Source of the DNA: Novipirellula galeiformis
GTDB taxonomy: Bacteria; Planctomycetota; Planctomycetia; Pirellulales; Pirellulaceae
Assembly: GCF_007860095.1 (NCBI RefSeq)
Contig: NZ_SJPT01000006.1
Span: 124,001-188,000, forward strand
Direction: 5' to 3'
Length of the DNA: 64,000 bases
Shown here in pieces: positions 1 through 64,000 of this stretch. Numbering within the stretch: the stretch's first letter is position 1; the number at the start of each line of letters is the position of its first letter. The position numbers were made by a program, and so were the translations under genes. A model generated the notes under the pieces. That model saw only the letters and a program-made list of their open reading frames with translations, did not search any database and was not told where the DNA came from.

Positions 1-1599
1 GTTGGCGAACCGTTTGGCAAGTTGCCGGTATTGGGCGTACAACGAATCGTATGCCTGAGTGCGTTGGAGACGAGGCCGGACGATGTCTTGGCTCCCCTTG
101 GCGACGCTCGCCATCGCGCCGGCCGCTTCGCGGATCGATTGGAATCCGCTCGCTTCGGGGCCTGCCGCGATCATGCCCAATACCGCTGCCCCCACGGCCG
201 GACCTTGCGTGGATGGATGAATTTCAATCTCGCTGCCAAGCACATCAGCATAGACTTCGACGAAGGCGCGGTTGTGATGCGGCAGCCCGCCGGTCGCCAC
301 GAGTCGTTCGATCGGCACGCCGCCATCGCGAAGCAGTTCGACAATCCAACGCAGCCCAAATGCCGAGCCTTCCATCAACGCCAAGTACATGTGTTCCGGA
401 CCGTGCTCGAGCCCTAGCCCAGTGAAGGCGCCACGCAGACTCCCGTCCATCAATGGCGTACGGCAACCGTTCATCCAATCCAAACACATCACGCCTTGAG
501 CCCCTGGGGGCAAGCGAAGTGCAGCTTCGGCAAGCGAATCGAAGGAATCGAGTCCAAGCAAACGGCGCAGCCATGCAAACGCATCCCCGACCGCGGCTTG
601 GCCCGTTTCGTATCCAAACATGCCTGGCAAAATGCCCCCCTCGACCACCCCCGCGATGCCGGGGATCTCCGCGGCGACGTTTGCGTTTAGCATGTGACAA
701 CTACTCGTGCCCAGCACCATCACCAGCGTTCCTGGTTCGGCAGCCCCGACGCCGGGAACGGCCGCGTGAGCATCGATGATGGCGGCCGAAACGGGAGTGC
801 CCGCACGAAGTCCGAAGCGCGTTGCCATCGCTTGAGTTAAACCACCAGCCACCTCACCGGGCGACCGCATCACCCCAGGCAATCGGCTGCGCACGGCTGC
901 GGCCAATTGAGGATGGACGGCCGAGAAAAAGGCGTCCGACGGGTATCCGTCGCTGGCCGACCACATCGCTTTGTAGCCAGCTTGGCAAGTCGAGCGAGTC
1001 AGCGACTCCGCCGGACCGCCGACCAATTGCCAAACCAACCAATCGCCCGCCTCGAGCCAGACATCGGCTGCGGCGGCGACATCGGGAGCCTGCTCAATCG
1101 TTTCGAGCATTTTAGGAAAGAACCATTCCAAGCCGATCGTCCCACCATACCGCTGTAAGAACGCCTCGTCACGCTCGCGAGCCACGGCGTTCATCCGTTC
1201 GGTTTGCTCCAGGGCACCGTGATGTTTCCAAAGTTTCGGCCACGCCAAGGGAGTTGATTTCAATGAATCTAATTGGCATAGCGGCGTGCCATCCGATCGT
1301 GTCGGCAGCATCGTACAACTGGTGAAGTCGACACCGATTCCCACAATCCTGTCGCCCGTGACCGCCGCCTCGACCATCGCGGCACACGTTGCCGACGCAG
1401 CCGAATCGAGCCAATCCCCAGGCGATTGCAACGCGTAACGAGCCGGCAAGAGGGTATCCCCCCCAGGAAGTGTCTCGGTGATTTGCCCGTTCGCATATTC
1501 GCTCGACGCCAACCCGAGTTGATGCCCCGCAGCATCGATTAAGATCGCGCGGACCGATTCGGTGCCAAAGTCGAGGCCCAGTGAAACGGGGTGGTTCAT
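1..1599 (-). CDS. araB: L-ribulokinase-like FGGY carbohydrate kinase (partial, 3' end off the window)
   Basis: ATP-dependent sugar kinase of the FGGY family, most like ribulokinase, which phosphorylates L-ribulose in the cytoplasm. My own translation of the minus strand from the ATG at 1597-1599 runs open for 533 codons to the window edge. The N-terminus shows the phosphate-binding segment GLDFGTESVRAILIDA, followed by VGIGVDFTSCTMLP and a YGGTIGLEWFFPKMLE-like stretch typical of AraB; near the C-terminus ATGGLPHHNRAFVEVYAD is the FGGY signature region. Family members are about 550 residues, so only a few tens of codons are missing. No arabinose isomerase or epimerase is visible in the window, so the substrate is inferred from the sequence alone. 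Another pentulose is possible. Confidence 0.8.
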   Translation of the reverse strand, partial: MNHPVSLGLDFGTESVRAILIDAAGHQLGLASSEYANGQITETLPGGDTLLPARYALQSPGDWLDSAASATCAAMVEAAVTGDRIVGIGVDFTSCTMLPTRSDGTPLCQLDSLKSTPLAWPKLWKHHGALEQTERMNAVARERDEAFLQRYGGTIGLEWFFPKMLETIEQAPDVAAAADVWLEAGDWLVWQLVGGPAESLTRSTCQAGYKAMWSASDGYPSDAFFSAVHPQLAAAVRSRLPGVMRSPGEVAGGLTQAMATRFGLRAGTPVSAAIIDAHAAVPGVGAAEPGTLVMVLGTSSCHMLNANVAAEIPGIAGVVEGGILPGMFGYETGQAAVGDAFAWLRRLLGLDSFDSLAEAALRLPPGAQGVMCLDWMNGCRTPLMDGSLRGAFTGLGLEHGPEHMYLALMEGSAFGLRWIVELLRDGGVPIERLVATGGLPHHNRAFVEVYADVLGSEIEIHPSTQGPAVGAAVLGMIAAGPEASGFQSIREAAGAMASVAKGSQDIVRPRLQRTQAYDSLYAQYRQLAKRFAN

Positions 1600-1771
1600 C
1601 GTTGTCGCTCCGTTAACGTTGCAATTGTGGGACGCGGTTCACGCCGGTGAAGGGGGCAGGGGTTCAAGCGGCGGGTTCACCCCGCAGTGCCAAATTCTAC
1701 CGCACCGTTTGGCGATGGCCGAGTCCCGTCCCAAAGTAACTTTTGTAAAACATGGCAACCGCGTTCGGCCA

Positions 1772-3250
1772 CTACAGCCCGTCGAGTGCGACGCCGCCGG
1801 TATGATGCGCCAATTGGATCAAATCATCATTCTTCTCTTCGACCACAAAGACATGCAGGATGATCCCTTTAAGCTCATCCGGGCGGACGTTAATGCCGTG
1901 GTCACCATCGGTCACAATGATCAATTCGGGTTGCTCCGACTCTTGGTCATTGACCAAGTTCTTGATCCGCTTGATTCCTTCACGCAGCGCCAAGTTGATG
2001 TCGGTATCGTCCCCGGTAAAGAACTCGTAATGCATCCGCTGGATCTCTTCCCGCGCGTCGGCGACTTCTCGCACCAGCACCTCGTCATGCACGACCGAAT
2101 CAAAAAAGCTGTATCCTAAGATTGCTTCGCGGCGGCCGACCGCGCGTAATCGATTCAGCAAGATCGCCAACAACTTGTAAATGCGTTCGCCTTGTTGCAT
2201 CGACTTGGAACGGTCGAGCATCGCATAGAAAAACTGTTTTTTGTCGCTCCTTTTCATTTTCTCTCGCACCATAAAACTCTTGGTGGCCAAGCGATAGCGA
2301 AAGTACTTGGGGGCGGCTACCTTCAAGGCCCACGCCGCCGGGGCTAGTTTTGGCAATTCATCGTACGATTGCATCATCCGCATCCGGGTCTGGTCGCCAT
2401 CGGCCGCCGGAATCATCTTCTTTTCAAAACGCGGCTGAAACGCAACATATTCGTTGGCGATCCGCGAAATCCGCAACAAGGCTTCCATGCCCGGTTCGGC
2501 TAACAATCGCGAGGCCACATCCAAGCGGCGAACCGACAACGGATGCATTTCCTTCTTTTCAGTTGCACGCCGAACCCCGCCAAAACAATCGGCAAACAGC
2601 GACGCGATCTTGCCGCGTGTCTCGAGGTTATCGACCAACACGATTGCTGAAATCCCGCGGTCTCGCGACATTTGTTCGTAATCAATCTTGTCGGCCGATT
2701 TCAGCATCCGTTCGTCGGGCAAACATTCGAGCAACTCGACTTCATCCGCCTCCAAGCCGCCGACCTGTTGCAGCGACCAATTGATTTGCCAGGTAATCGT
2801 CTCGGGGGGAATGCCGAGTGCAAGGGCGCGTTTGGCGGTCGCGATAATCGCAATATTGGCGATCGCTCGATCGACGTCGGTACGTCCCTGGATGTTCTGG
2901 AATTCCACCTCACGAAGCGTCTGGGCAAGTTGCAGGTAGAGCTCAACATCGCGCCGTGAAAAATCCAGGACGTCGTCTATCCAAGTCATCAACTTCCACA
3001 TTCGCATCCGATAGGTTAGCCGCGTGCGACGCTCGATTTCGTTGGCGCCCGCCAACCGCCCTTCGTCGACCAAGTGCACCCCATCCCAAATGATCGGGAC
3101 ATGCACATGCTCCATTCCGATCGCGTCGAGTTTCTTGACCACCTCGGCGGTATTGATTTGTTGCCTTCGTTCGCTCGATTCGGGATAAGTGATATGGGTG
3201 TGAAAGCGAATGAAATCGCGGAACTTCCGCTCGACGCGAACTTGATTCAT
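1772..3250 (-). CDS. VWA-domain protein, partner of the adjacent MoxR-type ATPase
   Basis: A 492-residue cytoplasmic protein whose C-terminal third (about 340-490) is a von Willebrand factor A domain. The metal-ion-dependent adhesion site is complete: DRSKS (D-x-S-x-S), TGDDT, and VTDGD further on. The N-terminal part is helical and charged, of the CoxE/VWA-containing type. The tandem AAA gene immediately upstream ends with TAG directly followed by GTG-ATG. I choose the ATG at 3250 because GGGAG sits just before it. The zero-gap arrangement points to translational coupling. MoxR AAA proteins with VWA partners act as chaperone-like machines that insert cofactors or remodel complexes; the target here cannot be seen. 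Confidence 0.8.
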   Translation of the reverse strand: MNQVRVERKFRDFIRFHTHITYPESSERRQQINTAEVVKKLDAIGMEHVHVPIIWDGVHLVDEGRLAGANEIERRTRLTYRMRMWKLMTWIDDVLDFSRRDVELYLQLAQTLREVEFQNIQGRTDVDRAIANIAIIATAKRALALGIPPETITWQINWSLQQVGGLEADEVELLECLPDERMLKSADKIDYEQMSRDRGISAIVLVDNLETRGKIASLFADCFGGVRRATEKKEMHPLSVRRLDVASRLLAEPGMEALLRISRIANEYVAFQPRFEKKMIPAADGDQTRMRMMQSYDELPKLAPAAWALKVAAPKYFRYRLATKSFMVREKMKRSDKKQFFYAMLDRSKSMQQGERIYKLLAILLNRLRAVGRREAILGYSFFDSVVHDEVLVREVADAREEIQRMHYEFFTGDDTDINLALREGIKRIKNLVNDQESEQPELIIVTDGDHGINVRPDELKGIILHVFVVEEKNDDLIQLAHHTGGVALDGL

Positions 3251-3253
3251 CAC

Positions 3254-5365
3254 CTATCTCCCGGCCTCGATTTCCGCCGCCACTTGATCCACCGCTAGCT
3301 CGGAGCGTTTTTTCCATTTGACGAGCATCGGATCGGAGACCTGCAGATTCTGCAGCTCGTGTTTCAACGCGTCCATGCTACTCATCAAATCGACCATGTC
3401 GGAGATCGCTTCGTCATTCACATCGCCACGCGCCTCGTCATCGAGGTCTTTGGCCGCAGCGAATTTGCGATTGATGTCCTGCATTTTCCCCTGCAATTGG
3501 TGGGCCCGTTCATCAATGTCACTGAGCAACACCTCCACGCCCCCTTCACGCAGCGCCGATCGAATCAAGGACTCGACATCCCGCTGATAAGACTCCATGC
3601 CTTGGATGTTGCGAATCGTCAAAATATCATCGACGATCATCTTTTTGCGGCCATGCCGTCCGACACTGTTGGCGGCCAATCGCAGGCCGCCCAGAGCGAT
3701 ACGCGGAGAAACCTGAAAACCACTTTCCCGATCATCATTCAAATTGGCGATCACATGGGCATAGATGCGGTTGAGTTTGCGACGGTCGGGCCCAGCATCG
3801 GGATTGGTTTTATGAAACAGGGCTTCGTAGTCGGCTTGATCATACGACGGCCAACGGACTTCTAATTGCAGCGGAAATCGTTCCAGCAGTGCTTTCACCG
3901 CGTCGCTATCTTTCGCAAATTGGCGTGGGTCCTTGTTCGTACAGGCCACAATCGCTTGCGATCGCATCGGCACCGGTCGGTTGCCATTCATAAAGACGCG
4001 GCGCGTTAACACATCTTTGAGCGGCAACAGCGCTTGCGATGACGCATCGAGGATTTCTTCTAAGATCACCACCTCGTACGGCAAGAACGAGCGGTCAGTA
4101 TCGTATTCCAAACAGAGGTCCAATTTGGCAATGTTGGGACCGCCCCACAGTCGATCCTCGGTCATCCCTTCGCCAAACGACTGTAAAAAAATCTCGTTTT
4201 CGAGATAGCCGAGTTCTTGGAGCGCCGTCATCACCATGTCGGATTTGCCATGACCCCCGGGCCCCCACAACAGCACATTGCAGGGCTGAAAGAACGCGTG
4301 AGTCAACACTTGCACGATTTCATCACAATGGATGAAACGCGACTTCAAACTTTGCGAAATCCGTGCGGGCACCTCGCCGCGAGGTGTTTTTAAGGGTCCG
4401 TCGTCGTGGTGAGAAAAGTCGGCATCGGTAAGTCGAATGTGAATCGGTTCATTCGGCAATTGCCGTTCAATCCGCCGCGATAAATCAGCCGTGTAGGACT
4501 GCATTCCTTGGACAAAGCGAATGCTCCGAAACGCTTCGGCGGTAACGGTGTTATCGCCATGGATCTTGGCTTCATTGCTCACCACCTCTAACGACTGAAT
4601 CGCCATGCGTGGCGACATGATGAAGGTTTTGGCTTCATTCAAACCCGCGATCACTTTGGAAAGCATCGTTTGCAACTGCTTGCCACCCATGCTTGAATTG
4701 CGATGGACCTTGGCAAACAGTTCGCGGTAGTGCTTTGCTTCGTAACCCGGCCAACGCACTTCCTTTTGCAACAAAAAACGCTCCAGCAATGCTTGGACCG
4801 CGTCGCTGCCCTCGGCAAACTCTCGCGGGTCTTTGTTGGTGCACGCGATGACAACCTTCGCAGCCATCTCGACGCGTTCGTTGCCGTTCATAAAGGCACG
4901 CCGCGTCAACACGTCTTTCAGTGGCAAGAGCGCTTGCGCCGGGGCGTCGAACAGTTCTTCAAAAATCACGACTTTGTACTGCGGCGCCAAAAACGATCGC
5001 GTCGTGTCATAGCGAACACAGGTATCGAGCGAAGCCATATCGGGCCCGCCCCAAAGCCGATCTTCACTCATCCCTTCGCCAAAGGATTGAATAAAAATCT
5101 CTTCGTCCTGCAATCCCAATGCACGTAGGGCGGTCAACGCCATCTCTGACTTGCCATGTCCGCCGGGGCCCCACAACAACACATTGCAGGGTTCGTAACA
5201 GGCCGCCGAGAGCAGGTCAGCGATCACATCACAAAACACGAACCGCTCGCGGAGTGCGGCTTGGATTGTCGGCAAAATCTCTTTTCGTGGGGTTGGCAAC
5301 CAAGCCCATTCGTTTGCGACCAAGGCAAAAACGCTCCGCCAGAAAAGAGTTGAGAATGCGACCAA
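3254..5365 (-). CDS. Tandem MoxR-type AAA+ ATPase (two AAA modules in one chain)
   Basis: 703 residues containing two homologous AAA+ modules. Module 1 has Walker A GPGGHGKS near residue 65 and Walker B-like VVIFEELFDAP; module 2 has GPGGHGKS near residue 365 and VVILEEILDAS. Each is followed by a sensor-1 segment ACTNKDPR and an arginine-rich LLERF stretch. The C-terminal ~100 residues are helical. Ordinary MoxR/RavA proteins carry one AAA module and assemble as hexamers, so an in-line duplication is unusual. The TTG at 5363-5365 is the longest start; an in-frame TTG about 12 codons later, behind a GGAG, is an alternative. The gene is coupled to the VWA gene downstream. Confidence 0.8.
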   Translation of the reverse strand: MVAFSTLFWRSVFALVANEWAWLPTPRKEILPTIQAALRERFVFCDVIADLLSAACYEPCNVLLWGPGGHGKSEMALTALRALGLQDEEIFIQSFGEGMSEDRLWGGPDMASLDTCVRYDTTRSFLAPQYKVVIFEELFDAPAQALLPLKDVLTRRAFMNGNERVEMAAKVVIACTNKDPREFAEGSDAVQALLERFLLQKEVRWPGYEAKHYRELFAKVHRNSSMGGKQLQTMLSKVIAGLNEAKTFIMSPRMAIQSLEVVSNEAKIHGDNTVTAEAFRSIRFVQGMQSYTADLSRRIERQLPNEPIHIRLTDADFSHHDDGPLKTPRGEVPARISQSLKSRFIHCDEIVQVLTHAFFQPCNVLLWGPGGHGKSDMVMTALQELGYLENEIFLQSFGEGMTEDRLWGGPNIAKLDLCLEYDTDRSFLPYEVVILEEILDASSQALLPLKDVLTRRVFMNGNRPVPMRSQAIVACTNKDPRQFAKDSDAVKALLERFPLQLEVRWPSYDQADYEALFHKTNPDAGPDRRKLNRIYAHVIANLNDDRESGFQVSPRIALGGLRLAANSVGRHGRKKMIVDDILTIRNIQGMESYQRDVESLIRSALREGGVEVLLSDIDERAHQLQGKMQDINRKFAAAKDLDDEARGDVNDEAISDMVDLMSSMDALKHELQNLQVSDPMLVKWKKRSELAVDQVAAEIEAGR

Positions 5366-5435
5366 GCCAAGAACTATGGTCTCCGGACTTAGCCGTTTCG
5401 AAGTTGCGCTATTGCCGTTTTACCTAGCAAATCAT

Positions 5436-5561
5436 AACCCGACGCGTCAGCGAGGGACTGAGTAAGCAAACCACTGAGTAAGCAAACCACTGAGTAAGCA
5501 AACGGCTGAGTAAGTCAGCGGCTGAGCTAAGCGTGACACTCCCTCGCTGACGCGGCGGGTT
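5436..5561. repeat. Dispersed palindromic repeat enclosing a five-unit 16-bp tandem array
   Basis: Arms at 5436-5457 and 5540-5561 are inverted copies matching at 21 of 22 positions, with the core GACGCGTCAGCGAGGGA. Between them, 5457-5536 is exactly five 16-bp units (ACTGAGTAAGCAAACC and variants). Related but degenerate palindromes occur at 14059, 23074 and 27416 in this window, so this is a dispersed family. It fills most of the interval between the tandem AAA gene and rny. Nothing coding is seen there. Confidence 0.85.
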
Positions 5562-5667
5562 ATAAAAAACACGCCACTTCAAAAGTGCTCACCTAGCGGC
5601 CCTCCTGAATTCTAACAACTCTGCACACCGCCGGCGGCCTCGAAACGTCCCGTTTCTTGGGCGTTCG

Positions 5668-7275
5668 CTATTTGGCGGTCTCGATGAAACGCGACTCCCT
5701 CAGCACGGTGACTTTGATCTCACCCGGATAGGTGAGTTCCTTTTCGAAGGCTTGGGCGATGTTGCGACAAATCGTGGCCGCTTCTTCATCGGAGGTTTTG
5801 TCGCTGTTGACGATCACGCGAAGTTCACGTCCCGCACTGATCGCAAACGCTTGGCGCACCCCATCAAAACGGGTGGCAATTGATTCAAGCTCTTCCATCC
5901 GTTTGATGTAACGCTCGAGCGATTCGCGTCGGGCTCCCGGACGGCTAGCACTACAAGCGTCGCCTGTCGCCACCAGCATGGTGTAAGGGTGCTCGGTAAC
6001 GATGTCGTCGTGGTGTCCCAACGCTGCGTGAACGACTTCGCTGCCTTCGTTGTGGCGTCGCAGCAGGTCCGCCCCAATTTTGGGATGCCCCCCTTCGAGT
6101 TCATGGTCGGCTGCTTTGCCGATGTCGTGCAGCAATCCACAGCGACGAGCCAAGTCACCATCCATGCCTAACATCTCGGCTAACATGCCGGAAATGAACG
6201 CGACCTCGACACTGTGCCGCAGCACGTTTTGGCTATACGAGGTGCGGAAGTGCAAGCGACCGAGCATTTGGATGACGCGGTCATGCAACCCGTTCACATT
6301 CACTTCATCCGCCGCTTCACGTCCTTTTTGCATGATCAGATCATCGATCTCTTTGCCCGTTTCTTCGACCACATCCTCGATACGCGATGGGTGAATGCGT
6401 CCGTCACTGATCAGCCGGGTTAGGGACAGACGAGCGATCTCGCGTCGCACCGGATCGAACCCGCTGACGATCACGACGCCCGGTGTATCATCGATGATCA
6501 CATCGACGCCGGTTGACTTTTCAAACGCGCGAATATTTCGCCCTTCGCGACCAATGATGCGCCCCTTCATATCGTCGCTGGGGACATCGACCGTGCTGGT
6601 CGTGCTCTCGGCGGTATGTGCCGATGCGAACCGCTGGATCGCGGTCAACAACATCTCGCGGCCTTGCGCTTTGACCGTCTCGTTGAGTCGCTTTTGATGC
6701 TTCAACAGCACCGACCCTACTTCGCCTTCGAGATCATGCTCGAGCGTCGAAAGCAACGCTTGGGATGCCTCTTCCCGCGTCATCTCACTGACCTTTTCGA
6801 GCAGCGTTTGTTGTTGCTTGATTGTGTCGTCGAGTCGTTGGCGCTGCTCCGAAGCGGCACGCAATTGGGTATCAAGCCGCGTCTGAGTGCTTTCAAGCCC
6901 ACGTTGCTGTTTGCGCAATCCGTCTTCTTGTTGCTCGATCGTTTCTTCGCGTCGGTCCAGTTTGGCTTCACGCTGTAGCAGCTGTTTGCGCTCGATCGCG
7001 ATTTCCTTTTCCGCGTCCGCCTTGATACTCAGGACCGCTTCCTTGCCCTCCACGATCGCTTGATTTCGTAACGTTTCGCCTTCACGACGCGCTGCTTCAA
7101 CCAGCTTTTCAGCTGCCTGTTGTTGCACCGTACGACGGACGGAGTTGACCCGTTGGGTGATGCCCCAAACGATCGCGGCTCCTACCAGAAAGGAGAAGCC
7201 AGAGTAAAGGAGGGTGGTTTCGGAAGCAGCGAGCATGAATATGTCCTCGGTACCGAGAACAAGAGAATCGGCCAT
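5668..7275 (-). CDS. rny: Ribonuclease Y
   Basis: Membrane-anchored endoribonuclease that initiates mRNA decay. In order: a transmembrane segment near residues 20-40, a long charged coiled coil (about 40-200), a KH RNA-binding domain with [15 protein letters not shown] near residue 235, and an HD metal-dependent phosphohydrolase domain with [12 protein letters not shown] near 385. The order and length (535 residues) match the RNase Y family closely. The ATG at 7275 is my choice because the first residues then lead straight to the membrane anchor and GGGG precedes it; in-frame ATG 7293 and GTG 7299 are alternatives. Transcribed alone. Confidence 0.93.
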
Positions 7276-7920
7276 GGGGATACCCCAATTCATCCGCACG
7301 CAAAGAGTCCATGCGATGCCTTGAACGCTGAAGAATCTTGCAGCGTTCAGTGGGATTCCTCGATGTGCAAGCCCCGCTCACCACTCTAAGCTCAATCGAG
7401 CCCAGGATTTGCTTTGCTGCTGACTCAGCTCTAATGAAGCAACCGATCGAGCAAACATGTTGCTTCAATCTCGTCACTCGAGCGACTAGCAGTAAGAGGA
7501 GGAGGGGGGACATGATCGAAAGGAAGGTGATTCTGTTGTTCAGAGGAGTCGATGTTGAGTCTTGATTGTTGTAGGTCAGCTCTGAAAACTCTCCCGTATT
7601 CGTTATGATTCGATCTCGGGGGTGATCAGGTCGACTCAGATTAGCAGCTGATGAGTCACCGCGAAACAACGCTCGACCAAAGTTTGAGAGATGGGCCCAA
7701 GTTCCCCTTCGTCACTATTCATGCGTCCACCTCCCCCTAAGGGAAACCGCAAGCCGCGGAATCAAAAAACAGAACCCCGCGAATGGAGGGTCTTGGCTTA
7801 AAAATGCGGCGCATCAAGGGGCGGCGGGCCCAATCCTTGCCACCCCATGCACCTAGGCGCAGCCCACCCCGTTCAACTAACCGATCGCTGCCCCCCCCCC
7901 TTTAGGAAGCCCTCTCGACA
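7276..7920. other. Intergenic region between divergent rny and tilS
   Basis: About 645 bp between two divergently transcribed genes, so it should hold both promoters. Open frames here lack any recognisable domain and look accidental. A C-rich run of nine bases lies near 7890, just upstream of tilS. I see no RNA gene. Confidence 0.5.
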
Positions 7921-8940
7921 ATGGAACGCAAACCCAACTCCGATGCCTGGGGCGCCTTTTGTCGTTCGATCGATGCTGCTTGGCCGTTGTCGCGGTGGGG
8001 ACGCGTGGGCGTGGTCGTCGGCTGTAGCGGAGGCCCGGATAGCGTTGCCTTGATCCGCGGACTGCATGATTTGGTCCAGCGGTCCGAGGTCGCTCTGCCG
8101 CCAGGTTTATTGGCAGTGGCACATTTTAATCACGCCACACGAGGGGAGGAATCGCAGCGAGATGAATCCTTTGTCGCTGAGTTGGCGGGCCAGCTTGACG
8201 TCCCGTTTCTGCGTCAGCGATCCACACGCGTCGGCGTTCGTGACGAGCAATCGTTACGCCGCATGAGGCTGGACTTTCTGCGCGCGTCCGCCGAGCAAAT
8301 GGGAGCCCGCTACGTCGCGGTCGCCCATTCGGCCGACGACAATGTCGAAACCGTGCTGCATCACCTATTGCGTGGCACGGGGCCCACCGGGCTGGCTGGG
8401 ATTCGTCCTCACCGCCCCCTTGGCCAGGACGTGGTGTTAGTCCGTCCGCTGCTTGGCATCACGCGGAAACGCATCTGCGCCGCGCTGCGTTGGATCGAGC
8501 AATCTTGGTGCGAAGATTCAAGCAATGCCAACCGGGACTATCGCCGCAATTGGATTCGCCATGAACTGATGCCGATGATCGAATCAAAATATCCTGATGC
8601 TCGCGACGCGATTTCTCGAGCCTCCGGAACCCAACGCGATTGGGTTACCAACATGGAATCGCAAGCGGAAGAGTGGAGCACACGGCACGTCCAGTTTGGT
8701 GACGCGATTTCCATTCAACGCGACCATGAAACCGACCGCAGTGTGATCATTGCAGGGATGCAGCAATTGTGGGCCGAACAGCGTTGGCCGATGCAAAGCA
8801 TGTCGCAAACGCATTGGCAACGGATCTACGACCAGATCGCAGGGATCGAGACCGACGCTTGTATGCTGCCTGGAGCGATTCGGATCGAGTCGCCCCCCGG
8901 TCATGTCTCGCTCCGGCGAATCGAAGCAGAGGAGCAATGA
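7921..8940 (+). CDS. tilS: tRNA(Ile)-lysidine synthase
   Basis: Modifies the wobble cytidine of the AUA-reading tRNA-Ile to lysidine using ATP and lysine, in the cytoplasm. The N-type PP-loop is intact: VVGCSGGPDSVAL near residue 35. It is followed by VAHFNHATRGEES and VAHSADDNVETVLHHLLRG, all diagnostic of TilS. The chain is 339 residues, shorter than E. coli TilS (about 430): the N-terminal adenylation domain and part of the linker are present, but the C-terminal substrate-binding domains are reduced or absent, as in other short-form TilS proteins. The ATG at 7921 puts the PP-loop at the expected distance. Confidence 0.9.
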   Translation: MERKPNSDAWGAFCRSIDAAWPLSRWGRVGVVVGCSGGPDSVALIRGLHDLVQRSEVALPPGLLAVAHFNHATRGEESQRDESFVAELAGQLDVPFLRQRSTRVGVRDEQSLRRMRLDFLRASAEQMGARYVAVAHSADDNVETVLHHLLRGTGPTGLAGIRPHRPLGQDVVLVRPLLGITRKRICAALRWIEQSWCEDSSNANRDYRRNWIRHELMPMIESKYPDARDAISRASGTQRDWVTNMESQAEEWSTRHVQFGDAISIQRDHETDRSVIIAGMQQLWAEQRWPMQSMSQTHWQRIYDQIAGIETDACMLPGAIRIESPPGHVSLRRIEAEEQ

Positions 8941-9038
8941 TCGATCGAGTACCTCCGCCGCAGATGGTACTCGAATCAAAACCCTAACGCAACGCATCGG
9001 GTTAGGAAGTCTCTAAGCTAACCCTGGAACAAGCAACT

Positions 9039-9117
9039 CGTAATCTTACATCCCGTCTCCGCAACCACGCTGGACCGCAACCAGCCGGAGAAGATCAGGA
9101 TCAAGAGTAAGATTACG
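9039..9117 (+). ncRNA. Candidate structured RNA (nested stem)
   Basis: An outer perfect 11-bp stem pairs CGTAATCTTAC (9039-9049) with its complement at 9107-9117. Inside, TCTCCG (9056-9061) pairs with CGGAGA (9086-9091), and GCTGG (9069-9073) pairs with CCAGC (9081-9085) around a 7-nt loop. The two inner stems stack directly on their 3' side. The nested geometry is visible in the sequence; that it is an RNA element is inference. Confidence 0.35.
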
Positions 9118-9143
9118 ATTAAGAATCAAAAGGAGGCAAAGCC

Positions 9144-9191
9144 ATGCGACCGTTTCGATCACGTGAAACGGGACATCGCAAATCCACCTAA
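9144..9191 (+). CDS. Possible 15-residue peptide MRPFRSRETGHRKST
   Basis: A very short ORF preceded by a strong Shine-Dalgarno sequence AGGAGG at 9131-9136, seven bases from the ATG, which is stronger than that of most genes in this window. The peptide is basic (six Arg/Lys/His). It lies directly downstream of the nested stem at 9039-9117. It is too short for homology, and chance occurrence is possible. Confidence 0.25.
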   Translation: MRPFRSRETGHRKST

Positions 9192-9235
9192 AAACATTAG
9201 CTACACCTCGGTGCACCTGTGCCAGGGGGAGTGGC

Positions 9236-9283
9236 ATGAACCAGCGGCCCGACACTCCTCATCCACTTTTTGATCCAGGCTAA
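9236..9283 (+). CDS. Possible 15-residue peptide MNQRPDTPHPLFDPG
   Basis: A second 15-codon ORF with GGGGGAG four bases before the ATG. Its TAA stop (9281-9283) runs into the first base pairs of the terminator hairpin at 9282-9308, a spacing typical of genuine gene ends. Proline-rich, no recognised motif. Chance remains a serious alternative. Confidence 0.22.
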   Translation: MNQRPDTPHPLFDPG

Positions 9284-9308
9284 CCGCGGGTTTCTTCGCG
9301 GTTTTTGG
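9282..9308 (+). terminator. Rho-independent terminator
   Basis: AACCGCG (9282-9288) pairs with CGCGGTT (9297-9303) around an 8-base loop and is followed by TTT, giving a run of five T. The T run lies on the plus side, so it ends plus-strand transcription from tilS or the small unit before it, facing the convergent SMC-like gene. Confidence 0.7.
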
Positions 9309-9348
9309 TTCGCTTCTTAGAGCGGAGTTACGCAAACGGGGGATCCCT

Positions 9349-12300
9349 TCACGCGGCCACAAGTTCGCGGTTCTCTTTGGCGTAGGCGATCCACTGAGTG
9401 ACCTCTTCCAAATCAGGAAGTTTGCCACTGCGGAGGATTCTCTTGCCTTCACGACTGCGACTGACCGGGTCGACGCGACCGAACAAATCCGCAGGGTCCT
9501 GGATCGCTAATTCTTCGGGAGCGGTAATGTCCGACGCAACGAGCAATTGAGCATCATGTCCGCGAAGCATTGGGATGCGACAAACCAAGGTGGCTTGTTG
9601 TTGCCAAGACAAAATCGTTTCCCCGTCAATGCGGCGGTTTCTTAATTGCTCGGCCAAGGCATCCGGATCCGCGTTGAGCAAGTCATCGACACTGTAGACG
9701 CCGATCCGATTCAATCGATCTGCCATGCGAGGTCCGATCGAGGGGGCGTCGACGACGGGGCTATCGCGTTGCAAATAGAATCGCAATTCATTTTCGCTGT
9801 CACGAGGCTCGCGATTCATGCGGTTTTCACGCTCGCTCCGCGATTCACGCGACGCTCGTTCGGAGCGTTCACCCTCTCGTGGTTCCATGCGAACGACATC
9901 ACGACCGCTGGATTGCGAGCTGCGAGATTGGGTACTGCGAGATTGCGAGCTGCGAGATTGCGAGCTGCGAGATTGCGAGCTGCGAGATTGCGAGCTGCGT
10001 GACTCGGAGCTGCCCGAGTCGGAACGGCCCGAGTCGGAACGGCCCGAGTCGGAACGGCGAAGTCCTGAGCGACGACGCCGGCTGCCGTCGCCATTTCGCA
10101 TTTGCAAGGTGGAGCGTCCCGCCAGTGGGCGTCCTCGTGTGACACGAATGCCCTCGCGTTGTCGCGTTTCGCCACCGATCGGGCGGATCCCGTAACGGAT
10201 GCCCGCGTATTGCATTGAGTCGTCGCCAAGGTTTTGTCGATCGCGCGATCGGCCGCGGTTCTCGTTGGCGCGACGGTCTTGTTGAGCCGATTTGCGAACG
10301 GCACGGCCATCGACATAGCGAGAACCTTGCTCGGCCCCCCAGCTATTGGCCGCAGCGATCCAGCTTGTGATCCGCGATAGCTCGCGACTGCTGCCGCTCA
10401 GCAAAACTCGCTGTCCTTGCTCCGTGGCAAGAAAATCTTCGACACGTTGCAGCAAGTCGGTAGGATGAATCGATGCCAATTGAGCGGGATCGGTGACTCC
10501 ACAACCGACGAGAACGCGAGCATCAAAGCCGCGTAGCTTCGGCACTCGACATACCAATCGGCATTCGCTCTTCCAACGCCGGATCGTCGCGGCGTCGACA
10601 CTTGCCAAGCCCAACGCATCGGACAACCGGTTGGCATCTTGTTGCATCAAGTGCGTGATATGAGTGACCTGTAAACCACGCAACCGTGCGGCTGCGACCG
10701 CGTCAATCGACGGAGCTTGATCGATGGGACTATCCACCGTTAAAAAAAAAGCTGGCTCAGTATGGTCCGAACGACGCAGTGTATTGAGTTGTCCCGAGTC
10801 GATCAGAGAGCGATCCCGATAAGCCCCGTTTCCACGGGGGACGACGGTTGCATCCATTGCCGGGGGTGGCGCGGTGGTGTAGGCGTCGGCGTAATAATAG
10901 CCATCGCGGAACAGGTCTCCGCCACGAGCGGTATCGGTGCTGGTACGAGGGGTGGGGGCTGTGTGATCGCCGATGCTCGAGGAGTGCACATGTCCCGGCG
11001 TGGGGACCGCGCGTGTCGGTTGAGGATGACGCGCGTCACCGTGGTCGTAGAGACCATAGGTTTCACGCCAAGCCATGTCAAAATCGCGATTGATATCGTT
11101 GACTAAAAACTCGCGGGAGCGATAGGAAGAGGGTTCTCCGACGATTTGGTCACCGTACGTATGCGGGTGCGGTCCGTGATAGCGTTCGGGCGCGTAGTGG
11201 GGTCGCCACACAGGGCGGTGGGCGTGCACCACTCGATCCGCCCTCAACGTGAACGTGCGCCCGCCACCGCGTGCGATTTGTTCGGTCAACCATCGATCAC
11301 TGGTCAGCAACAATATTTGCCGACCCGATGTGGCGTAGTCGCGAAGCGCCGAGGCAACCGGATGATTGAAACGCCCATCACCGCTGTGGTGATAAAATGC
11401 CGAGTCACGATTCGCATCGGATGCGGAACCTTGAGGGTGATCGGCAACGGAGCTGACCAAGGAACGCGCCGTTTCGAGTACCAATGGCACCGGTTTGCCA
11501 AGTCGTGCGAGCAATTCGCCCGCGGCCATTCGCACGGCCATCACAGCCAAGCCGCGGTCAGCTAGGGAGCAAGCGGATTCATCACGTCCATCAATGGCGA
11601 CGTGCACGTCACCGTACGCCGAGGAGGATGCCGCTACACGATTCGAGACTGCGGGATTGTGCGGGATCGTGTTCGATGCCGCCGTCATTCGCCAGGAAAG
11701 GTGACGCAGTCGTCCACCCGACAAACGAACCAACCAACGGCTAGCGGTTTGAGCGAGCGGCGAAGTCGATTCGATCGGAGCGTGAACGACACGGAGTTGG
11801 TCACGCAATTGCTCAGCTCGGTCGCGAAGCCAGCGAACTCGGGAAAGATTCGATAGTTTGCCGTCGATTTGCTGCCGTTCCCGCAGCATTGCCTCGCGAG
11901 CGATGGCGTCGTCACGATCATTTTGGCGAGGTTGGTCGGCACGCACGTCGCGCCGCAACCGGGCCGCTTCGGCCAGACAGGCTTCGAGTTCACGCGAAGT
12001 CCGATCCAGTTCCGAGAGCCGTTCAGCGCGTTCGGTTTGATAACGCCAATGAAGGACTTCACGCTGACGCGCCCAATCCTGAGTTTCCTTCATCTCCGTT
12101 GGCGTGTAGCGATTGAAGATCGCTTCGCGATGCTGCATCAGTTGTTCGATCGCCGACACCAACCATTGTTCGCTGCGATGAAGTTCGCGCAGGTCGTCGG
12201 AAGCACCCGCACGGAGCGATTGAACCCCGACGGAGGCCAATTTATCCGCGACGGCGTGGCGTGACGCGTGAACGAGATCGTTTCGGATCGTCCGCAAGGT

Positions 12301-13752
12301 TTCTGCGAGCGTCGTGCCGCCAAATGCGGTCGACTCACGAGCGGCTCGGTACCAATCATGGCTCAAATCTTCAGAACTTGCGTAGCGTTGCAGCAACCAA
12401 TCGATTTGACGTGTAGCCGATTCAACGCGTTGCTCTAAGTGATCGAGCGAATGAATCGGATCGACAACTCGCCCCTCCTGTGAAGCTTGAATTTCCGCTC
12501 GATCACGTACACGTGATGCGTGGTAAAGGTCGTCCGAAAACGGAGAGTCCGAGTAGAATTCTTTCCAACCACGCGAAGCGTCAAAGCGATCGATCGCGTC
12601 AAGGAATCCGTCTAAACGACGTCGACGTTGGATCGCAGCGTCTTGGGGACCATGATCGACAAAGTCGACGTGCCCCGATTTACGAAAACTTTGGCGTGTT
12701 GCGAGAATCGCATCGCGCAGACCACGAACCTCAAGCAAAGCGCGACGCCACCGAATCATCTGAGCGTCGAGATCATCGAGCTCACGGCGGAGTGATTCAT
12801 CCCGGATAGCCCAATGTTGTTGGTAGTTGCCCGTCACTTCATCGCGGTGCGGGACATCACCGGTGCGCAATTGCGCATCGAGGTCAGCAACCCAACGACG
12901 CAACTCGCTTTGTCGAGCACGCAGGTGATTGGCTCGGTCACAAAACGCTTGCAACTGGCGATCGGCCCGCTCGAGCTCGTCAAACGATTCCGAACGAGGA
13001 ACCGGGCGACGATTCAAACGATTCGTCAACTCATCACGGCGAGCGAGCAATGCGGGCTCGTTCCAAGAATCGGGCTCGATGCGAGCCAATTCCATTTCAA
13101 CATCTGCCAACTGAGCGCGAAGCGATCGGCGATGCTCTTCGTGGGCGGAAGATTGCTGCGCCGTGTAGCCGTCGCGGTTGGAGTAGGGAGTCGTCTCGTC
13201 CAGTGGTAGTCCGCGATAGGTTTGACGCGAATCGAGGCCGCTTCGCAGGCACGCCGAGACAACTCGTGCGACATGCGTGATCGCGGTATCGGTGATCACA
13301 GCATCCACGATCGCTTCGGGCAACTGGATCGAGTGTAGGGCGCGGGTGGCGTCAGAGTCGCGACCATAACCGCCCACCGCGTCGCTCGAATGATAGCCCT
13401 CTGCGGAAGGGAACTGTGTGTTCAGCCAAGCATGCTTTTGGAAATCGGAGTCCTGTGAAGCAACACCGCGTGATTCGTATTCGACGCTGCGGCGACCTTG
13501 CTTGGATCCATCCTGTTCCCGTCGACAATGCAACAACCCATTGCGATCGGCCCAAACGACGCGTCCCGACGAGGAGCTCATCATCCCCAGCGGGTAATCA
13601 CGCTCGACGAGCGAGTCGCGAATGAAGCGTGCGATTGCTGTCTTTCCCGAGCCTTCGGGGCCACAGACCACATTGAGATGTTCTGAGAACGGTCCAAGTT
13701 CTACACGGTTCAGGGGACCGTGTGCGTCGATATCGATTCGTTCTAATAACAT
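9349..13752 (-). CDS. SMC/RecF-like (YhaN-type) ATPase with two C-terminal DUF4332 units
   Basis: 1467 residues. The N-terminus starts directly with an ABC-type ATPase half: MLLERIDIDAHGPL and Walker A GPEGSGKTA near residue 35. Long coiled-coil segments follow (about 200-640). The second half-site has the ABC signature LVRLSGGRLRHL near 677, a weak Walker B VPLVLETARSL near 758 (Glu-Thr instead of the usual Asp-Glu/Asp) and a LLLTSD strand. This is the layout of AAA_27/RecF-type DNA-repair ATPases. After a His/Tyr-rich linker come two DUF4332 (helix-hairpin-helix-like) units, about 1005-1140 and 1325-1467, separated by a Ser/Arg repeat. GGAGGAG precedes the ATG. Likely DNA-binding or repair; no partner gene is adjacent. 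Confidence 0.75.
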   Translation of the reverse strand: MLLERIDIDAHGPLNRVELGPFSEHLNVVCGPEGSGKTAIARFIRDSLVERDYPLGMMSSSSGRVVWADRNGLLHCRREQDGSKQGRRSVEYESRGVASQDSDFQKHAWLNTQFPSAEGYHSSDAVGGYGRDSDATRALHSIQLPEAIVDAVITDTAITHVARVVSACLRSGLDSRQTYRGLPLDETTPYSNRDGYTAQQSSAHEEHRRSLRAQLADVEMELARIEPDSWNEPALLARRDELTNRLNRRPVPRSESFDELERADRQLQAFCDRANHLRARQSELRRWVADLDAQLRTGDVPHRDEVTGNYQQHWAIRDESLRRELDDLDAQMIRWRRALLEVRGLRDAILATRQSFRKSGHVDFVDHGPQDAAIQRRRRLDGFLDAIDRFDASRGWKEFYSDSPFSDDLYHASRVRDRAEIQASQEGRVVDPIHSLDHLEQRVESATRQIDWLLQRYASSEDLSHDWYRAARESTAFGGTTLAETLRTIRNDLVHASRHAVADKLASVGVQSLRAGASDDLRELHRSEQWLVSAIEQLMQHREAIFNRYTPTEMKETQDWARQREVLHWRYQTERAERLSELDRTSRELEACLAEAARLRRDVRADQPRQNDRDDAIAREAMLRERQQIDGKLSNLSRVRWLRDRAEQLRDQLRVVHAPIESTSPLAQTASRWLVRLSGGRLRHLSWRMTAASNTIPHNPAVSNRVAASSSAYGDVHVAIDGRDESACSLADRGLAVMAVRMAAGELLARLGKPVPLVLETARSLVSSVADHPQGSASDANRDSAFYHHSGDGRFNHPVASALRDYATSGRQILLLTSDRWLTEQIARGGGRTFTLRADRVVHAHRPVWRPHYAPERYHGPHPHTYGDQIVGEPSSYRSREFLVNDINRDFDMAWRETYGLYDHGDARHPQPTRAVPTPGHVHSSSIGDHTAPTPRTSTDTARGGDLFRDGYYYADAYTTAPPPAMDATVVPRGNGAYRDRSLIDSGQLNTLRRSDHTEPAFFLTVDSPIDQAPSIDAVAAARLRGLQVTHITHLMQQDANRLSDALGLASVDAATIRRWKSECRLVCRVPKLRGFDARVLVGCGVTDPAQLASIHPTDLLQRVEDFLATEQGQRVLLSGSSRELSRITSWIAAANSWGAEQGSRYVDGRAVRKSAQQDRRANENRGRSRDRQNLGDDSMQYAGIRYGIRPIGGETRQREGIRVTRGRPLAGRSTLQMRNGDGSRRRRSGLRRSDSGRSDSGRSDSGSSESRSSQSRSSQSRSSQSRSSQSRSTQSRSSQSSGRDVVRMEPREGERSERASRESRSERENRMNREPRDSENELRFYLQRDSPVVDAPSIGPRMADRLNRIGVYSVDDLLNADPDALAEQLRNRRIDGETILSWQQQATLVCRIPMLRGHDAQLLVASDITAPEELAIQDPADLFGRVDPVSRSREGKRILRSGKLPDLEEVTQWIAYAKENRELVAA
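9911..10060 (-). repeat. Ten-unit 15-bp in-frame tandem array (Ser/Arg repeat)
   Basis: Exactly ten contiguous 15-bp units inside the SMC-like gene. Six are of type GATTGCGAGCTGCGA, one is intermediate (10001-10015), and three are GAGTCGGAACGGCCC-type. On the coding strand they encode SSQSR- and SDSGR-type pentapeptides. The gradual change of unit along the array shows stepwise local duplication. The repeat links the two DUF4332 units as a flexible, basic spacer. Confidence 0.9.
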
Positions 13753-14267
13753 GGTCTGGCTCCTCCATGGCCACGTGGGTCATTCATTGGGGCGACTCCG
13801 TTGCGTTGCCATCATCGTGTGGCAAGAAGCCCTTCAAAGAGCGAGTCGTCCAGGTACATTTGCGGTATGTGAGTGGGACTTTAGTCGAAATCGCCATTTT
13901 TCGGAAATAGAGAAAAGTGTGAAACTCAGCCCACTTCACCTGTTTTGTCGAAAAAGACTCAAGAAAACGTCGTGAAACCGTGGCGATCTCAACCCCAGAA
14001 AGATTTCACCATTTCCACTTGGGGGAATCCGCCGTGAAGCAACGAGGGCGGAGATTGCATCACCCGCAGCGTAAGCGAGGCCCCCTTCGTAAACCCCCTC
14101 ACTCACGCGTCGCGTGATAATTTTGCTTGCGTACGCCACTCAAAATGCGTAACACGTTACTGAGTAGGCAACCCGTTGTTGAGCAATCGGTTCGGACATT
14201 TTTGCTTGGCCGGATGCAATATCCTGGCCAGCACTTCCTCCCTGCTAACTCCAATTCAGACAGAGCA
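13753..14267. other. Intergenic region with a degenerate palindrome and 16-bp units
   Basis: About 515 bp. The first part holds the SMC-like gene's leader. A degraded copy of the dispersed palindrome lies at 14059-14120, and two 16-bp units follow at 14159-14190, the first matching the array unit at 5457 except for two bases. No gene is visible. Confidence 0.55.
14059..14190. repeat. Degenerate copy of the dispersed palindrome with 16-bp tandem units
   Basis: Arms near 14059-14080 and 14097-14120 are imperfect inverted copies centred on CGCAGCGTAAGCGAGG and CTCACTCACGCGTCGCG. Downstream ACTGAGTAGGCAACCC (14159-14174) is a variant of the 16-bp unit seen at 5457. Palindrome and 16-mer therefore travel together in two places. 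Confidence 0.6.
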
Positions 14268-15056
14268 CTAGCTGCCAGGTTGGGGATCGTTGTCGCGGGG
14301 GGGAGCAGGAGGCGGAGGATCCTCTTTTCTCGCATCGCCCTCGGTTTCCGCATCGCCCTCGGTTTCATTGCGACCAAGCCCACGATTTTCGAGTCCGCCA
14401 TCGGAGGTGAGGTCGCTGTTGCCGCGATCGAGCTCTCCCATCGGGCCATCGCCGAGCGACGGAGGCGTGGGAGGCAACGGCCCGGCAGCACCACCTTGCT
14501 CTTGTCGTCGTTGTTCCAGTTGACGCACAGCTCCCTTGAGCGAATCGAGCAGCCGCGGGACTTGGCCTGCCGCCACGAACACTCGCGAGCTGACGGCGCT
14601 TTGCGGAAAGAAACTGGTCAGAAAGTCCAAGCCAAATTCGCTGGCGCCGTGCCCAATCATTACGCCGTTGGCATACGCGCCACTGAGCACGTGATCGGGC
14701 ATTTTCAAATCATCATAGATCTCTTGCGGCGTCGGGCGGCGAGCTTGGTTTTGTGGCGGGTTGGCGGGCGGCGACGGGGGATCGCCAAAACGATTGCGAT
14801 AGAGATCGAGATTGGTCTGCAACGCCTCGATGAATTGAGGCATGACAGGGTGAGGAATGACCACCCGCGAGGCAACACGATGGGGTCGGCCGATCGTTTG
14901 CAAAAAGTCAATAATGAATTCGCTCGGCCCGGTCATCACAATCGCGCCGGTGCTAAAACAACCTTCGGCGACATGGTCTGGAACCCGCGCGCGGAGGGCG
15001 GGGTTAGCGTCGGCGGGATCGGGGCGGTCAGGAGACGATCCAGATTCAGAAGTCAT
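14268..15056 (-). CDS. Tandem DUF3467 protein
   Basis: 262 residues with two copies of the DUF3467 fold. Copy 1 (about 25-90) has GPSEFIIDFLQTIG followed by VASRVVIPHPVMPQF; copy 2 (about 120-185) has GASEFGLDFLTSFFP followed by VSSRVFVAAGQVPRL. The C-terminal ~75 residues are Pro/Gly/Glu-rich and disordered, with a direct 18-bp duplication (14331-14366). DUF3467 proteins usually carry one unit of about 100 residues and have no established function. Start ATG 15056 preferred; a TTG three codons upstream is possible. It lies downstream of the ABC operon with a 167-bp gap. Confidence 0.75.
   Translation of the reverse strand: MTSESGSSPDRPDPADANPALRARVPDHVAEGCFSTGAIVMTGPSEFIIDFLQTIGRPHRVASRVVIPHPVMPQFIEALQTNLDLYRNRFGDPPSPPANPPQNQARRPTPQEIYDDLKMPDHVLSGAYANGVMIGHGASEFGLDFLTSFFPQSAVSSRVFVAAGQVPRLLDSLKGAVRQLEQRRQEQGGAAGPLPPTPPSLGDGPMGELDRGNSDLTSDGGLENRGLGRNETEGDAETEGDARKEDPPPPAPPRDNDPQPGS
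14331..14366 (-). repeat. Exact 18-bp tandem duplication in the DUF3467 gene
   Basis: CGCATCGCCCTCGGTTTC occurs twice in a row, giving a repeated Glu-Thr-Glu-Gly-Asp-Ala segment in the disordered tail. Confidence 0.9.
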
Positions 15057-15223
15057 GCGATACAAGCCGTTTTGTTTTTAAAAATCGTGATGCGGGAGAC
15101 GACGCGGTGGCTGTCAACATCGAGTCGTGTCGATCAAGCGACCGCTGTTGTAGCGAGGCGGGCTTACGAAAGCCAATACGTTAGCGAGGTGAAAACCAAT
15201 TCTAGTGGATTTTACCCCTGTAT

Positions 15224-16828
15224 TCAGGGGGCGAGCTTCAGGGGGTGCGCGGCCTTGGCTTGCTCTGCCTCGACCTGTTCCGGCGTCGCGATACGTCGGG
15301 GCATGACGATTCGCGGCATCGTTAGCAAACAGACAATAAATGCGATCGAGACGCACCCGAGCACCATCCCCACTTCAAAAGTCCGCACCGATCCATTGGG
15401 ACCTGCTTCGGCGAGCGTCCAAACCCAATTGGCAATCTGCCAACGCGAGTACGAATAACCACGGTAATCATTGAGGTGCAAACCAATCGAATAAGGCACC
15501 AAGGCGGACATCACGAGCACGGTGACCATCGCCGCCATGCCGACTTCAACGCGAGGATGATTGTTGATTCGGACAACCGCGACAACCAATCGCACGGCGA
15601 TCAACGCGCCCACTAAATAGCTCACAAACAGCATGCTGATTCGAATGAACGCTTGAATCTCCAAGGGGCGAACATTGCCCATCTGGGAAGCGTAGAGCAC
15701 AAGCCCGAAGAGCATTGTCGCGGTCAAGACGACAATATTCACGGTGGCAAATACCAAGCCGGTGGCGGGGCCCGGCGTCAACCAAGTTAGCATCACACGG
15801 GCGAAAAAACTTTGCGGCAATTCACGCCGAATTCGCGGTGTCATCACCGGGGATTCGGCCGCCAGCATGCTTCCGAAGACAGTCCACAACACCGCCAACG
15901 CGAGCGACGTGATCAGAAACACGCCCACGCTGCCCTCGAGTGCGTTGGCGGAATACCATGCGATTCCAACCAACAACATCGACAACACCATCATCGAAAT
16001 GCGAAGCTGGGTCGAGCGGTTTTCACTCTCCGGCGTTAACTGGGCCGCCGTCGCGGTCAATAACAAGTGCGAGACCGATAGCGACAACAGGATTGTCGAT
16101 GCGCTTAAGAAAAACACCCAGGAAGCGGACAACGAGTTGCCATAGGTGATCAAGTTAATCACAAAAAAGCCAATCGAATATTCGGCGATCAACAGAATCA
16201 TCATCAGCATTAGTAGCGTCGCGATGCGGCCCGTCCGGCTCTGTGCCAACGGGGCCAAGAACAAGGCGATCACCGTCAGCACGAGACCCGCCACCAACAA
16301 CGTCGCGATGATGATCAAGGTCGTCGGCAAGTCCACCCCCCGCAGCGTGTAGGCGTACGCCATACAGGGAAACAGGGCGACAAAATACATCATCATTTGT
16401 AGCGACGCGCTGGCCAGTTTGCCGAGCACGATTTGCCAAGGGCTGAGCGCGGTGATCGATAACAGCTCGAGCGTGCCATCGTCGATCTCGCCTTCGAGCG
16501 ATCGGTAAGCCGCCAACGGTACCACCAACAGCATCGGAATCGCCAACACCACGTAATAGCCAATCATCAAACGGGCTGCCGAGGGAGTCGTGTAGATCTG
16601 TGGCATCTGAGACAAACTGCCCGCGACCGTCCACCCCAGCGAGGCAAACAGCAATACCGAGAACGTGACCACGAATTGACGGCTCTTCAGCGCCTGGCGA
16701 GTCTCTTTGACGAGGATCGGATTGAGCTGATCGCCCTTCCGTTCGCACCACGCATCGAATCGTTCCCAACGATTTGCGTTTGTCGCGGGAGTAACCGAAG
16801 CGGGGTCAATGGAAAGCATTTCATTCAT
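15224..16828 (-). CDS. ABC-2 type transporter permease
   Basis: 534-residue integral membrane protein. After a soluble N-terminus with NPILVKETRQALKSRQF, the typical opening of this permease family, come about a dozen hydrophobic segments, including VVTFSVLLFASLGW, LMIGYYVVLAIPMLLVVPLA and a strongly hydrophobic central block. The motif LEGEIDDGTLELLSITALSP is the conserved cytoplasmic loop of ABC-2 permeases. It overlaps the ATPase gene by 4 bp (ATGA at 16825-16828). With the ATPase and the auxiliary protein upstream it forms a membrane exporter or remodelling complex; the substrate is unknown. Confidence 0.85.
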   Translation of the reverse strand: MNEMLSIDPASVTPATNANRWERFDAWCERKGDQLNPILVKETRQALKSRQFVVTFSVLLFASLGWTVAGSLSQMPQIYTTPSAARLMIGYYVVLAIPMLLVVPLAAYRSLEGEIDDGTLELLSITALSPWQIVLGKLASASLQMMMYFVALFPCMAYAYTLRGVDLPTTLIIIATLLVAGLVLTVIALFLAPLAQSRTGRIATLLMLMMILLIAEYSIGFFVINLITYGNSLSASWVFFLSASTILLSLSVSHLLLTATAAQLTPESENRSTQLRISMMVLSMLLVGIAWYSANALEGSVGVFLITSLALAVLWTVFGSMLAAESPVMTPRIRRELPQSFFARVMLTWLTPGPATGLVFATVNIVVLTATMLFGLVLYASQMGNVRPLEIQAFIRISMLFVSYLVGALIAVRLVVAVVRINNHPRVEVGMAAMVTVLVMSALVPYSIGLHLNDYRGYSYSRWQIANWVWTLAEAGPNGSVRTFEVGMVLGCVSIAFIVCLLTMPRIVMPRRIATPEQVEAEQAKAAHPLKLAP

Positions 16829-17856
16829 TGCACGAGCCCCTCGGTGACCTGCAAGAAGACGTCTTCCAAGCTCTTTTTGTGCGACGCGACCTCAGCGACT
16901 CGATAGCCGCGTCCGACAATCCAGGCGACCAAATCGGCTTGGGCTTCCAAGTCGCCTTCGAATTCAAACCTTACCAGCGTCCCGTCGACGAGGGTCCGGT
17001 CGATGCCCGTCCTCGTTTCAATTTCCTGGGCACATTCGCTCGCGCGATCGAGCAACCGAATCGTTAATTCGCGATGGGTTTCACGTTGACGCTGGATCTG
17101 CTCTACGCTGCCGGTCGCCAACAAACACCCCTGCTCGATGATCCCCACCGAATCACACATCTCGGCTAATTCGGTCAGGATGTGGCTGCTAATCAAAACC
17201 GTCTTTCCACGGTCCGCCAATTCGCGAATCATCTTGCGCAGCTCGATGCGTGCTCGGGGATCAAGCCCCGCTGCGGGTTCATCGAGAATCAACACGGCGG
17301 GATCGTGGATCAGGGCGCGTCCCAAACAAAGACGTTGCTTCATCCCTTTGCTCAGCCCCCGGATCGGCTTGCTTGCCATCCCCGCGGTTCCAGTAAAGTC
17401 GAGCACCCACTCAAGGCGTTGGTTCCGCTCGCGACCGACCAATCCGTTCGCACGCGCAAAAAAGTCGAGATATTCTTTGCAATTCACATCGCGATAGGTG
17501 CCGAAGGAATCGGGCATGAACCCAAGCCGGCGACGGACGAGTTCGGGATCATTGATCACCGAAAACCCATCGATGAACGCGTCGCCATAACTGGGCAAAT
17601 CGAGCGTTGCAAGAATTCGCATCGAAGTGGTCTTGCCGGCGCCATTGGGACCGATATAGCCAAACACATGCCCTCGAGCGACCGAGAACGAAATATCGTT
17701 GACCGCTTTGGTTTTACCAAAGAACCGATGCAGTCGCCGAAGTTCAATGCAATCGCCGGCGCCACGATGCACTCCGCCCCTCGTTTCCATGGCGCCAGCA
17801 AGTTCGCCGCCCGTGGGTTTGCGATCGTCGACGGCCGATGACGTATCGGTGTTCAT
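16825..17856 (-). CDS. ABC transporter ATP-binding protein
   Basis: 343 residues, cytoplasmic ATPase subunit for the adjacent ABC-2 permease. Walker A GPNGAGKTTSMRIL near residue 75, signature LSKGMKQRLCLGRALIHDP, Walker B VLILDEPAAGLDP and switch His in ISSHILTEL are all intact. The C-terminal ~100 residues form the extra domain common in drug/polysaccharide/Gld-type exporters. It starts with ATGA overlapping the stop of the auxiliary gene (17853-17856) and ends overlapping the permease start, so all are translated from one message. Confidence 0.9.
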   Translation of the reverse strand: MNTDTSSAVDDRKPTGGELAGAMETRGGVHRGAGDCIELRRLHRFFGKTKAVNDISFSVARGHVFGYIGPNGAGKTTSMRILATLDLPSYGDAFIDGFSVINDPELVRRRLGFMPDSFGTYRDVNCKEYLDFFARANGLVGRERNQRLEWVLDFTGTAGMASKPIRGLSKGMKQRLCLGRALIHDPAVLILDEPAAGLDPRARIELRKMIRELADRGKTVLISSHILTELAEMCDSVGIIEQGCLLATGSVEQIQRQRETHRELTIRLLDRASECAQEIETRTGIDRTLVDGTLVRFEFEGDLEAQADLVAWIVGRGYRVAEVASHKKSLEDVFLQVTEGLVQ

Positions 17857-20147
17857 TTCAAAGTTCCATAAACGTAACGAACGCTCTCGACCAATTCCGC
17901 TTGGGGCACCGCAATCACATCCTCGCTGACGTCCGAGATTGCAACGAAGTGAGCGAGAGGCAGATCGAGATCCAATTGGAGGTGTCGATCGAGCCAGTTT
18001 TCGAACGATCCGGTTGACACCCTCCAGTTCTCTCGCGTTGAATTAAGACGCGGGTCCAAGGCCCGCACGATCAGATCCTGCGTCAAGCCTCGAAAGGAAC
18101 GTCGTGAAATTTGATAGGTGTCTTCCTCCAGCGGACGATAGAGATTGTAGTGACTCGCAAGTTTGCTTGACGCCTCCTTCAAATTGAGCAGGACGCAAGG
18201 GACGTCATTCGATTCGCCGGGGACCTGCTCCGCGAACCAATATTCGCCATCGGCATCTCGGATCACCAATTGACGAAGTTCAAACGCGAATCGGTTACCG
18301 ACCGTGGCTGCGGAGCGATTTGGATCCGATTTGTCGGTTTGGATCGACAGATGACCGATCGCGTGTCGAGATTGATGGGCTACAAATTGCCGCTGCTGTC
18401 GCGAAGGCAAAAAGGCGCTACTGAAACGCTGGGTTTGATCTTCGATACGCATGTTGCCGATGATTGCGGGCGGAAGTTGGTTCAATGTTTCCCAAGCTCC
18501 GGCGTTGCCACTGGTATAACGCATCACTTCGGCATCGCCTGAGAATTCCAGGCCGTCGATCGGTCTCAATCCCGCAAAATAGGTTGACTGAATTCGCTCA
18601 CCCGCCTTGCTCGACGCCCCATCGACCCAAGTCAATTGTCGCACCCGCGCCAGCGTGCCGAAGCCATCCGAGACAATCCCGTAGGCGAACATGGCGACCG
18701 TGGTAATGATCGCCAGCACCGGAGCGATCAAGAACATCAAATAGGTGCGTCCACGTTTTGCCGTACTGCGATAAGCCACCGGTCCGACCAGGATTACGAA
18801 AACAGCGAGCAGTCCCATAAAGGTGTAAACCGGCGGCTGAGCGACCCCTGGGATCAACCAACGGCCAAAGCGTCGGTCGCCGAGGATCGGGTCGACCCCG
18901 CGCCGTAACATCGGTGACACGCGATAGCCGAGCGTTTTCTCCACAATGGTCCATTGCATTGCACTAGGGAACGTCTTGTCCGCTGATCGCTGCAACCCGA
19001 ACGCCAATCCCGCACCGAGCGGACGAACCCACGTCTTCTTCGCCCACTCCGCAGCATGGGCGTCAACGAACGGCTTCAAGTCGCCAGCGGGTACGTTGTA
19101 CGGGAACCCCGCGATGGGCATCTCCGGGATGGGCACGGCCAGTTTTGAATCCGCAGGGGCATCGCGGAGCAACCCCAAAGCCTCGACAAACTGCTGTTCC
19201 GAGGCCGCGTCGTACAACGCGATCGATCCCCCGTTGAGGACCCAATCGTGAATCGCCTCGAAGTTGCCGTTTTGCTTGGCGGACTCTAACGCCGCAAGAT
19301 TAACGATGAGTAGACTAACGTTCTGGTAACCACGCCAATCGGTTGGCAATTCAGCTTGCCCCGCAGCGACATTGGGGCCGTCGCTTAGAATCGATGCCCA
19401 CAAATGAGGGTCTTGCTCCGGCGCAGGAAGCTCGCCTGGAACCCGAGAAATCCGCTGCGGCGAAGGCTTTGAGAATAACGAGCGGAGATCCGGCAATTTC
19501 GCGTAATCCACCTCCTCCGATTCGGTAACCAACAACCAATGGAAGTCGGGATCGTCCACCGCAAAGTTGATCTCGTTCCCACCAAGCTTGGCGAAACAAT
19601 TCTCCAGTGCTCGGTCCTGTTCATATACCGAGACGTTGTACAGGTAACCGACGGACCATTTGGGTAAATACCGTATCACAGTGGTTGCGGAGGTGCCCTG
19701 GGCCAATGAAATCGGCACGTCCACTCGCAATCCGTTGGTGGGGGGCGATTGTCCGTTGGGATCGGTAACGAAGCGGAGAGTCAATTCACGGTCGGCGGCA
19801 AACGTGCTGGTCGAGCAAACGTCGATTTTGACCGCGATGGTTCCCGCGGCTTGTTGCCGCGCCAATTGAATGTCGATCGTCAATCCGAGCCTGTTCACTT
19901 TCGTGGTCGGCAAGCGAACCGTGGGGGCGGTGGGAGGCAAAATTGCCTGCGAAGCGGAAATTGCCCGTGACGTGGAATCGAGTTCAGACGTGGAATCGAG
20001 TTCAGACGGGGAATCCGGTTGACGTAGGGACTCCGCGTTATCCGCCCAGCCGTGGGGCGTGACAAGGATCAACCATCCCCAAACGATCGACATTGCGACA
20101 ATCGCCGTTACGATTCGCGGCCTGAGAAATGCGTTGCTTCGCATCAT
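17853..20147 (-). CDS. Exported/membrane auxiliary protein of the ABC-2 operon
   Basis: 764 residues from the ATGATG at 20142-20147, which overlaps the stop of the small upstream gene. An N-terminal signal sequence (TAIVAMSIVWGWLILVTP) is followed by a 120-residue low-complexity/beta region, then a segment ALESAKQNGNFEAIHDWVLNGG-like that resembles the class I glutamine-amidotransferase-like fold of GldG/DUF4350 proteins. Two transmembrane helices lie near the middle (VYTFMGLLAVFVILVGPVAY and FLIAPVLAIITTVAMFAYG), with a large periplasmic beta-rich end. GldG-type proteins accompany ABC-2 ATPase/permease pairs in gliding and secretion loci, so the pairing fits. Specific function unknown. Confidence 0.65.
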   Translation of the reverse strand: MMRSNAFLRPRIVTAIVAMSIVWGWLILVTPHGWADNAESLRQPDSPSELDSTSELDSTSRAISASQAILPPTAPTVRLPTTKVNRLGLTIDIQLARQQAAGTIAVKIDVCSTSTFAADRELTLRFVTDPNGQSPPTNGLRVDVPISLAQGTSATTVIRYLPKWSVGYLYNVSVYEQDRALENCFAKLGGNEINFAVDDPDFHWLLVTESEEVDYAKLPDLRSLFSKPSPQRISRVPGELPAPEQDPHLWASILSDGPNVAAGQAELPTDWRGYQNVSLLIVNLAALESAKQNGNFEAIHDWVLNGGSIALYDAASEQQFVEALGLLRDAPADSKLAVPIPEMPIAGFPYNVPAGDLKPFVDAHAAEWAKKTWVRPLGAGLAFGLQRSADKTFPSAMQWTIVEKTLGYRVSPMLRRGVDPILGDRRFGRWLIPGVAQPPVYTFMGLLAVFVILVGPVAYRSTAKRGRTYLMFLIAPVLAIITTVAMFAYGIVSDGFGTLARVRQLTWVDGASSKAGERIQSTYFAGLRPIDGLEFSGDAEVMRYTSGNAGAWETLNQLPPAIIGNMRIEDQTQRFSSAFLPSRQQRQFVAHQSRHAIGHLSIQTDKSDPNRSAATVGNRFAFELRQLVIRDADGEYWFAEQVPGESNDVPCVLLNLKEASSKLASHYNLYRPLEEDTYQISRRSFRGLTQDLIVRALDPRLNSTRENWRVSTGSFENWLDRHLQLDLDLPLAHFVAISDVSEDVIAVPQAELVESVRYVYGTLK
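19970..20023 (-). repeat. 18-bp in-frame tandem repeat, three units
   Basis: Units at 19970-19987 and 19988-20005 are identical (ACGTGGAATCGAGTTCAG); the third at 20006-20023 is diverged. They encode repeated Ser-Glu-Leu-Asp-Ser-Thr just after the signal peptide of the auxiliary protein. Confidence 0.9.
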
Positions 20148-20482
20148 GCGTTGTGCTCTCGCGGGGGCATGATTTGTGGCGGCAATTGGCCAGCGGCAAA
20201 CGGGCTGCCGTGCAGCGTGTCTTGGTCGTCCCCCTGGAACCAAAGCGACGTGATCGCCCAGGCAAACAAGAACAGCATGGCAAACAGGGCAAAGCAGATC
20301 GCGGGGACCAACAACGCCGTCATCACGGCGGTCGCCAATGCGCCTCCGTCTCCCGCTTGGCGTGCCAATGCAGCCACAATGGCCGAAAGCGTCGTGATCG
20401 CAAACACCAGCCGAAAGGAAACACGCGGCAGCATGCGACTGGGGACCACCGGTTGCGCCGAGGAGGGTTTGTCGCTAGGCAT
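20144..20482 (-). CDS. Small membrane protein heading the ABC-2 operon
   Basis: 112 residues with two hydrophobic helices (VFAITTLSAIVAALA and VPAICFALFAMLFLFAWAIT) and a polar C-terminus. No domain recognised. It is retained as a real gene because its TGA overlaps the ATGATG start of the auxiliary protein, the same 4-bp coupling used by the next two genes, and because it opens the operon. It may be a small subunit of the transporter. Confidence 0.6.
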   Translation of the reverse strand: MPSDKPSSAQPVVPSRMLPRVSFRLVFAITTLSAIVAALARQAGDGGALATAVMTALLVPAICFALFAMLFLFAWAITSLWFQGDDQDTLHGSPFAAGQLPPQIMPPREHNA

Positions 20483-20637
20483 AAAGAAACATCGAGGGGG
20501 CGGAGGATCGAGTGACTGAAACGAACTCAGCTCGAATCAGTATAATGGTTTCCCGCTGCCCGCGTGCTGTCGAGGCGGAATGCCGAACTCGGTTTCGTCA
20601 CGCGCCGTCGATCCCGGCGATTGGCCGCCTCAACCGA

Positions 20638-21579
20638 TCACGTTTGCTGTCCTGCGTAACGCAAACCACGCACCAACATCTCGTGCGCCTCGTCGGCATC
20701 GACATCCAACGCCACTTCCATATTCACGGGCCATTCCGGCCGCAGTCGTTGATCGAAGACGGTAACCCCTCGAGTCAATTCGCCGCGAGTTTCCACTCGG
20801 CCGGCCATCGATTTCCAAGTGAATAAATCGGGCTCGACGATCGAAAGGATCGTCGTCGCGTCGCTCAGCGGAATCAATTCGCGCCCCAAACGCTGATGGG
20901 CAGCCCGAAACGCAAACGGCAGTAATTTGTGCAACAAATTTCCCGCACGCGAATGCTTGGGGGGCAACTTTTCTAACAAATCGACGCCGAAGCTCATCGC
21001 ATCGATCAAATCCAACGGCACCATGCTCTTGGTCGTTGCCGACTCGAAAACATCGGCAGCCGACATCGGATCGAAGTACATGTTGAATTCCGCCGAGGCG
21101 GTCACGTTCCCCACATGAGCGACCGATCCCCCGCCGATCACAATTTTGTCCAACAACGGCAACACACCGGGGTCGACACGACAAATGCGAGCCAGATTGG
21201 TGGTCGGGCCAAGGCAGACCACGGTCACTTCATTGGGGAACTTTCGCACCAATTCAGCGATCACCTTTTCGCTCAGCGGCAGATGCTGGCGAGCGGACTC
21301 GGGAAAGTGGCACCCCCCGAGCCCATCGGCGCCGTTGAGGTGGCGATCATCGATCACCGGCGCATCTTCGGGCACCGAGGCTTTGCCGATGCGCGGGTAC
21401 TTTTTGGGATCCAACTGTTCGACAATCGCAATCGCATTGGAAGTCGCTTGGTCCGCGTCCACCGTACCGGCGGTAGCGGTAATCGCCAGAACCTCCAACC
21501 GTGGATCGAACAGAGCCATACAAAGTGCGATGGCGTCGTCGATCCCGGGGTCGCAGTCAATGATGATCTTGCGTGTCAT
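20638..21579 (-). CDS. Inosine-uridine preferring nucleoside hydrolase
   Basis: 313 residues. Hydrolyses the N-glycosidic bond of nucleosides to ribose and base, for salvage. The N-terminal calcium-binding signature is intact: IIIDCDPGIDDAIAL at residues 4-18. Further family marks are the VCLGPTTNLARI segment, IGGGS, and AEFNMYFDPMSA, which supplies the second metal/substrate Asp and Asn. Length and motif spacing fit IunH-type enzymes. The ATG at 21579 begins four residues before the signature. Divergent from trpD. Confidence 0.9.
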   Translation of the reverse strand: MTRKIIIDCDPGIDDAIALCMALFDPRLEVLAITATAGTVDADQATSNAIAIVEQLDPKKYPRIGKASVPEDAPVIDDRHLNGADGLGGCHFPESARQHLPLSEKVIAELVRKFPNEVTVVCLGPTTNLARICRVDPGVLPLLDKIVIGGGSVAHVGNVTASAEFNMYFDPMSAADVFESATTKSMVPLDLIDAMSFGVDLLEKLPPKHSRAGNLLHKLLPFAFRAAHQRLGRELIPLSDATTILSIVEPDLFTWKSMAGRVETRGELTRGVTVFDQRLRPEWPVNMEVALDVDADEAHEMLVRGLRYAGQQT

Positions 21580-21808
21580 GGAAATGCTTTCGTTTCAATA
21601 ACGTGGCGTGACGAGGGGGAGCGTGGCAGCATAAACGTTGAAGATATCGTATCATGGCCTCCCAATGCCAGTTTGAAAACCGAACGGCCCACGCCGCCGC
21701 CGCGCCGGGGTGGGAACTTCGCTTGGCGATCAAGCTTGGCAATCCACTCGCTCCAAATTAAATCCTTCCCCATTTACCCCTCTCCTCTTTAGCTCCCCTA
21801 ATCTCGCC

Positions 21809-22819
21809 ATGCCCTCTCTTTTTCAGACCGCCATCGCCCAAGCCAATGCGGGAACCGATTTAGGCGAAGATCAAACAAGCCAACTGATTGACGCCATGCT
21901 TCGTGGTGAGGCGGAAGAGCATGATGTCGCGAACCTATTGCTAGCGCTGCGGGAAAAAGGGGAATCGGTCAGCGAGCTAGTCGGGGCTGCCCGAGCGATG
22001 CGTCGCCATATGACACAAATTCCCCACTCCCACGCTGTGTTGCTGGACACCTGCGGGACGGGCGGCAGCGGAAGTGGGACCTTCAATATCAGTACCGCCG
22101 TGGCGATTGTCGCAGCGGCCGCAGGCGTGGCGGTCGCCAAGCACGGAAACCGCAAAGCGACAAGTTTATCAGGATCGGCCGATGTGCTCGAAGTCTTGGG
22201 AGTGCCGATCGAATCCGAATCTGAATTGGTCGCCGAGCGGCTCGATCGACACGGCATTTGCTTCTGCTTCGCAGCGAAACTCCATCCCGCGATGCGGCAT
22301 GTGATCGGCGTGCGGCGACAACTCGGCGTTAAGACGCTGTTTAATTTGCTCGGCCCGTTATGCAATCCGGCCGGTGCCACCCACCAACTGCTGGGCACAT
22401 CGACCCCCGACGCACAGCGGATGGTCGCGGCGGCAATCGGTTCGCTCGGCACGACCCGCTCCTTCGTCGTCCATGCTGCGGATGGCCAAGACGAGGTTTC
22501 GCTTGAGGGAGCGACACATGTGATCGATGTGCGCGACGCAGAGGCAGTCCGCTACGATTGGACGCCAACGGATTTCGGCTTGCTACCCGCCACACGTGAC
22601 GCATTGGCTGCGGCAAACCCACACGAAAGTGCCGCAATCATTCAGCGTATTTTCGCCGGAGAACCGGGACCTTGCCGCGATGCCGTATTGGCGGGCACCG
22701 CCGCAGCACTCGTTTTAGTGGGGGTGTCTGACACTGTCGCCGATGGGGTGAAGCGGGCAGCCGAAACGATCGATTCGAACGCCGCAAAAGAGAAACTTGC
22801 CTCATTGGCCCACCTGTAG
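21809..22819 (+). CDS. trpD: Anthranilate phosphoribosyltransferase
   Basis: Second step of tryptophan synthesis: transfers the phosphoribosyl group of PRPP to anthranilate. 336 residues. The PRPP-binding motif DTCGTGGSGSGTFNIST near residue 75 and the anthranilate/magnesium segment AKHGNRKATSLSGSADVLE near 110 are complete, as is VRRQLGVKTLFNLLGPLCNP. I start at ATG 21809 (MPSLFQTAIAQ), since the longer frame adds 33 residues of no family character. No other trp gene is adjacent, so the pathway is scattered here. Confidence 0.93.
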   Translation: MPSLFQTAIAQANAGTDLGEDQTSQLIDAMLRGEAEEHDVANLLLALREKGESVSELVGAARAMRRHMTQIPHSHAVLLDTCGTGGSGSGTFNISTAVAIVAAAAGVAVAKHGNRKATSLSGSADVLEVLGVPIESESELVAERLDRHGICFCFAAKLHPAMRHVIGVRRQLGVKTLFNLLGPLCNPAGATHQLLGTSTPDAQRMVAAAIGSLGTTRSFVVHAADGQDEVSLEGATHVIDVRDAEAVRYDWTPTDFGLLPATRDALAAANPHESAAIIQRIFAGEPGPCRDAVLAGTAAALVLVGVSDTVADGVKRAAETIDSNAAKEKLASLAHL

Positions 22820-23311
22820 CGGAAGACTCCCCGGCATCGCTGGCACTTTGCAAAGCATGATTTATCGCTAAACTCCCCTGCGATGGGGCGAATATCGATG
22901 TCCGGCTCCGCCGTATCGCGTACTCCCTTTGCATACTCAGACCGCGTCCGGACTGAATACCGCGCGGATCGTGCCGCGAGTTTTAGCTTGGATTGCATCC
23001 AAACGCCCCAAAGTGCCTTCACCGCTTACTCAGCAAAGCGTTACGGCATTGAAGTGATGGACGCAGTCGAATTCCTAACCCGACGCGTAAGCGAGGGACC
23101 GAGCCAAGATAGAGATTCGCTCGCTTACGGGCGTGTTGTATTAATCATCGTCGTTTTTCGCTCCCGCAAAAATTACGCCACGAAACACGGCATTCGCGAA
23201 GCGCAAGGCGACTTTGTTTTGTCTGGAACGACAAAATCAACACGCCCTTATCGTCCCCATCTGACTAAACTGTTCATCTTCAACCTTCCTGATCCCACCT
23301 AGGACCCCCTG
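22820..23311. other. Intergenic region with a dispersed palindrome
   Basis: About 490 bp after trpD. It contains the palindrome listed at 23074-23140 and the leader of the DUF1080 gene. No gene or RNA is evident. Confidence 0.5.
23074..23140. repeat. Dispersed palindromic repeat
   Basis: Left arm 23074-23098 carries GACGCGTAAGCGAGGGA; right arm 23117-23140 is an imperfect inverted copy (TCGCTCGCTTACGGGCGTG). Same family as 5436-5561, without the 16-bp array. Confidence 0.7.
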
Positions 23312-24616
23312 ATGAAAAAAACGTTTGCGTCTCTTACGTTTACTTTACTTGCGTTCGTCGCAATCAGCGCCGTTCGAGCGGAAGCTCCCCCCGAAGGCTT
23401 TCGTGCGATTTTCGACGGAAAAACACTCGAAGGGTGGCACGCACGCCCCCACTTCAACCCCACCAAGTTGGCCGACATGCCAGCCGCCGAGCGTGAAGCG
23501 AAATTAGCCGAGTGGATGGCCGATGCGAAGCAGCATTGGACGATCGAGAATGGCGAATTGGTCAACGATGGCCACGGCGCCTACCTGACCACCAATGACG
23601 ACTTCCGCGACTACGAATTCTTGCTCGAGTACAAGACCGTCGCTCGCGCCGATAGTGGCATCTATTTGAAGGCCACTCCGCAGGTCCAAATCTGGGATTA
23701 CACCGATGAAGCCAAGTTCAAGCTGGGTGCGAATCTTGGCAGCGGTGGACTTTGGAACAACAGCGCCGGGGCCGCCGGAAAAGATCCAGCCAAGCTTGCC
23801 GACAAGCCGTTTGGCGAGTGGAACTCGTTCAAAATTCGTCAAATCGGTGCTCGCACCAGCGTCTGGCTCAATGGCGAAAAAGTCGTCGATAACGCCATCA
23901 TGGAAAATTACTGGGACCGTAAATCGCCGCTCGCCGTCACCGGTCCAATTCAATTGCAAACGCACGGCGGTGAAATCCGTTGGCGCAATCTGTTCATTCG
24001 TGAATTCACTCCCGATGAAGCCAATGAACTGCTCAGCGAACAGGGCGATGATTCGTTCACCTCGCTGTTCAATGGCAAAAACTTGGACGGCTGGCACGGC
24101 GCCGTTGCGAACTACGAAGTGGTTGACGGAGCGATCCGTTGCAAACAAGGTCATGGCGGAATGCTGTTGACCAAAGACGAGTACAGCAATTTCGTAGCAC
24201 GCGTTGAATTTCGTCTGCCACCGGCTGGAAACAACGGCTTGGCGATTCGCGCCCCTCTCGAGGGCAACCCCGCTTACGATGCCATGACCGAATTGCAGGT
24301 CCTCGACTCCGAGCATCCCAAGTACGCCAAACTGGATCCACGCCAATATCACGGCGGTGCGTACGGAATGGTCGCTGCCAAACGCGGGTACTTGCGTGAA
24401 GTTGGCCAATGGAATTTCCAAGAAGTGACCGTCAATGGCACTCGCATCAAGGTCGAGCTCAACGGTAGCGTGATCTTGGACGCCGACATTGCAGAGGTCA
24501 AAGAATTCATGGCCGACTCGCCCCACCCCGGCAAGGATCGCAAGTCGGGATTCTTTGGGTTCGCCGGTCACAGCGATCCCGTTGAATTCCGCAACGTCGA
24601 AATCCGCGAATTGTAG
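23312..24616 (+). CDS. Exported protein with two DUF1080 (3-keto-disaccharide hydrolase) domains
   Basis: 434 residues with an N-terminal signal peptide ending near AVRAEA (about residue 24). Domain 1 (about 30-230) opens FRAIFDGKTLEGWHA and has DSGIYLKATPQVQIWDY; domain 2 (about 245-434) opens TSLFNGKNLDGWHG and has NNGLAIRAP and MTELQVLD. Both end with a WNFQEVTV/FKIRQI strand and the RNLFIREF/RNVEIREL strand typical of the concanavalin-like fold. DUF1080 proteins are greatly expanded in planctomycetes; some hydrolyse 3-keto-glycosides. Periplasmic location is expected. Two domains in one chain is a common but not universal arrangement. Confidence 0.85.
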   Translation: MKKTFASLTFTLLAFVAISAVRAEAPPEGFRAIFDGKTLEGWHARPHFNPTKLADMPAAEREAKLAEWMADAKQHWTIENGELVNDGHGAYLTTNDDFRDYEFLLEYKTVARADSGIYLKATPQVQIWDYTDEAKFKLGANLGSGGLWNNSAGAAGKDPAKLADKPFGEWNSFKIRQIGARTSVWLNGEKVVDNAIMENYWDRKSPLAVTGPIQLQTHGGEIRWRNLFIREFTPDEANELLSEQGDDSFTSLFNGKNLDGWHGAVANYEVVDGAIRCKQGHGGMLLTKDEYSNFVARVEFRLPPAGNNGLAIRAPLEGNPAYDAMTELQVLDSEHPKYAKLDPRQYHGGAYGMVAAKRGYLREVGQWNFQEVTVNGTRIKVELNGSVILDADIAEVKEFMADSPHPGKDRKSGFFGFAGHSDPVEFRNVEIREL

Positions 24617-24784
24617 GCGGTTGATTCCGCGTCCAACGGTCGCGGTCTAAACAAGAAAGCACGCAGAAGCGAAGTGGCGCCGAGTTCGGCCCGCTTCGCT
24701 TTTGCCGTTTTATTCAAACGATGCTAGGGACAAGAGCGGCTGCTTGCGATCGTTCGAGTTTGGCTGTGAGCGTTCGGGCGGCAA

Positions 24785-25765
24785 TCAATTGCGATATTCA
24801 TCGTGGCATTTTGTGCATGACACGCCGGTCGCGTGCAACCGCTTCGTTGCCAAAGCGTAATCCTTTTGCTGGAGCGCGTCGGCAAGTTGTTCCGCCAACC
24901 TTTCCGCATCAGCCATTTGCATCCAGTAAGCCTCGTCGTGCTTCGAGGTTTCGCTTGGGGGCTGAGTCGATTTCAGTCGCATCGCTTCGCGTAGCCCTTC
25001 ACGAAGCAGGTTTGCCTCGGTGTGTGATCGTAAATCGGGATGCCGGTCGAGGGGCGCCCAGTCATTCTTCTTTAGCATTTTCAAATGCTCGTGGGCTTGA
25101 TCGATGACGACCATCAGTGACGCCATTGAGTTGACCTCGGCGATCGGCACGAGTTTCGGCAGCGGTGCGTCGGCCGGCGGCATCTGAAATTCGCTGACGT
25201 CGCGGTACAGTCCCGCGTAGTTCTTGCTGGTGCCCGCCTTGGCCAGGATCTGAAGGGCGGAATCATTGTCGGCCGACCCCTCGGCGATACAAGCAATGGC
25301 CGCGGCCGCAGGGCCTCGATGCTTGCCGTGATGGCAATGGATATAAAAGGGACCGTCAGCAGTTTTGACTAGGTTGACGATCGATTCTTTGGCTTTCCGA
25401 TCGAGCCCGTCGTACCCAATCGGGATATGGACGTAGCGCAAACCCGCCCGCTTCGCCGCTTCCACGTCCGGCCGAGCCCCATCGACGCTAACGATCGTGC
25501 GCACTCCGAGCTCGGCAATCTCAGCGAATGCCGCATCCACTTCGGGTTGGGCGCCCGAGTAAATCCGCTCCGACAATTGCAATCGATTGTGAAGATAGCT
25601 CGAGGCGTCCTGCGAGGGAGAGTGGATTAACAACGGAGGCGACGGCGCGAGACGAGTGGGTTTCGGCGCAGAAGCGGTCTCTTCACCCGCCACCATGCCA
25701 ATCCTAAACGGCGGGACTATCAAAAGGCATAAGAATGCGGCGGAGATCAGGGGCGAGGTTCTCAT
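24785..25765 (-). CDS. Exported phosphatase-like protein with a C-terminal heme c motif
   Basis: 326 residues. A signal peptide covers the first ~25. The central domain (about 55-190) is a dual-specificity/tyrosine-phosphatase-like fold, with the P-loop HCHHGKHRG giving an intact C-x5-R, and an upstream VRTIVSVDGARPDVEAAKRAGL segment typical of this subfamily. The last ~130 residues are helical and end in SCTKCHDEYRN, a single CxxCH heme-attachment site placed as in class II cytochromes (cytochrome c'-like). The combination in one exported protein is unusual. A signal peptide is consistent with periplasmic heme attachment. Start ATG 25765 chosen because it begins the signal peptide; ATG 25792 is nine codons earlier. 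Confidence 0.7.
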   Translation of the reverse strand: MRTSPLISAAFLCLLIVPPFRIGMVAGEETASAPKPTRLAPSPPLLIHSPSQDASSYLHNRLQLSERIYSGAQPEVDAAFAEIAELGVRTIVSVDGARPDVEAAKRAGLRYVHIPIGYDGLDRKAKESIVNLVKTADGPFYIHCHHGKHRGPAAAAIACIAEGSADNDSALQILAKAGTSKNYAGLYRDVSEFQMPPADAPLPKLVPIAEVNSMASLMVVIDQAHEHLKMLKKNDWAPLDRHPDLRSHTEANLLREGLREAMRLKSTQPPSETSKHDEAYWMQMADAERLAEQLADALQQKDYALATKRLHATGVSCTKCHDEYRN

Positions 25766-25922
25766 CGGATCCGTGAGCGTTGAAAAAGGCATTGTCGAGG
25801 ATTAACAAGGCCATGCATCATAACCACTACAGCAACGCAAACCCATCACCCCCATTCGCTCCGGCGTGTCACCGAACCGACGCCGTTTTCCGAGGTCGAC
25901 CGCATCGCGGTTCAACACAAAG

Positions 25923-25948
25923 CCCGGGGGCGCACAGCACGCCCCGGG
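25923..25948 (-). terminator. Probable terminator of the pyruvyl transferase-like gene
   Basis: CCCGGGGGCG (25923-25932) pairs with CGCCCCGGG (25940-25948) around CACAGCA. On the minus strand it follows the gene ending at 26050 by about 100 bp. The trailing T stretch is weak (CTTTGTG). Confidence 0.45.
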
Positions 25949-26049
25949 AAATGCAATAAAAACAGGCCAGAACCCCAGCGGCGTCCCATATCACTCCGTG
26001 CGTTCTGGTTTGATCGCTTGCATGCCGCCTGGATCTCCCGGGCCTGCCG

Positions 26050-27426
26050 TCACCCCAATTCGCTTCGCAGTTGCTCCATCGTCTCGCGTTGTCGCATTTC
26101 GACGAACTGGCGTGCCTTTGCCGCCTTGGCCTTTGCCGCTGCGGGATTTTGGGCCATCTGTAAAACGGTGGCGACCAGTTGTTGGCGGCGTGATTCGTCA
26201 TCGAGGTCGAACAACCAATCGCCGAGCCCGATGTCTTCCCACATGAAACCTTTACTGGTTTGTTCGTCAAAGCGGCATACGATCGCAGGGACTCCGTGAC
26301 CGATGCACATGATCGGAGAATGCATTTCGTTACCAAACAAGCCCGCACTGCGGACATACGTGCTGATCGCTTCGCCGGTCAACCAATAATCGGGCCGCCA
26401 CGCGACTCGCGGCAAAACCTCCGCTGGCAACTTGTCGTAAATCATCTCTCTGCCGACCTGCATTTGCGTGCGGTCTTCGGGGCAAACCAACACGCTGAGA
26501 TCGGTTTGCTTCACGACTTCGATGATCGCCTCACGTAGTAGAACGTGATCGTGCTCCTTCATCCTTTCGTTACGTTGATGTTTGTCGGGATCAAACTTGA
26601 CGCGTTCTTTAATCGTCCAGTACGGAGTGTAACGAAGCCTTGGGATGCAGCACAAAAACTTGCCAGTTCGTAGATTGTGCTTCTGTAAGAACGCTTCGGC
26701 CTTTTTGTCATCTCGCAGATCACAGGCAAAGGCGGCGTCCGGACCGAACTGCATCACCGGACTTTTCACCCCAAGTTGTTTAGCAAACGCAAGCGATTTC
26801 GAATCGCGAAAATAGACAAAGCTTGCCGCACTGAGAACGTCAACTGTTTTCTGGAGCGAGCTGGCCGAAGTGGCTCGGGTGGCATGTGACATTTTCGGCG
26901 GAAGCGTGATCCCGTAAATGCCATACGGCTTGCCCGTCTTCTCTCGCCAAATGCGAATGTCCTTCTCCGCGACAAGCGATGCACCTGAACCGTGCAGCAG
27001 AAAGTCGCACGTTTGGTACGCTTCTTCAAGCTCCTGAGATTCCTTTTGGGCGATCTTCAATTTGGGAAACCGCGAACGCAGAAGCGTTTCCACGCCGTTA
27101 TCGACGTTGCTCGGAAAAAGCACGATTTCAATATCCGGCAGATGCGTTTCCAAGATCCTCAATACCCCCGGAGTGTGAGCGATGTCGCCGATATTCACCG
27201 TCTGCCACGACGAGCGAAGCAGGATCCGCTTGGGTTTCGCATTGTCGTCGGCAAACGTGGCGTCCAGCGTGAGGGCAAAGGATGCACCGATTGCGGTCGC
27301 AGTAGACTGGCCCAGAAAGTTCCGTCGATGTGGTTCATTAGGGTTCTCGGCGGTGAGTAGGAGAGAGAAACGCCAACGGTTTGAAGTCGCGAGATTGTCG
27401 TTGTTCCCAGCAAATCCTAACCCCAA
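26050..27426 (-). CDS. Polysaccharide pyruvyl transferase-like protein with Tat signal; start region likely frameshifted
   Basis: 458 codons as an open frame. The body (about 65-458) reads as a polysaccharide pyruvyl transferase-family protein: [20 protein letters not shown] at the start, [28 protein letters not shown], and [19 protein letters not shown], the paired Rossmann-like pattern of the family. Before it lies a twin-arginine signal [15 protein letters not shown], implying export. The open frame has no ATG before that signal; the only start is a TTG at 27426 lying inside a repeat. An ATG at 27336-27338 is one base out of frame: one extra C at 27332-27333 would give [11 protein letters not shown] suspect a single-base deletion or sequence error. 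Substrate unknown. Confidence 0.65.
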
Positions 27427-27500
27427 GCGTCCCTAACCCCAAGCATCATCGAGGGACCTAGTCATGAGCAACATTCCCTCGCTGACCACTTCGGATTAGA
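27416..27500. repeat. Degenerate dispersed palindrome with 16-bp direct repeat
   Basis: CCTAACCCCAAGC occurs at 27416-27428 and again at 27432-27444 (period 16). The second copy leads into an imperfect palindrome whose arms are 27432-27456 and 27475-27500 (CATCGAGGGA / TCCCTCGCTGA). Confidence 0.6.
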
Positions 27501-28103
27501 AAAAAACGGCAACACCAAACCCCATACGCACCGGCTGACGCGGCAGGACGACAAGCGACACCTCAATTCTGATCGATGGCGTACCGCCGTTCCACCATCG
27601 AAATCCTTTTGCCCCTTTGTTTCCTTCCCCGTTTTGGTTTTCGCAAAACGATCGGACCACCGCGCCGAACACGGTGTGGCTCGACAACGCGTTAGCAACA
27701 ATGCGAACCGGAATGCCGACCGGGATGGCGGCCAAACGGGTTCATGCAGATCGGCAACTCATCGCGGTCTGCGGTGACATTGGCGTCGTAATGAACTCTC
27801 AGGCACTGCGAAACCGCCACACGGCTGAAGTTCAATCTCGTCGTCTTGGTCCTCCGCGATGGCGTCTATGGTATGATCAGGCCAACATGGGGTTGCAGAA
27901 TTTCGGGCTGAGGTACGGCCCCCCTGACTTCGTCATGGACGCGGAAGTTTAAGACGCAAACGGGCATCCCGTCGCCTTGAGCCAGAACCTTCCGGCGCTA
28001 CGTTGCCAATGCCTGGATTCGCCCGGTGTCCATCAGATTAAAGTCCTCGTTGCTGACTCCGAAAACGACCGAATTCTCAATCACGAGATTCAAGCACTCA
28101 GTC
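27501..28103. other. Non-coding or decayed region left of the IS element
   Basis: About 600 bp without a convincing gene. One plus-strand frame (27617-27952, 111 codons) is open and continues past a TAA as a further open stretch (27953-28100) up to the repeat that holds the IS. This could be a decayed coding sequence, but I recognise no family. Confidence 0.35.
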
Positions 28104-28110
28104 GTAGCCT

Positions 28111-28123
28111 AGGCTTCCAGCCT
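28111..28123. repeat. Target-site duplication, left copy
   Basis: AGGCTTCCAGCCT, 13 bp, directly abutting the left terminal inverted repeat of the IS and identical to 29736-29748. 11-13 bp duplications are usual for IS4-group elements. Confidence 0.85.
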
Positions 28124-29735
28124 TGTCTTTACCCACGAATTTTAGTCTCGATTTGACCGAGTAGTTTCATCGCGACAAGGAGCGACTGCATTTTTTGATA
28201 GCCGCTCCAGATCGTTTGCCAACCGGGTTCGCCGTCGCTTTTGCGTCCGAGGAAGCCGCCAAGCTTGCCAATTTCGCGGAAGAATTCGTAGACCGTCAGT
28301 TCGTGCGCCTTCAAGTTCGGGCGGAGAATCGTGAGGCACTTCATCCACGATGACGGCACACGCCCGCTGGCTTTCGTCTCACGTTCATTGCGTCCGAGTA
28401 ACTTCAACTCAAACAGCCTGATCCCGATCACGCTGATTAACGCAATCAATGGTTCCAGACGATCGGCGGTTCGCAGAGCGTGCTGCTCAATGCTGCAACC
28501 GCTCTTGATCACTTTGTGATATTCCTCAATTAGCCAACGATGCTCGTAATCTTCGATCACCTGCCAAGCATCTTCGAATGTTTCCACTGGCAGGCTTGTC
28601 AGCAATACCCAGCGAATTGGCGTGACGCCCTTGGGAGCGTCAACTTCTTGGACCACCACCACACGCATCGGGATCTCATTGACGCCGCACTGTTTGACGT
28701 AAGAACTTTTGTGTGCTGGTGGAACGAAGCTGACCGTTGCAACCGATACGTTGATCTTGGCTGTCCGGGCTGCCACACCGGGGCGACTGCGAACGTTTAT
28801 TTCATAAGAGCCGAGCAACTGAGCGTTATCGACGACTTCGGATAGTTTTTTTGTGTCACCTTCGTGGTCCAAGACGTTGCGGTGGAGCTGGGCGGCACGA
28901 ACAACCCAGTCGCATCCGCTTTGCGCAAGATGGCAGAACGATTCAAAGTTGTCACCGCCACGATCAAAAACGTGAATCCACTGACTTCCCTCCGGTGGCG
29001 GGCCAACTTGATCGACCACCTCGCCCCAGTAGCATCCTTCGCGTGTTCGTTTCAGACGCTGTGTGCGAGACTCTTTCTTCGGCGCCCTGGAGCGATAGAA
29101 AAGCATCGCACCGGCTTGGCCGACGATCTTTTGGTTGTGACAGTCATAAGCCAAGCAGTTGTGAAGTTGCATGCCACGGCCCTTACCGTCGCCAAGCATC
29201 CCTAGGCCCGTGGTGGCTTGATGCGAATAGTGGTCGATGTCTGTGGTGTCGCTGATCATCAAATAGCGGCCCGGTCGGGTCGCACGAGTCTTTTCCCAGT
29301 GGGGCCGGCAAATCGCAGCGTGCGTGACGTCGGGACGATCGAACAGCCTGTAGGCCGCTTTGAGATCTTTCCACTGGGTATTTTGGCCAGGTAACGATTT
29401 CTCCGGACAAGCCAGCATATTGGAGGCGACGCTCTGCAGTCGCTTGGTTCGCGTTTTGTGTTTTAGGTCACAGGATGAGAATTGGTTCATCACCCAAGTT
29501 TCGTTATCAACAACCTTCATCGAGTACACTCCGTTTAACGATCTGCGTTTGCCTGGACACGTAGGTTTCCAGGGGAAGAGGACACCAACGATCCATCCCG
29601 TCGGCAGCCAGATCGTTGCATCCGCCTCAGATCAGTCAAGCGACAGCCAGATTCACGGTTCGACCGACCCGAGAATTCGTTGCATCAAACCCTCAAAACG
29701 TTTCACGGCACTCAATAGAAACGTGGGTAAAGACA
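28124..29735 (-). mobile_element. Complete IS4-family insertion sequence, 1612 bp
   Basis: Bounded by perfect 14-bp terminal inverted repeats, TGTCTTTACCCACG at 28124-28137 and CGTGGGTAAAGACA at 29722-29735, and flanked by the 13-bp direct repeats at 28111-28123 and 29736-29748. It carries one transposase gene on the minus strand whose stop codon lies inside the left terminal repeat. Identical flanks and an intact gene indicate recent insertion and probable activity. Confidence 0.9.
28129..29520 (-). CDS. IS4-family (Tn5-like) transposase
   Basis: 463 residues from ATG 29520 (a GTG three codons upstream at 29529 is possible). The N-terminal DNA-binding domain of the Tn5 type has FSSCDLKHKTRTKRLQSVA and AAYRLFDRPDVT. 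The DDE catalytic core is visible: first Asp in MISDTTDIDHYS, second Asp in IHVFDRGGDNFESF, and the Glu in the YEHRWLIEEYHKVIKSG stretch, matching the Y-(2)-R-(3)-E-(6)-K signature of IS4 transposases. Cuts at the element ends and pastes into the target. No frameshift or internal stop is seen. Confidence 0.92.
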   Translation of the reverse strand: MKVVDNETWVMNQFSSCDLKHKTRTKRLQSVASNMLACPEKSLPGQNTQWKDLKAAYRLFDRPDVTHAAICRPHWEKTRATRPGRYLMISDTTDIDHYSHQATTGLGMLGDGKGRGMQLHNCLAYDCHNQKIVGQAGAMLFYRSRAPKKESRTQRLKRTREGCYWGEVVDQVGPPPEGSQWIHVFDRGGDNFESFCHLAQSGCDWVVRAAQLHRNVLDHEGDTKKLSEVVDNAQLLGSYEINVRSRPGVAARTAKINVSVATVSFVPPAHKSSYVKQCGVNEIPMRVVVVQEVDAPKGVTPIRWVLLTSLPVETFEDAWQVIEDYEHRWLIEEYHKVIKSGCSIEQHALRTADRLEPLIALISVIGIRLFELKLLGRNERETKASGRVPSSWMKCLTILRPNLKAHELTVYEFFREIGKLGGFLGRKSDGEPGWQTIWSGYQKMQSLLVAMKLLGQIETKIRG

Positions 29736-29748
29736 AGGCTTCCAGCCT
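29736..29748. repeat. Target-site duplication, right copy
   Basis: Second copy of AGGCTTCCAGCCT immediately outside the right terminal inverted repeat. Confidence 0.85.
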
Positions 29749-29794
29749 GGGTCCTTGTGTTGTTACGGCCCCGCAGGCTGGAAGCCTAGGCTAC

Positions 29795-30238
29795 GCCACG
29801 ACCATGTGCAAACCGAGTGTGGTCAAAAACACGGCGACGGCATCCAAATGCCCACTGTTTGCAACCTCTTTCATCGGTAAACGAAACGGACTCACGCCGT
29901 CGGTACTGACGGCTCCGTCAACATGGGCGTCCGCGTTTAGCTTGTTCTCTTCTATTTGCGTCGACTCGTCCGCCACATGCGTACTCTACGTTAGTACTTG
30001 ATGAACTGTCACAGCGCTGCAAGACGCTCACTCATTACCTGCAATCGCTCTCACATGAGCGGCTTGGTGGTACCGTGGGAGAGCGTGAAATCCGATAAAC
30101 AGAAGAGCTTTGCAATGAGCGTTAGCAACAACACCGATCCTGACATCTCCCTTCCGCTTGTTGTTACGATATGCATTGTTGAGGAACAACGATGTTTCCA
30201 CCTCTTTTTGACTTCGCCAAGCGGATTGTGAGTGCGAG
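29795..30238. other. Intergenic region between IS element and alcohol dehydrogenase
   Basis: About 440 bp. It contains the first copy of the ~120-bp direct repeat (30031-30149). Short frames here have no recognised domain. Confidence 0.4.
30031..30149 (+). repeat. Direct repeat flanking the alcohol dehydrogenase gene, copy 1
   Basis: Similar along its length to 31491-31610 in the same orientation. The last 41 bases (30109-30149, containing GCAATGAGCGTTAGCAACA) match at 39 of 41 positions. Similarity may begin earlier, at TGATGAAC near 29999. Confidence 0.8.
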
Positions 30239-31393
30239 ATGCGCAAATTTTCATTCGACACCTGTAGCAGTATTCGATTCGGAAGCGGCATGTTTGCGGA
30301 ACTGGGACAGATTGCCAAGTCGGCGTTGGGTTCGCGCGTTCTATTGGTGACCGATCCCGGCATTGTGGCGATCGGCATCGTGGATCGGGCCGTGGCAATG
30401 ATGGAAGACGTTGGCGTGGATGTGACCGTGTATGCCGACGTCCAGACCGATCCGTCCGAGGCCGTCGTCCTCGCCGCCGCCAAGCTGGCGAAAGCGGATC
30501 GGCAAGGCGTGATCGGACTGGGAGGTGGATCATCGCTGGACGTTGCAAAGCTCTCCGCATTGCTGGCCGCTGGAGCACAAACACTACCGGAGATCTACGG
30601 AGTTGGGAAAGCGGTAGGTCCGCGATTGCCGTTGATGCTAGTGCCTACCACCGCCGGAACGGGGTCAGAGGTGACGCCGATTTCGATCGTGACCACCGGC
30701 GCCAGTGAAAAGATGGGGGTGGTAACACCGGTGATCCTCCCCGACATTGCGTTATTGGATCCGGACCTCACTTTGGGCTTGCCGCCACACATCACGGCCG
30801 CGACCGGAATCGATGCCATGGTTCATGCGATCGAGGCTTACGCGTCGAGCAGCGCGAACAACAATCCCGTTTCACGGCATTTGGCACAGCAGGCACTGAG
30901 GCTGATGGGAGGAGCGTTGGAACGTGCCGTACACCATGGTCATGATTCCTCAGCGCGCGCTAATATGCTGCTCGGTTCCATGTTGGCCGGTCAGGCATTT
31001 GCGAATTCGCCAGTGGCGGCGGTGCATGCGCTCGCCTATCCAATCGGCGCACATTTCCATGTACCGCATGGTCTCTCAAATGCATTGGTTCTACCTCATG
31101 TCCTGCGATTTAATTCCTGCACGTCACCCCAGCCCTATGTAGAGATCGCGGACATCGTGTTCCCCAAGCTGGCTGAGGTGAATCCAAAGGAGAAGGCCGC
31201 CGCGTTTGCGGACGAGCTGGCCGCTCTTTCGGCGCGGTGTGGATTGCCACAACGTCTGCGCGACGTGGGCATTGAACAAGCCTCGCTGCCGATGCTTGCG
31301 CGCGACGCGATGAATCAAACGCGGTTGTTGGTCAATAATCCTCGCACCGTCACGCAAAGCGATGCTTTGGAGATCTACACGTCAGCCTGGTGA
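30239..31393 (+). CDS. Iron-containing alcohol dehydrogenase
   Basis: 384 residues, NAD(P)-dependent oxidoreductase of the group III Fe-ADH family. The dinucleotide-binding segment GLGGGSSLDVAKLSALLAA near residue 90 and PTTAGTGSEVTPISIV near 135 are intact, and the metal ligands lie in GIDAMVHAIEAYAS and in HALAYPIGAHFHVPHGLSNA. Normal length for the family. It stands alone on the plus strand between two copies of a direct repeat, in a region with an IS element, so it may have been acquired or be recombination-prone. Substrate unknown. Confidence 0.9.
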   Translation: MRKFSFDTCSSIRFGSGMFAELGQIAKSALGSRVLLVTDPGIVAIGIVDRAVAMMEDVGVDVTVYADVQTDPSEAVVLAAAKLAKADRQGVIGLGGGSSLDVAKLSALLAAGAQTLPEIYGVGKAVGPRLPLMLVPTTAGTGSEVTPISIVTTGASEKMGVVTPVILPDIALLDPDLTLGLPPHITAATGIDAMVHAIEAYASSSANNNPVSRHLAQQALRLMGGALERAVHHGHDSSARANMLLGSMLAGQAFANSPVAAVHALAYPIGAHFHVPHGLSNALVLPHVLRFNSCTSPQPYVEIADIVFPKLAEVNPKEKAAAFADELAALSARCGLPQRLRDVGIEQASLPMLARDAMNQTRLLVNNPRTVTQSDALEIYTSAW

Positions 31394-31490
31394 TTCACAG
31401 GAAAAGGCACGACAGAAAATGCCCTGGGCTGTATTCCATTCCATTTCTGCTTCTGACCTGATGAACGATCGCTGCATCAACAAAGGCTAT

Positions 31491-31610
31491 CTCATTGTCT
31501 GCAATCGATCTCCTATGAGCGGCTTGATGGAGCCGTCGGAAATGCGTGAACTCCAAGAAAGGTGAGGGATTTGCAATGAGCGTTAGCAACAGCACCGATC
31601 CAGACATCTC
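31491..31610 (+). repeat. Direct repeat flanking the alcohol dehydrogenase gene, copy 2
   Basis: Counterpart of 30031-30149, same orientation, about 1.46 kb apart. The most conserved part is 31570-31610. Outside that core, identity falls but indels are few, which suggests an old dispersed element with one constrained end. Confidence 0.8.
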
Positions 31611-31615
31611 GTCGT

Positions 31616-31780
31616 GTCGACAAGGCTCAAAGCGATGCCTTGCTAAACGCTCTGCGGAAGCGAGACGGATTCTTTTACCTGACGATGGAAGCAGTTGGAG
31701 AGGACAGCTTGGACTCGAGCGGCCAGCCATGGCATGTGGGATGGCGGAGGGGTGATGAAGGATTAAAAATGTTAAATTGA
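31616..31780 (+). pseudogene. Possible C-terminal gene fragment
   Basis: A frame with no start codon reads VDKAQSDALLNALRKRD, then FFYLTMEAVGEDSLDSSG and QPWHVGWRRGD, to a TGA at 31778. The composition is that of a folded, charged protein rather than random frame, and it is cut on its 5' side by the direct repeat. Family not recognised. Confidence 0.3.
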
Positions 31781-31876
31781 TAGTTGCAAATTGAAAAATG
31801 GAAATCACGCGACGCAGCGTGAACGCGATGTTGGTAAGACCTCAAATGGCAGAATTTCACATGTATAGGCTAACCG

Positions 31877-32935
31877 ATGACTTGGTTTGAACAGCTTACG
31901 GGGATCGACGAAGTTTCACCGGAATACGTTCGCTCGCAAATATCGGTCGAGGACGATTGTTTGGTTCTCCCCAACGACAATCGGATCGCGTTTGGACGAC
32001 TGGAGACTCCGACACTCAGCGAGCTGCGTGCGAGAGTCGCGGCGGCAGCGCCATCACCGGGACGCTTGAAAATTCGCGAGATGATTGCCGATGTTCGCCA
32101 ACTGCATGCGGACGTGACTAACGCTGGAGCGATGTTCCAAGTCGCGTCTCAGTTTAATTTGTTGGAAATGACCGGCCCTTCGGTGACTCCCGAACGCGGA
32201 GTGGGGATCTATGAGCACGATCGTACGCAAGGGCCAGCGTGCGCAATCTCATGTGGCGCCGGAACGATCTTTCGTAACTACTTTGCCGCCGTTGGCGATC
32301 GCATCGGCCAAACCGCCGACCATCAAATCGATTGCGCCTCCGATCTGGGCGTGCTGCTGGGAAACCAAAATGGCAAGTTGTGGGGAATGCAAAACGGCTA
32401 CCTGATCCCGACCGACGAAGGACTCCAGCAGATTTCGACCACACTACAACGTGCCGACGAAGCGGAACGGGACCACTATCGTTCCACGCTTCGCATCGGA
32501 TTGCAGTGGAACACCGCCGTAACGCTGCCGGGGGCACGCCATCGCGTGTCGCAGGCCTACGCCTCGGCGCTGCCGGTTGCCTACGGCCGACAACCGGAGA
32601 GCCAATGGGCGGACGTTGCTCGACTCGTGTTGGAAGCAGCCTACGAATCAACGTTCTGCGCCGCGATCCTGAACCGCCAAAGCGGCATCCCCGCTGCCGC
32701 GAACTCGCCCCGGCCATCAACGCCGCAATCGCGGGTCGCCAAGCAAGCTCCATCGTCAAACAAACTGTACCTGACGCTGCTTGGCGGCGGCGTGTTTGGC
32801 AACGCCGACGCGTGGATCATCGACGCGATCGAAAGGTCGCTGCAGCGGTACCGCGATGTGGATCTGGAGGTGGCAATCGTCTCCTATGGTGCGTCCAAGC
32901 CCGCCGTAGCTAGTTTGGTTCGACAATATGCGTGA
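31877..32935 (+). CDS. Uncharacterised protein, macro-domain/PARG-like features
   Basis: 352 residues, no signal peptide. I do not recognise an established family with certainty. The segment PACAISCGAGTIFRNYF (about 115-131) and the C-terminal LYLTLLGGGVFGNADAWIID (about 297-316) followed by LEVAIVSYG resemble the ligand-binding loops and last strand of macro-domain and bacterial poly(ADP-ribose) glycohydrolase-like proteins, in which GxGxFGN contacts ADP-ribose. If so, it would bind or hydrolyse an ADP-ribose derivative. Monocistronic, preceded by a decayed fragment. Confidence 0.5.
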   Translation: MTWFEQLTGIDEVSPEYVRSQISVEDDCLVLPNDNRIAFGRLETPTLSELRARVAAAAPSPGRLKIREMIADVRQLHADVTNAGAMFQVASQFNLLEMTGPSVTPERGVGIYEHDRTQGPACAISCGAGTIFRNYFAAVGDRIGQTADHQIDCASDLGVLLGNQNGKLWGMQNGYLIPTDEGLQQISTTLQRADEAERDHYRSTLRIGLQWNTAVTLPGARHRVSQAYASALPVAYGRQPESQWADVARLVLEAAYESTFCAAILNRQSGIPAAANSPRPSTPQSRVAKQAPSSNKLYLTLLGGGVFGNADAWIIDAIERSLQRYRDVDLEVAIVSYGASKPAVASLVRQYA

Positions 32936-33707
32936 TCGGCATCGGGCTAAGAGACACGCACGGCGGCCAACAGGTCATTAAGGCCAGCGGAGCACGATGC
33001 CCAGCGGAGCACGATGCCCAGCGAAGCACGATGCTCAGCGAAACACGATGCCCAGCGAAGCACGATCGGGGGCGTGGCATGGAGTGGGAAGTCGATAGAC
33101 TGCCGCCGCCATCCGTTAGCGTCGACGGCGTGGGAGCTGGCTCGGCGTTTTCCGATTCCGGGAAGCTGGAAATCCGGGAATCCGGGAAGCTGGGAAGCCG
33201 CGGGCGTTAAAGCGGGAACAAGTCCGTTCGCCTTTGCCCCTCATGTGGGCTCGAATTAGCGTTTTTGGGCCTGCGCCGGGACCGCGAAATAGGAGGCCCC
33301 CAAACCATTAACGGACATTTGCAACCTGAAAAAGGGGGAAGCGTTCAGCTTGGCAGGTATTTCGACTGGCCCTGGGGGGCCAGAAAACAAGCCAAGGCGG
33401 GGACACCCACACCCCCACAGAGGCGATTGACACGGAGTCCAGAAACCTCATTCTATGGCGTTTGATCTGTCCTTTGACCGCGGCTTTATTGTCGGCCGGA
33501 TCGCCTTACCAGAGGCGGCAAGCAGGCTGCGGTTTTCGATCACCCTCCACCCCCGTTTCCTCGATGGTTCCCATCGTAGACGCCGGGCATGGCTGACTTA
33601 ACCACGTTGCGTTCATCCCTTTGAAAGGGCATCGAAATCGGGGGGACATCAAAATTTTGACTGCCCAGAAAATCATTGGCCGCGCAGGGGGCAACTAAAA
33701 TCACGCG
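32936..33707. other. Repeat-rich intergenic region
   Basis: About 770 bp. It begins with the 17-bp array at 32982-33066, then a Pur-rich stretch near 33155-33200 with CCGGGAA motifs repeated at short spacing, then unremarkable sequence. No convincing gene. Confidence 0.45.
32982..33066. repeat. Five-unit 17-bp tandem array
   Basis: Exactly five units of GCCCAGCGAAGCACGAT and close variants, 85 bp in all. The period of 17 is not a multiple of three, in keeping with a non-coding location. Confidence 0.92.
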
Positions 33708-34700
33708 ATGCAGACTGAACCGATATCGTTAGTGCAGCCGGACGTGCTCTGGAGCTCGTCACCGTGGTCCATCATCGTCCGCAAACAAGATGCGGAGCAG
33801 CATTATGCTCCCCTGCTGCCGTACGCGCGGATCGGCTCTCACCCCGGCTGCGAGATCCAGTTGGATGACCCACGACTGCCTGCGGTCGCGTACTTGGCAT
33901 GCGTGATCGACGAGCGCATCGAAGTCTGGCCGGTCGCCCCGATTTCGTTACCGCGTTGGGGGACCTTGCCCTCGGATGAAGGCATTTGGCTGGGCGGCCA
34001 ACAGGTGACGTTCCATTGCCAGACGCGAGGCCATGGCGAGCCCGAAGACGAGAGCTCGCGAAGTCACTCCGCTGCACTGCAGCCTCAGCCGAATCATCCG
34101 GATTTGGCCGTGGTCGGGGCGGTGCGTCGGTTGACGTTGCCACTGCAGCGTGCGGTGACGATTGTTGGCAACGAGCACCCTAGCGTTGCTCGGATTCGCG
34201 GCGCCGGGTTACAGCGGTGTCACGCCGCAGTGGTCTCGGTCAACGAGGGATTGTGGTACTTGCCGCTATGCCCTGAATCTCATCCTCATTCGGTGACCAC
34301 GATGCTGGCACACCCCATGCAGCCGGGGACCGCCGTTAGTGTTGGCGAGATCCAGATTTCTTATAACGCGGCTGCGGCGCCGAAATGCCCGCTCTCGAAA
34401 CGCCTGCTCTCGAAACAGCCAGTCCGCGTCGCGGTTGCTGCGGAAACGACTCCCCTCGCCGTCACGGCATCGCCCCATCCGCTCCGCCAATATGCCGCGT
34501 CCGGGACCGGCGGCGCGTATACCGCAAAGACCGATATCGAAGCGGATGGATTCACCAGCGGCGTGACGCAGCGCATGGTTCAGATCAAGCGTCAACGTTC
34601 GATCAAATCACAATTACTGATGGCGACGGCCGTTGGCGGCTGTGTCGTGATCGCGGTCATCGTGCTTTCGCAGCTTTGGAACACGCTACAAGCTTCTTAG
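33708..34700 (+). CDS. Tail-anchored protein with two FHA-like domains
   Basis: 330 residues. N-terminal domain (about 15-110) has YARIGSHPGCEIQLDDPRLP, the R...GSHP...L.DP pattern of forkhead-associated domains; a second unit (about 135-220) has VTIVGNEHPSVARIRGAGL followed by QRCHAAVV. A basic linker leads to a single C-terminal membrane helix (ATAVGGCVVIAVIVLSQLW, about 303-321), so the FHA units should face the cytoplasm. FHA domains bind phosphothreonine peptides. A 15-bp duplication (34388-34417) lies in the linker. No kinase gene is adjacent. Confidence 0.6.
   Translation: MQTEPISLVQPDVLWSSSPWSIIVRKQDAEQHYAPLLPYARIGSHPGCEIQLDDPRLPAVAYLACVIDERIEVWPVAPISLPRWGTLPSDEGIWLGGQQVTFHCQTRGHGEPEDESSRSHSAALQPQPNHPDLAVVGAVRRLTLPLQRAVTIVGNEHPSVARIRGAGLQRCHAAVVSVNEGLWYLPLCPESHPHSVTTMLAHPMQPGTAVSVGEIQISYNAAAAPKCPLSKRLLSKQPVRVAVAAETTPLAVTASPHPLRQYAASGTGGAYTAKTDIEADGFTSGVTQRMVQIKRQRSIKSQLLMATAVGGCVVIAVIVLSQLWNTLQAS
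34388..34417 (+). repeat. 15-bp in-frame tandem duplication
   Basis: CCCGCTCTCGAAACG followed by CCTGCTCTCGAAACA, giving two Leu-Ser-Lys copies in the linker of the FHA-like protein. Confidence 0.8.
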
Positions 34701-35291
34701 TTCGCGGTCGTGTGGCGCCAGCGGAGTCGATGCGTACGCGGCCGCCAAGGGACTAATCAAACGGGTCCAGGGCTGGCCATCCGCTAAGCCAGTTACCTCA
34801 AGCGGATGATGAACACTTGTTCGTGAAACATTTCACAAGGGCGCCCGTTATCACGCTGCGTTGACCCGTTGGTAAAAAAGCTTGCCATTGCTGGTTCTGC
34901 AACGTAAGATCAAGTGTTAGCAACAAGAGGCGACTACGGCTCGGTTATCGGTTTCTTGTTGTTGATCACGGCCGGTTTACCCTCTGCGCCCCATTTGGGG
35001 TGCGATGACCATTCATTTCGGTAACGGTCGCGACTTCTTTTCTTATCGATCATTTGGCTGGCCCCGAGCCGACAGCCGCAATTGCGGTCGGCTTTGAGTG
35101 TGCCGTCAAACGCCATGCTTAGCCCCGACCAACGTGGAGCGATTTGACTCGACACTCTCCTTCGCGTCGTGCCGATGGACACGCCCAAAATGGGGTTGCA
35201 TCGTTGCGATCGGAGCGGACCGTCGATGTCTCGCAATGTCATCACGGATGATCCTGTACGACACAGCGGTTTCTCTCTGGGAGTTTCAGCG
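34701..35291. other. Intergenic region before the beta-oxidation cluster
   Basis: About 590 bp. A minus-strand frame (34934-35115) could encode a 60-residue basic protein beginning MAFDGTLKADRNCG, but I see no family and no start signal. The rest shows nothing recognisable. Confidence 0.35.
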
Positions 35292-37100
35292 ATGGGTCCA
35301 ATGCTTGAAGACAATCTGGGGTCCCCCAACCGTCATGGGAATTTTCCCTGCGCCAACGTTTCACCTCATGCGATTGCGTCCAATACGGTTTCAGGCAATA
35401 CGGTTTCAGGCAATGCAAGTGTCTTGCCGGTCAACGAGCGAAATCGGACGTTAGCAAAGTCCGCTGAGTTTGACGCGGATTTACTCACTCCGTCGGGCTG
35501 CACCGATTACCACGGAATCCCTGCCTTTGGATTGCTTCGACATGCGGCCAATGTGGTTCCCAACCGCACCGCGGTGATCTACGGGACGATGACGTGGACC
35601 TACGAAGCGCTGAATCATGAAGCGGTGCGGGCGGCAGCGTTGCTCCAGCATCTGGGCGTCGAACCGGGGGATCGTGTCGGCGTGTTACTGCCCAACGTGC
35701 CCGAGTTCATCATTGCGGTCAACGGCATCTGGCGTGCCGGTGGGGTCGTCGTCGCACTCAGCCCGCTGATGGTGCCAGAGGAAGTCTCGAAGGTTGTCCG
35801 CAGCACCGAGTGCAAGGTCGTGATCACACTCGACATGCTGGCTCAGTTGCTAGGCGATTGCGAGTCCGAGTTGACGAAGACGTTATACGTTTCGATTCGA
35901 CCTCATTTGCCTGCGTTGAAGCAGTTGGGATATTTATGGGCGCGACATCAACGCACCGGACAATGGTCATTGCCGAGCAATGATCGGCACGCTTGGTTTT
36001 GGGAATCGCTAAACGGTTTGCGTCGTGAATGGCATCCGGTGGAGATTCATCCGGAGTCCGATCCGGCCTACATTCTGCCCACGGGCGGCACGACTGGGGT
36101 GCCCAAATCGGTGACACTAAGTCACCAGAACATGGTCGCCAATGCATGGCAGCAATTTGAGTGGACGCACCGCTCGTTTGGGACCGAGACGATGATCGCG
36201 GTGCTGCCGTTCTTTCATAGCTACGGAGTTTCGGCAATGGTGCTCGGCGGCGCCGCGATGGCGGCAACGTTGGTGTTGCACCATCACTTCAACGCTCGGC
36301 AAGTCATTCAATTGATCGAAACCCACCGGCCCACCGTGCTGCATGCCGTGCCTGCGATGTTGATCGCATTGAATGAACGACTGCGGGACTATCCCGCGGA
36401 TTTATCTTCGATTCGCTGGGTCATTTCCGGTGGAGCTCCGTTGGCGGCCGAAGTCGGCGAAACGTTCCGTCAACACAGTGGTGCCTTGGTGGTCGAAGGT
36501 TACGGGCTTTCCGAAGCCTCGCCGGTAACGCATGTCGGCGATCTGTTCGGAGATCCTCATTACGGCACGATCGGGTTGCCGTTACCAGAGACCGAATGTC
36601 GGATTGTTGCTGCGGAAGAAGGTCGCGAGGACTTGGGAGACGACCAAGTGGGAGAACTGATCGTGCGTGGACCTCAAGTGATGCTGGGTTATTGGGACGA
36701 TCCCACCGCGACCGCTCAAACGATTCGCAACGGGTGGTTGTACACGGGCGACTTGGCGACGCGGACTGCGGACGGTTTGTACCGCATCGTCGGTCGCAAG
36801 AAGGACTTGATCATCACCTCGGGATTCAACGTTTGTCCCTCGGAAGTCGAAGGGGTGCTTCGCCAAGTCGACGACGTCCGCGATGCCGCCGTCGTCGGCA
36901 TCGCCGATCCACGCCGCGGCGAAGCGGTCAAGGCGTTCGTGGTGATGGATGACAAAGCAGAGTGGAATGAGGATGCCTTGCGCGAGCATTGCCGGATCCA
37001 TTTGTCCAAGCACAAACAACCGCAGGTGTACGAACAGTGTGTCGGCGATTTACCGCGGAATTTCCTAGGCAAGGTGCTGCGGCGAAAATTGCGAGAGTGA
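35292..37100 (+). CDS. Long-chain fatty acid-CoA ligase (class I adenylate-forming enzyme)
   Basis: 602 residues. Activates a fatty acid with ATP to an acyl-adenylate and then acyl-CoA, feeding the beta-oxidation genes that follow. The P-loop-like AMP motif ILPTGGTTGVPKSVTLSH, GYGLSEASPVTH, and the hinge GWLYTGDLATRTADGLYRIVGRKKD-type region are intact, and the C-terminal catalytic Lys is in NFLGKVLRRKL. I start at ATG 35292 because GGGAG lies eight bases before it; in-frame ATGs at 35169 and 35226 would add an extension of no family character. The first 40 residues contain the NTVSG duplication. First gene of the cluster. Confidence 0.85.
   Translation: MGPMLEDNLGSPNRHGNFPCANVSPHAIASNTVSGNTVSGNASVLPVNERNRTLAKSAEFDADLLTPSGCTDYHGIPAFGLLRHAANVVPNRTAVIYGTMTWTYEALNHEAVRAAALLQHLGVEPGDRVGVLLPNVPEFIIAVNGIWRAGGVVVALSPLMVPEEVSKVVRSTECKVVITLDMLAQLLGDCESELTKTLYVSIRPHLPALKQLGYLWARHQRTGQWSLPSNDRHAWFWESLNGLRREWHPVEIHPESDPAYILPTGGTTGVPKSVTLSHQNMVANAWQQFEWTHRSFGTETMIAVLPFFHSYGVSAMVLGGAAMAATLVLHHHFNARQVIQLIETHRPTVLHAVPAMLIALNERLRDYPADLSSIRWVISGGAPLAAEVGETFRQHSGALVVEGYGLSEASPVTHVGDLFGDPHYGTIGLPLPETECRIVAAEEGREDLGDDQVGELIVRGPQVMLGYWDDPTATAQTIRNGWLYTGDLATRTADGLYRIVGRKKDLIITSGFNVCPSEVEGVLRQVDDVRDAAVVGIADPRRGEAVKAFVVMDDKAEWNEDALREHCRIHLSKHKQPQVYEQCVGDLPRNFLGKVLRRKLRE
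35381..35410 (+). repeat. 15-bp exact tandem duplication
   Basis: CAATACGGTTTCAGG twice in a row, encoding two Asn-Thr-Val-Ser-Gly units near the N-terminus of the CoA ligase. A partial third unit follows. Confidence 0.9.
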
Positions 37101-37212
37101 TCGCCAGCGAATCCTTACACCGGATAACGCAAAGCAGCTCGTGGGCGACCGCGAGCTGCCCCTGGGGCATTGGGAACTCAGAAGCGATGACCAACCTTTA
37201 GGAGACCAAATC

Positions 37213-38514
37213 ATGCAACCGATTGCTATTGTGGCGGGAGTGCGGACACCGTTTGCCAAAGCGTTTGGTGCGTTGGCAAATGTTTCCGCAGTCGAATTGG
37301 GACGGATCGCGGTGACCGAATCGCTTCGTCGCTGTGATCTGACGCCCTCTGCGGTCGACGAAGTGATCATCGGTAACATTGCCGGTCCGGCCGATTCGGC
37401 CAACATTGCTCGTGTGATCGCTTTGAAAAGCGGGATTCCGGTCGACCGCATCGCCCATACCGTGAATCGCAATTGTGCCTCAGGAATGGAAGCGGTCTTG
37501 CAAGGCGGCAGCATCATCGGCAGCGGGCGGGCTAGGACGGTGGTCGCGGGAGGCAGCGAGTCGATGTCACAGATTCCGCTACTCTACAGCGACTCAGCGG
37601 CGCGAGCATGGATGCGACTGGCTCGGGCCAAGACCTTGACTCAACGCATCACGGCGCTGGCTGCGTTTCGCCCGCAACATTTCAAACCCGTCGCCGGTGT
37701 CGAATTGGGGCTGACCGACCCCGTATCCGGCCTCAACATGGGGCAAACCGCCGAGGTGCTGGCGCACGATTTCGCGATCACCCGCGCGCAACAAGATGAG
37801 TTCGCTGTGGGCAGTCACCAGAAAGCGGAGGCGGCCCAGCAACAGTGCTTTTTATCGGGCGAGATCGTCGCGGTTTCGCTCCCCCGTCACGAGGGTTCCG
37901 GCGCGGTTGATTTCCGCAAGGACAACGGCATTCGTCCTGGCCAAACGATTGCCCAGTTGGCCAAGCTCAAACCGATCTTCCAACGCGACGGATCGGTAAC
38001 GGCCGGCAATAGTTGTCCCTTGACCGACGGTGCCGCGGCAGTGGTGTTATCGGCGGTGGACGATCTCGATCGTTTTGCCCAGCCGCCGCTGGGATACCTC
38101 ACCGCCGCAGCGATTGCCGGATGCGATCCGAGACGGATGGGGCTGGGGCCGGTTTATGCCATCGCCAAACTGCTCGCGCAAACCGGGTTGTCGCTGCGGG
38201 ATTTTGAGTTGATCGAAATCAACGAAGCGTTCGCGGCGCAAGTGATTGCTTGCGATCGTGCGATGCAGTCCAAATCGTTTGCCGAAAAGGAACTTTCACG
38301 CGGCACCGCGGTGGGCGAAATGGATCCCGCGATCACGAACATCCATGGCGGGGCAATCGCATTGGGACATCCCGTGGGAACGACCGGGACTCGTTTAATC
38401 CTGACGATGCTGCGGTCCTTACGCGCGGCGGGCAAACGCCGTGGATTGGCGACACTCTGCGTCGGAGGTGGCCAAGGGGTCGCCATTGCACTGGAAACCG
38501 AATTGGAGAGCTAA
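37213..38514 (+). CDS. fadI: Acetyl-CoA acyltransferase (thiolase)
   Basis: 433 residues. Thiolytic cleavage of 3-ketoacyl-CoA, the last step of beta-oxidation. The acyl-enzyme Cys lies in NRNCASGMEAVLQGG near residue 88, INEAFAAQV supplies the Asn loop, the catalytic His is in GGAIALGHPVGTTGTRL, and the second Cys is in LCVGGGQGVAIALE. Start ATG 37213 with GGAGA upstream. Separated from the fadJ-like gene by a single base, so the two are co-translated subunits of a trifunctional complex. Closest by length and partner to the FadI type; FadA is the alternative. Confidence 0.88.
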   Translation: MQPIAIVAGVRTPFAKAFGALANVSAVELGRIAVTESLRRCDLTPSAVDEVIIGNIAGPADSANIARVIALKSGIPVDRIAHTVNRNCASGMEAVLQGGSIIGSGRARTVVAGGSESMSQIPLLYSDSAARAWMRLARAKTLTQRITALAAFRPQHFKPVAGVELGLTDPVSGLNMGQTAEVLAHDFAITRAQQDEFAVGSHQKAEAAQQQCFLSGEIVAVSLPRHEGSGAVDFRKDNGIRPGQTIAQLAKLKPIFQRDGSVTAGNSCPLTDGAAAVVLSAVDDLDRFAQPPLGYLTAAAIAGCDPRRMGLGPVYAIAKLLAQTGLSLRDFELIEINEAFAAQVIACDRAMQSKSFAEKELSRGTAVGEMDPAITNIHGGAIALGHPVGTTGTRLILTMLRSLRAAGKRRGLATLCVGGGQGVAIALETELES

Positions 38515-38515
38515 G

Positions 38516-40729
38516 ATGAATACCAAACAAACAAAATCGTTTCACGTTTCGACCGATGGGCGAGGGGTGACGACCGTGTCGCTCGATGTGCCCCACCGAC
38601 CGCTGAATGTGTTTGACGATCAAGTGATGAGCGAACTTGATGCGATCGTTCATCACCTGGAACACCATGGCGATTGTCAAGCCGTGGTCTTTCGCAGCGG
38701 CAAAGAGAGCGGATTTTTGGCGGGCGCCGATGTCAAAGCGATCGCGGACATCGAGTCCCCCGCGCATGCGACCCAATTGATCGATTGTGGGCAACAATTG
38801 TTTGACCGCATTAATTGGTTAGCCATGCCGACGATCGCGGTGATCCACGGCCCCTGTTTGGGCGGCGGGCTGGAGTGGGCGCTCGCCTGTGATTACCGAA
38901 TCGCGAGGGACAATAGCAGCACAAAAATTGGGCTGCCTGAAATCAAACTCGGCTTGATTCCCGGCTGGGGCGGGACTCAGCGATTACCCCGCGTCGTGGG
39001 ATTGGCCAATGCGTTATCAATGATCCTGCAGGGCAAAAACTTGTCGGCGGCCGAAGCGGCAAAAATCGGCTTGATCGACCTAGCGATTGATCCCGATCGC
39101 TGGGAGGATGAAGTCGCGTGCTTTGTCACTCAGGTGCTCGAGGGTGAAGCGGTTAGCCAGAGTGGACGCGAGCGTTCGTGGGGGCAACGTTGGCTAGAGG
39201 CGACACCGTGGGGGCGATCGCTGATTTTTTCCGCAACCGAAAAGAAAATTGGTTCGAAAGCGGCACATTATCCCGCGCTGCGATCGGCGGTCAAAGCGGT
39301 CCGCAGCAGCTATGGATTACGGCCCGATGGATTCATGACAGAGCGAAATGAGTTCGTGAACTTGTTGGCAACCCCAACGTGTCGCAACCTGTTACAGCTG
39401 TTCTTTGCCCGTGAATCGGCACGCGATCGACGCACGTGGTCGTCGCAAATCGGCGCGTTGCATGAAGCTCCGATTCGCAAAGTCGGGATCATTGGAGCGG
39501 GAACGATGGGGGCGGGGATCGGGCAATTGGCGGCCTGCAACGGCTTCGACGTCGTGCTCAAGGAAATGGACGAAACGGCGGCCGAAGCGGGACGCAAACG
39601 GGTCGTTGCGTTGGTCGAGACGTTGGCGAAGCATCGCAAGATGAACGACAAAAGCCGTGCCTCGATTCTGGATCGCGTGCAGGTGACGACCCACGATGAC
39701 GCCCTCGCCGATGCGGACTTGGTGATCGAAGCGGTCGTCGAAATCGCGAAGGTGAAAGAGACCGTATTTGCCACGCTCGACAAGTGCTTGGGAAGCACAG
39801 CCATTCTGGCGTCGAACACCTCGTCGTTATCGATTGCTCGAATGGCCGAGGCAACCGCGAGACCGGAGCAAGTCGCCGGGCTGCACTTCTTCAATCCGGT
39901 TCACAAGATGGAATTAGTCGAAGTGGTCCGCGCGGCGGGGACCAGCGATGCCACGGTAGCCCGCTTGGTCGGGTTTGTCCGAGCGTTGGGGAAAACGCCT
40001 GTCGTCACCGCGGACGCGCCTGGTTTTTTGGTCAACCGAGTCTTGTTTCCGTATTTGGGCGAAGCGGTGGTGATGGTGGCCCAAGGGCATGACGTCAAGC
40101 GACTCGACAAGGCCATTCGCCGCTTTGGCATGCCAATGGGGCCGCTCGAATTGTTGGACCAAGTGGGCCTCGATATCGCCTTGCATGTGGCTCAATCCTT
40201 GGCCAGCGTGTTGGCGGGGGTCACGCCCGTGGTCGATCAATTGGGGTTGATGGTGAACCAAAACATGTTAGGCAAAAAATCCGGTAGCGGCTTCTATCGG
40301 TACAAGAAGGGACGTCGCGACGGAGTTGCAAATTTTCCCCGCCCCAGCAAAAAGGAGGGACGCCAAAACTGGCCCGTCGCAGATCAGGATCACTTTGTTA
40401 ACGATGGCTTGTCGCTCGAACAACGCCGCTTGATTTACCCGATGCTGGCCGAGTCGATTCGCTGTAAACAAGAAAAAATTGTCGACCAAGCCTGGGCGAT
40501 CGATTTAGCGATGGTGCTCGGCACCGGATTTGCGCCCCATCGCGGAGGCCCGTTGCACGTGGTCGATACGATCGGCGAGCACATTGTGCATGCGAATTTG
40601 ACGTACTTGCAATCGATCTACGGGGATCGATTTGCCAGCCCCGTGCTGCTCGAAGCGATGGCGGAGCAACACCTGTTGTTTTTCGAGGATTCCGAAGCGG
40701 AGAACAACGACCACGCCGTGACCCATTGA
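38516..40729 (+). CDS. fadJ: Fatty acid oxidation multifunctional protein (enoyl-CoA hydratase / 3-hydroxyacyl-CoA dehydrogenase)
   Basis: 737 residues with hydratase then dehydrogenase. The crotonase part (1-190) shows the oxyanion-hole loop FLAGADVKAI and both catalytic Glu-bearing segments, GLEWALACDYRIA and LPEIKLGLIPGWGGTQRLPR. The NAD-binding part begins at about 322 with KVGIIGAGTMGAGIGQLA and has HFFNPVHKMELVEVV with the catalytic His/Glu; two C-terminal dehydrogenase helical domains follow. Converts enoyl-CoA to 3-ketoacyl-CoA for the adjacent thiolase. GGAGAG precedes the ATG, which lies one base after the thiolase stop. Confidence 0.9.
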   Translation: MNTKQTKSFHVSTDGRGVTTVSLDVPHRPLNVFDDQVMSELDAIVHHLEHHGDCQAVVFRSGKESGFLAGADVKAIADIESPAHATQLIDCGQQLFDRINWLAMPTIAVIHGPCLGGGLEWALACDYRIARDNSSTKIGLPEIKLGLIPGWGGTQRLPRVVGLANALSMILQGKNLSAAEAAKIGLIDLAIDPDRWEDEVACFVTQVLEGEAVSQSGRERSWGQRWLEATPWGRSLIFSATEKKIGSKAAHYPALRSAVKAVRSSYGLRPDGFMTERNEFVNLLATPTCRNLLQLFFARESARDRRTWSSQIGALHEAPIRKVGIIGAGTMGAGIGQLAACNGFDVVLKEMDETAAEAGRKRVVALVETLAKHRKMNDKSRASILDRVQVTTHDDALADADLVIEAVVEIAKVKETVFATLDKCLGSTAILASNTSSLSIARMAEATARPEQVAGLHFFNPVHKMELVEVVRAAGTSDATVARLVGFVRALGKTPVVTADAPGFLVNRVLFPYLGEAVVMVAQGHDVKRLDKAIRRFGMPMGPLELLDQVGLDIALHVAQSLASVLAGVTPVVDQLGLMVNQNMLGKKSGSGFYRYKKGRRDGVANFPRPSKKEGRQNWPVADQDHFVNDGLSLEQRRLIYPMLAESIRCKQEKIVDQAWAIDLAMVLGTGFAPHRGGPLHVVDTIGEHIVHANLTYLQSIYGDRFASPVLLEAMAEQHLLFFEDSEAENNDHAVTH

Positions 40730-40867
40730 TCCAAGAACGCGTTCGCAAAGGACTTCATTATTTGCCAACGAGACCGCCACGTACGCCAAGCGATCCAGCG
40801 GGGCAGGGGTGGGTCAGGCAAAGGTACCGAGAACGTTCAAACGTCCTTTTCCTCGAGGAGCGATATC

Positions 40868-42913
40868 ATGAGCTTTGATCTTCATTCATCTCAGCCCAAA
40901 CAACCGAACCCGCCCCAGCAACCGGACCAGCCCGCGCCGCCGAAATCGGACGCCGCTTCACGGTCGGCAGACGAATCCTTCGCCGAGGTCGCGCTCCGTT
41001 TAGGGGGCGCCTCGGTCGACGAGTCGAAACGCACTGGATTGATTGATACCGCGGACGATCAAGTCGAGGATCTGTTTGCAGCTCCCTATAAAACCACGAA
41101 CAGCCCCGTGCACCGCGCGGTTTGGGATAAACAGGTGCCGACCGAATTGTTCCAGACCGCGCCGACGTCGCAATTGGCGTCGACATCTCACACAGCGTCG
41201 ATGTCGCAACGCGAATCGGTAGCGCGAGTCGTGGGGCAATCGCTCCGCATCGTGCGTAAACATCGCGATGGAGGGACGCTGCTCGACGCCCAAGGCAAAA
41301 TCACCGCCAAAGTTTTGGCAGAACTAGGATCGGTCGGCTATTGGGGACTATTGGTTTCGCCCGAGTATGGGGGAAGCGGAGCGACGATGCGTCAATTCAG
41401 CGAAATGGTGACGCAAATGGCGACGATCGATCCTACGGTCGCGGGCTTGGCATCCGTTCACGGATGTATCGGTGCCGTCGATCCGGTGCGTTCCTTTGGC
41501 ACGCCAGACCAGAAGAAGCGTTTTTTGCCAAAGTTAGCCGATGGGCGTCGCTTGTCTGCCTTTGCTTTAACCGAACCGGGGGCTGGCAGCGATTTGACGG
41601 CATTGCGGACCACCGCAGTGCTCGATCGGGATCACTACGTGGTCAACGGCGAGAAACTCTTTATCACCAATGCGATTCCGGGACGCACGATCGGATTGGT
41701 ATGCAAGATCGATGGAAAACCGAGCGTATTGATCGTTGATTTGCCGGAGCAAGAGTCCGAGCATTTTCAATTGAAACGCTATGGCATCTATGCGTTGCGG
41801 CGAGCGAACAACAACGGCTTGATCTTTCACGATTTCCGCGTGCCTGCCGAAAACTTGTTGGTTCCGGTGCAAGGCGACGGGCTGACGATTGCTTATCACG
41901 GTTTGAATTTGGGTCGCGTTTCATTGTGTGCCAATGCGGCCGGGGCGATGCGTTGGATGTTGGCGGAAATGTTGCCGTGGGCGTCGTACCGTGAAACCTA
42001 TGGGCAAACGATTGATCGCCGCGAGTTGGTGCGGCGGCGGATCGGGCGTTTGGCGGGATTGATTGTCGGGTGCGACGCGCTGACGGCGTGGTGCGCCGGA
42101 CTATTGGACCAAGGCTATCGAGGGGAGATGGAGTGCATCATTGCGAAAATCTTCGGCAGTGAAGCTCAAAAGGAAGCGGCGATCGAATTGTTCATGAAAA
42201 CGCATGGCGGACGATCGTTTTTGGAAGGCCATTTGTTCGGTGATCATGTGCACGAATTCCTGGCGCCGTGTATCTACGAAGGCGAAGGGGAAATGTTGGG
42301 CATGGCGTTTTTCAAGTCGCTGGTCAAACACCACGGCAAGGAATTCTTTGAGCCGATCGGGCGGACGCTTAGCGCGCTGGGCACGGCCAAACCCAACCCG
42401 CTCAACCCACGTCATGCGTGGGCACTCAAGGCGCCGCTGGCACGCTATGCGCGTTGGTGGGTCGGACAACAAGCGAGGCCCGCGCGGTGGACCGCTTCGC
42501 CAACCCCCGATTTACCCGTTGCCGATTTACCCGCAGCCGATCGCGATCTTGCTCGGCATACCCGTTTTGCTCAGCGGTATTTGTCGCAAAGTGGAATGCG
42601 AATCAGTACCACGATGCGGACTTATCAATTGAAATTGACCGACCGACAATGCCGCATGTCCGCATTGTCGTTGGATATCCAAAATGCGGTCGTCGTGTTG
42701 GTGACCAGCTTGTACGCGCAAGCGTCAAGTGACCCACTCACACGCGCCGCCGCGGACACGGTTTGTCGCCAATTGACACTGCAGGTGACGGGGGGAAAAG
42801 CGAGCGATGCCGATTTCCGTCAAGCGACACAATTGGGGGCTCAGATCGCAGCGCAGGGATGGCGGGAGTTGGAGGGAGTGACGGCGGGAAACATCATGAT
42901 GCCCTACAAGTAA
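40868..42913 (+). CDS. Acyl-CoA dehydrogenase with an N-terminal extension
   Basis: 681 residues. FAD-dependent oxidation of acyl-CoA to enoyl-CoA, the first beta-oxidation step. The core (about 120-520) contains AFALTEPGAGSDLTALRTTA, YVVNGEKLFITNA, and YEGEGEMLGMAFFKSLV with the presumed catalytic Glu. The C-terminal ~150 residues form the extra helical domain seen in very-long-chain type enzymes. The first ~115 residues are Pro/Gln/Ser-rich with degenerate 18-bp repeats (about 41163-41216) and belong to no domain. GAGGAG precedes the ATG. Electron acceptor (ETF) genes are not in the window. Confidence 0.88.
   Translation: MSFDLHSSQPKQPNPPQQPDQPAPPKSDAASRSADESFAEVALRLGGASVDESKRTGLIDTADDQVEDLFAAPYKTTNSPVHRAVWDKQVPTELFQTAPTSQLASTSHTASMSQRESVARVVGQSLRIVRKHRDGGTLLDAQGKITAKVLAELGSVGYWGLLVSPEYGGSGATMRQFSEMVTQMATIDPTVAGLASVHGCIGAVDPVRSFGTPDQKKRFLPKLADGRRLSAFALTEPGAGSDLTALRTTAVLDRDHYVVNGEKLFITNAIPGRTIGLVCKIDGKPSVLIVDLPEQESEHFQLKRYGIYALRRANNNGLIFHDFRVPAENLLVPVQGDGLTIAYHGLNLGRVSLCANAAGAMRWMLAEMLPWASYRETYGQTIDRRELVRRRIGRLAGLIVGCDALTAWCAGLLDQGYRGEMECIIAKIFGSEAQKEAAIELFMKTHGGRSFLEGHLFGDHVHEFLAPCIYEGEGEMLGMAFFKSLVKHHGKEFFEPIGRTLSALGTAKPNPLNPRHAWALKAPLARYARWWVGQQARPARWTASPTPDLPVADLPAADRDLARHTRFAQRYLSQSGMRISTTMRTYQLKLTDRQCRMSALSLDIQNAVVVLVTSLYAQASSDPLTRAAADTVCRQLTLQVTGGKASDADFRQATQLGAQIAAQGWRELEGVTAGNIMMPYK
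42509..42538 (+). repeat. 15-bp in-frame tandem duplication
   Basis: GATTTACCCGTTGCC then GATTTACCCGCAGCC, giving Asp-Leu-Pro-Val-Ala / Asp-Leu-Pro-Ala-Ala in the acyl-CoA dehydrogenase between core and C-terminal domain. Confidence 0.85.
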
Positions 42914-43018
42914 AACAACGGGCGATCAACGCCTGGGGATTTGCCATCTGGCGAAGTGGGACTAACAGCAAAAGGATCCAATCCAGTAGAGAAACCTGAG
43001 GTGCATTGGAGTTGCAAC

Positions 43019-43951
43019 ATGAATTTAATCAACCTCTTTAATTTTCGCTCACCTCTCGCCCAGGTTGTGACGACACGCCAACGGCGTGCAGTCCTCGCCC
43101 TGGGAGGGGGCGGGGCGCGTGGGCTCGCGCACTACGGTGCGATTCAAGCGGTCGGTGAGGCAGGAATTCAAACCGAGCGGTTTGTCGGGGTCAGTATCGG
43201 GGCGTTGGTCGGAGCCATGTGTGCTCTAGAACCAGAGATACGTCGCGTCCAGGCCCAGGCAGTCGAATTTCTGCTCTCGCCGACCTTTTCTCGTAATCAA
43301 CATCTCTTGTTTGGCACCACCGGTTCGCGATTGGATGAAGTCGAATCGGGTGTGATGGCGTGGTACAACCGCGTTCGCTATCTCTATTCGGCACATCGCC
43401 GAATCACGCGGGCAGCGACACGGCAATCCTTAATGCCCGAAGGGATTCTCTCGGAAGCGATCGAGGCGTTGGTGCCCGATATTGAGTTCTCCGATCTGCC
43501 CACGCCACTGAGCATCGTGGCGGCCGACTTGCGAAGCGGCAATCGAATCGTGTTGGAGAACGGACCGCTCCGAACGGCGATTCAAGCATCGATGGCGATA
43601 CCGGGAATCTTTCCGCCCGTCGACTGGCAGGGAATGCAATTGTGCGACATCGGTGTGATCGATTCGTTGCCCTCGGTGATGGCCAAATCGTATGCCACCG
43701 ATTTGACGATCGCGGTGGATGTGGGGCAATCGCATGCCCGGGTCGATGATTGCACGACCGCGCTGGATGTGATCATGCGGATGCAAGATATTGGCGAAAC
43801 GATGATGCGTCGCGATAAGGCCGAGTGCGCCGATGTGGTGATTCGACCAGATCTTCAAGGCGTCGACTGGTTCGACTTTCGCCATCCCGAACGCATCATC
43901 GAACTCGGTCGCCGAGCCGCCCGCCAACGGCTTTCGAGGCTTGCCGTCTGA
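43019..43951 (+). CDS. Patatin-like phospholipase
   Basis: 310 residues. Serine acyl hydrolase with a Ser-Asp dyad. The oxyanion loop LGGGGARGLAHYGAI (28-42) and nucleophile elbow GVSIGALVGA with Ser59 are intact. The Asp box reads LCDIGVIDSLP, so the usual D-G-A/G is D-I-G here; the Asp is kept. This may release fatty acids for the four upstream beta-oxidation genes, the last of which ends 105 bp before it. Start ATG 43019 preferred; the 26-residue longer frame adds nothing recognisable. Confidence 0.85.
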   Translation: MNLINLFNFRSPLAQVVTTRQRRAVLALGGGGARGLAHYGAIQAVGEAGIQTERFVGVSIGALVGAMCALEPEIRRVQAQAVEFLLSPTFSRNQHLLFGTTGSRLDEVESGVMAWYNRVRYLYSAHRRITRAATRQSLMPEGILSEAIEALVPDIEFSDLPTPLSIVAADLRSGNRIVLENGPLRTAIQASMAIPGIFPPVDWQGMQLCDIGVIDSLPSVMAKSYATDLTIAVDVGQSHARVDDCTTALDVIMRMQDIGETMMRRDKAECADVVIRPDLQGVDWFDFRHPERIIELGRRAARQRLSRLAV

Positions 43952-44332
43952 TCCAGCACAGTGCCTCCATCCCCGACTCATCGAGTGCCCTCGACATGCG
44001 GAACCACAAGATGGGCCAGTAGCGAACAGTCCACATGAGGGCCCGGCATGGGGAGTGGGGAGAGATGGGTGGAACACGAATCGATCGTCCAAGGCGGTTC
44101 ATTTGCAGGAGCTTGAATGTAAAAAGGGAAAGATTTACGACAATTTGCAAGGGGGCATTCCCCAACCGTACAGTCGATGCAGTACGCATGACGCTCACGC
44201 AAAGCCGTGATATTCGCGGGGAAATCGGGCGGCTGAGCGTTCCTTTGAGTTGTGTAAAATAGGGGCGATGCTTACAGTCAAGTGGGCGCCAGAGCACTTT
44301 CGGCGCAGACTCTTTGACATGTGAAGCTCTTT
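43952..44332. other. Intergenic region upstream of the DEAD-box helicase
   Basis: About 380 bp, expected to hold the helicase leader. A plausible -10 (TAAAAT) is at 44256-44261. Long leaders are usual for deaD-type genes; no defined element is seen. Confidence 0.35.
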
Positions 44333-46222
44333 ATGAATCAGCTGGAAAACAGCCCCGCCGAAGTGAAAAACGCCACGTTTGCCGAGTTGCCGCTCTCGGA
44401 TGAAGTCCAACAAGCGATTGTGAAATCGGGATACGAAACCCCGTCTGAAATTCAAGCTGCCGTGATTCCGCACCTACTCGAGGGACGCGATGTGATCGGG
44501 CAAGCCCAGACCGGGACTGGAAAGACAGCTGCCTTTGCGCTGCCGGTCCTGTCGCGAATCGATCCCAAGAAGAAAGCCGTTCAAGTCCTCGTGTTGGCAC
44601 CGACTCGTGAACTTGCCATTCAAGTGGCCAAGTCGTTCTCGACCTACGGGTCATGCATGGACGGCTTTTCTGTCTGTGCCATCTATGGTGGCCAAGATTA
44701 TGAACCTCAACTGCGCGCTCTGCGGCGGGGCGTTCAAGTCATCGTGGGAACCCCCGGCCGCGTGATCGACCATATCAAGCGTGGTTCGCTGGAAGTGGGC
44801 TCCCTCGATTGTTTGGTGTTGGATGAAGCGGACGAAATGCTCAACATGGGCTTTTTGGAAGACGTCCAATTTGTGCTCGACAAGACGCCCGAGACGACTC
44901 AGATCGCTCTTTTCTCGGCGACGCTACCCGACCCGATTCGGCGGATTGCTCAAAAGCATCTGAAGAATCCCGAAACCATTCAAATCAAACACAAAACGAT
45001 GACGGGGGCCAATATTCGCCAACGTTGTCTGTACGTGACACCACGCGACAAGACCGACTTGTTGATGCGATTGCTCGAATCGGAAGAGACCGATGGCGTG
45101 ATCGTGTTCACCAAGACCAAAGAAGCGACCACGACCCTAGCCGACAAACTGGCCCGCTGGGGTCACACCGCCGCGGCGCTCAATGGCGACATGCCTCAAG
45201 CGTTACGCGAGCGAACGGTAGACAAATTGAAGTCGGGTCAATTGGATATCATCGTTGCCACGGATGTCGCTGCACGCGGCTTGGACGTGCCTCGCATCAG
45301 TCACGTGATCAACTTTGATCCACCACACGACAGCGAGTCGTACGTGCATCGGATTGGCCGCACAGGGCGTGCCGGACGAAGTGGCGAAGCGATCATTTTG
45401 TTGTCGCACAGCCAACGCGGACGATTGCGTTCGATCGAACGGGTGACCCGTCAATCGATTGAGATCGTCGACCCGCCTTCGACCGCCGATATCAACCGCA
45501 AACGCGTCGAGAGTTTCAACCAACGGATTACCGAAACGATCGCGAATCGCGATGTGACCTTCTTTAAGCAGATGCTCGCCGAGTTTTCGGAAAAGTCCAA
45601 CCAGCCGATGGAGATGATCGCAGCCGCGCTTGCCGACATGGCTCAGAACGGTCGTCCATTGTTGCTCAAAGATGTGCCTCAATCCAAGCGTCCGCCACGC
45701 GACAATGGGTTTGACGATTCGAGAAATTCTCATCGTGAGCGATTCAGTCATTCCGACGATGGCCCACCGCGTCGCGGTGGGCGACGCTCGGGCCCCGTTC
45801 GCGAAGGCATGCAACGCTTCCGCGTCGATGTCGGCCGCGCCGATGGCGTGAAGCCCGGTAACTTGGTCGGAGCCATCGCGAACGAAGCGGGCATCGAAGG
45901 CCAGTTTATTGGCCCTATCGATATCCAACACAGCTACACCACCGTCGACCTGCCGGCGGGAATGCCCAACGAAATCTTCCAAACATTGCGCAATACTTGG
46001 GTTGCCGGAAAGCAACTCAACATCAGCGTCGCTGATGAGCGAAGCAATACAAATCGGTATGCGAATACCGATAGCGGTCGCTCGACGGGCAAACGCTTCG
46101 GATCGAAAGACAAGAAGTTCAAATCGGGCGGAAAGCCTGGTGGAAAAGGGGCCACGGCCAATGCAGCAGGCAAAAAGCCTGGTAAGAAAAAGCATTTCAA
46201 AAAGCCCGCGCACGCCAAATAG
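44333..46222 (+). CDS. deaD: DEAD-box ATP-dependent RNA helicase with RNA-binding C-terminus
   Basis: 629 residues. Unwinds RNA during ribosome assembly and mRNA decay. Motif Q region (YETPSEIQAAVIP), motif I AQTGTGKTAAF, Ia APTRELAIQ, II VLDEADEML, III FSATLP, V ATDVAARGLDVP and VI HRIGRTGRAGR are complete. After the core, a DbpA/CsdA-type RNA-binding domain (about 480-560: RFRVDVGRADGVKPGNLVGAI) and a Gly/Lys-rich basic tail follow, the layout of DeaD/CsdA. Start ATG 44333; GTG 44321 is in frame. Transcribed alone. Confidence 0.92.
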   Translation: MNQLENSPAEVKNATFAELPLSDEVQQAIVKSGYETPSEIQAAVIPHLLEGRDVIGQAQTGTGKTAAFALPVLSRIDPKKKAVQVLVLAPTRELAIQVAKSFSTYGSCMDGFSVCAIYGGQDYEPQLRALRRGVQVIVGTPGRVIDHIKRGSLEVGSLDCLVLDEADEMLNMGFLEDVQFVLDKTPETTQIALFSATLPDPIRRIAQKHLKNPETIQIKHKTMTGANIRQRCLYVTPRDKTDLLMRLLESEETDGVIVFTKTKEATTTLADKLARWGHTAAALNGDMPQALRERTVDKLKSGQLDIIVATDVAARGLDVPRISHVINFDPPHDSESYVHRIGRTGRAGRSGEAIILLSHSQRGRLRSIERVTRQSIEIVDPPSTADINRKRVESFNQRITETIANRDVTFFKQMLAEFSEKSNQPMEMIAAALADMAQNGRPLLLKDVPQSKRPPRDNGFDDSRNSHRERFSHSDDGPPRRGGRRSGPVREGMQRFRVDVGRADGVKPGNLVGAIANEAGIEGQFIGPIDIQHSYTTVDLPAGMPNEIFQTLRNTWVAGKQLNISVADERSNTNRYANTDSGRSTGKRFGSKDKKFKSGGKPGGKGATANAAGKKPGKKKHFKKPAHAK

Positions 46223-46686
46223 GGACTGCGCAAGCACGACTCCCGCAGAAAGGCTCGAACCTCGCGTATCACCCGTGGCACCATCTCGCCCGGTGATACG
46301 GGAAACGACCCGACGCTTTGCCGCAGGGGACTTCGGTGAGAGCTCTTTGACAAATGATGCGGCATTCCGAGTCGTAGCTGCGTTTGCCAAAACGTGGTCC
46401 ACCGACTGGCGATGGGTAGCTACGTCAGAATTAAGAATGCTCTAGGCTGGGGCGAAAGCCCAGTCTTTTGACGCCACGCGTACGCAAAGCCCCGCAAGGG
46501 CGGCAGCGATCGACCGGTTCGCTTTCTTTCGCCCCTTCTTCTTTCGCGGCTTCGTATCATTCTTTTCTTCGTTGTCCTAAGGCTTGCGCCGCCCCCGGCG
46601 CCACGTGATGACGCCACCGCGTGGCTGAAAAACGCAGCTTTAAAATGCGCTCGCATGCCTTCCGCAACGCTTGCGACGGCGCACGA
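46223..46686. other. Intergenic region between convergent genes
   Basis: About 460 bp between the helicase and the metallophosphoesterase, with a terminator-like hairpin at 46444-46469. No gene found. Confidence 0.45.
46444..46469 (+). terminator. Terminator-like hairpin
   Basis: AGGCTGGG (46444-46451) pairs with CCCAGTCT (46459-46466), one G-T pair, around GCGAAAG, followed by TTT. It is about 220 bp after the helicase stop, so it may instead be a member of a dispersed hairpin family. Confidence 0.45.
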
Positions 46687-47442
46687 TCAATCGATTGAGT
46701 CCAATTCGATTTCGACCGGCCGAAACGGCACGTGACGGATCGCCGCGCCGCCGTTGAAAAAGTGCATCCGATTGTGCTGAACCCCACGGATCAAGCGATG
46801 CGTGTGCCCAAACACCACTTGCCGAACTCCGGTCTCGTGCGTCAATTCTTGCAAGGTCAGGAAGCGGTTGAGTTTCTTGATCGCCGTCTTGTTGCTGTGC
46901 GCGACCGCCGCGGCGACCTTGTGTGCCCGCGCGGCAACGATTGCATCGTACCCCGCGAAACGCCACATCGCGGCGCGTTTTTTATCAGCCCACCGTTGGC
47001 GGTAATTCTCAAAACGATGGATTGTCCCACGCCCCTCGATCTGGTCCCCGTGAAGCATCACGGTGTCGCCGATTCGCAAAACATCCCCTGCGAAGACAAA
47101 ATTCGCATCGCCTTGAATCCACTGTCGCAGTTCGTTCAAGAACACGGGACTGGCGTCATGGTTACCGCACAGAAAAACGAATTGCTGGTGCGGAAACTCC
47201 TTTCGCCATTGCTGCAAGTAAGCGAGCGAATAATCGACGGCTTCGGATTCTGTCGAAAAACTTGACCATCGGAAATCAAACAGGTCACCTCCCCAGACCA
47301 CAATCTCGTTGCGTTGGATCAACGAGCCAATCTGGTCGCGATGCTGCTCTGCCGTGCTACGCGTGCTCATTAAATGCAAATCCGAGATGAACACCGCTCG
47401 TTTCGGTATCGGATTACTCGACCATCGATGTATCGCATTCAC
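46687..47442 (-). CDS. Calcineurin-like metallophosphoesterase (LpxH-like)
   Basis: 251 residues. All five metal-binding boxes are present in order: ISDLHL, GGDLFDF, GNHD, LHGDQIEGRG and GHTHRLI. The D-x-H ... GD ... GNHD ... GHTH pattern and length resemble UDP-2,3-diacylglucosamine hydrolase, a lipid A enzyme, but the family is broad and the capping helices cannot be assigned by eye. ATG 47442 begins 18 residues before the first box. Next gene upstream is pgi on the same strand with a 38-bp gap, so co-transcription is likely. Confidence 0.75.
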   Translation of the reverse strand: MNAIHRWSSNPIPKRAVFISDLHLMSTRSTAEQHRDQIGSLIQRNEIVVWGGDLFDFRWSSFSTESEAVDYSLAYLQQWRKEFPHQQFVFLCGNHDASPVFLNELRQWIQGDANFVFAGDVLRIGDTVMLHGDQIEGRGTIHRFENYRQRWADKKRAAMWRFAGYDAIVAARAHKVAAAVAHSNKTAIKKLNRFLTLQELTHETGVRQVVFGHTHRLIRGVQHNRMHFFNGGAAIRHVPFRPVEIELDSID

Positions 47443-47480
47443 GCTTTGGCGCCCCCCTCGTTAATGTTCCGATCAACGCA

Positions 47481-49118
47481 CTACTTCCATTGACGATATC
47501 GCTCGATCAAGCCGTTGGTGGAACTGTCATGGCCTAACGCGGCATCTTTGGATTGCAATTCCGGCATGATCTGTTTGGCCAACACTTTCCCCAGCTCAAC
47601 GCCCCATTGATCGAACGAATCGATTTCCCAAATCGCCCCTTGAGTGAACGTGCTGTGCTCATACAAGGCGATCAATTTCCCGAGCACGGCAGGCGTCAAA
47701 CGCTCGACCAACAGCGTGTTGGAGGGGCGATTGCCTTCGAAAACTCGATGGGGCACCAATTCCGCAGCGGTGCCCTCGCGTTCCACCTCCTCGGCCGTTT
47801 TCCCCATCGCCAACGCTTCGCCTTGTGCGATCACATTGGCCATCAAAATGTCCTGATGCTCGCCGAGCGGATTGAGTGATTTCCCAAATGCAATGAAGTC
47901 GCAAGGGATTAAATGCGTTCCCTGGTGAATCAATTGGTAGAACGAATGTTGCCCATTGGTTCCCGGCTCTCCCCAGAAGATCGGACTAGTGTCGTAGTCA
48001 ACTCGTTCTCCCGAGAGCGTCGTCGACTTGCCATTGCTCTCCATCGTTAATTGCTGCAAGTAAGCTGGGAACCGCTTCAAGTATTGATCGTAGGGGAGCA
48101 CCGCGACAGTTTTAACATTGAAAAAATTGGCATACCAAACATTCAACAATCCCATCAACACGGGCAGGTTCTCCGCCAATGGAGCGGTGCGAAAATGCTC
48201 GTCCATGGCATGGAACCCATCCAACATCTCGCGGAATTGTTGCGGACCAATGGCCAGCATCGTCGACAACCCGATCGCAGAATCCATCGAGTAGCGACCG
48301 CCGACCCAATCCCAAAATCCAAACATGTTCTCGGTGTCGATTCCAAATTTGGCAACCTCGTCGGCGTTGGTCGAAACGGCGACAAAGTGCTTCGCTACCG
48401 CTGACACGTCGTCGCCGAGTCCCGCCAACAACCACTGACGCGCCGTCTTCGCATTGGTCATCGTCTCCTGAGTCGTGAAGGTCTTGGACGCCACGATGAA
48501 CAACGTTTCGGCAGGATCTAAATCACGAGTGGCCTCGGCGAAATCGGTGCCATCGACGTTGGAAACGAAGCGGAACGTCAGCTCGCGATTGCTGAAGTGA
48601 CGCAGCGATTCGTAAGCCATCACCGGCCCCAGATCCGATCCGCCAATCCCGATGTTGACCACGTTAAGAATGCGTTTTCCGCTGTGCCCCCGCCACGCAC
48701 CACTGGCCACGCGTTCGCAAAAGGCTGCCATTTTGTCGAGCACGGCATGCACCTCTGGCACGACGTTTTCACCCTCAAACTCAATTTGGGCATCACGTGG
48801 AGCACGCAGCGCGGTATGCAGCACCGCGCGTTGTTCGGTCGTATTGATCTTTTCGCCCGAGAACATCGCCTCGATGCGATCCTTTAGGTTCGCCGATTCC
48901 GCCAGCGCGACGAGCAACGCAATCGTCTTCGCATCGATCCGGTTCTTTGAATAATCAAGAAACAAACCGAGCGCTTCGAGACTCAGCTTCTCGCCTCGTT
49001 GGGGGTCTTCGGCAAACCAATCGCGGAGGTGCTTGTCTTGAATCTCCGCGTGATGCGATTGCAGTGCTTTCCATGAGTCGCGAGAAGTTAAAACGGGGCG
49101 GTCTGTCGTGTGGCTCAT
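47481..49118 (-). CDS. pgi: Glucose-6-phosphate isomerase
   Basis: 545 residues, about the length of E. coli Pgi (549). Interconverts glucose 6-phosphate and fructose 6-phosphate in glycolysis. Diagnostic segments: [19 protein letters not shown] near residue 155, [17 protein letters not shown] phosphate-binding loop near 212, [19 protein letters not shown] near 270, and [12 protein letters not shown] with the active-site His near 385. Intact throughout. Probably co-transcribed with the metallophosphoesterase downstream. Confidence 0.95.
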
Positions 49119-49241
49119 TTCGAGAGATCCTTCGAAGTCAAACAGAGTTAATGGACTGCAAATTTTGGTCCATTCATTCTCTACGAAGAATCAGAGCCAG
49201 GGAACCTCGGGCAATTTGATTTCGCGGCAGCGTGTCCGCAG

Positions 49242-50039
49242 TTAACCGAACAGTCCTTTTTTGGGCAGGATCGTCTCACTGCGCCCGAGTGTCTTTTCGC
49301 ATTGCTTGACCGATTTGCGGACCGCTTTGTCCATCGCCAGTTCCGGAGCCTTGAGAAACACTTGCGTGTATTCTTTCAATGCCTCGTCGTGATTTCCCGC
49401 ACTGGCAAACGCGCTGGCCAGCATCAAGAACAATAACGGATCGTAATCAGGCGATGGAGGGCGAATCGCCGCGATCCGCTCGGCGGCAAGTTTCGGCTTG
49501 CCACGCTCGAGCAAGTCAATTCCGGCAATACGGACACACGCCGGGCGCTGTGGATCGAGCTCGATCGCCCGCGCAAAGCACGTCTCGGACTCAGCCCTGA
49601 GATTTTGAGTCTCGTACCAGCCCCCAATTCCAAGCTGGACGTCCACATTATCGGCATGCGATTGCAACGTCGCCGAGGCCAGCTCGATGGCATCGTCGAG
49701 TCGGTTAAAGAGGGTCATCGTGCCAATCAATTCGATCGCACGTTCTGGCTCATCCGGAGCCGCAGCCAATTTATCCATGCCGGCATCGATCGCTTCTTCG
49801 CGAAGTTGGTTCCATTGCTGTAGCGGCATCACGCGATGGCGACGACAGCGAGAACAATCGCCAAGAATTTGCTTTTTCCCCAAAGGAATCAGGGGGAGGA
49901 ACAGGACCACGAAATAGTAACCGGTCTCGTAGTCGGTCATCTGGCAACTCGCACCACAGGAGTCGCAGCGGCCATGATAGATGCGTGGATTCCTTTTGCC
50001 GTAATACTGCGTACCGATTCCATTGATGGTGGTGGGCAT
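49242..50039 (-). CDS. Zinc-ribbon and TPR protein
   Basis: 265 residues from ATG 50039 (MPTTINGIGTQYYG). The N-terminal ~65 residues carry two Cys pairs, CDSCGASC and CSRCRRHR, spaced about 30 apart with a hydrophobic stretch YYFVVLFLPLIPLG between them: a zinc-ribbon with a short membrane-associating segment. The rest is helical with tetratricopeptide-like pairs (ESETCFARAIELDPQRPAC; ALKEYTQVFLKAPELA). No enzymatic motif. A scaffold role is inferred. The longer frame to 50222 has no family character. Confidence 0.65.
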   Translation of the reverse strand: MPTTINGIGTQYYGKRNPRIYHGRCDSCGASCQMTDYETGYYFVVLFLPLIPLGKKQILGDCSRCRRHRVMPLQQWNQLREEAIDAGMDKLAAAPDEPERAIELIGTMTLFNRLDDAIELASATLQSHADNVDVQLGIGGWYETQNLRAESETCFARAIELDPQRPACVRIAGIDLLERGKPKLAAERIAAIRPPSPDYDPLLFLMLASAFASAGNHDEALKEYTQVFLKAPELAMDKAVRKSVKQCEKTLGRSETILPKKGLFG

Positions 50040-50301
50040 AGAGAGCTTTCGGTTCAGGCCAAACAGGCTCAGGGCAAACAGCAGGCGTCGGAATTCATGC
50101 TCATAAAGGAACGTTTGCCAATTTAGCCACTCCGCAACCCGCCGGCAAATAAATTTGTCATCGCTTTCTCGGGGGCAAGTGGCGGACTGTAGGCGGAAGA
50201 GGCCATTGGCAATGAGAATCAACGTCGCTCATCCTGGCGCTCCGCGACCGAGCCTTACCCTCCCTTATGTTTCAAACTCACTTTCGAAAAGGTATCTCTT
50301 G

Positions 50302-50895
50302 ATGAAGACCGTCCTTCCGCTTGCGTTCGCTGCACTCGTCGTTTCCACCACGTTGGCGGTTCCCGCTGTGGCCCAATCCTCAACCCAGACACCGGTTGCC
50401 CAAGCCAAGAGGTTGCTGGCTCCAGGCAATACCGCGAAAGATTTTCAGTTACGATCCGTTGGAGGCGAGTTGTCAGGCAACGTCCGCTTGAGCGACGTCA
50501 ATGCCGAGGGGACCGTGGTCGTGGTGGTGTTGCGAGGTTTCCCAGGCCGACAATGTCCCGCCTGTAGCGCCCAGGTCGCTGATTTTGTGAAAAACGCAGA
50601 CAAGTTTGCCGCCAAAAAGGCGCGAGTGCTGTTGATTTACCCAGGGGCCAAATCGCAACTCGACCAACACGCCGGTGACTTCCTGCAAGGCACCAAGCTG
50701 CCCAAGCCGTTAACCTTCTTGCTCGACCCCGGCTACCAGTTCACCAACGCCTACGGATTGCGTTGGAACGCCGTCAATGAAACCTCCTATCCCTCGACGC
50801 TCGTCGTCGACAAGTCGGGCAAGATCACGTATGCCAAGATCAGTGAAACGCACGGGGGCCGCGCCACAACCGACGAGATCCTAGCCGCCCTATAA
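50302..50895 (+). CDS. Exported peroxiredoxin-like (AhpC/TSA) protein
   Basis: 197 residues with a signal peptide (TVLPLAFAALVVSTTLAVPAVA). The thioredoxin-fold domain has KDFQLRSVGGELSGNVRLSD at the start and the redox site FPGRQCPACSAQ, a CPxC pair in the position of the peroxidatic Cys of the bacterioferritin-comigratory (PrxQ/Bcp) type. YPSTLVVDKSGKITYAKI contains the cis-Pro. Expected to reduce peroxides in the periplasm. ATG 50302 chosen because it begins the signal peptide. Confidence 0.8.
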   Translation: MKTVLPLAFAALVVSTTLAVPAVAQSSTQTPVAQAKRLLAPGNTAKDFQLRSVGGELSGNVRLSDVNAEGTVVVVVLRGFPGRQCPACSAQVADFVKNADKFAAKKARVLLIYPGAKSQLDQHAGDFLQGTKLPKPLTFLLDPGYQFTNAYGLRWNAVNETSYPSTLVVDKSGKITYAKISETHGGRATTDEILAAL

Positions 50896-51131
50896 CGCCT
50901 CAGGCCGCCGGTGACGCTTAGCGGATCCAGCGGACCTGATCTGACTCGCGAGGCAGGAACCCGAGAAGTCGACAAGTCGTTTCCATCCGCGTCCGCTCTC
51001 ACGAGCGGACGATTGCACGTCGGATACCGCTTGCCACTGTGTTGCCTCGGATGCGGCGTGGTTCTCGGACTCCACGGCGCAACACCCTACGATGGGTTGC
51101 CGATCAGGAATCCGCGTGCCATCAGCCCGGT

Positions 51132-51167
51132 TGAATCTAAATCATCGGCTGAATCTAAATCATCGGC
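51132..51167. repeat. 18-bp exact tandem duplication
   Basis: TGAATCTAAATCATCGGC twice in a row, without mismatch. Confidence 0.9.
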
Positions 51168-51225
51168 CCCGTCGATACGATTCATTCAAATGCAAAACGG
51201 CCCTTCGCTCACCAAACAAAACGGT

Positions 51226-51270
51226 CGTGAGGCGGCCAGTCGTGAAGTAGCCAATCGTGAAGTAGGCAAT
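51226..51270. repeat. 15-bp tandem repeat, three units
   Basis: TCGTGAGGCGGCCAG, TCGTGAAGTAGCCAA and TCGTGAAGTAGGCAA in series, diverging from left to right. Confidence 0.85.
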
Positions 51271-51433
51271 GGAAAGCAAGTCGTCGTCAGTCATGGCGGG
51301 AAATCGCGGCGGGGCCGGCAACGCTTGGGAACTTGGGAACACAAACCGAATCTCATTGAGCACTCCTCGAAGCAGCGAACCGCAGGCTGGCAATCCGTGT
51401 GCAATGAGATCCGCTTCCAAAACCAATGCGGCC

Positions 51434-51461
51434 GGATGCTAGGAATCGGATGCTAGGAATC
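51434..51461. repeat. 14-bp exact tandem duplication
   Basis: GGATGCTAGGAATC occurs twice in succession. Confidence 0.85.
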
Positions 51462-51574
51462 GGGCCGGATGCGGAAGGCAAAAAAATTGACGCTCCACAG
51501 TACACCCTCTAGACTGCTGACAAGCAGAAGAACGAAGGCACGGTAAACGAGTTTGCTCTTTTGGACTTCACCCG

Positions 51575-52228
51575 ATGCAGACATTGTTCCGAAATCTCAG
51601 CGAATGGGTTTATTTGCACAATACTCCCATTGTTCAAGGACGAGCCAAACGCATGCAAGCGTTTCAGAAATTAGTGCAACCGAAACCTCACGCCCGGATT
51701 GTCGACTTGGGAGGTTCTCCGACGATTTGGAATCTGATCCCCCACGACTACGAAATCACGATGGTCAATCTTCCCGGTTGTCACGACGAACCCGACGGGG
51801 AGGGGACGTTTCATTTTGTTGATGGCGATGCGTGTGATCTCAGCGAGGTGTTCGCCGACCAATCGTTTGACGTTGTCTTTAGCAACTCCGTGATTGAGCA
51901 TGTCGGCGATGAATCTCGCCAAGCTGCATTCGCCGAGGAAGTGCACCGGCTTGCCCCCGCGCATTGGATCCAAACGCCAAGTGATCGATTTCCTCTCGAA
52001 GTCCACACGGGAGTGCTTTGCTATTGGAGGCTACCGGCGCCACTCCGCGATCGGCTACATCAATCGTGGGAAACGAAACTTCCGGAGTGGTACGAGATGA
52101 TCCGCGAGACCCGCGTCTTGACTCATCAGCAAATGGCGACACTGTTTCCTCACTCGGAAACCTTTTGCGAGCGTTTCCTAGGACTGGAAAAATCTTACGC
52201 GTTGTATCAACCGGCACCGGTCCGTTAG
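51575..52228 (+). CDS. Class I SAM-dependent methyltransferase
   Basis: 217 residues, cytoplasmic. A Rossmann-type methyltransferase core: ARIVDLGGSPTIWNLI holds the glycine motif, VDGDACDLS the acidic segment, FDVVFSNSVIEHVGD motif IV, and HWIQTPSDRFPLEVH the following strand. The substrate cannot be told; the local company gives no clue. Complete, single gene. Confidence 0.75.
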   Translation: MQTLFRNLSEWVYLHNTPIVQGRAKRMQAFQKLVQPKPHARIVDLGGSPTIWNLIPHDYEITMVNLPGCHDEPDGEGTFHFVDGDACDLSEVFADQSFDVVFSNSVIEHVGDESRQAAFAEEVHRLAPAHWIQTPSDRFPLEVHTGVLCYWRLPAPLRDRLHQSWETKLPEWYEMIRETRVLTHQQMATLFPHSETFCERFLGLEKSYALYQPAPVR

Positions 52229-52284
52229 ACAAACGCGACGCCGTCATTGAGTCGTTTGACATTGTCGATGACGCCCACCATGCA

Positions 52285-52314
52285 GCCCAGAAACTCGTCG
52301 CCCAGAAACTCGTC
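52285..52314. repeat. 15-bp exact tandem duplication
   Basis: GCCCAGAAACTCGTC twice, just downstream of the methyltransferase, in non-coding sequence. Confidence 0.85.
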
Positions 52315-52462
52315 GCACTTCAATGAAGCCACGTTCGATTGAACGCAATTTGAAGAGCGAGATCGATAGTTTCGCGAGGTCAAGAAATACGTCTGCATCT
52401 GAGATTTGTAGAAATCCACAATCTCTGCGGGATAACGGAGAAAGCGGGTGTTGCCACGGTGA

Positions 52463-53488
52463 TTACTCGATGCCCATGTCGGCGAAGATCATCAAGTGAT
52501 CGCTGGCGGCGCGAGAATCACCGAACCCTAACGGCGCTGCGTATTTCCGCAGTCCTGCGGCGGGCTCGCTGACTTCGGAATTCAAGACTTCATGGCCGGC
52601 GACCCTAACGCCCTCGCTGTGGGCGATGTAGTCGATCTTCACTGCGGTCTGTAACGCCGGATTTGGCTTGCCCCCCCAGACCGTGTTGCGGTTGCCATCG
52701 GTGTCGGTCGACTCCAGCAACCGAAGTCCGGCTTGCTCACATTGGTAGTTGGGATAAGGCGCGTGCTGCACCGGAAAAACAATGTCCGCCCCCAAGGCAA
52801 ATCCGTTGAAGATCCCTTCGGGCTGCGACGCAAACGCGTCGGTTTGGGGGCTGCGATTATCGTCGTTCCAATCCCCCATCACGATCACGTCGAGTTGAGG
52901 ATCTGCCTTGAGCTTCGCTTGGATGTCTTGCTTGAGCCGAATCCATTCAATCGCTCGCGGGAATTCCAACGCCGGCCTGGCGACGTTCTCGCAGGGGCCC
53001 ACGTAACACCACGATTCGGTGTGAATGACATAGACCAACAGATTCCGATTCGCGTGCCCCACATCGAGCACCGCCCACAAGTGCTTGCGCCTAAATTCAT
53101 TCGCCGGTGCGATCGAGCCCAACGATCCAGACGACAGTACCGGATAACGAGTGATCAGCGCAGGTTGCAAACCACCGGGCTGAGTGACCACATTGGGCAG
53201 TCCCTCGACCAGGGTTGGCAGGAGCGAATGGTCCGCGTCGTTGATTTCGCTAAGCCCCATGATGTCCGGCCGAACGCGTTGGATCTGGCGCACCACGGCA
53301 GCGCGATGAGACGAATTGGCTAGCCCCAAATAGATATTGAAAAACCCAACTCGAAACTCAATCGGCGATGGAGGATCCGCGGCTGCGACCGGACTGATCG
53401 ATCCCGTCAACACGATAAGAACGGCGACCCCGCTGAGCCACAAAAACGCCAACGTTCGGATCCCAACAAAAATCGACCGGGGCGTCAT
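52463..53488 (-). CDS. Exported endonuclease/exonuclease/phosphatase-family protein
   Basis: 341 residues with a signal peptide (FVGIRTLAFLWLSGVAVLIV...PVAAA). The fold's catalytic elements can be followed: VGFFNIYLG opening strand with Asn, LSEINDAD with the metal-binding Glu, VIVMGDWNDDNRS with Asp/Asn, and SDHLMIFADM with the final Asp-His. It may cut nucleic acid or a phosphoester outside the cytoplasm. Start ATG 53488 chosen because it begins the signal peptide; the frame extends to 53893 but without family character. Confidence 0.78.
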   Translation of the reverse strand: MTPRSIFVGIRTLAFLWLSGVAVLIVLTGSISPVAAADPPSPIEFRVGFFNIYLGLANSSHRAAVVRQIQRVRPDIMGLSEINDADHSLLPTLVEGLPNVVTQPGGLQPALITRYPVLSSGSLGSIAPANEFRRKHLWAVLDVGHANRNLLVYVIHTESWCYVGPCENVARPALEFPRAIEWIRLKQDIQAKLKADPQLDVIVMGDWNDDNRSPQTDAFASQPEGIFNGFALGADIVFPVQHAPYPNYQCEQAGLRLLESTDTDGNRNTVWGGKPNPALQTAVKIDYIAHSEGVRVAGHEVLNSEVSEPAAGLRKYAAPLGFGDSRAASDHLMIFADMGIE

Positions 53489-54194
53489 GACGTTCGCCCG
53501 TGGCGTTGATCGTTGCCACTTGGCTGGGACGAGTTGTTCGCCAGCGCCGTTCCCTTGATCGAGGGTGGACTTCGTTGCGCGCCATTGAGCATTCATCATG
53601 GTGTTCTCCGATGCTAAGTCGATTGACAAACGGGGACCGCTTCTATCAACCACGTGGCGTGATAAAGAGCGTCTGGCTTTGTCCGCGTGTTTGGATTCAC
53701 AAAGAGGCCCTCGTGCAAGCGTGCGCTCGTCGTGCGAGTACGCGTTATCCCCTCCTTCTAGACGAAGCCACGGCCAAGATAGCAAAAGTCTACGACGATG
53801 TAAAAAAAGGGGGGCTCGATGATCGATTGCGGGCCCGTTGGCGAGCCAGTATTGAAACTCAGCGTCCAACTCGCCGATCGCAAACCTGTCCACTGCGTCG
53901 CTTCAGAAAACAGATGGTCTCGCGAATCCGACAACCGTCCGCCAAACGGCAACGATTCTGGCTCCGGTCGGCGACCGTAAGCGAATGGCCTTTTGAATCA
54001 AAACAAGATCGCGTTGCTGAGGATGAAGTGGCGAAGCGTGGTTTACCCATCGCGTTCACGTCGGAAACGAATCAAGACGACGACCGACATTTCTTGGCGA
54101 ACTCGTTGGCATTAAGGTTGCGGGCTTTCGAGCTATCGAAGACAGTTTGTATTCGATAGCTCGAATCATCCAGCCCACTCGCATTCATTCAATC
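53489..54194. other. Intergenic region between divergent genes
   Basis: About 700 bp between the phosphatase-fold protein and the MscS-type gene. Long accidental frames cross it on both strands, but none has a domain or start signal I can support. Promoters for both genes should lie here. Confidence 0.4.
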
Positions 54195-57100
54195 ATGTCA
54201 ATCAAAGCCAATGGCGGGTTCCCACCAGGCGAGCCTGTACCGAACCGTCTACGCACTTGCCTCGCCGCGATCCCTCACCCGACTGCGCTGCCGTGGTGCG
54301 TGCTGGTAATCGTGCTGGCGGGGTTACCAACGGGAGCCCTCGGCCAACAGAATGGCCAACAGGGGGGTGACATTCCTAAACCCGTGACGATTGAAAATCC
54401 GATAGGAGATCGCGATGCGGTCGATGCGACCACGATTGAAGCAGGACTCGCCGCACTCGCGGCGGCCGAATCCCTGGACCCAAGTTTAAAAACGTCTCTG
54501 GAGGATCTGTATCAGCAAGCGAAGCAGAATCTCAGCGCCGCGGAGTTGAGCGCGAAGAATGCTCAGCAACTCGAGGCGATGGCGGCGGAAGCTCCCGCCA
54601 GGATGAAACAGGCCAAGATGGATTTGGATTCCAAGGAAGTGGTGAAGTGGACGCTTGATCCCGACGCCACCGTGGAATCGATCAAACAAACATTGGCGGA
54701 ATCGCAGCTAGAACTGAATGAGCTCGTCTCCACCGAAAGCAAATTGACGACGGCGCCGGGGCGCAGCCAAAAGCGGCTTACTGAAATTCCGCAAGAGATC
54801 AGCCAACTAGAGAAAGATCTTGAGCAGGTCGAAAAGCAACTCGCCAACCCCGCCTTGGCGAATGAGCCTGCGGTGCAAACGCAAGCACGGACGACCCAAC
54901 TACGATCCAAACGCCAAGCGTTACGGATGAAAATGGAGGAGCTCCGCAAGGAACAGGCGGCATACCTTGCCACCACCGAACTCGTGGCGTTGCAGAAACA
55001 GTTGGCGGATCGAGACATTGCCACACTTCGCAATGAGGTGCAGCAATTGCAGGAGACGTTAACCCAACGTCAGCGAAGCGAAGTTGCCGATAAGATCGAA
55101 AATCTTCGCGATGATCTCCAACGCGTTCCAGAGAAACTTAAGCCACTTGCGCAACGCAACATCGAAGTCACCGAGCAACATCAAGCGTTGGTTAACGAGT
55201 CCGCCCGAGCGAATGCCGAGCTCAACGAGACACGGGCGGCATTCGAAGACGTCAAGAACACTTTGAAAATCTCGCAAGAGCGACTCGAAGCGATCGGGTT
55301 GACCGATGCATTGGGATTGATGTTGCGGAACAAACGCAACGAATTCGAAGAGCTACGTAATAAATTTCGCCCGCGTGCTGATTTACAAGAAAAGATCCAA
55401 CAACATCAAATCAGCGTCTTTAGCTTGGAAGACTCCGCCGAAGAGGTCGACGAAAGAATTGCAGCGATTCGGGACTCCGCTCACCTAGCCGAGGAGCTCG
55501 AACTATTACGAAGACGCAAAGAGTTGTTGGTCGCAACGATGCAGGCTCAAAACTCAATCTTGCAAACGATGTTAACCGTGGACACCCAGCGACACGAACT
55601 TCGGAACGTGATCGACGAGTACATTGATTTTGTCGATCAAAACGTATTTTGGATTCGCAGCTCGCCTGCGTTTTCCCTTCAGGAACTGAAATATGTCCCT
55701 GAAACGCTCCGCTGGCTGGCGGAGCCTACGAGTTGGCGGAAGGTGCTGGATCAAATGATGCGGAATTTCGTCTGGCGACCGCTGCGTTCGCTGCTGGGAT
55801 TGCTGGGCGTGCTAGCGTTGTTTGTTTATCGCATCAAACTGCGGCGCCTCGTCTATGAGTGCGGCGAACAAGCACTGCGTCCAAACGCCAAATTTCGGAT
55901 CACCGCGACCACGTTGTTTTTCACAATTTTAGTGGCGTGTGCTTGGCCGGCACTCTTTAGATGGATCGGTTGGATGTTGCTGAGTAATCTCGGCAATGAT
56001 GCGTTCGTCAACGGAGTCGGAAATGCCTTCTCGATCACCGCGTTATTCATTGCTTCGCGTGAATTGATCAAAGAGGTTTGTCGCGACCATGGTTTAGCAC
56101 AACTTCATTTCGGCTGGGACAAAGCGGTCCGCTCGATGCTCCGCTTCCACCTGCGCTGGTATACCGTGCTCGGAGGCATCCTCATTTTCGTGATGGTGAT
56201 GATTCAGGATCACTCCGATACCCAACTGCGTGCCACCGCATCGCGACTCACCTCGATTGCCCTGTTCCTGGTAACCGCTTCATTTCACAGCATTGTTTTC
56301 TCGATCAAGAGCCCGATTTTTCTGCAAGCGCGGCGGCACAGTGCCGATTCCAAAGCGTATTTGTGGCGGCGGGTGATCTGGTTCGGCCTGACTGGATTTC
56401 CAATCGTATTTGCAGGACTCGCCTTCGCCGGCTATCTCGACACGGCATTCAACTTGGGCACGTTGATGCAGTATTCCATTTTGCTGCTCGTGTTGGTGCT
56501 GTTGTTGATGGCGTTGACGTTCCGGTGGCTGAGTTTGCATTACCGCGAAGTGGCGCGACGCCAAGCTCGTGAACAGCGTGAAAAGAAACTCGCCTCGCTG
56601 CAATCCTCTGCGACGGATGGTTTAACAACGGACGTTGGCATCGAGCTTCAAGAGGAAGACCAGGCCGATCTGCCGAAGCTTGATCGACAAACGCGTCAAT
56701 TGATCTATGTGGTGGCCACCGTGTTTTCGTTGTTCGGATTTGCCCTGATTTGGAGCAATGTCTTACCAGCCATCGAGATTTTTGATCGTGTCGAACTGTG
56801 GAGCGTGCACATCGGGAAGGACATGGAAGTGGAAGTGGTGACCTTCCGCGACATGCTCTATGCAATCGCAGCGATCGTGGTCCTCGCCTATTCGGTTCGC
56901 AATTTACCCGGGCTGGTCGAGTTATTTGTGCTGCGTCAGACCTCGCTCGATAGCGGCGCGCGTTATGCATTGACCACGATGCTGCGTTACGCGTTGACGG
57001 TCACGGGGGCATTGGTCGTATTGAATATTATCAGTGTGCCATGGACACAACTCGGTTGGTTGCTTGCCGCCGCCTCGGTGGGACTCGGTTTTGGTTTGCA

Positions 57101-57698
57101 AGAAATTGTCGCCAACTTTGTCTCGGGCATCATTTTGTTGCTCGAGCGGCCCGTTCGAGTCGGAGATGTCGTGACGATCGACAACACCACCGGAGTCGTT
57201 TCACGCATCCAAATGAGAGCGACCACGATCACCAGTTGGGAACGCAAAGAATTGGTGGTTCCGAACAAGGACTTGATCACCGGCAAGATCCTCAACTGGT
57301 CGCTTTCGAACGTCATCAATCGGTTGACCATGGAAGTGGGAGTGGAATACGACGCCGATCCCGATCAAGTCCGCGACATCCTAGAACACGTGGTCACGAA
57401 GCACCCTGATGTGATGGAAGATCCTGCTCCATTGATCAACTTTGACACCTTCGGAGACAGCTCACTCAATTTCTCGATTCGCTTTTACTTGGCGAATTTA
57501 GATCGCCGTGTCGGAGTCACGCACGAGATAAATACGGCCATCCTTACGGCCCTTCGTGCAGCCGATATCTCGATTCCCTTCCCGCAACGCGATTTGAACC
57601 TAAGCGTCAAAACGGACACACACCCGTTGTCGGTCCACCTGCAACCGCAACGCGACGGAGTTTCACTCGGTCATTCCGATGGAAAGCCACGGCGATAA
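54195..57698 (+). CDS. Large mechanosensitive channel (MscS superfamily, MscK/MscM-like)
   Basis: 1167 residues. A signal/anchor segment (WCVLVIVLAGLPTGALG) is followed by a ~450-residue periplasmic coiled coil of the MscS-porin type, a block of about ten membrane helices (roughly 540-960), and the conserved MscS core at about 965-1060: the pore helix LGWLLAAASVGLGFGLQEIV, ANFVSGIILLLERPVRVGDVV and TTITSWERKELVVPN, then a C-terminal cage domain. Layout and size match MscK/MscM, which open under osmotic down-shock. Start ATG 54195 preferred over the 16-codon-longer frame. Confidence 0.88.
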   Translation: MSIKANGGFPPGEPVPNRLRTCLAAIPHPTALPWCVLVIVLAGLPTGALGQQNGQQGGDIPKPVTIENPIGDRDAVDATTIEAGLAALAAAESLDPSLKTSLEDLYQQAKQNLSAAELSAKNAQQLEAMAAEAPARMKQAKMDLDSKEVVKWTLDPDATVESIKQTLAESQLELNELVSTESKLTTAPGRSQKRLTEIPQEISQLEKDLEQVEKQLANPALANEPAVQTQARTTQLRSKRQALRMKMEELRKEQAAYLATTELVALQKQLADRDIATLRNEVQQLQETLTQRQRSEVADKIENLRDDLQRVPEKLKPLAQRNIEVTEQHQALVNESARANAELNETRAAFEDVKNTLKISQERLEAIGLTDALGLMLRNKRNEFEELRNKFRPRADLQEKIQQHQISVFSLEDSAEEVDERIAAIRDSAHLAEELELLRRRKELLVATMQAQNSILQTMLTVDTQRHELRNVIDEYIDFVDQNVFWIRSSPAFSLQELKYVPETLRWLAEPTSWRKVLDQMMRNFVWRPLRSLLGLLGVLALFVYRIKLRRLVYECGEQALRPNAKFRITATTLFFTILVACAWPALFRWIGWMLLSNLGNDAFVNGVGNAFSITALFIASRELIKEVCRDHGLAQLHFGWDKAVRSMLRFHLRWYTVLGGILIFVMVMIQDHSDTQLRATASRLTSIALFLVTASFHSIVFSIKSPIFLQARRHSADSKAYLWRRVIWFGLTGFPIVFAGLAFAGYLDTAFNLGTLMQYSILLLVLVLLLMALTFRWLSLHYREVARRQAREQREKKLASLQSSATDGLTTDVGIELQEEDQADLPKLDRQTRQLIYVVATVFSLFGFALIWSNVLPAIEIFDRVELWSVHIGKDMEVEVVTFRDMLYAIAAIVVLAYSVRNLPGLVELFVLRQTSLDSGARYALTTMLRYALTVTGALVVLNIISVPWTQLGWLLAAASVGLGFGLQEIVANFVSGIILLLERPVRVGDVVTIDNTTGVVSRIQMRATTITSWERKELVVPNKDLITGKILNWSLSNVINRLTMEVGVEYDADPDQVRDILEHVVTKHPDVMEDPAPLINFDTFGDSSLNFSIRFYLANLDRRVGVTHEINTAILTALRAADISIPFPQRDLNLSVKTDTHPLSVHLQPQRDGVSLGHSDGKPRR

Positions 57699-57716
57699 TG
57701 CGTAGTGGCGACTCGC

Positions 57717-59183
57717 TTAGAAATCGAGCTGGGCTCGCATTGCGAAGATATCCGCATCGCTTTCGCCATAAGTCGGCCGGTCGAGCATCGCGTGAATGTA
57801 GTTGAATTGGAACTTGGTATAGGGGTTGAGGTACCAATTCAATCCCGCGGTCAAATCGTTCAAGCGTCCGCCTTGAATGTTTTCATCGTTTAAGTCGAGG
57901 TAGGACCATCGGCCGGCGATCTCCCACGCTCCGATGCCACCTTCGTTTCCAACACTACGATCGGGAGTCACCCGTCCAAAGACTCCGTTTTTCCCGTTGT
58001 ATTTTCGCGTCTCGCCCGTCAAGAAATAGCCTGCGTGAGCATAAGCGCCCGGCAAGGTGAGGGTGGGTCCGGCGGGTTGGGTCACCACCGCGTAGCTCGC
58101 TTCACTTTGTGCATAGAACGATCCGTACGCCAGCGCGAGTTCTGCGTTGAACAGGTTGGCGTTGTCCGCGGCGAATGCGCCGGTGTCGACAAACGCTGGC
58201 ACATTTGCAATCGCTCGTGTGGGCACTCCGCCACCGGTTTCGCCGACAGCGACCTCCGGTTGGTTACGATATTGGAATTGGTCATTGGCCGGATCAATGA
58301 AACTGTAACCACCACCGAGGTGGACGAGCCCCTTGCCATCGCCGCGATTGACAAGCAGCCCCGTCAACCGAGTTGCCATTCCGTAGCCACCGTTGTCGCC
58401 GACGTTACCACCGAATGTATCCGTGGGGTATCGGAACCCGGCGATGGCCCAGGTTGCGAGCTCGTCTTTACGGTTGCCGTAAAGCATCGCACCGATTTGT
58501 CGAAACGGCAAAAAGGCGAAGGGCAAGGCTCGTTCGAGAAAGGTCATTTCTCGAACACTCGTGAGTCCATCCATCCCAAAGGGTTGACGGAACTGTCCCA
58601 CCCGCAAGTTGCTCGATCCAAGCACATCGTCAATATCGAGCCAGACGTCCATGAAGCTAGGACGTCCGGGAAAGGCAAAGTCCATTTCGAGCATGTAGCT
58701 CACATTGTCCCACGCCTGGCCGGTCGCCGCCAAACGCGCACGACGAAAGTCGGCACCATCTTGGATATCTCCGTCGGCGGCAATCCCGCCTCCGAGCGTT
58801 TCCATGTTGGCACGGTCTTGGCTAAAACCAACCGCATCAGCCTGGAAGAATCCAGTAAGACGGGCGGTGGGGTATTTCGGTTTCGTGGGGTATGTCGGTT
58901 TCTCCGAGGGACAGCACAACACGGGGGCGGAGGAGAAGGTCGCCGTCGAGGCCGCCGACGAAATGACGCTGGCCGATTTGAGTTCGTCAATCTGTTGTTG
59001 CATCCGCTGAAGTTCAAACTGGACTTCGTTGGAAAGGATCATGCCGTCGGAGACGGGCGGTGATTGCGCGGACGCCGAGGAATGAAGGCAGATTGCCGCT
59101 AGCCCCACCGCGAACCATGATTTCAGTCCTGCGAGCGGCCGCCACTGTCCGCGAGCGGGGCGAGTTTGAAGTGGGCATTCCAT
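57717..59183 (-). CDS. Outer-membrane porin (phosphate-selective porin O/P-like)
   Basis: 488 residues from ATG 59183, with GGGAG before it. After a signal peptide (WFAVGLAAICLHSSASAQ) comes a short coiled coil (LQRMQQQIDELK), then a beta-barrel with alternating aromatic strands and a terminal Phe (FAMRAQLDF), as required for outer-membrane insertion. LRVGQFRQPFGMDGLTS and RRARLAATGQAWDNVSYMLEMDF match OprO/OprP-type porins. It is divergent from the sensor kinase. The paired TGCA sites at 59367-59401 are about 185 bp upstream, so it may be part of that regulon. Confidence 0.82.
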   Translation of the reverse strand: MECPLQTRPARGQWRPLAGLKSWFAVGLAAICLHSSASAQSPPVSDGMILSNEVQFELQRMQQQIDELKSASVISSAASTATFSSAPVLCCPSEKPTYPTKPKYPTARLTGFFQADAVGFSQDRANMETLGGGIAADGDIQDGADFRRARLAATGQAWDNVSYMLEMDFAFPGRPSFMDVWLDIDDVLGSSNLRVGQFRQPFGMDGLTSVREMTFLERALPFAFLPFRQIGAMLYGNRKDELATWAIAGFRYPTDTFGGNVGDNGGYGMATRLTGLLVNRGDGKGLVHLGGGYSFIDPANDQFQYRNQPEVAVGETGGGVPTRAIANVPAFVDTGAFAADNANLFNAELALAYGSFYAQSEASYAVVTQPAGPTLTLPGAYAHAGYFLTGETRKYNGKNGVFGRVTPDRSVGNEGGIGAWEIAGRWSYLDLNDENIQGGRLNDLTAGLNWYLNPYTKFQFNYIHAMLDRPTYGESDADIFAMRAQLDF

Positions 59184-59366
59184 TGCCGAGGTCTCCCTTG
59201 GGGGGTGTTTTACACATCGGGCGGGGACGGTAGAGAATGCTGATTGCATTCAACGCTCGTCGCCCTCCGAGTAATCCTGGTAAGGGTATGAGTCGGCTTA
59301 TCCGCCCGCGAAACTCCAGTTGGGAAAGGCGATTTGCTATTCCCTAGAGTAAAATAAAAAAGTTGC

Positions 59367-59401
59367 TGCAATGCCCTGCATTCCTCCTGCAATTCGCTGC
59401 A
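59367..59401. promoter_or_regulatory. Paired TGCA-N6-TGCA sites (probable activator binding)
   Basis: Two 14-bp units, TGCAATGCCCTGCA (59367-59380) and TGCAATTCGCTGCA (59388-59401), with TTCCTCC between them. Start-to-start spacing is 21 bp, two helical turns, which places two dimers on one face. The arrangement is identical to 62711-62745. Most likely bound by the NtrC-like regulator encoded downstream. Confidence 0.65.
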
Positions 59402-59505
59402 TGAAAAGGGCGTTCGATCATGGAATCGTTGGATTCGACGTGGGCTTATTGCGGAAGCTCCGCAATTTTGAAAGACTTCGAGCGAGTTCGGATGATTCCT
59501 GACGC

Positions 59506-59539
59506 TGAGCGTATTTTGATAATGAGCGTATTTTGATAA
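59506..59539. repeat. 17-bp exact tandem duplication
   Basis: TGAGCGTATTTTGATAA occurs twice in a row in the porin-kinase intergenic region. Confidence 0.9.
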
Positions 59540-59764
59540 TTCGAAGCGCCAGCGAGGGAAGATCGATCATGATTCCGTCTGTTGCGAACGCTTCGGGTTG
59601 CGATTGTGCCCGTCACTTAAAAGTCGTAACACCTTTCGGAGTCATCGGTTAGGGCATTCTGGAGCGATCGGATGCACGATCCAATCGAGGGCCGTAGGCT
59701 CACCCCATCCTCCCGGTTTTCCTAACAACTGGTTCCACGTTCCAAAGATTGAAACGCCCACCGC

Positions 59765-61144
59765 ATGCCTCAGAATCAGCTGAACCCCACGATGTTTGGC
59801 GTCCCCGATGGACGTGGAGTCCGTCGATTTGCGGCCGGATTAGCCTTCCTTAGCCTCGTGGCGTTGAGCGTAACGGCCTGGATTTTCTTTGATGTCGCGC
59901 GTGAACAAGAGATCGTCGCCCGCATCATCACGCATCTGCCGCAGAGTGATATGGCGGTCGTGGAAGAGCTTTCCGGCGACCTTCAATTGCGTAGCAAGCT
60001 CTCGTTGCTGTTGGTATTGAACATCGTTGGCACTGCAATTGCTTTCGCACTCGTGGTCCGAGGTTACGTCACCAGCGAGCAATCCCTTCGCGACGCCCAA
60101 GTCTTGGCGACCGACATTCGAGCCAGTTTGGATGGGGGCATTATTACGACCGATCAAGAGGGGCGAATGACCAGTCTAAATCCGCGTGGTCGAGAACTGT
60201 TGGGGCTTTCCGAGGACGACGGCGAGGGAATGACACCGTCTCAGGCGGGCAGTGAACATGCCCTGCTCGACGCGATCTGTCATGAAGTCAATCAGCATCA
60301 AACTCCGATTCGTGACCGCGACTATACGATCCTACGCAATGGTTATGAACATACGCTGCGTGCGGGGTGCACCCGTCTAAAAAACCAACGAAACGAGGCG
60401 GTCGGCACGGTGATTCATGTTCGCGATGTGACCGAGCGGGTGTTAATGGAGCAACGACTGCGGCGGATGGAACGCTACATGGGACTCGGTTCCCTCGCCG
60501 CCGGGCTGCAACATGAAATCAAAAATCCGCTAAGCGCCCTGTCGCTTCACCTGCAATTGCTAGGTGAGCATGTGTCCCAAAATTCCCCCGATGTTGAAAC
60601 GCAAGAGCTACTCGACGTGCTGCATACCGAAGTCACTCGCATCACGCATGTCTTGGATAGCTTTCGAAATTATGCATCGGTCAACGAACTGGGACGTTCC
60701 TGGGTCGATGTCGCCACCCTCATCGAAAAATTGGTCCGGTTTCTGCATCCGCAGGTCAAGAAGCAAAACGTCATCGTCAAAGTGGAGCTGCCCCCTCAAT
60801 CACTCGGTTCGATCGAAGCCGATTCGGGGCGGCTCGAACAAGTACTGTTGAACTTGGCGCTCAACGCGCTCGCCGCGATGCCCGATGGGGGGACGTTGCA
60901 ATTCCGCTTGAGCCGGATCCAAGACTCGCTTCGTATTGATGTCAGCGACACCGGAAACGGCATTCCCATGGAAATCCAATCACAGGTTTTTGATCCTTAT
61001 TTCACGACGCGCAACGACGGCACCGGGATGGGATTGGCGCTGTGCGACAAGATCGTTCGCCAACACGCAGGCAGCATCGACTTTCGCACCAGTCCTAGCG
61101 GAACCGAGTTTTCAGTGATGTTACCAATGGAAGGAAACGGATGA
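59765..61144 (+). CDS. NtrB-like sensor histidine kinase
   Basis: 459 residues. Two membrane helices (about 21-42 and 79-101) enclose a short (~35-residue) periplasmic loop. A PAS domain follows (about 115-230: DIRASLDGGIITTDQEGRM). The dimerisation/phosphotransfer domain has LQHEIKNPLSALSLH with the phosphorylated His, and the ATPase domain has LNLALNALAAMPDGG (N box), DTGNGIP (G1), FTTRNDGTGMGLALC (G2). Autophosphorylates on a signal and passes phosphate to the regulator, whose ATG overlaps its TGA. The short sensor loop suggests a membrane or internal signal. Confidence 0.9.
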   Translation: MPQNQLNPTMFGVPDGRGVRRFAAGLAFLSLVALSVTAWIFFDVAREQEIVARIITHLPQSDMAVVEELSGDLQLRSKLSLLLVLNIVGTAIAFALVVRGYVTSEQSLRDAQVLATDIRASLDGGIITTDQEGRMTSLNPRGRELLGLSEDDGEGMTPSQAGSEHALLDAICHEVNQHQTPIRDRDYTILRNGYEHTLRAGCTRLKNQRNEAVGTVIHVRDVTERVLMEQRLRRMERYMGLGSLAAGLQHEIKNPLSALSLHLQLLGEHVSQNSPDVETQELLDVLHTEVTRITHVLDSFRNYASVNELGRSWVDVATLIEKLVRFLHPQVKKQNVIVKVELPPQSLGSIEADSGRLEQVLLNLALNALAAMPDGGTLQFRLSRIQDSLRIDVSDTGNGIPMEIQSQVFDPYFTTRNDGTGMGLALCDKIVRQHAGSIDFRTSPSGTEFSVMLPMEGNG

Positions 61145-62502
61145 ACTCCGATGCATTTAGCTTACTAGTCGTCGATGACGAGCCGAATATCCGGTCGGGG
61201 CTCGCCAAAGGGCTGGCCGGAGAAGCCGACATCGTGGATACCGCGGTCGATGCCGACGACGCACTCGCGAAATTCGAGAAAGCGGACTACCAATTGGTGA
61301 TCGCGGACGTTCGGTTGAACTGTGGTATCACCGGAATCGAACTGCTAAAGAAGATCCTCTTCTCACGTCCGCAAACGGCCGTGATTATGATCACTGCGCA
61401 TGGAACCGTCGAAATGGCGGTCGAAGCAATGCATGCTGGCGCCTTTGACTTTATCTTAAAACCGCTCGACTTGAATCTGATCCGACAACAGGTCCGCAAA
61501 GCGCGTCAGTATCACCAACTTCGCGTTGAAAACCAACGCTTGCGAAATCGATTGGCCAGCGCAGGGGAAGTCTCCAACATCATCGGCGGCGGCGCTGCGA
61601 TGCAGGGTGTGTTACAGCAAATTCGGCAAGTCGCTGCAACCGAAGCCACCGTGATGATCCAAGGCGAAAGTGGCACGGGGAAGGAGTTGGTTGCTCACGC
61701 GCTGCACGATTTGAGTGATCGCAGCAGTGGTCCGTTCATTGCCGTGAATCTTGGAGCGATGCCCGAATCGCTATTAGAAAGTGAACTGTTTGGGCACGAG
61801 AAAGGCTCCTTCAGTGGGGCCACCCGCCAGAAACCGGGGTGCTTCGAACAGGCCAGCGGGGGAACGTTGTTCTTGGACGAAGTCACCGAGATGTCGGCCA
61901 AAAGCCAAGTCGATTTGTTACGCGTGCTCGAATCCAGACGCTTCACTCGCGTGGGTGGCGAAGCACAGTTGCAAACCGATGCGAGAGTCGTCTCGGCCAC
62001 CAACCGCTCCGTCGAAGACTTGATCGCCGACGGCACGTTTCGCGAAGATTTGTTCTATCGACTCAATGTGATCCCGATTGAAGTTCCCGCGTTGCGAGCG
62101 CGGCGTGAGGATATCCCATTGTTGGTCGAACATTTTTTAGAGCATTTCTGTAAACGCTACAATCGAGAGATCAAACGACTCGCGCCCGAGGCGATGCAGA
62201 CGATCGTTGCCGCTCCTTGGCCCGGTAACGTCCGGCAACTTCGCAATGTGATCGAGCGTGTCGTGGTAACGCACACCGGAAATGTGATTCACAACGTCGA
62301 GCTGCCATCGGAGCTGACCCCCAAACAAAGGGACAATCGCGCATTGCCCCCTACGTTGGCCGAAGCGGTCGAAGGCTGTGAACGCGAGACGATCCAAATC
62401 GCATTGGAAGCATGCGATTTGCACCGCGAGAAAACGGCCAAAGCGCTCGGTGTGAGTGTCCGTACCCTGCATTACAAGATGGGGCGTTACGGGCTGCATT
62501 AG
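61141..62502 (+). CDS. NtrC-family sigma-54-dependent response regulator
   Basis: 453 residues in three parts. Receiver (1-120): acidic pair VVDDEPN, phospho-Asp in VIADVRL, Thr in MITAHG, Lys in ILKPLD. AAA+ domain (about 140-370): Walker A GESGTGKE, the sigma-54-contacting loop reads GSFSGA instead of GAFTGA, Walker B GGTLFLDEV, and arginine finger region FREDLFYRLNVIP. C-terminal Fis-type helix-turn-helix (about 405-453: ALEACDLHREKTAKALGVS). It overlaps the kinase by 4 bp. Activates sigma-54 promoters after phosphorylation; likely target sites are the TGCA pairs on both sides of this operon. Confidence 0.92.
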   Translation: MNSDAFSLLVVDDEPNIRSGLAKGLAGEADIVDTAVDADDALAKFEKADYQLVIADVRLNCGITGIELLKKILFSRPQTAVIMITAHGTVEMAVEAMHAGAFDFILKPLDLNLIRQQVRKARQYHQLRVENQRLRNRLASAGEVSNIIGGGAAMQGVLQQIRQVAATEATVMIQGESGTGKELVAHALHDLSDRSSGPFIAVNLGAMPESLLESELFGHEKGSFSGATRQKPGCFEQASGGTLFLDEVTEMSAKSQVDLLRVLESRRFTRVGGEAQLQTDARVVSATNRSVEDLIADGTFREDLFYRLNVIPIEVPALRARREDIPLLVEHFLEHFCKRYNREIKRLAPEAMQTIVAAPWPGNVRQLRNVIERVVVTHTGNVIHNVELPSELTPKQRDNRALPPTLAEAVEGCERETIQIALEACDLHREKTAKALGVSVRTLHYKMGRYGLH

Positions 62503-62710
62503 GTCGCTATTGTGGGGTCACCCCAAGCGAGGGTTGTTTCACGCCATTGGCATCTCGAGGCGGAACGCCCCCTCGCAATGATGATCAAACTACGGTGTCA
62601 CGCTTACCGTTTTTGCAGCCCAATTTAGTCCCCCACCGCGTGCATAGCTCGCCGAGACGTTGCCGGGACCGTGGCCGCGGTTGGGGCAAAAACTTGGCCT
62701 CGCACGGATC

Positions 62711-62745
62711 TGCAAAAAATTGCATGCCTCCTGCACTACTCTGCA
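62711..62745 (+). promoter_or_regulatory. Paired TGCA-N6-TGCA sites upstream of a sigma-54 promoter
   Basis: TGCAAAAAATTGCA (62711-62724) and TGCACTACTCTGCA (62732-62745), separated by TGCCTCC. Start-to-start 21 bp, and the spacer ends in CCTCC exactly as at 59381-59387. The position, about 125-155 bp before the -24 element, is standard for NtrC-type enhancer sites. Confidence 0.7.
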
Positions 62746-62867
62746 TGATGTTGCTTTCGATTCTGACCCTCGCTTGAATTTTCGGAAAAAGGACATTTTT
62801 TATCTGCGGTTTTTTGCGGCGTGATATCCCTGTTTGAGTGATAGCCACAGGATCGCGACTTTGGGTT

Positions 62868-62883
62868 TGGCATCCCCCTTGCT
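62868..62883 (+). promoter_or_regulatory. Sigma-54 (-24/-12) promoter
   Basis: TGGCATCCCCCTTGCT agrees with the consensus TGGCAC-N5-TTGCW except for one base. The invariant GG and GC are 10 bases apart, as required. Expected transcription start is near 62894, giving a leader of about 35 bases to the ATG at 62928. Confidence 0.8.
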
Positions 62884-62927
62884 CTTCCACTCCTGACATC
62901 GTCCCCACCTCGACCAGGAGCCAGTCC

Positions 62928-64000
62928 ATGCAAGATGCCGTCGCGAGTCTTGTCCCCAGCCAGGATGCCCCCACCGATCATTCAAGCAATCGACAAGACA
63001 AGCTGCGATCGGCGATCGAGCATGCGGCTCATTACCTGCCGTCGCAAGGTCCGATCTCCATCTTCGTGCACCACAATACGCTCCATTCGTTCGAGGAGAT
63101 GCCCTTTGATGAGGCGGTCGTTGAAGGTGGAAAGCTTTATGGTTGCGAACCTTACCTCAGCGAGGGACGTTACCGAGACGAGCTCAATCGTGGCCGAATT
63201 TCCGTCGACGATCTGCGCCAAGTTCTGATGGATCATCTCGAGGAAGAGGCAGACGAATTGGTCGCCAGTTTCGGGACGCGTTACACCTTGCGATTGGCGA
63301 TGTTGCAGATGACATTGCATTCGGTCCCGGATGCCGAACTGCGTTGGCTGCTAGCGGAAACGGACATGCTGCGTCATTTCCGCGATGACATTTCAGCTCC
63401 CCGTCGTGAACAAATGATCCAGCGAACGCGTGCCTGGGTGATGCGTGATCGCGAGTTAGCATCTCACCCGTCCGCTCCGGTGGCATCCGCCGCGACGTCC
63501 GAAGCCGATGCTTCGGAGCAGCTTCGAGGTACGACTGCGAGTCGATTGCCGCCGATCGTCGAAACGCTGATCGCCGAATCGGGAGGCGACAAAATCCAGT
63601 CTTGGAGCGACGCTCAATGGGAAGCGTTCGTGCTGAAATTGTTGTGGCGAATTTGCCGCGCCGGTGTCTCCACGACGAGCCTACCGTCGTCAAACGACTC
63701 GACACCGCTGCGGATCCGAGAGTTGTTGCTCGACGCGACCGGGGACGATACCGACGCGTTGGTCAACGACGTGCTGATCCGTTTCTGCGGTAGCTTCCTC
63801 GATCAAGGCTTTGCGAATTGGTCCTTGCCCCATCGTGACGAAGGGTTTGCTAGAGCGTTCGCCAAATTGTACTTGCATCGCATGACCGTCAAAGCGAGTT
63901 GGATGGAGGGGATCGTTGATGAGTTGCAAGCGATTTTAGATGGCCCGTTCGACCCGCTCGCATCGATTGCCAAGTCACTCGAAACGTTGGGCGTGGAGCC
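62928..64000 (+). CDS. dabA: DabA-type inorganic carbon transporter subunit (partial, DUF2309)
   Basis: First 357 codons of a larger gene cut by the window edge; family members are about 800-1100 residues. FVHHNTLHSFEEMPFDEAV near residue 45 is the hallmark N-terminal motif of DUF2309/UPF0753, and the helical region after it (LYGCEPYLSEGRYRDELNRG) follows the family. DabA pairs with a membrane proton-translocating subunit DabB to capture CO2/bicarbonate; its zinc ligands and the DabB gene would lie beyond the window. GGAG precedes the ATG at 62928. The sigma-54 promoter and paired enhancer sites directly upstream imply control by the adjacent two-component system. Confidence 0.85.
   Translation, partial: MQDAVASLVPSQDAPTDHSSNRQDKLRSAIEHAAHYLPSQGPISIFVHHNTLHSFEEMPFDEAVVEGGKLYGCEPYLSEGRYRDELNRGRISVDDLRQVLMDHLEEEADELVASFGTRYTLRLAMLQMTLHSVPDAELRWLLAETDMLRHFRDDISAPRREQMIQRTRAWVMRDRELASHPSAPVASAATSEADASEQLRGTTASRLPPIVETLIAESGGDKIQSWSDAQWEAFVLKLLWRICRAGVSTTSLPSSNDSTPLRIRELLLDATGDDTDALVNDVLIRFCGSFLDQGFANWSLPHRDEGFARAFAKLYLHRMTVKASWMEGIVDELQAILDGPFDPLASIAKSLETLGVE

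Follow-up and report, generated by a model that had tools for sequence, protein, structure and literature searches.

A 35-letter element occurs twice in a 64-kb window of the Novipirellula galeiformis genome, raising the question of which protein reads it and which genes it controls. The window is the whole stretch of 64,000 bases that was analysed and corresponds to C6:124001-188000 of genome G000. An earlier note on this DNA had described the two copies, at 59367-59401 and 62711-62745, as sites of identical layout that were too regular for chance, that formed the operator of one regulator and that tied a porin, a kinase/regulator operon and dabA into one regulon. The layout TGCA-N6-TGCA-N7-TGCA-N6-TGCA was exact at both positions, with 0 mismatches each. 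Very probably, the element is bound by the two-component regulator encoded alongside it and serves to turn on genes for bicarbonate/CO2 uptake.

The first copy (59367-59401, unstranded) lies between the divergent genes of an outer-membrane porin and a sensor histidine kinase and is the proposed autoregulatory/porin operator. The porin of the OprP/OprO family (PF07396) is encoded on the minus strand at 57717-59249, with an alternative start at 59183. The kinase, with PAS, HisKA and HATPase domains and an AtoS-like C-terminal part, is encoded on the plus strand at 59765-61144. It is followed on the same strand by an AtoC-like response regulator of REC-AAA+-Fis HTH type (61141-62502), the proposed binder of both boxes. 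The second copy (62711-62745, unstranded) is located between the regulator gene and dabA and is the proposed upstream activating sequence of the latter. The 5' part of dabA occupies 62928-64000 on the plus strand and the gene extends past the window; its product reached 763 bits over the full length against PF10070, with a cut-off of 25. The genes that come after dabA, past the end of the window, are a NuoL-like dabB carrying Proton_antipo_M/N, a NuoM-like gene and a gene in which SulP is fused to PII. This last gene, at L210:761-2791 on G000:C6, encodes a transporter of the SulP family with a P-II domain (PF00543) at its C-terminus. The P-II domain on a SulP transporter is a possible built-in energy/carbon sensor.

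The perfect pattern was present in just these two copies in the genome, which comprises 7,403,604 bases on 30 contigs. Based on the frequency of TGCA, 264 in the 64,000-base window, 0.002 perfect sites per genome were expected, and the claim of the earlier note is therefore not refuted by a genome-wide frequency at chance level. In 100 dinucleotide shuffles, 0.03 matches with up to two mismatches were expected in the window, and two matches were obtained in 0 of the 100 shuffles. A genome-wide search with up to two mismatches yielded two places beyond the real sites, compared to three for a reversed-pattern control, and the two real sites are therefore distinct from background.

Across the family, the perfect pattern with its 7-bp spacer was detected 53 times, in 44 of the 241 genomes and with no more than three sites per genome, and the reversed control gave 0. 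Flanks of up to approximately 8 kb on each side of a site were examined, contig permitting, with gene starts taken from a simple longest-reading-frame caller. In an automatic count, 46 of the 53 sites had a homologue of the kinase, regulator, DabA, DabB, SulP or porin starting nearby, defined by a best blastp hit with E<=1e-6 whose gene begins -150 to +900 bp from the site; some of these assignments are weak, with DabB-like hits of 24-28% in L051, L066 and L067 and a SulP hit of 32% in L035. Seven sites were outside this count: L052, L055, L061, L072, the second L074 site, L078 and L079. The site of L061 overlaps a carbonic-anhydrase reading frame, and at L072 the site is adjoined by the regulator and SulP. 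For five of the 53 sites, L052, L055, the second L074 site, L078 and L079, no link to these genes was found. The L052 site lies within a predicted gene and the second L074 site adjoins a PDZ protein. Perfect boxes were also seen near an aquaporin (L079, ~8026), a CitMHS transporter (L055, ~7992) and an amino-acid permease (L078, ~8049), with neither the regulator nor dabA found in the examined stretches of these three loci. L066 and L067 have a dabA homologue that contains an in-frame TGA. Next to it lies a second NuoL-like gene with a box of its own and, 120 bp away from that box, a sigma-54 match.

The two spacers of G000, TTCCTCC and TGCCTCC, both end in CCTCC. The earlier note had made this ending part of the shared layout, and the description is correct for these two sites. 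As an element of the operator, however, CCTCC was rejected, since it occurred in only two of the 53 family sites, both in G000.

Sampling across the phylum identified the perfect pattern in 19 of 392 genomes, three of them in the family. The 16 genomes from outside the family were examined at one locus each, and a kinase, DabA or porin homologue was found within 1.5 kb in 13 of them; at L193, L201 and L205, none of the three was found within this distance of the box. A divergent porin-box-kinase arrangement with a perfect box was present at five loci of another order of the class (L197, L198, L199, L200 and L202). The extra-family dabA loci all had a sigma-54 match of at least 5 (4/4), 150-197 bp from the box. 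TGCA is a short palindrome and single boxes are only mildly rare, with four observed in the window versus 1.5 expected, so that two TGCA-rich stretches might be thought to resemble each other fortuitously. Against this stand the expectation for perfect pairs and the recurrence of the same gene neighbours throughout the family. Chance was rejected as the origin of the boxes, its probability being negligible, and the regularity noticed in the earlier reading was confirmed.

The occurrence of the element followed that of the regulator. Regulator orthologues (E<=1e-140) were found in 75 of the 241 family genomes, among the matches listed. The perfect site was present in 42 of these 75 genomes versus 2 of the 166 regulator-negative ones (p 8e-24, relatedness ignored). 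The two exceptions were G202, which has a regulator fragment less than 2 kb from its site, and G147, whose site is the one within a predicted gene at L052. The perfect 7-bp-spacer site was missing in 33 of the 75 regulator genomes, partly because spacers of 5, 6, 8 and 9 bp occur. With any spacer from 0 to 30 allowed, at least 90 of the 241 family genomes matched, and the reversed control was then above zero.

Paired boxes upstream of dabA were searched for within 500 bases, with a spacer of 5-9 and at most one mismatch. Of 40 regulator-positive genomes that had been selected independently of the site, 32 had such a pair (24 without mismatch, 8 with one), compared to 0 of 38 regulator-negative genomes, where the best matches had 4 mismatches (p 1e-14, relatedness ignored). 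The positive set contained one dabA per genome and excluded the dabA fragments of G056, G067, G179 and G201. The negative set started from 40 genomes, a subset of those with dabA and mostly hits reaching the N-terminus, of which L161 (no DabA hit) and L137 (20 bases) were dropped. The dabA operator was not found in eight of the 40 regulator-positive regions (G015, G020, G065, G075, G082, G092, G111 and G113). Among regulator-positive dabA loci that had been found via a site, 22 of 23 had the box within 500 bases (20 exact, 2 with one mismatch). Across 54 genomes, the spacer of the box upstream of dabA was 7 in 28, 6 in 17, 9 in 5, 5 in 2 and 8 in 2. It was 7 (21 genomes) or 6 (8 genomes) in the 29 genomes whose best regulator was less than 67% identical to this one, and ranged from 5 to 9 in the 25 genomes with closer regulators.

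The regulator itself carries PF00072, PF00158 and PF02954, all above cut-off, corresponding to a REC domain, a sigma-54 AAA+ domain and a Fis-type HTH. The phosphorylatable Asp of REC was kept in 30 of 30 aligned sequences. The loop expected as GAFTGA reads GSFSGA in this protein; the 30 aligned sequences comprised GSFTGA 13 times, GAFTGA 10 times, GSFSGA 4 times and GAFSGA 3 times. A relative of the regulator, 64%, was found in Rhodopirellula baltica. Genomes contain dozens of candidate relatives according to first-look counts, and paralogues of 60-64% identity adjoin the same boxes (62-64% at the perfect 7-bp-spacer boxes of L053, L054, L056 and L058), which would allow a different Fis-type enhancer-binding protein to read the boxes. 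This alternative is improbable in view of the location of the boxes next to this regulator or its targets and their near absence where the orthologue is absent; in G000, there was one match at E<=1e-140 among the matches listed. The neighbouring regulator is thus retained as the predicted binder, in agreement with the claim that the sites are the operator of one regulator. In the genomes of the four paralogue loci, the dabA operators have a 9-bp spacer, and a -24/-12-like sequence, CGGCCCATCAATTGC, was present in L053, L054 and L058. On the far side of the box in L058, the only one of these loci scanned for such genes, a cytidylate-kinase-like gene, HlyD and AcrB-type efflux genes were found. 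Paralogues with the same box beside efflux genes indicate that use of the box is not confined to carbon-uptake genes.

A putative sigma-54 promoter was identified between the second box and dabA. The -24/-12 sequence TGGCATCCCCCTTGCT at 62868-62883 on the plus strand lies 122 bp past the box and begins 60 bp before the dabA ATG. In the region 62711-62883, the GG-N10-GC motif is thereby no more than a few hundred bp away from the box, as in a sigma-54 promoter with an enhancer. Such a placing of box and -24/-12 elements is the one classically seen at enhancer-dependent sigma-54 promoters. The same arrangement was examined in the family by scoring GG-N10-GC with a threshold of at least 4 of 6 points in 52 of the 54 operators, L068 and L104 being left out with less than 500 bases. 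A -24/-12 match between box and dabA was present at 45 of the 52 loci versus 1.9 expected from mononucleotide shuffles, and the distance from the box end to the best match was 92-156 bp in 46 of the 52. In regulator-negative dabA regions, 4 of 38 had a match, the stretch searched being a fixed 265 bases there and the interval from box end to gene start in the positives. With high confidence, both sites are predicted to be operators of the neighbouring regulator, the dabA copy acting as a sigma-54 enhancer. The proposed tie between the kinase/regulator operon and dabA is borne out by co-occurrence, the boxes upstream of dabA, the sigma-54 promoters and the recurring neighbours.

The known system with comparable features is AtoS-AtoC of E. 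coli, which is likewise encoded by a kinase/regulator gene pair. AtoC is 42% identical to the regulator over residues 8-452, including the HTH. The atoD promoter of E. coli contains TGCA-N6-TGCA followed by CGCA-N6-TGCA, with 15 of 16 box letters matching, and its -24/-12 promoter TGGCACTCCCCTTGCT is located at -61, compared to -60 for TGGCATCCCCCTTGCT. The sites upstream of atoD that were tested in vivo for AtoC, GCTATGCAGAAATTTGCACA and, on the other strand, GCTATGCAGAAAATTGCGCA, contain the same box, according to the available part of that report (PMC3118216). The systems differ in the spacer, which is 5 in E. coli and 7 here, and in the targets, which are acetoacetate/short-chain fatty-acid genes in E. 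coli and inorganic-carbon uptake here. Among curated models, the AtoC model NF008469 was the best for the regulator, with 451.7 bits at a cut-off of 714, ahead of the NtrC model TIGR01818 with 421.8 bits at a cut-off of 558.6. The kinase reached 260.2 bits against the AtoS model, with a cut-off of 646. With these scores under the curated cut-offs, neither protein is an AtoC/AtoS member by the curated rule. The similarity of the kinase to AtoS begins only after residue 105, indicating that the sensing part differs.

Classical NtrC-like nitrogen control was considered as well, since NtrC has the same protein architecture and also uses TGCA-containing palindromes. However, the targets here are carbon-uptake genes, NtrC was second to AtoC among the curated models with both under cut-off, and the N6 spacing of the box is the same as that of AtoC. 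Nitrogen control is accordingly rated very improbable. A paired TGCA-N6-TGCA upstream of a sigma-54 promoter, the arrangement of an AtoC-type operator, was found here. From the boxes at dabA, the sigma-54 promoter and the atoD-like layout, the element is classified at the level of sequence as an AtoC-type operator predicted to control inorganic-carbon uptake.

The target operon resembles the DAB systems of chemolithoautotrophs in the order of dabA (PF10070) and NuoL-like dabB. It differs from them in the sigma-54 promoter with enhancer, the NuoM-like gene and the SulP-PII fusion. Elsewhere, LysR-type regulators control such DAB genes. No paper on the control of DAB genes in planctomycetes was present among the best literature matches listed, which were mostly from non-subscription journals. 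DAB homologues also occur in heterotrophs, as stated in the available part of a 2026 paper on the DAB2 complex, whose main text contains no word beginning with 'transcription' (PMC13144422). A 2025 survey of sigma-54 regulons that included planctomycetes names MscS channels and ZraR-like regulators in the part available, and the terms bicarbonate, carbonic, SulP and DUF2309 are absent from its main text (PMC12316311).

The first copy, at 59367-59401, differed from the dabA copy in its surroundings. No -24/-12 match of at least 3.5 of 6 was found on either side within 400 bp and at least 60 bp from the box, and a sigma-54 promoter for the porin or the kinase was rejected at this site. A second mode of action must therefore be assumed there. 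Likewise, there was no -24/-12 match at the porin/kinase site of L051 and the kinase site of L048, and L047 showed one match of 4.0 on the kinase side, 318 bp off. On the kinase side of the box in G000, a 42-bp conserved block (59439-59480, plus strand) has 35 of 42 bases as in one congeneric genome. It contains the TTGAAA of a weak sigma-70-like match at 59468-59496, which is a consensus match only. Further towards the kinase start, the 17-mer GAGCGTATTTTGATAAT forms a perfect tandem pair at 59507-59540, a part without counterpart in the aligned congeneric genome.

Boxes were also present upstream of kinase or regulator genes that had no porin, dabA or SulP opposite, for example in L046, L048 and L069. 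Together with the missing sigma-54 promoter, this suggests that the 59367-59401 copy serves autoregulation first, and it likely autoregulates the kinase/regulator operon. Whether it also acts on the porin was assessed with 29 porin homologues in regulator genomes. An upstream box was found for 8 of the 29 with 0-1 mismatch and for 12 of the 29 with 0-2 mismatches; L187 and L189 had less than 100 bases upstream. A kinase or regulator gene was divergent from seven of the eight porins with a 0-1-mismatch box, so that autoregulation can account for these boxes, and from ten of the twelve with a 0-2-mismatch box. The scan for porin-side promoters covered 15 family porin loci, 12 of them with a 0-2-mismatch box, and at the 11 boxed loci other than this one no -24/-12 match of at least 3.5 was found towards the porin. 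No 0-2-mismatch box was present in L168, L169, L174, L178 and L179, five relatives in which a kinase homologue is encoded divergently from the porin.

These observations would fit a site that serves kinase/regulator autoregulation only, with the divergent porin as a bystander: no sigma-54 promoter points towards the porin here, boxed porins are mostly those facing a kinase or regulator gene, and boxes occur at such genes with no porin opposite. On the other side, porin orthologues track the regulator, being present in 26 of 75 regulator-positive versus 5 of 80 regulator-negative genomes (p 1e-5, relatedness ignored; the 80 had a completeness of at least 90% and include G202 with its regulator fragment). 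The porin-box-kinase order also recurs in another order, where L197 and L200 have a sigma-54 match towards the porin at 145-146 bp from the box, while L198, L199 and L202 had no porin-side match of at least 4. Moreover, the porins of G016 and G070 have a box, with 1 and 2 mismatches, and no kinase or regulator homologue in the examined stretch, and DabA was found in the examined stretch of 5 of the 29 porin loci. The bystander explanation is a substantial possibility that falls short of an even chance. From the sequence comparisons, the chance that the porin is a regulated member appears somewhat better than even. Of the single regulon proposed earlier, the link between kinase/regulator and dabA stands and the inclusion of the porin is less supported.

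The porin belongs to the Porin_O_P family with 170.3 bits at a cut-off of 20.9. OprP and OprO of Pseudomonas were the only solved relatives identified by profile search, with E-values of 2e-32 and 2e-29. The arginine-rich stretch of OprP is anion-selective. This stretch, TRIRPRMGMRG, aligned to YRNQPEVAVGE in the porin of G000, and since it is not conserved the phosphate selectivity of OprP is not transferable to this porin. The alignment comprised 20 of the 29 homologues, with L165, L169, L175, L177, L181 and L187-L190 left out as truncated, near-duplicate or overlong frames. A structure model with a mean pLDDT of 76.6 and a pTM of 0.70 predicted barrel-like strands; the conclusions are independent of the model. 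A role of this porin as an outer-membrane route for bicarbonate or another anion, as suggested in the earlier note, is hypothetical.

The sites and how rare they are, the promoter, the joint occurrence with the regulator and the recurring gene neighbourhoods are seen in the sequence; from them, we infer binding, phosphorylation, the direction of regulation and the signal. The 35-bp element would consist of two adjacent dimer-binding boxes, 21 bp apart from centre to centre, i.e., about two helical turns. The binder would be the NtrC-family response regulator encoded at 61141-62502, with the kinase of 59765-61144 as its partner. Phosphorylated regulator on 62711-62745 would act as an enhancer, activating sigma-54 RNA polymerase at 62868-62883 and switching on dabA-dabB-nuoM-like-sulP::PII for inorganic-carbon uptake. 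At 59367-59401, the same regulator would control its own operon and perhaps the porin via promoters not recognisably of sigma-54 type. Action of the regulator through both boxes in this manner, with the dabA copy as sigma-54 enhancer, is considered very likely.

A guess from the target genes is that the signal is low CO2/bicarbonate. A wider reading, in which a planctomycete inorganic-carbon-sensing two-component system uses one AtoC-type operator to coordinate DAB, SulP-PII as bicarbonate transporter, a dedicated outer-membrane porin as anion entry route and, in one genome, carbonic anhydrase, is tentative and rather unlikely. If it were true, the AtoS-like kinase, whose sensing region is different, would read the CO2/bicarbonate status, and heterotrophic bacteria would have a response to low CO2 that does not depend on LysR-type regulators. 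The strict operator and its sigma-54 promoter recur in the family and in another order of the class; they point to the regulator, the likely signal pathway and the targets, and low-CO2 sensing in such bacteria thereby becomes open to direct testing. They would also carry the operator architecture of AtoC beyond E. coli into another phylum and to different targets.

A further sigma-54-like sequence, TTGGCATTAAGGTTGCG, was observed in the window at 54106-54122, upstream of a gene for an MscK-like mechanosensitive channel (54147-57698). MscS channels are enriched among the predicted sigma-54 targets of Planctomycetia in the available part of the 2025 survey (PMC12316311).
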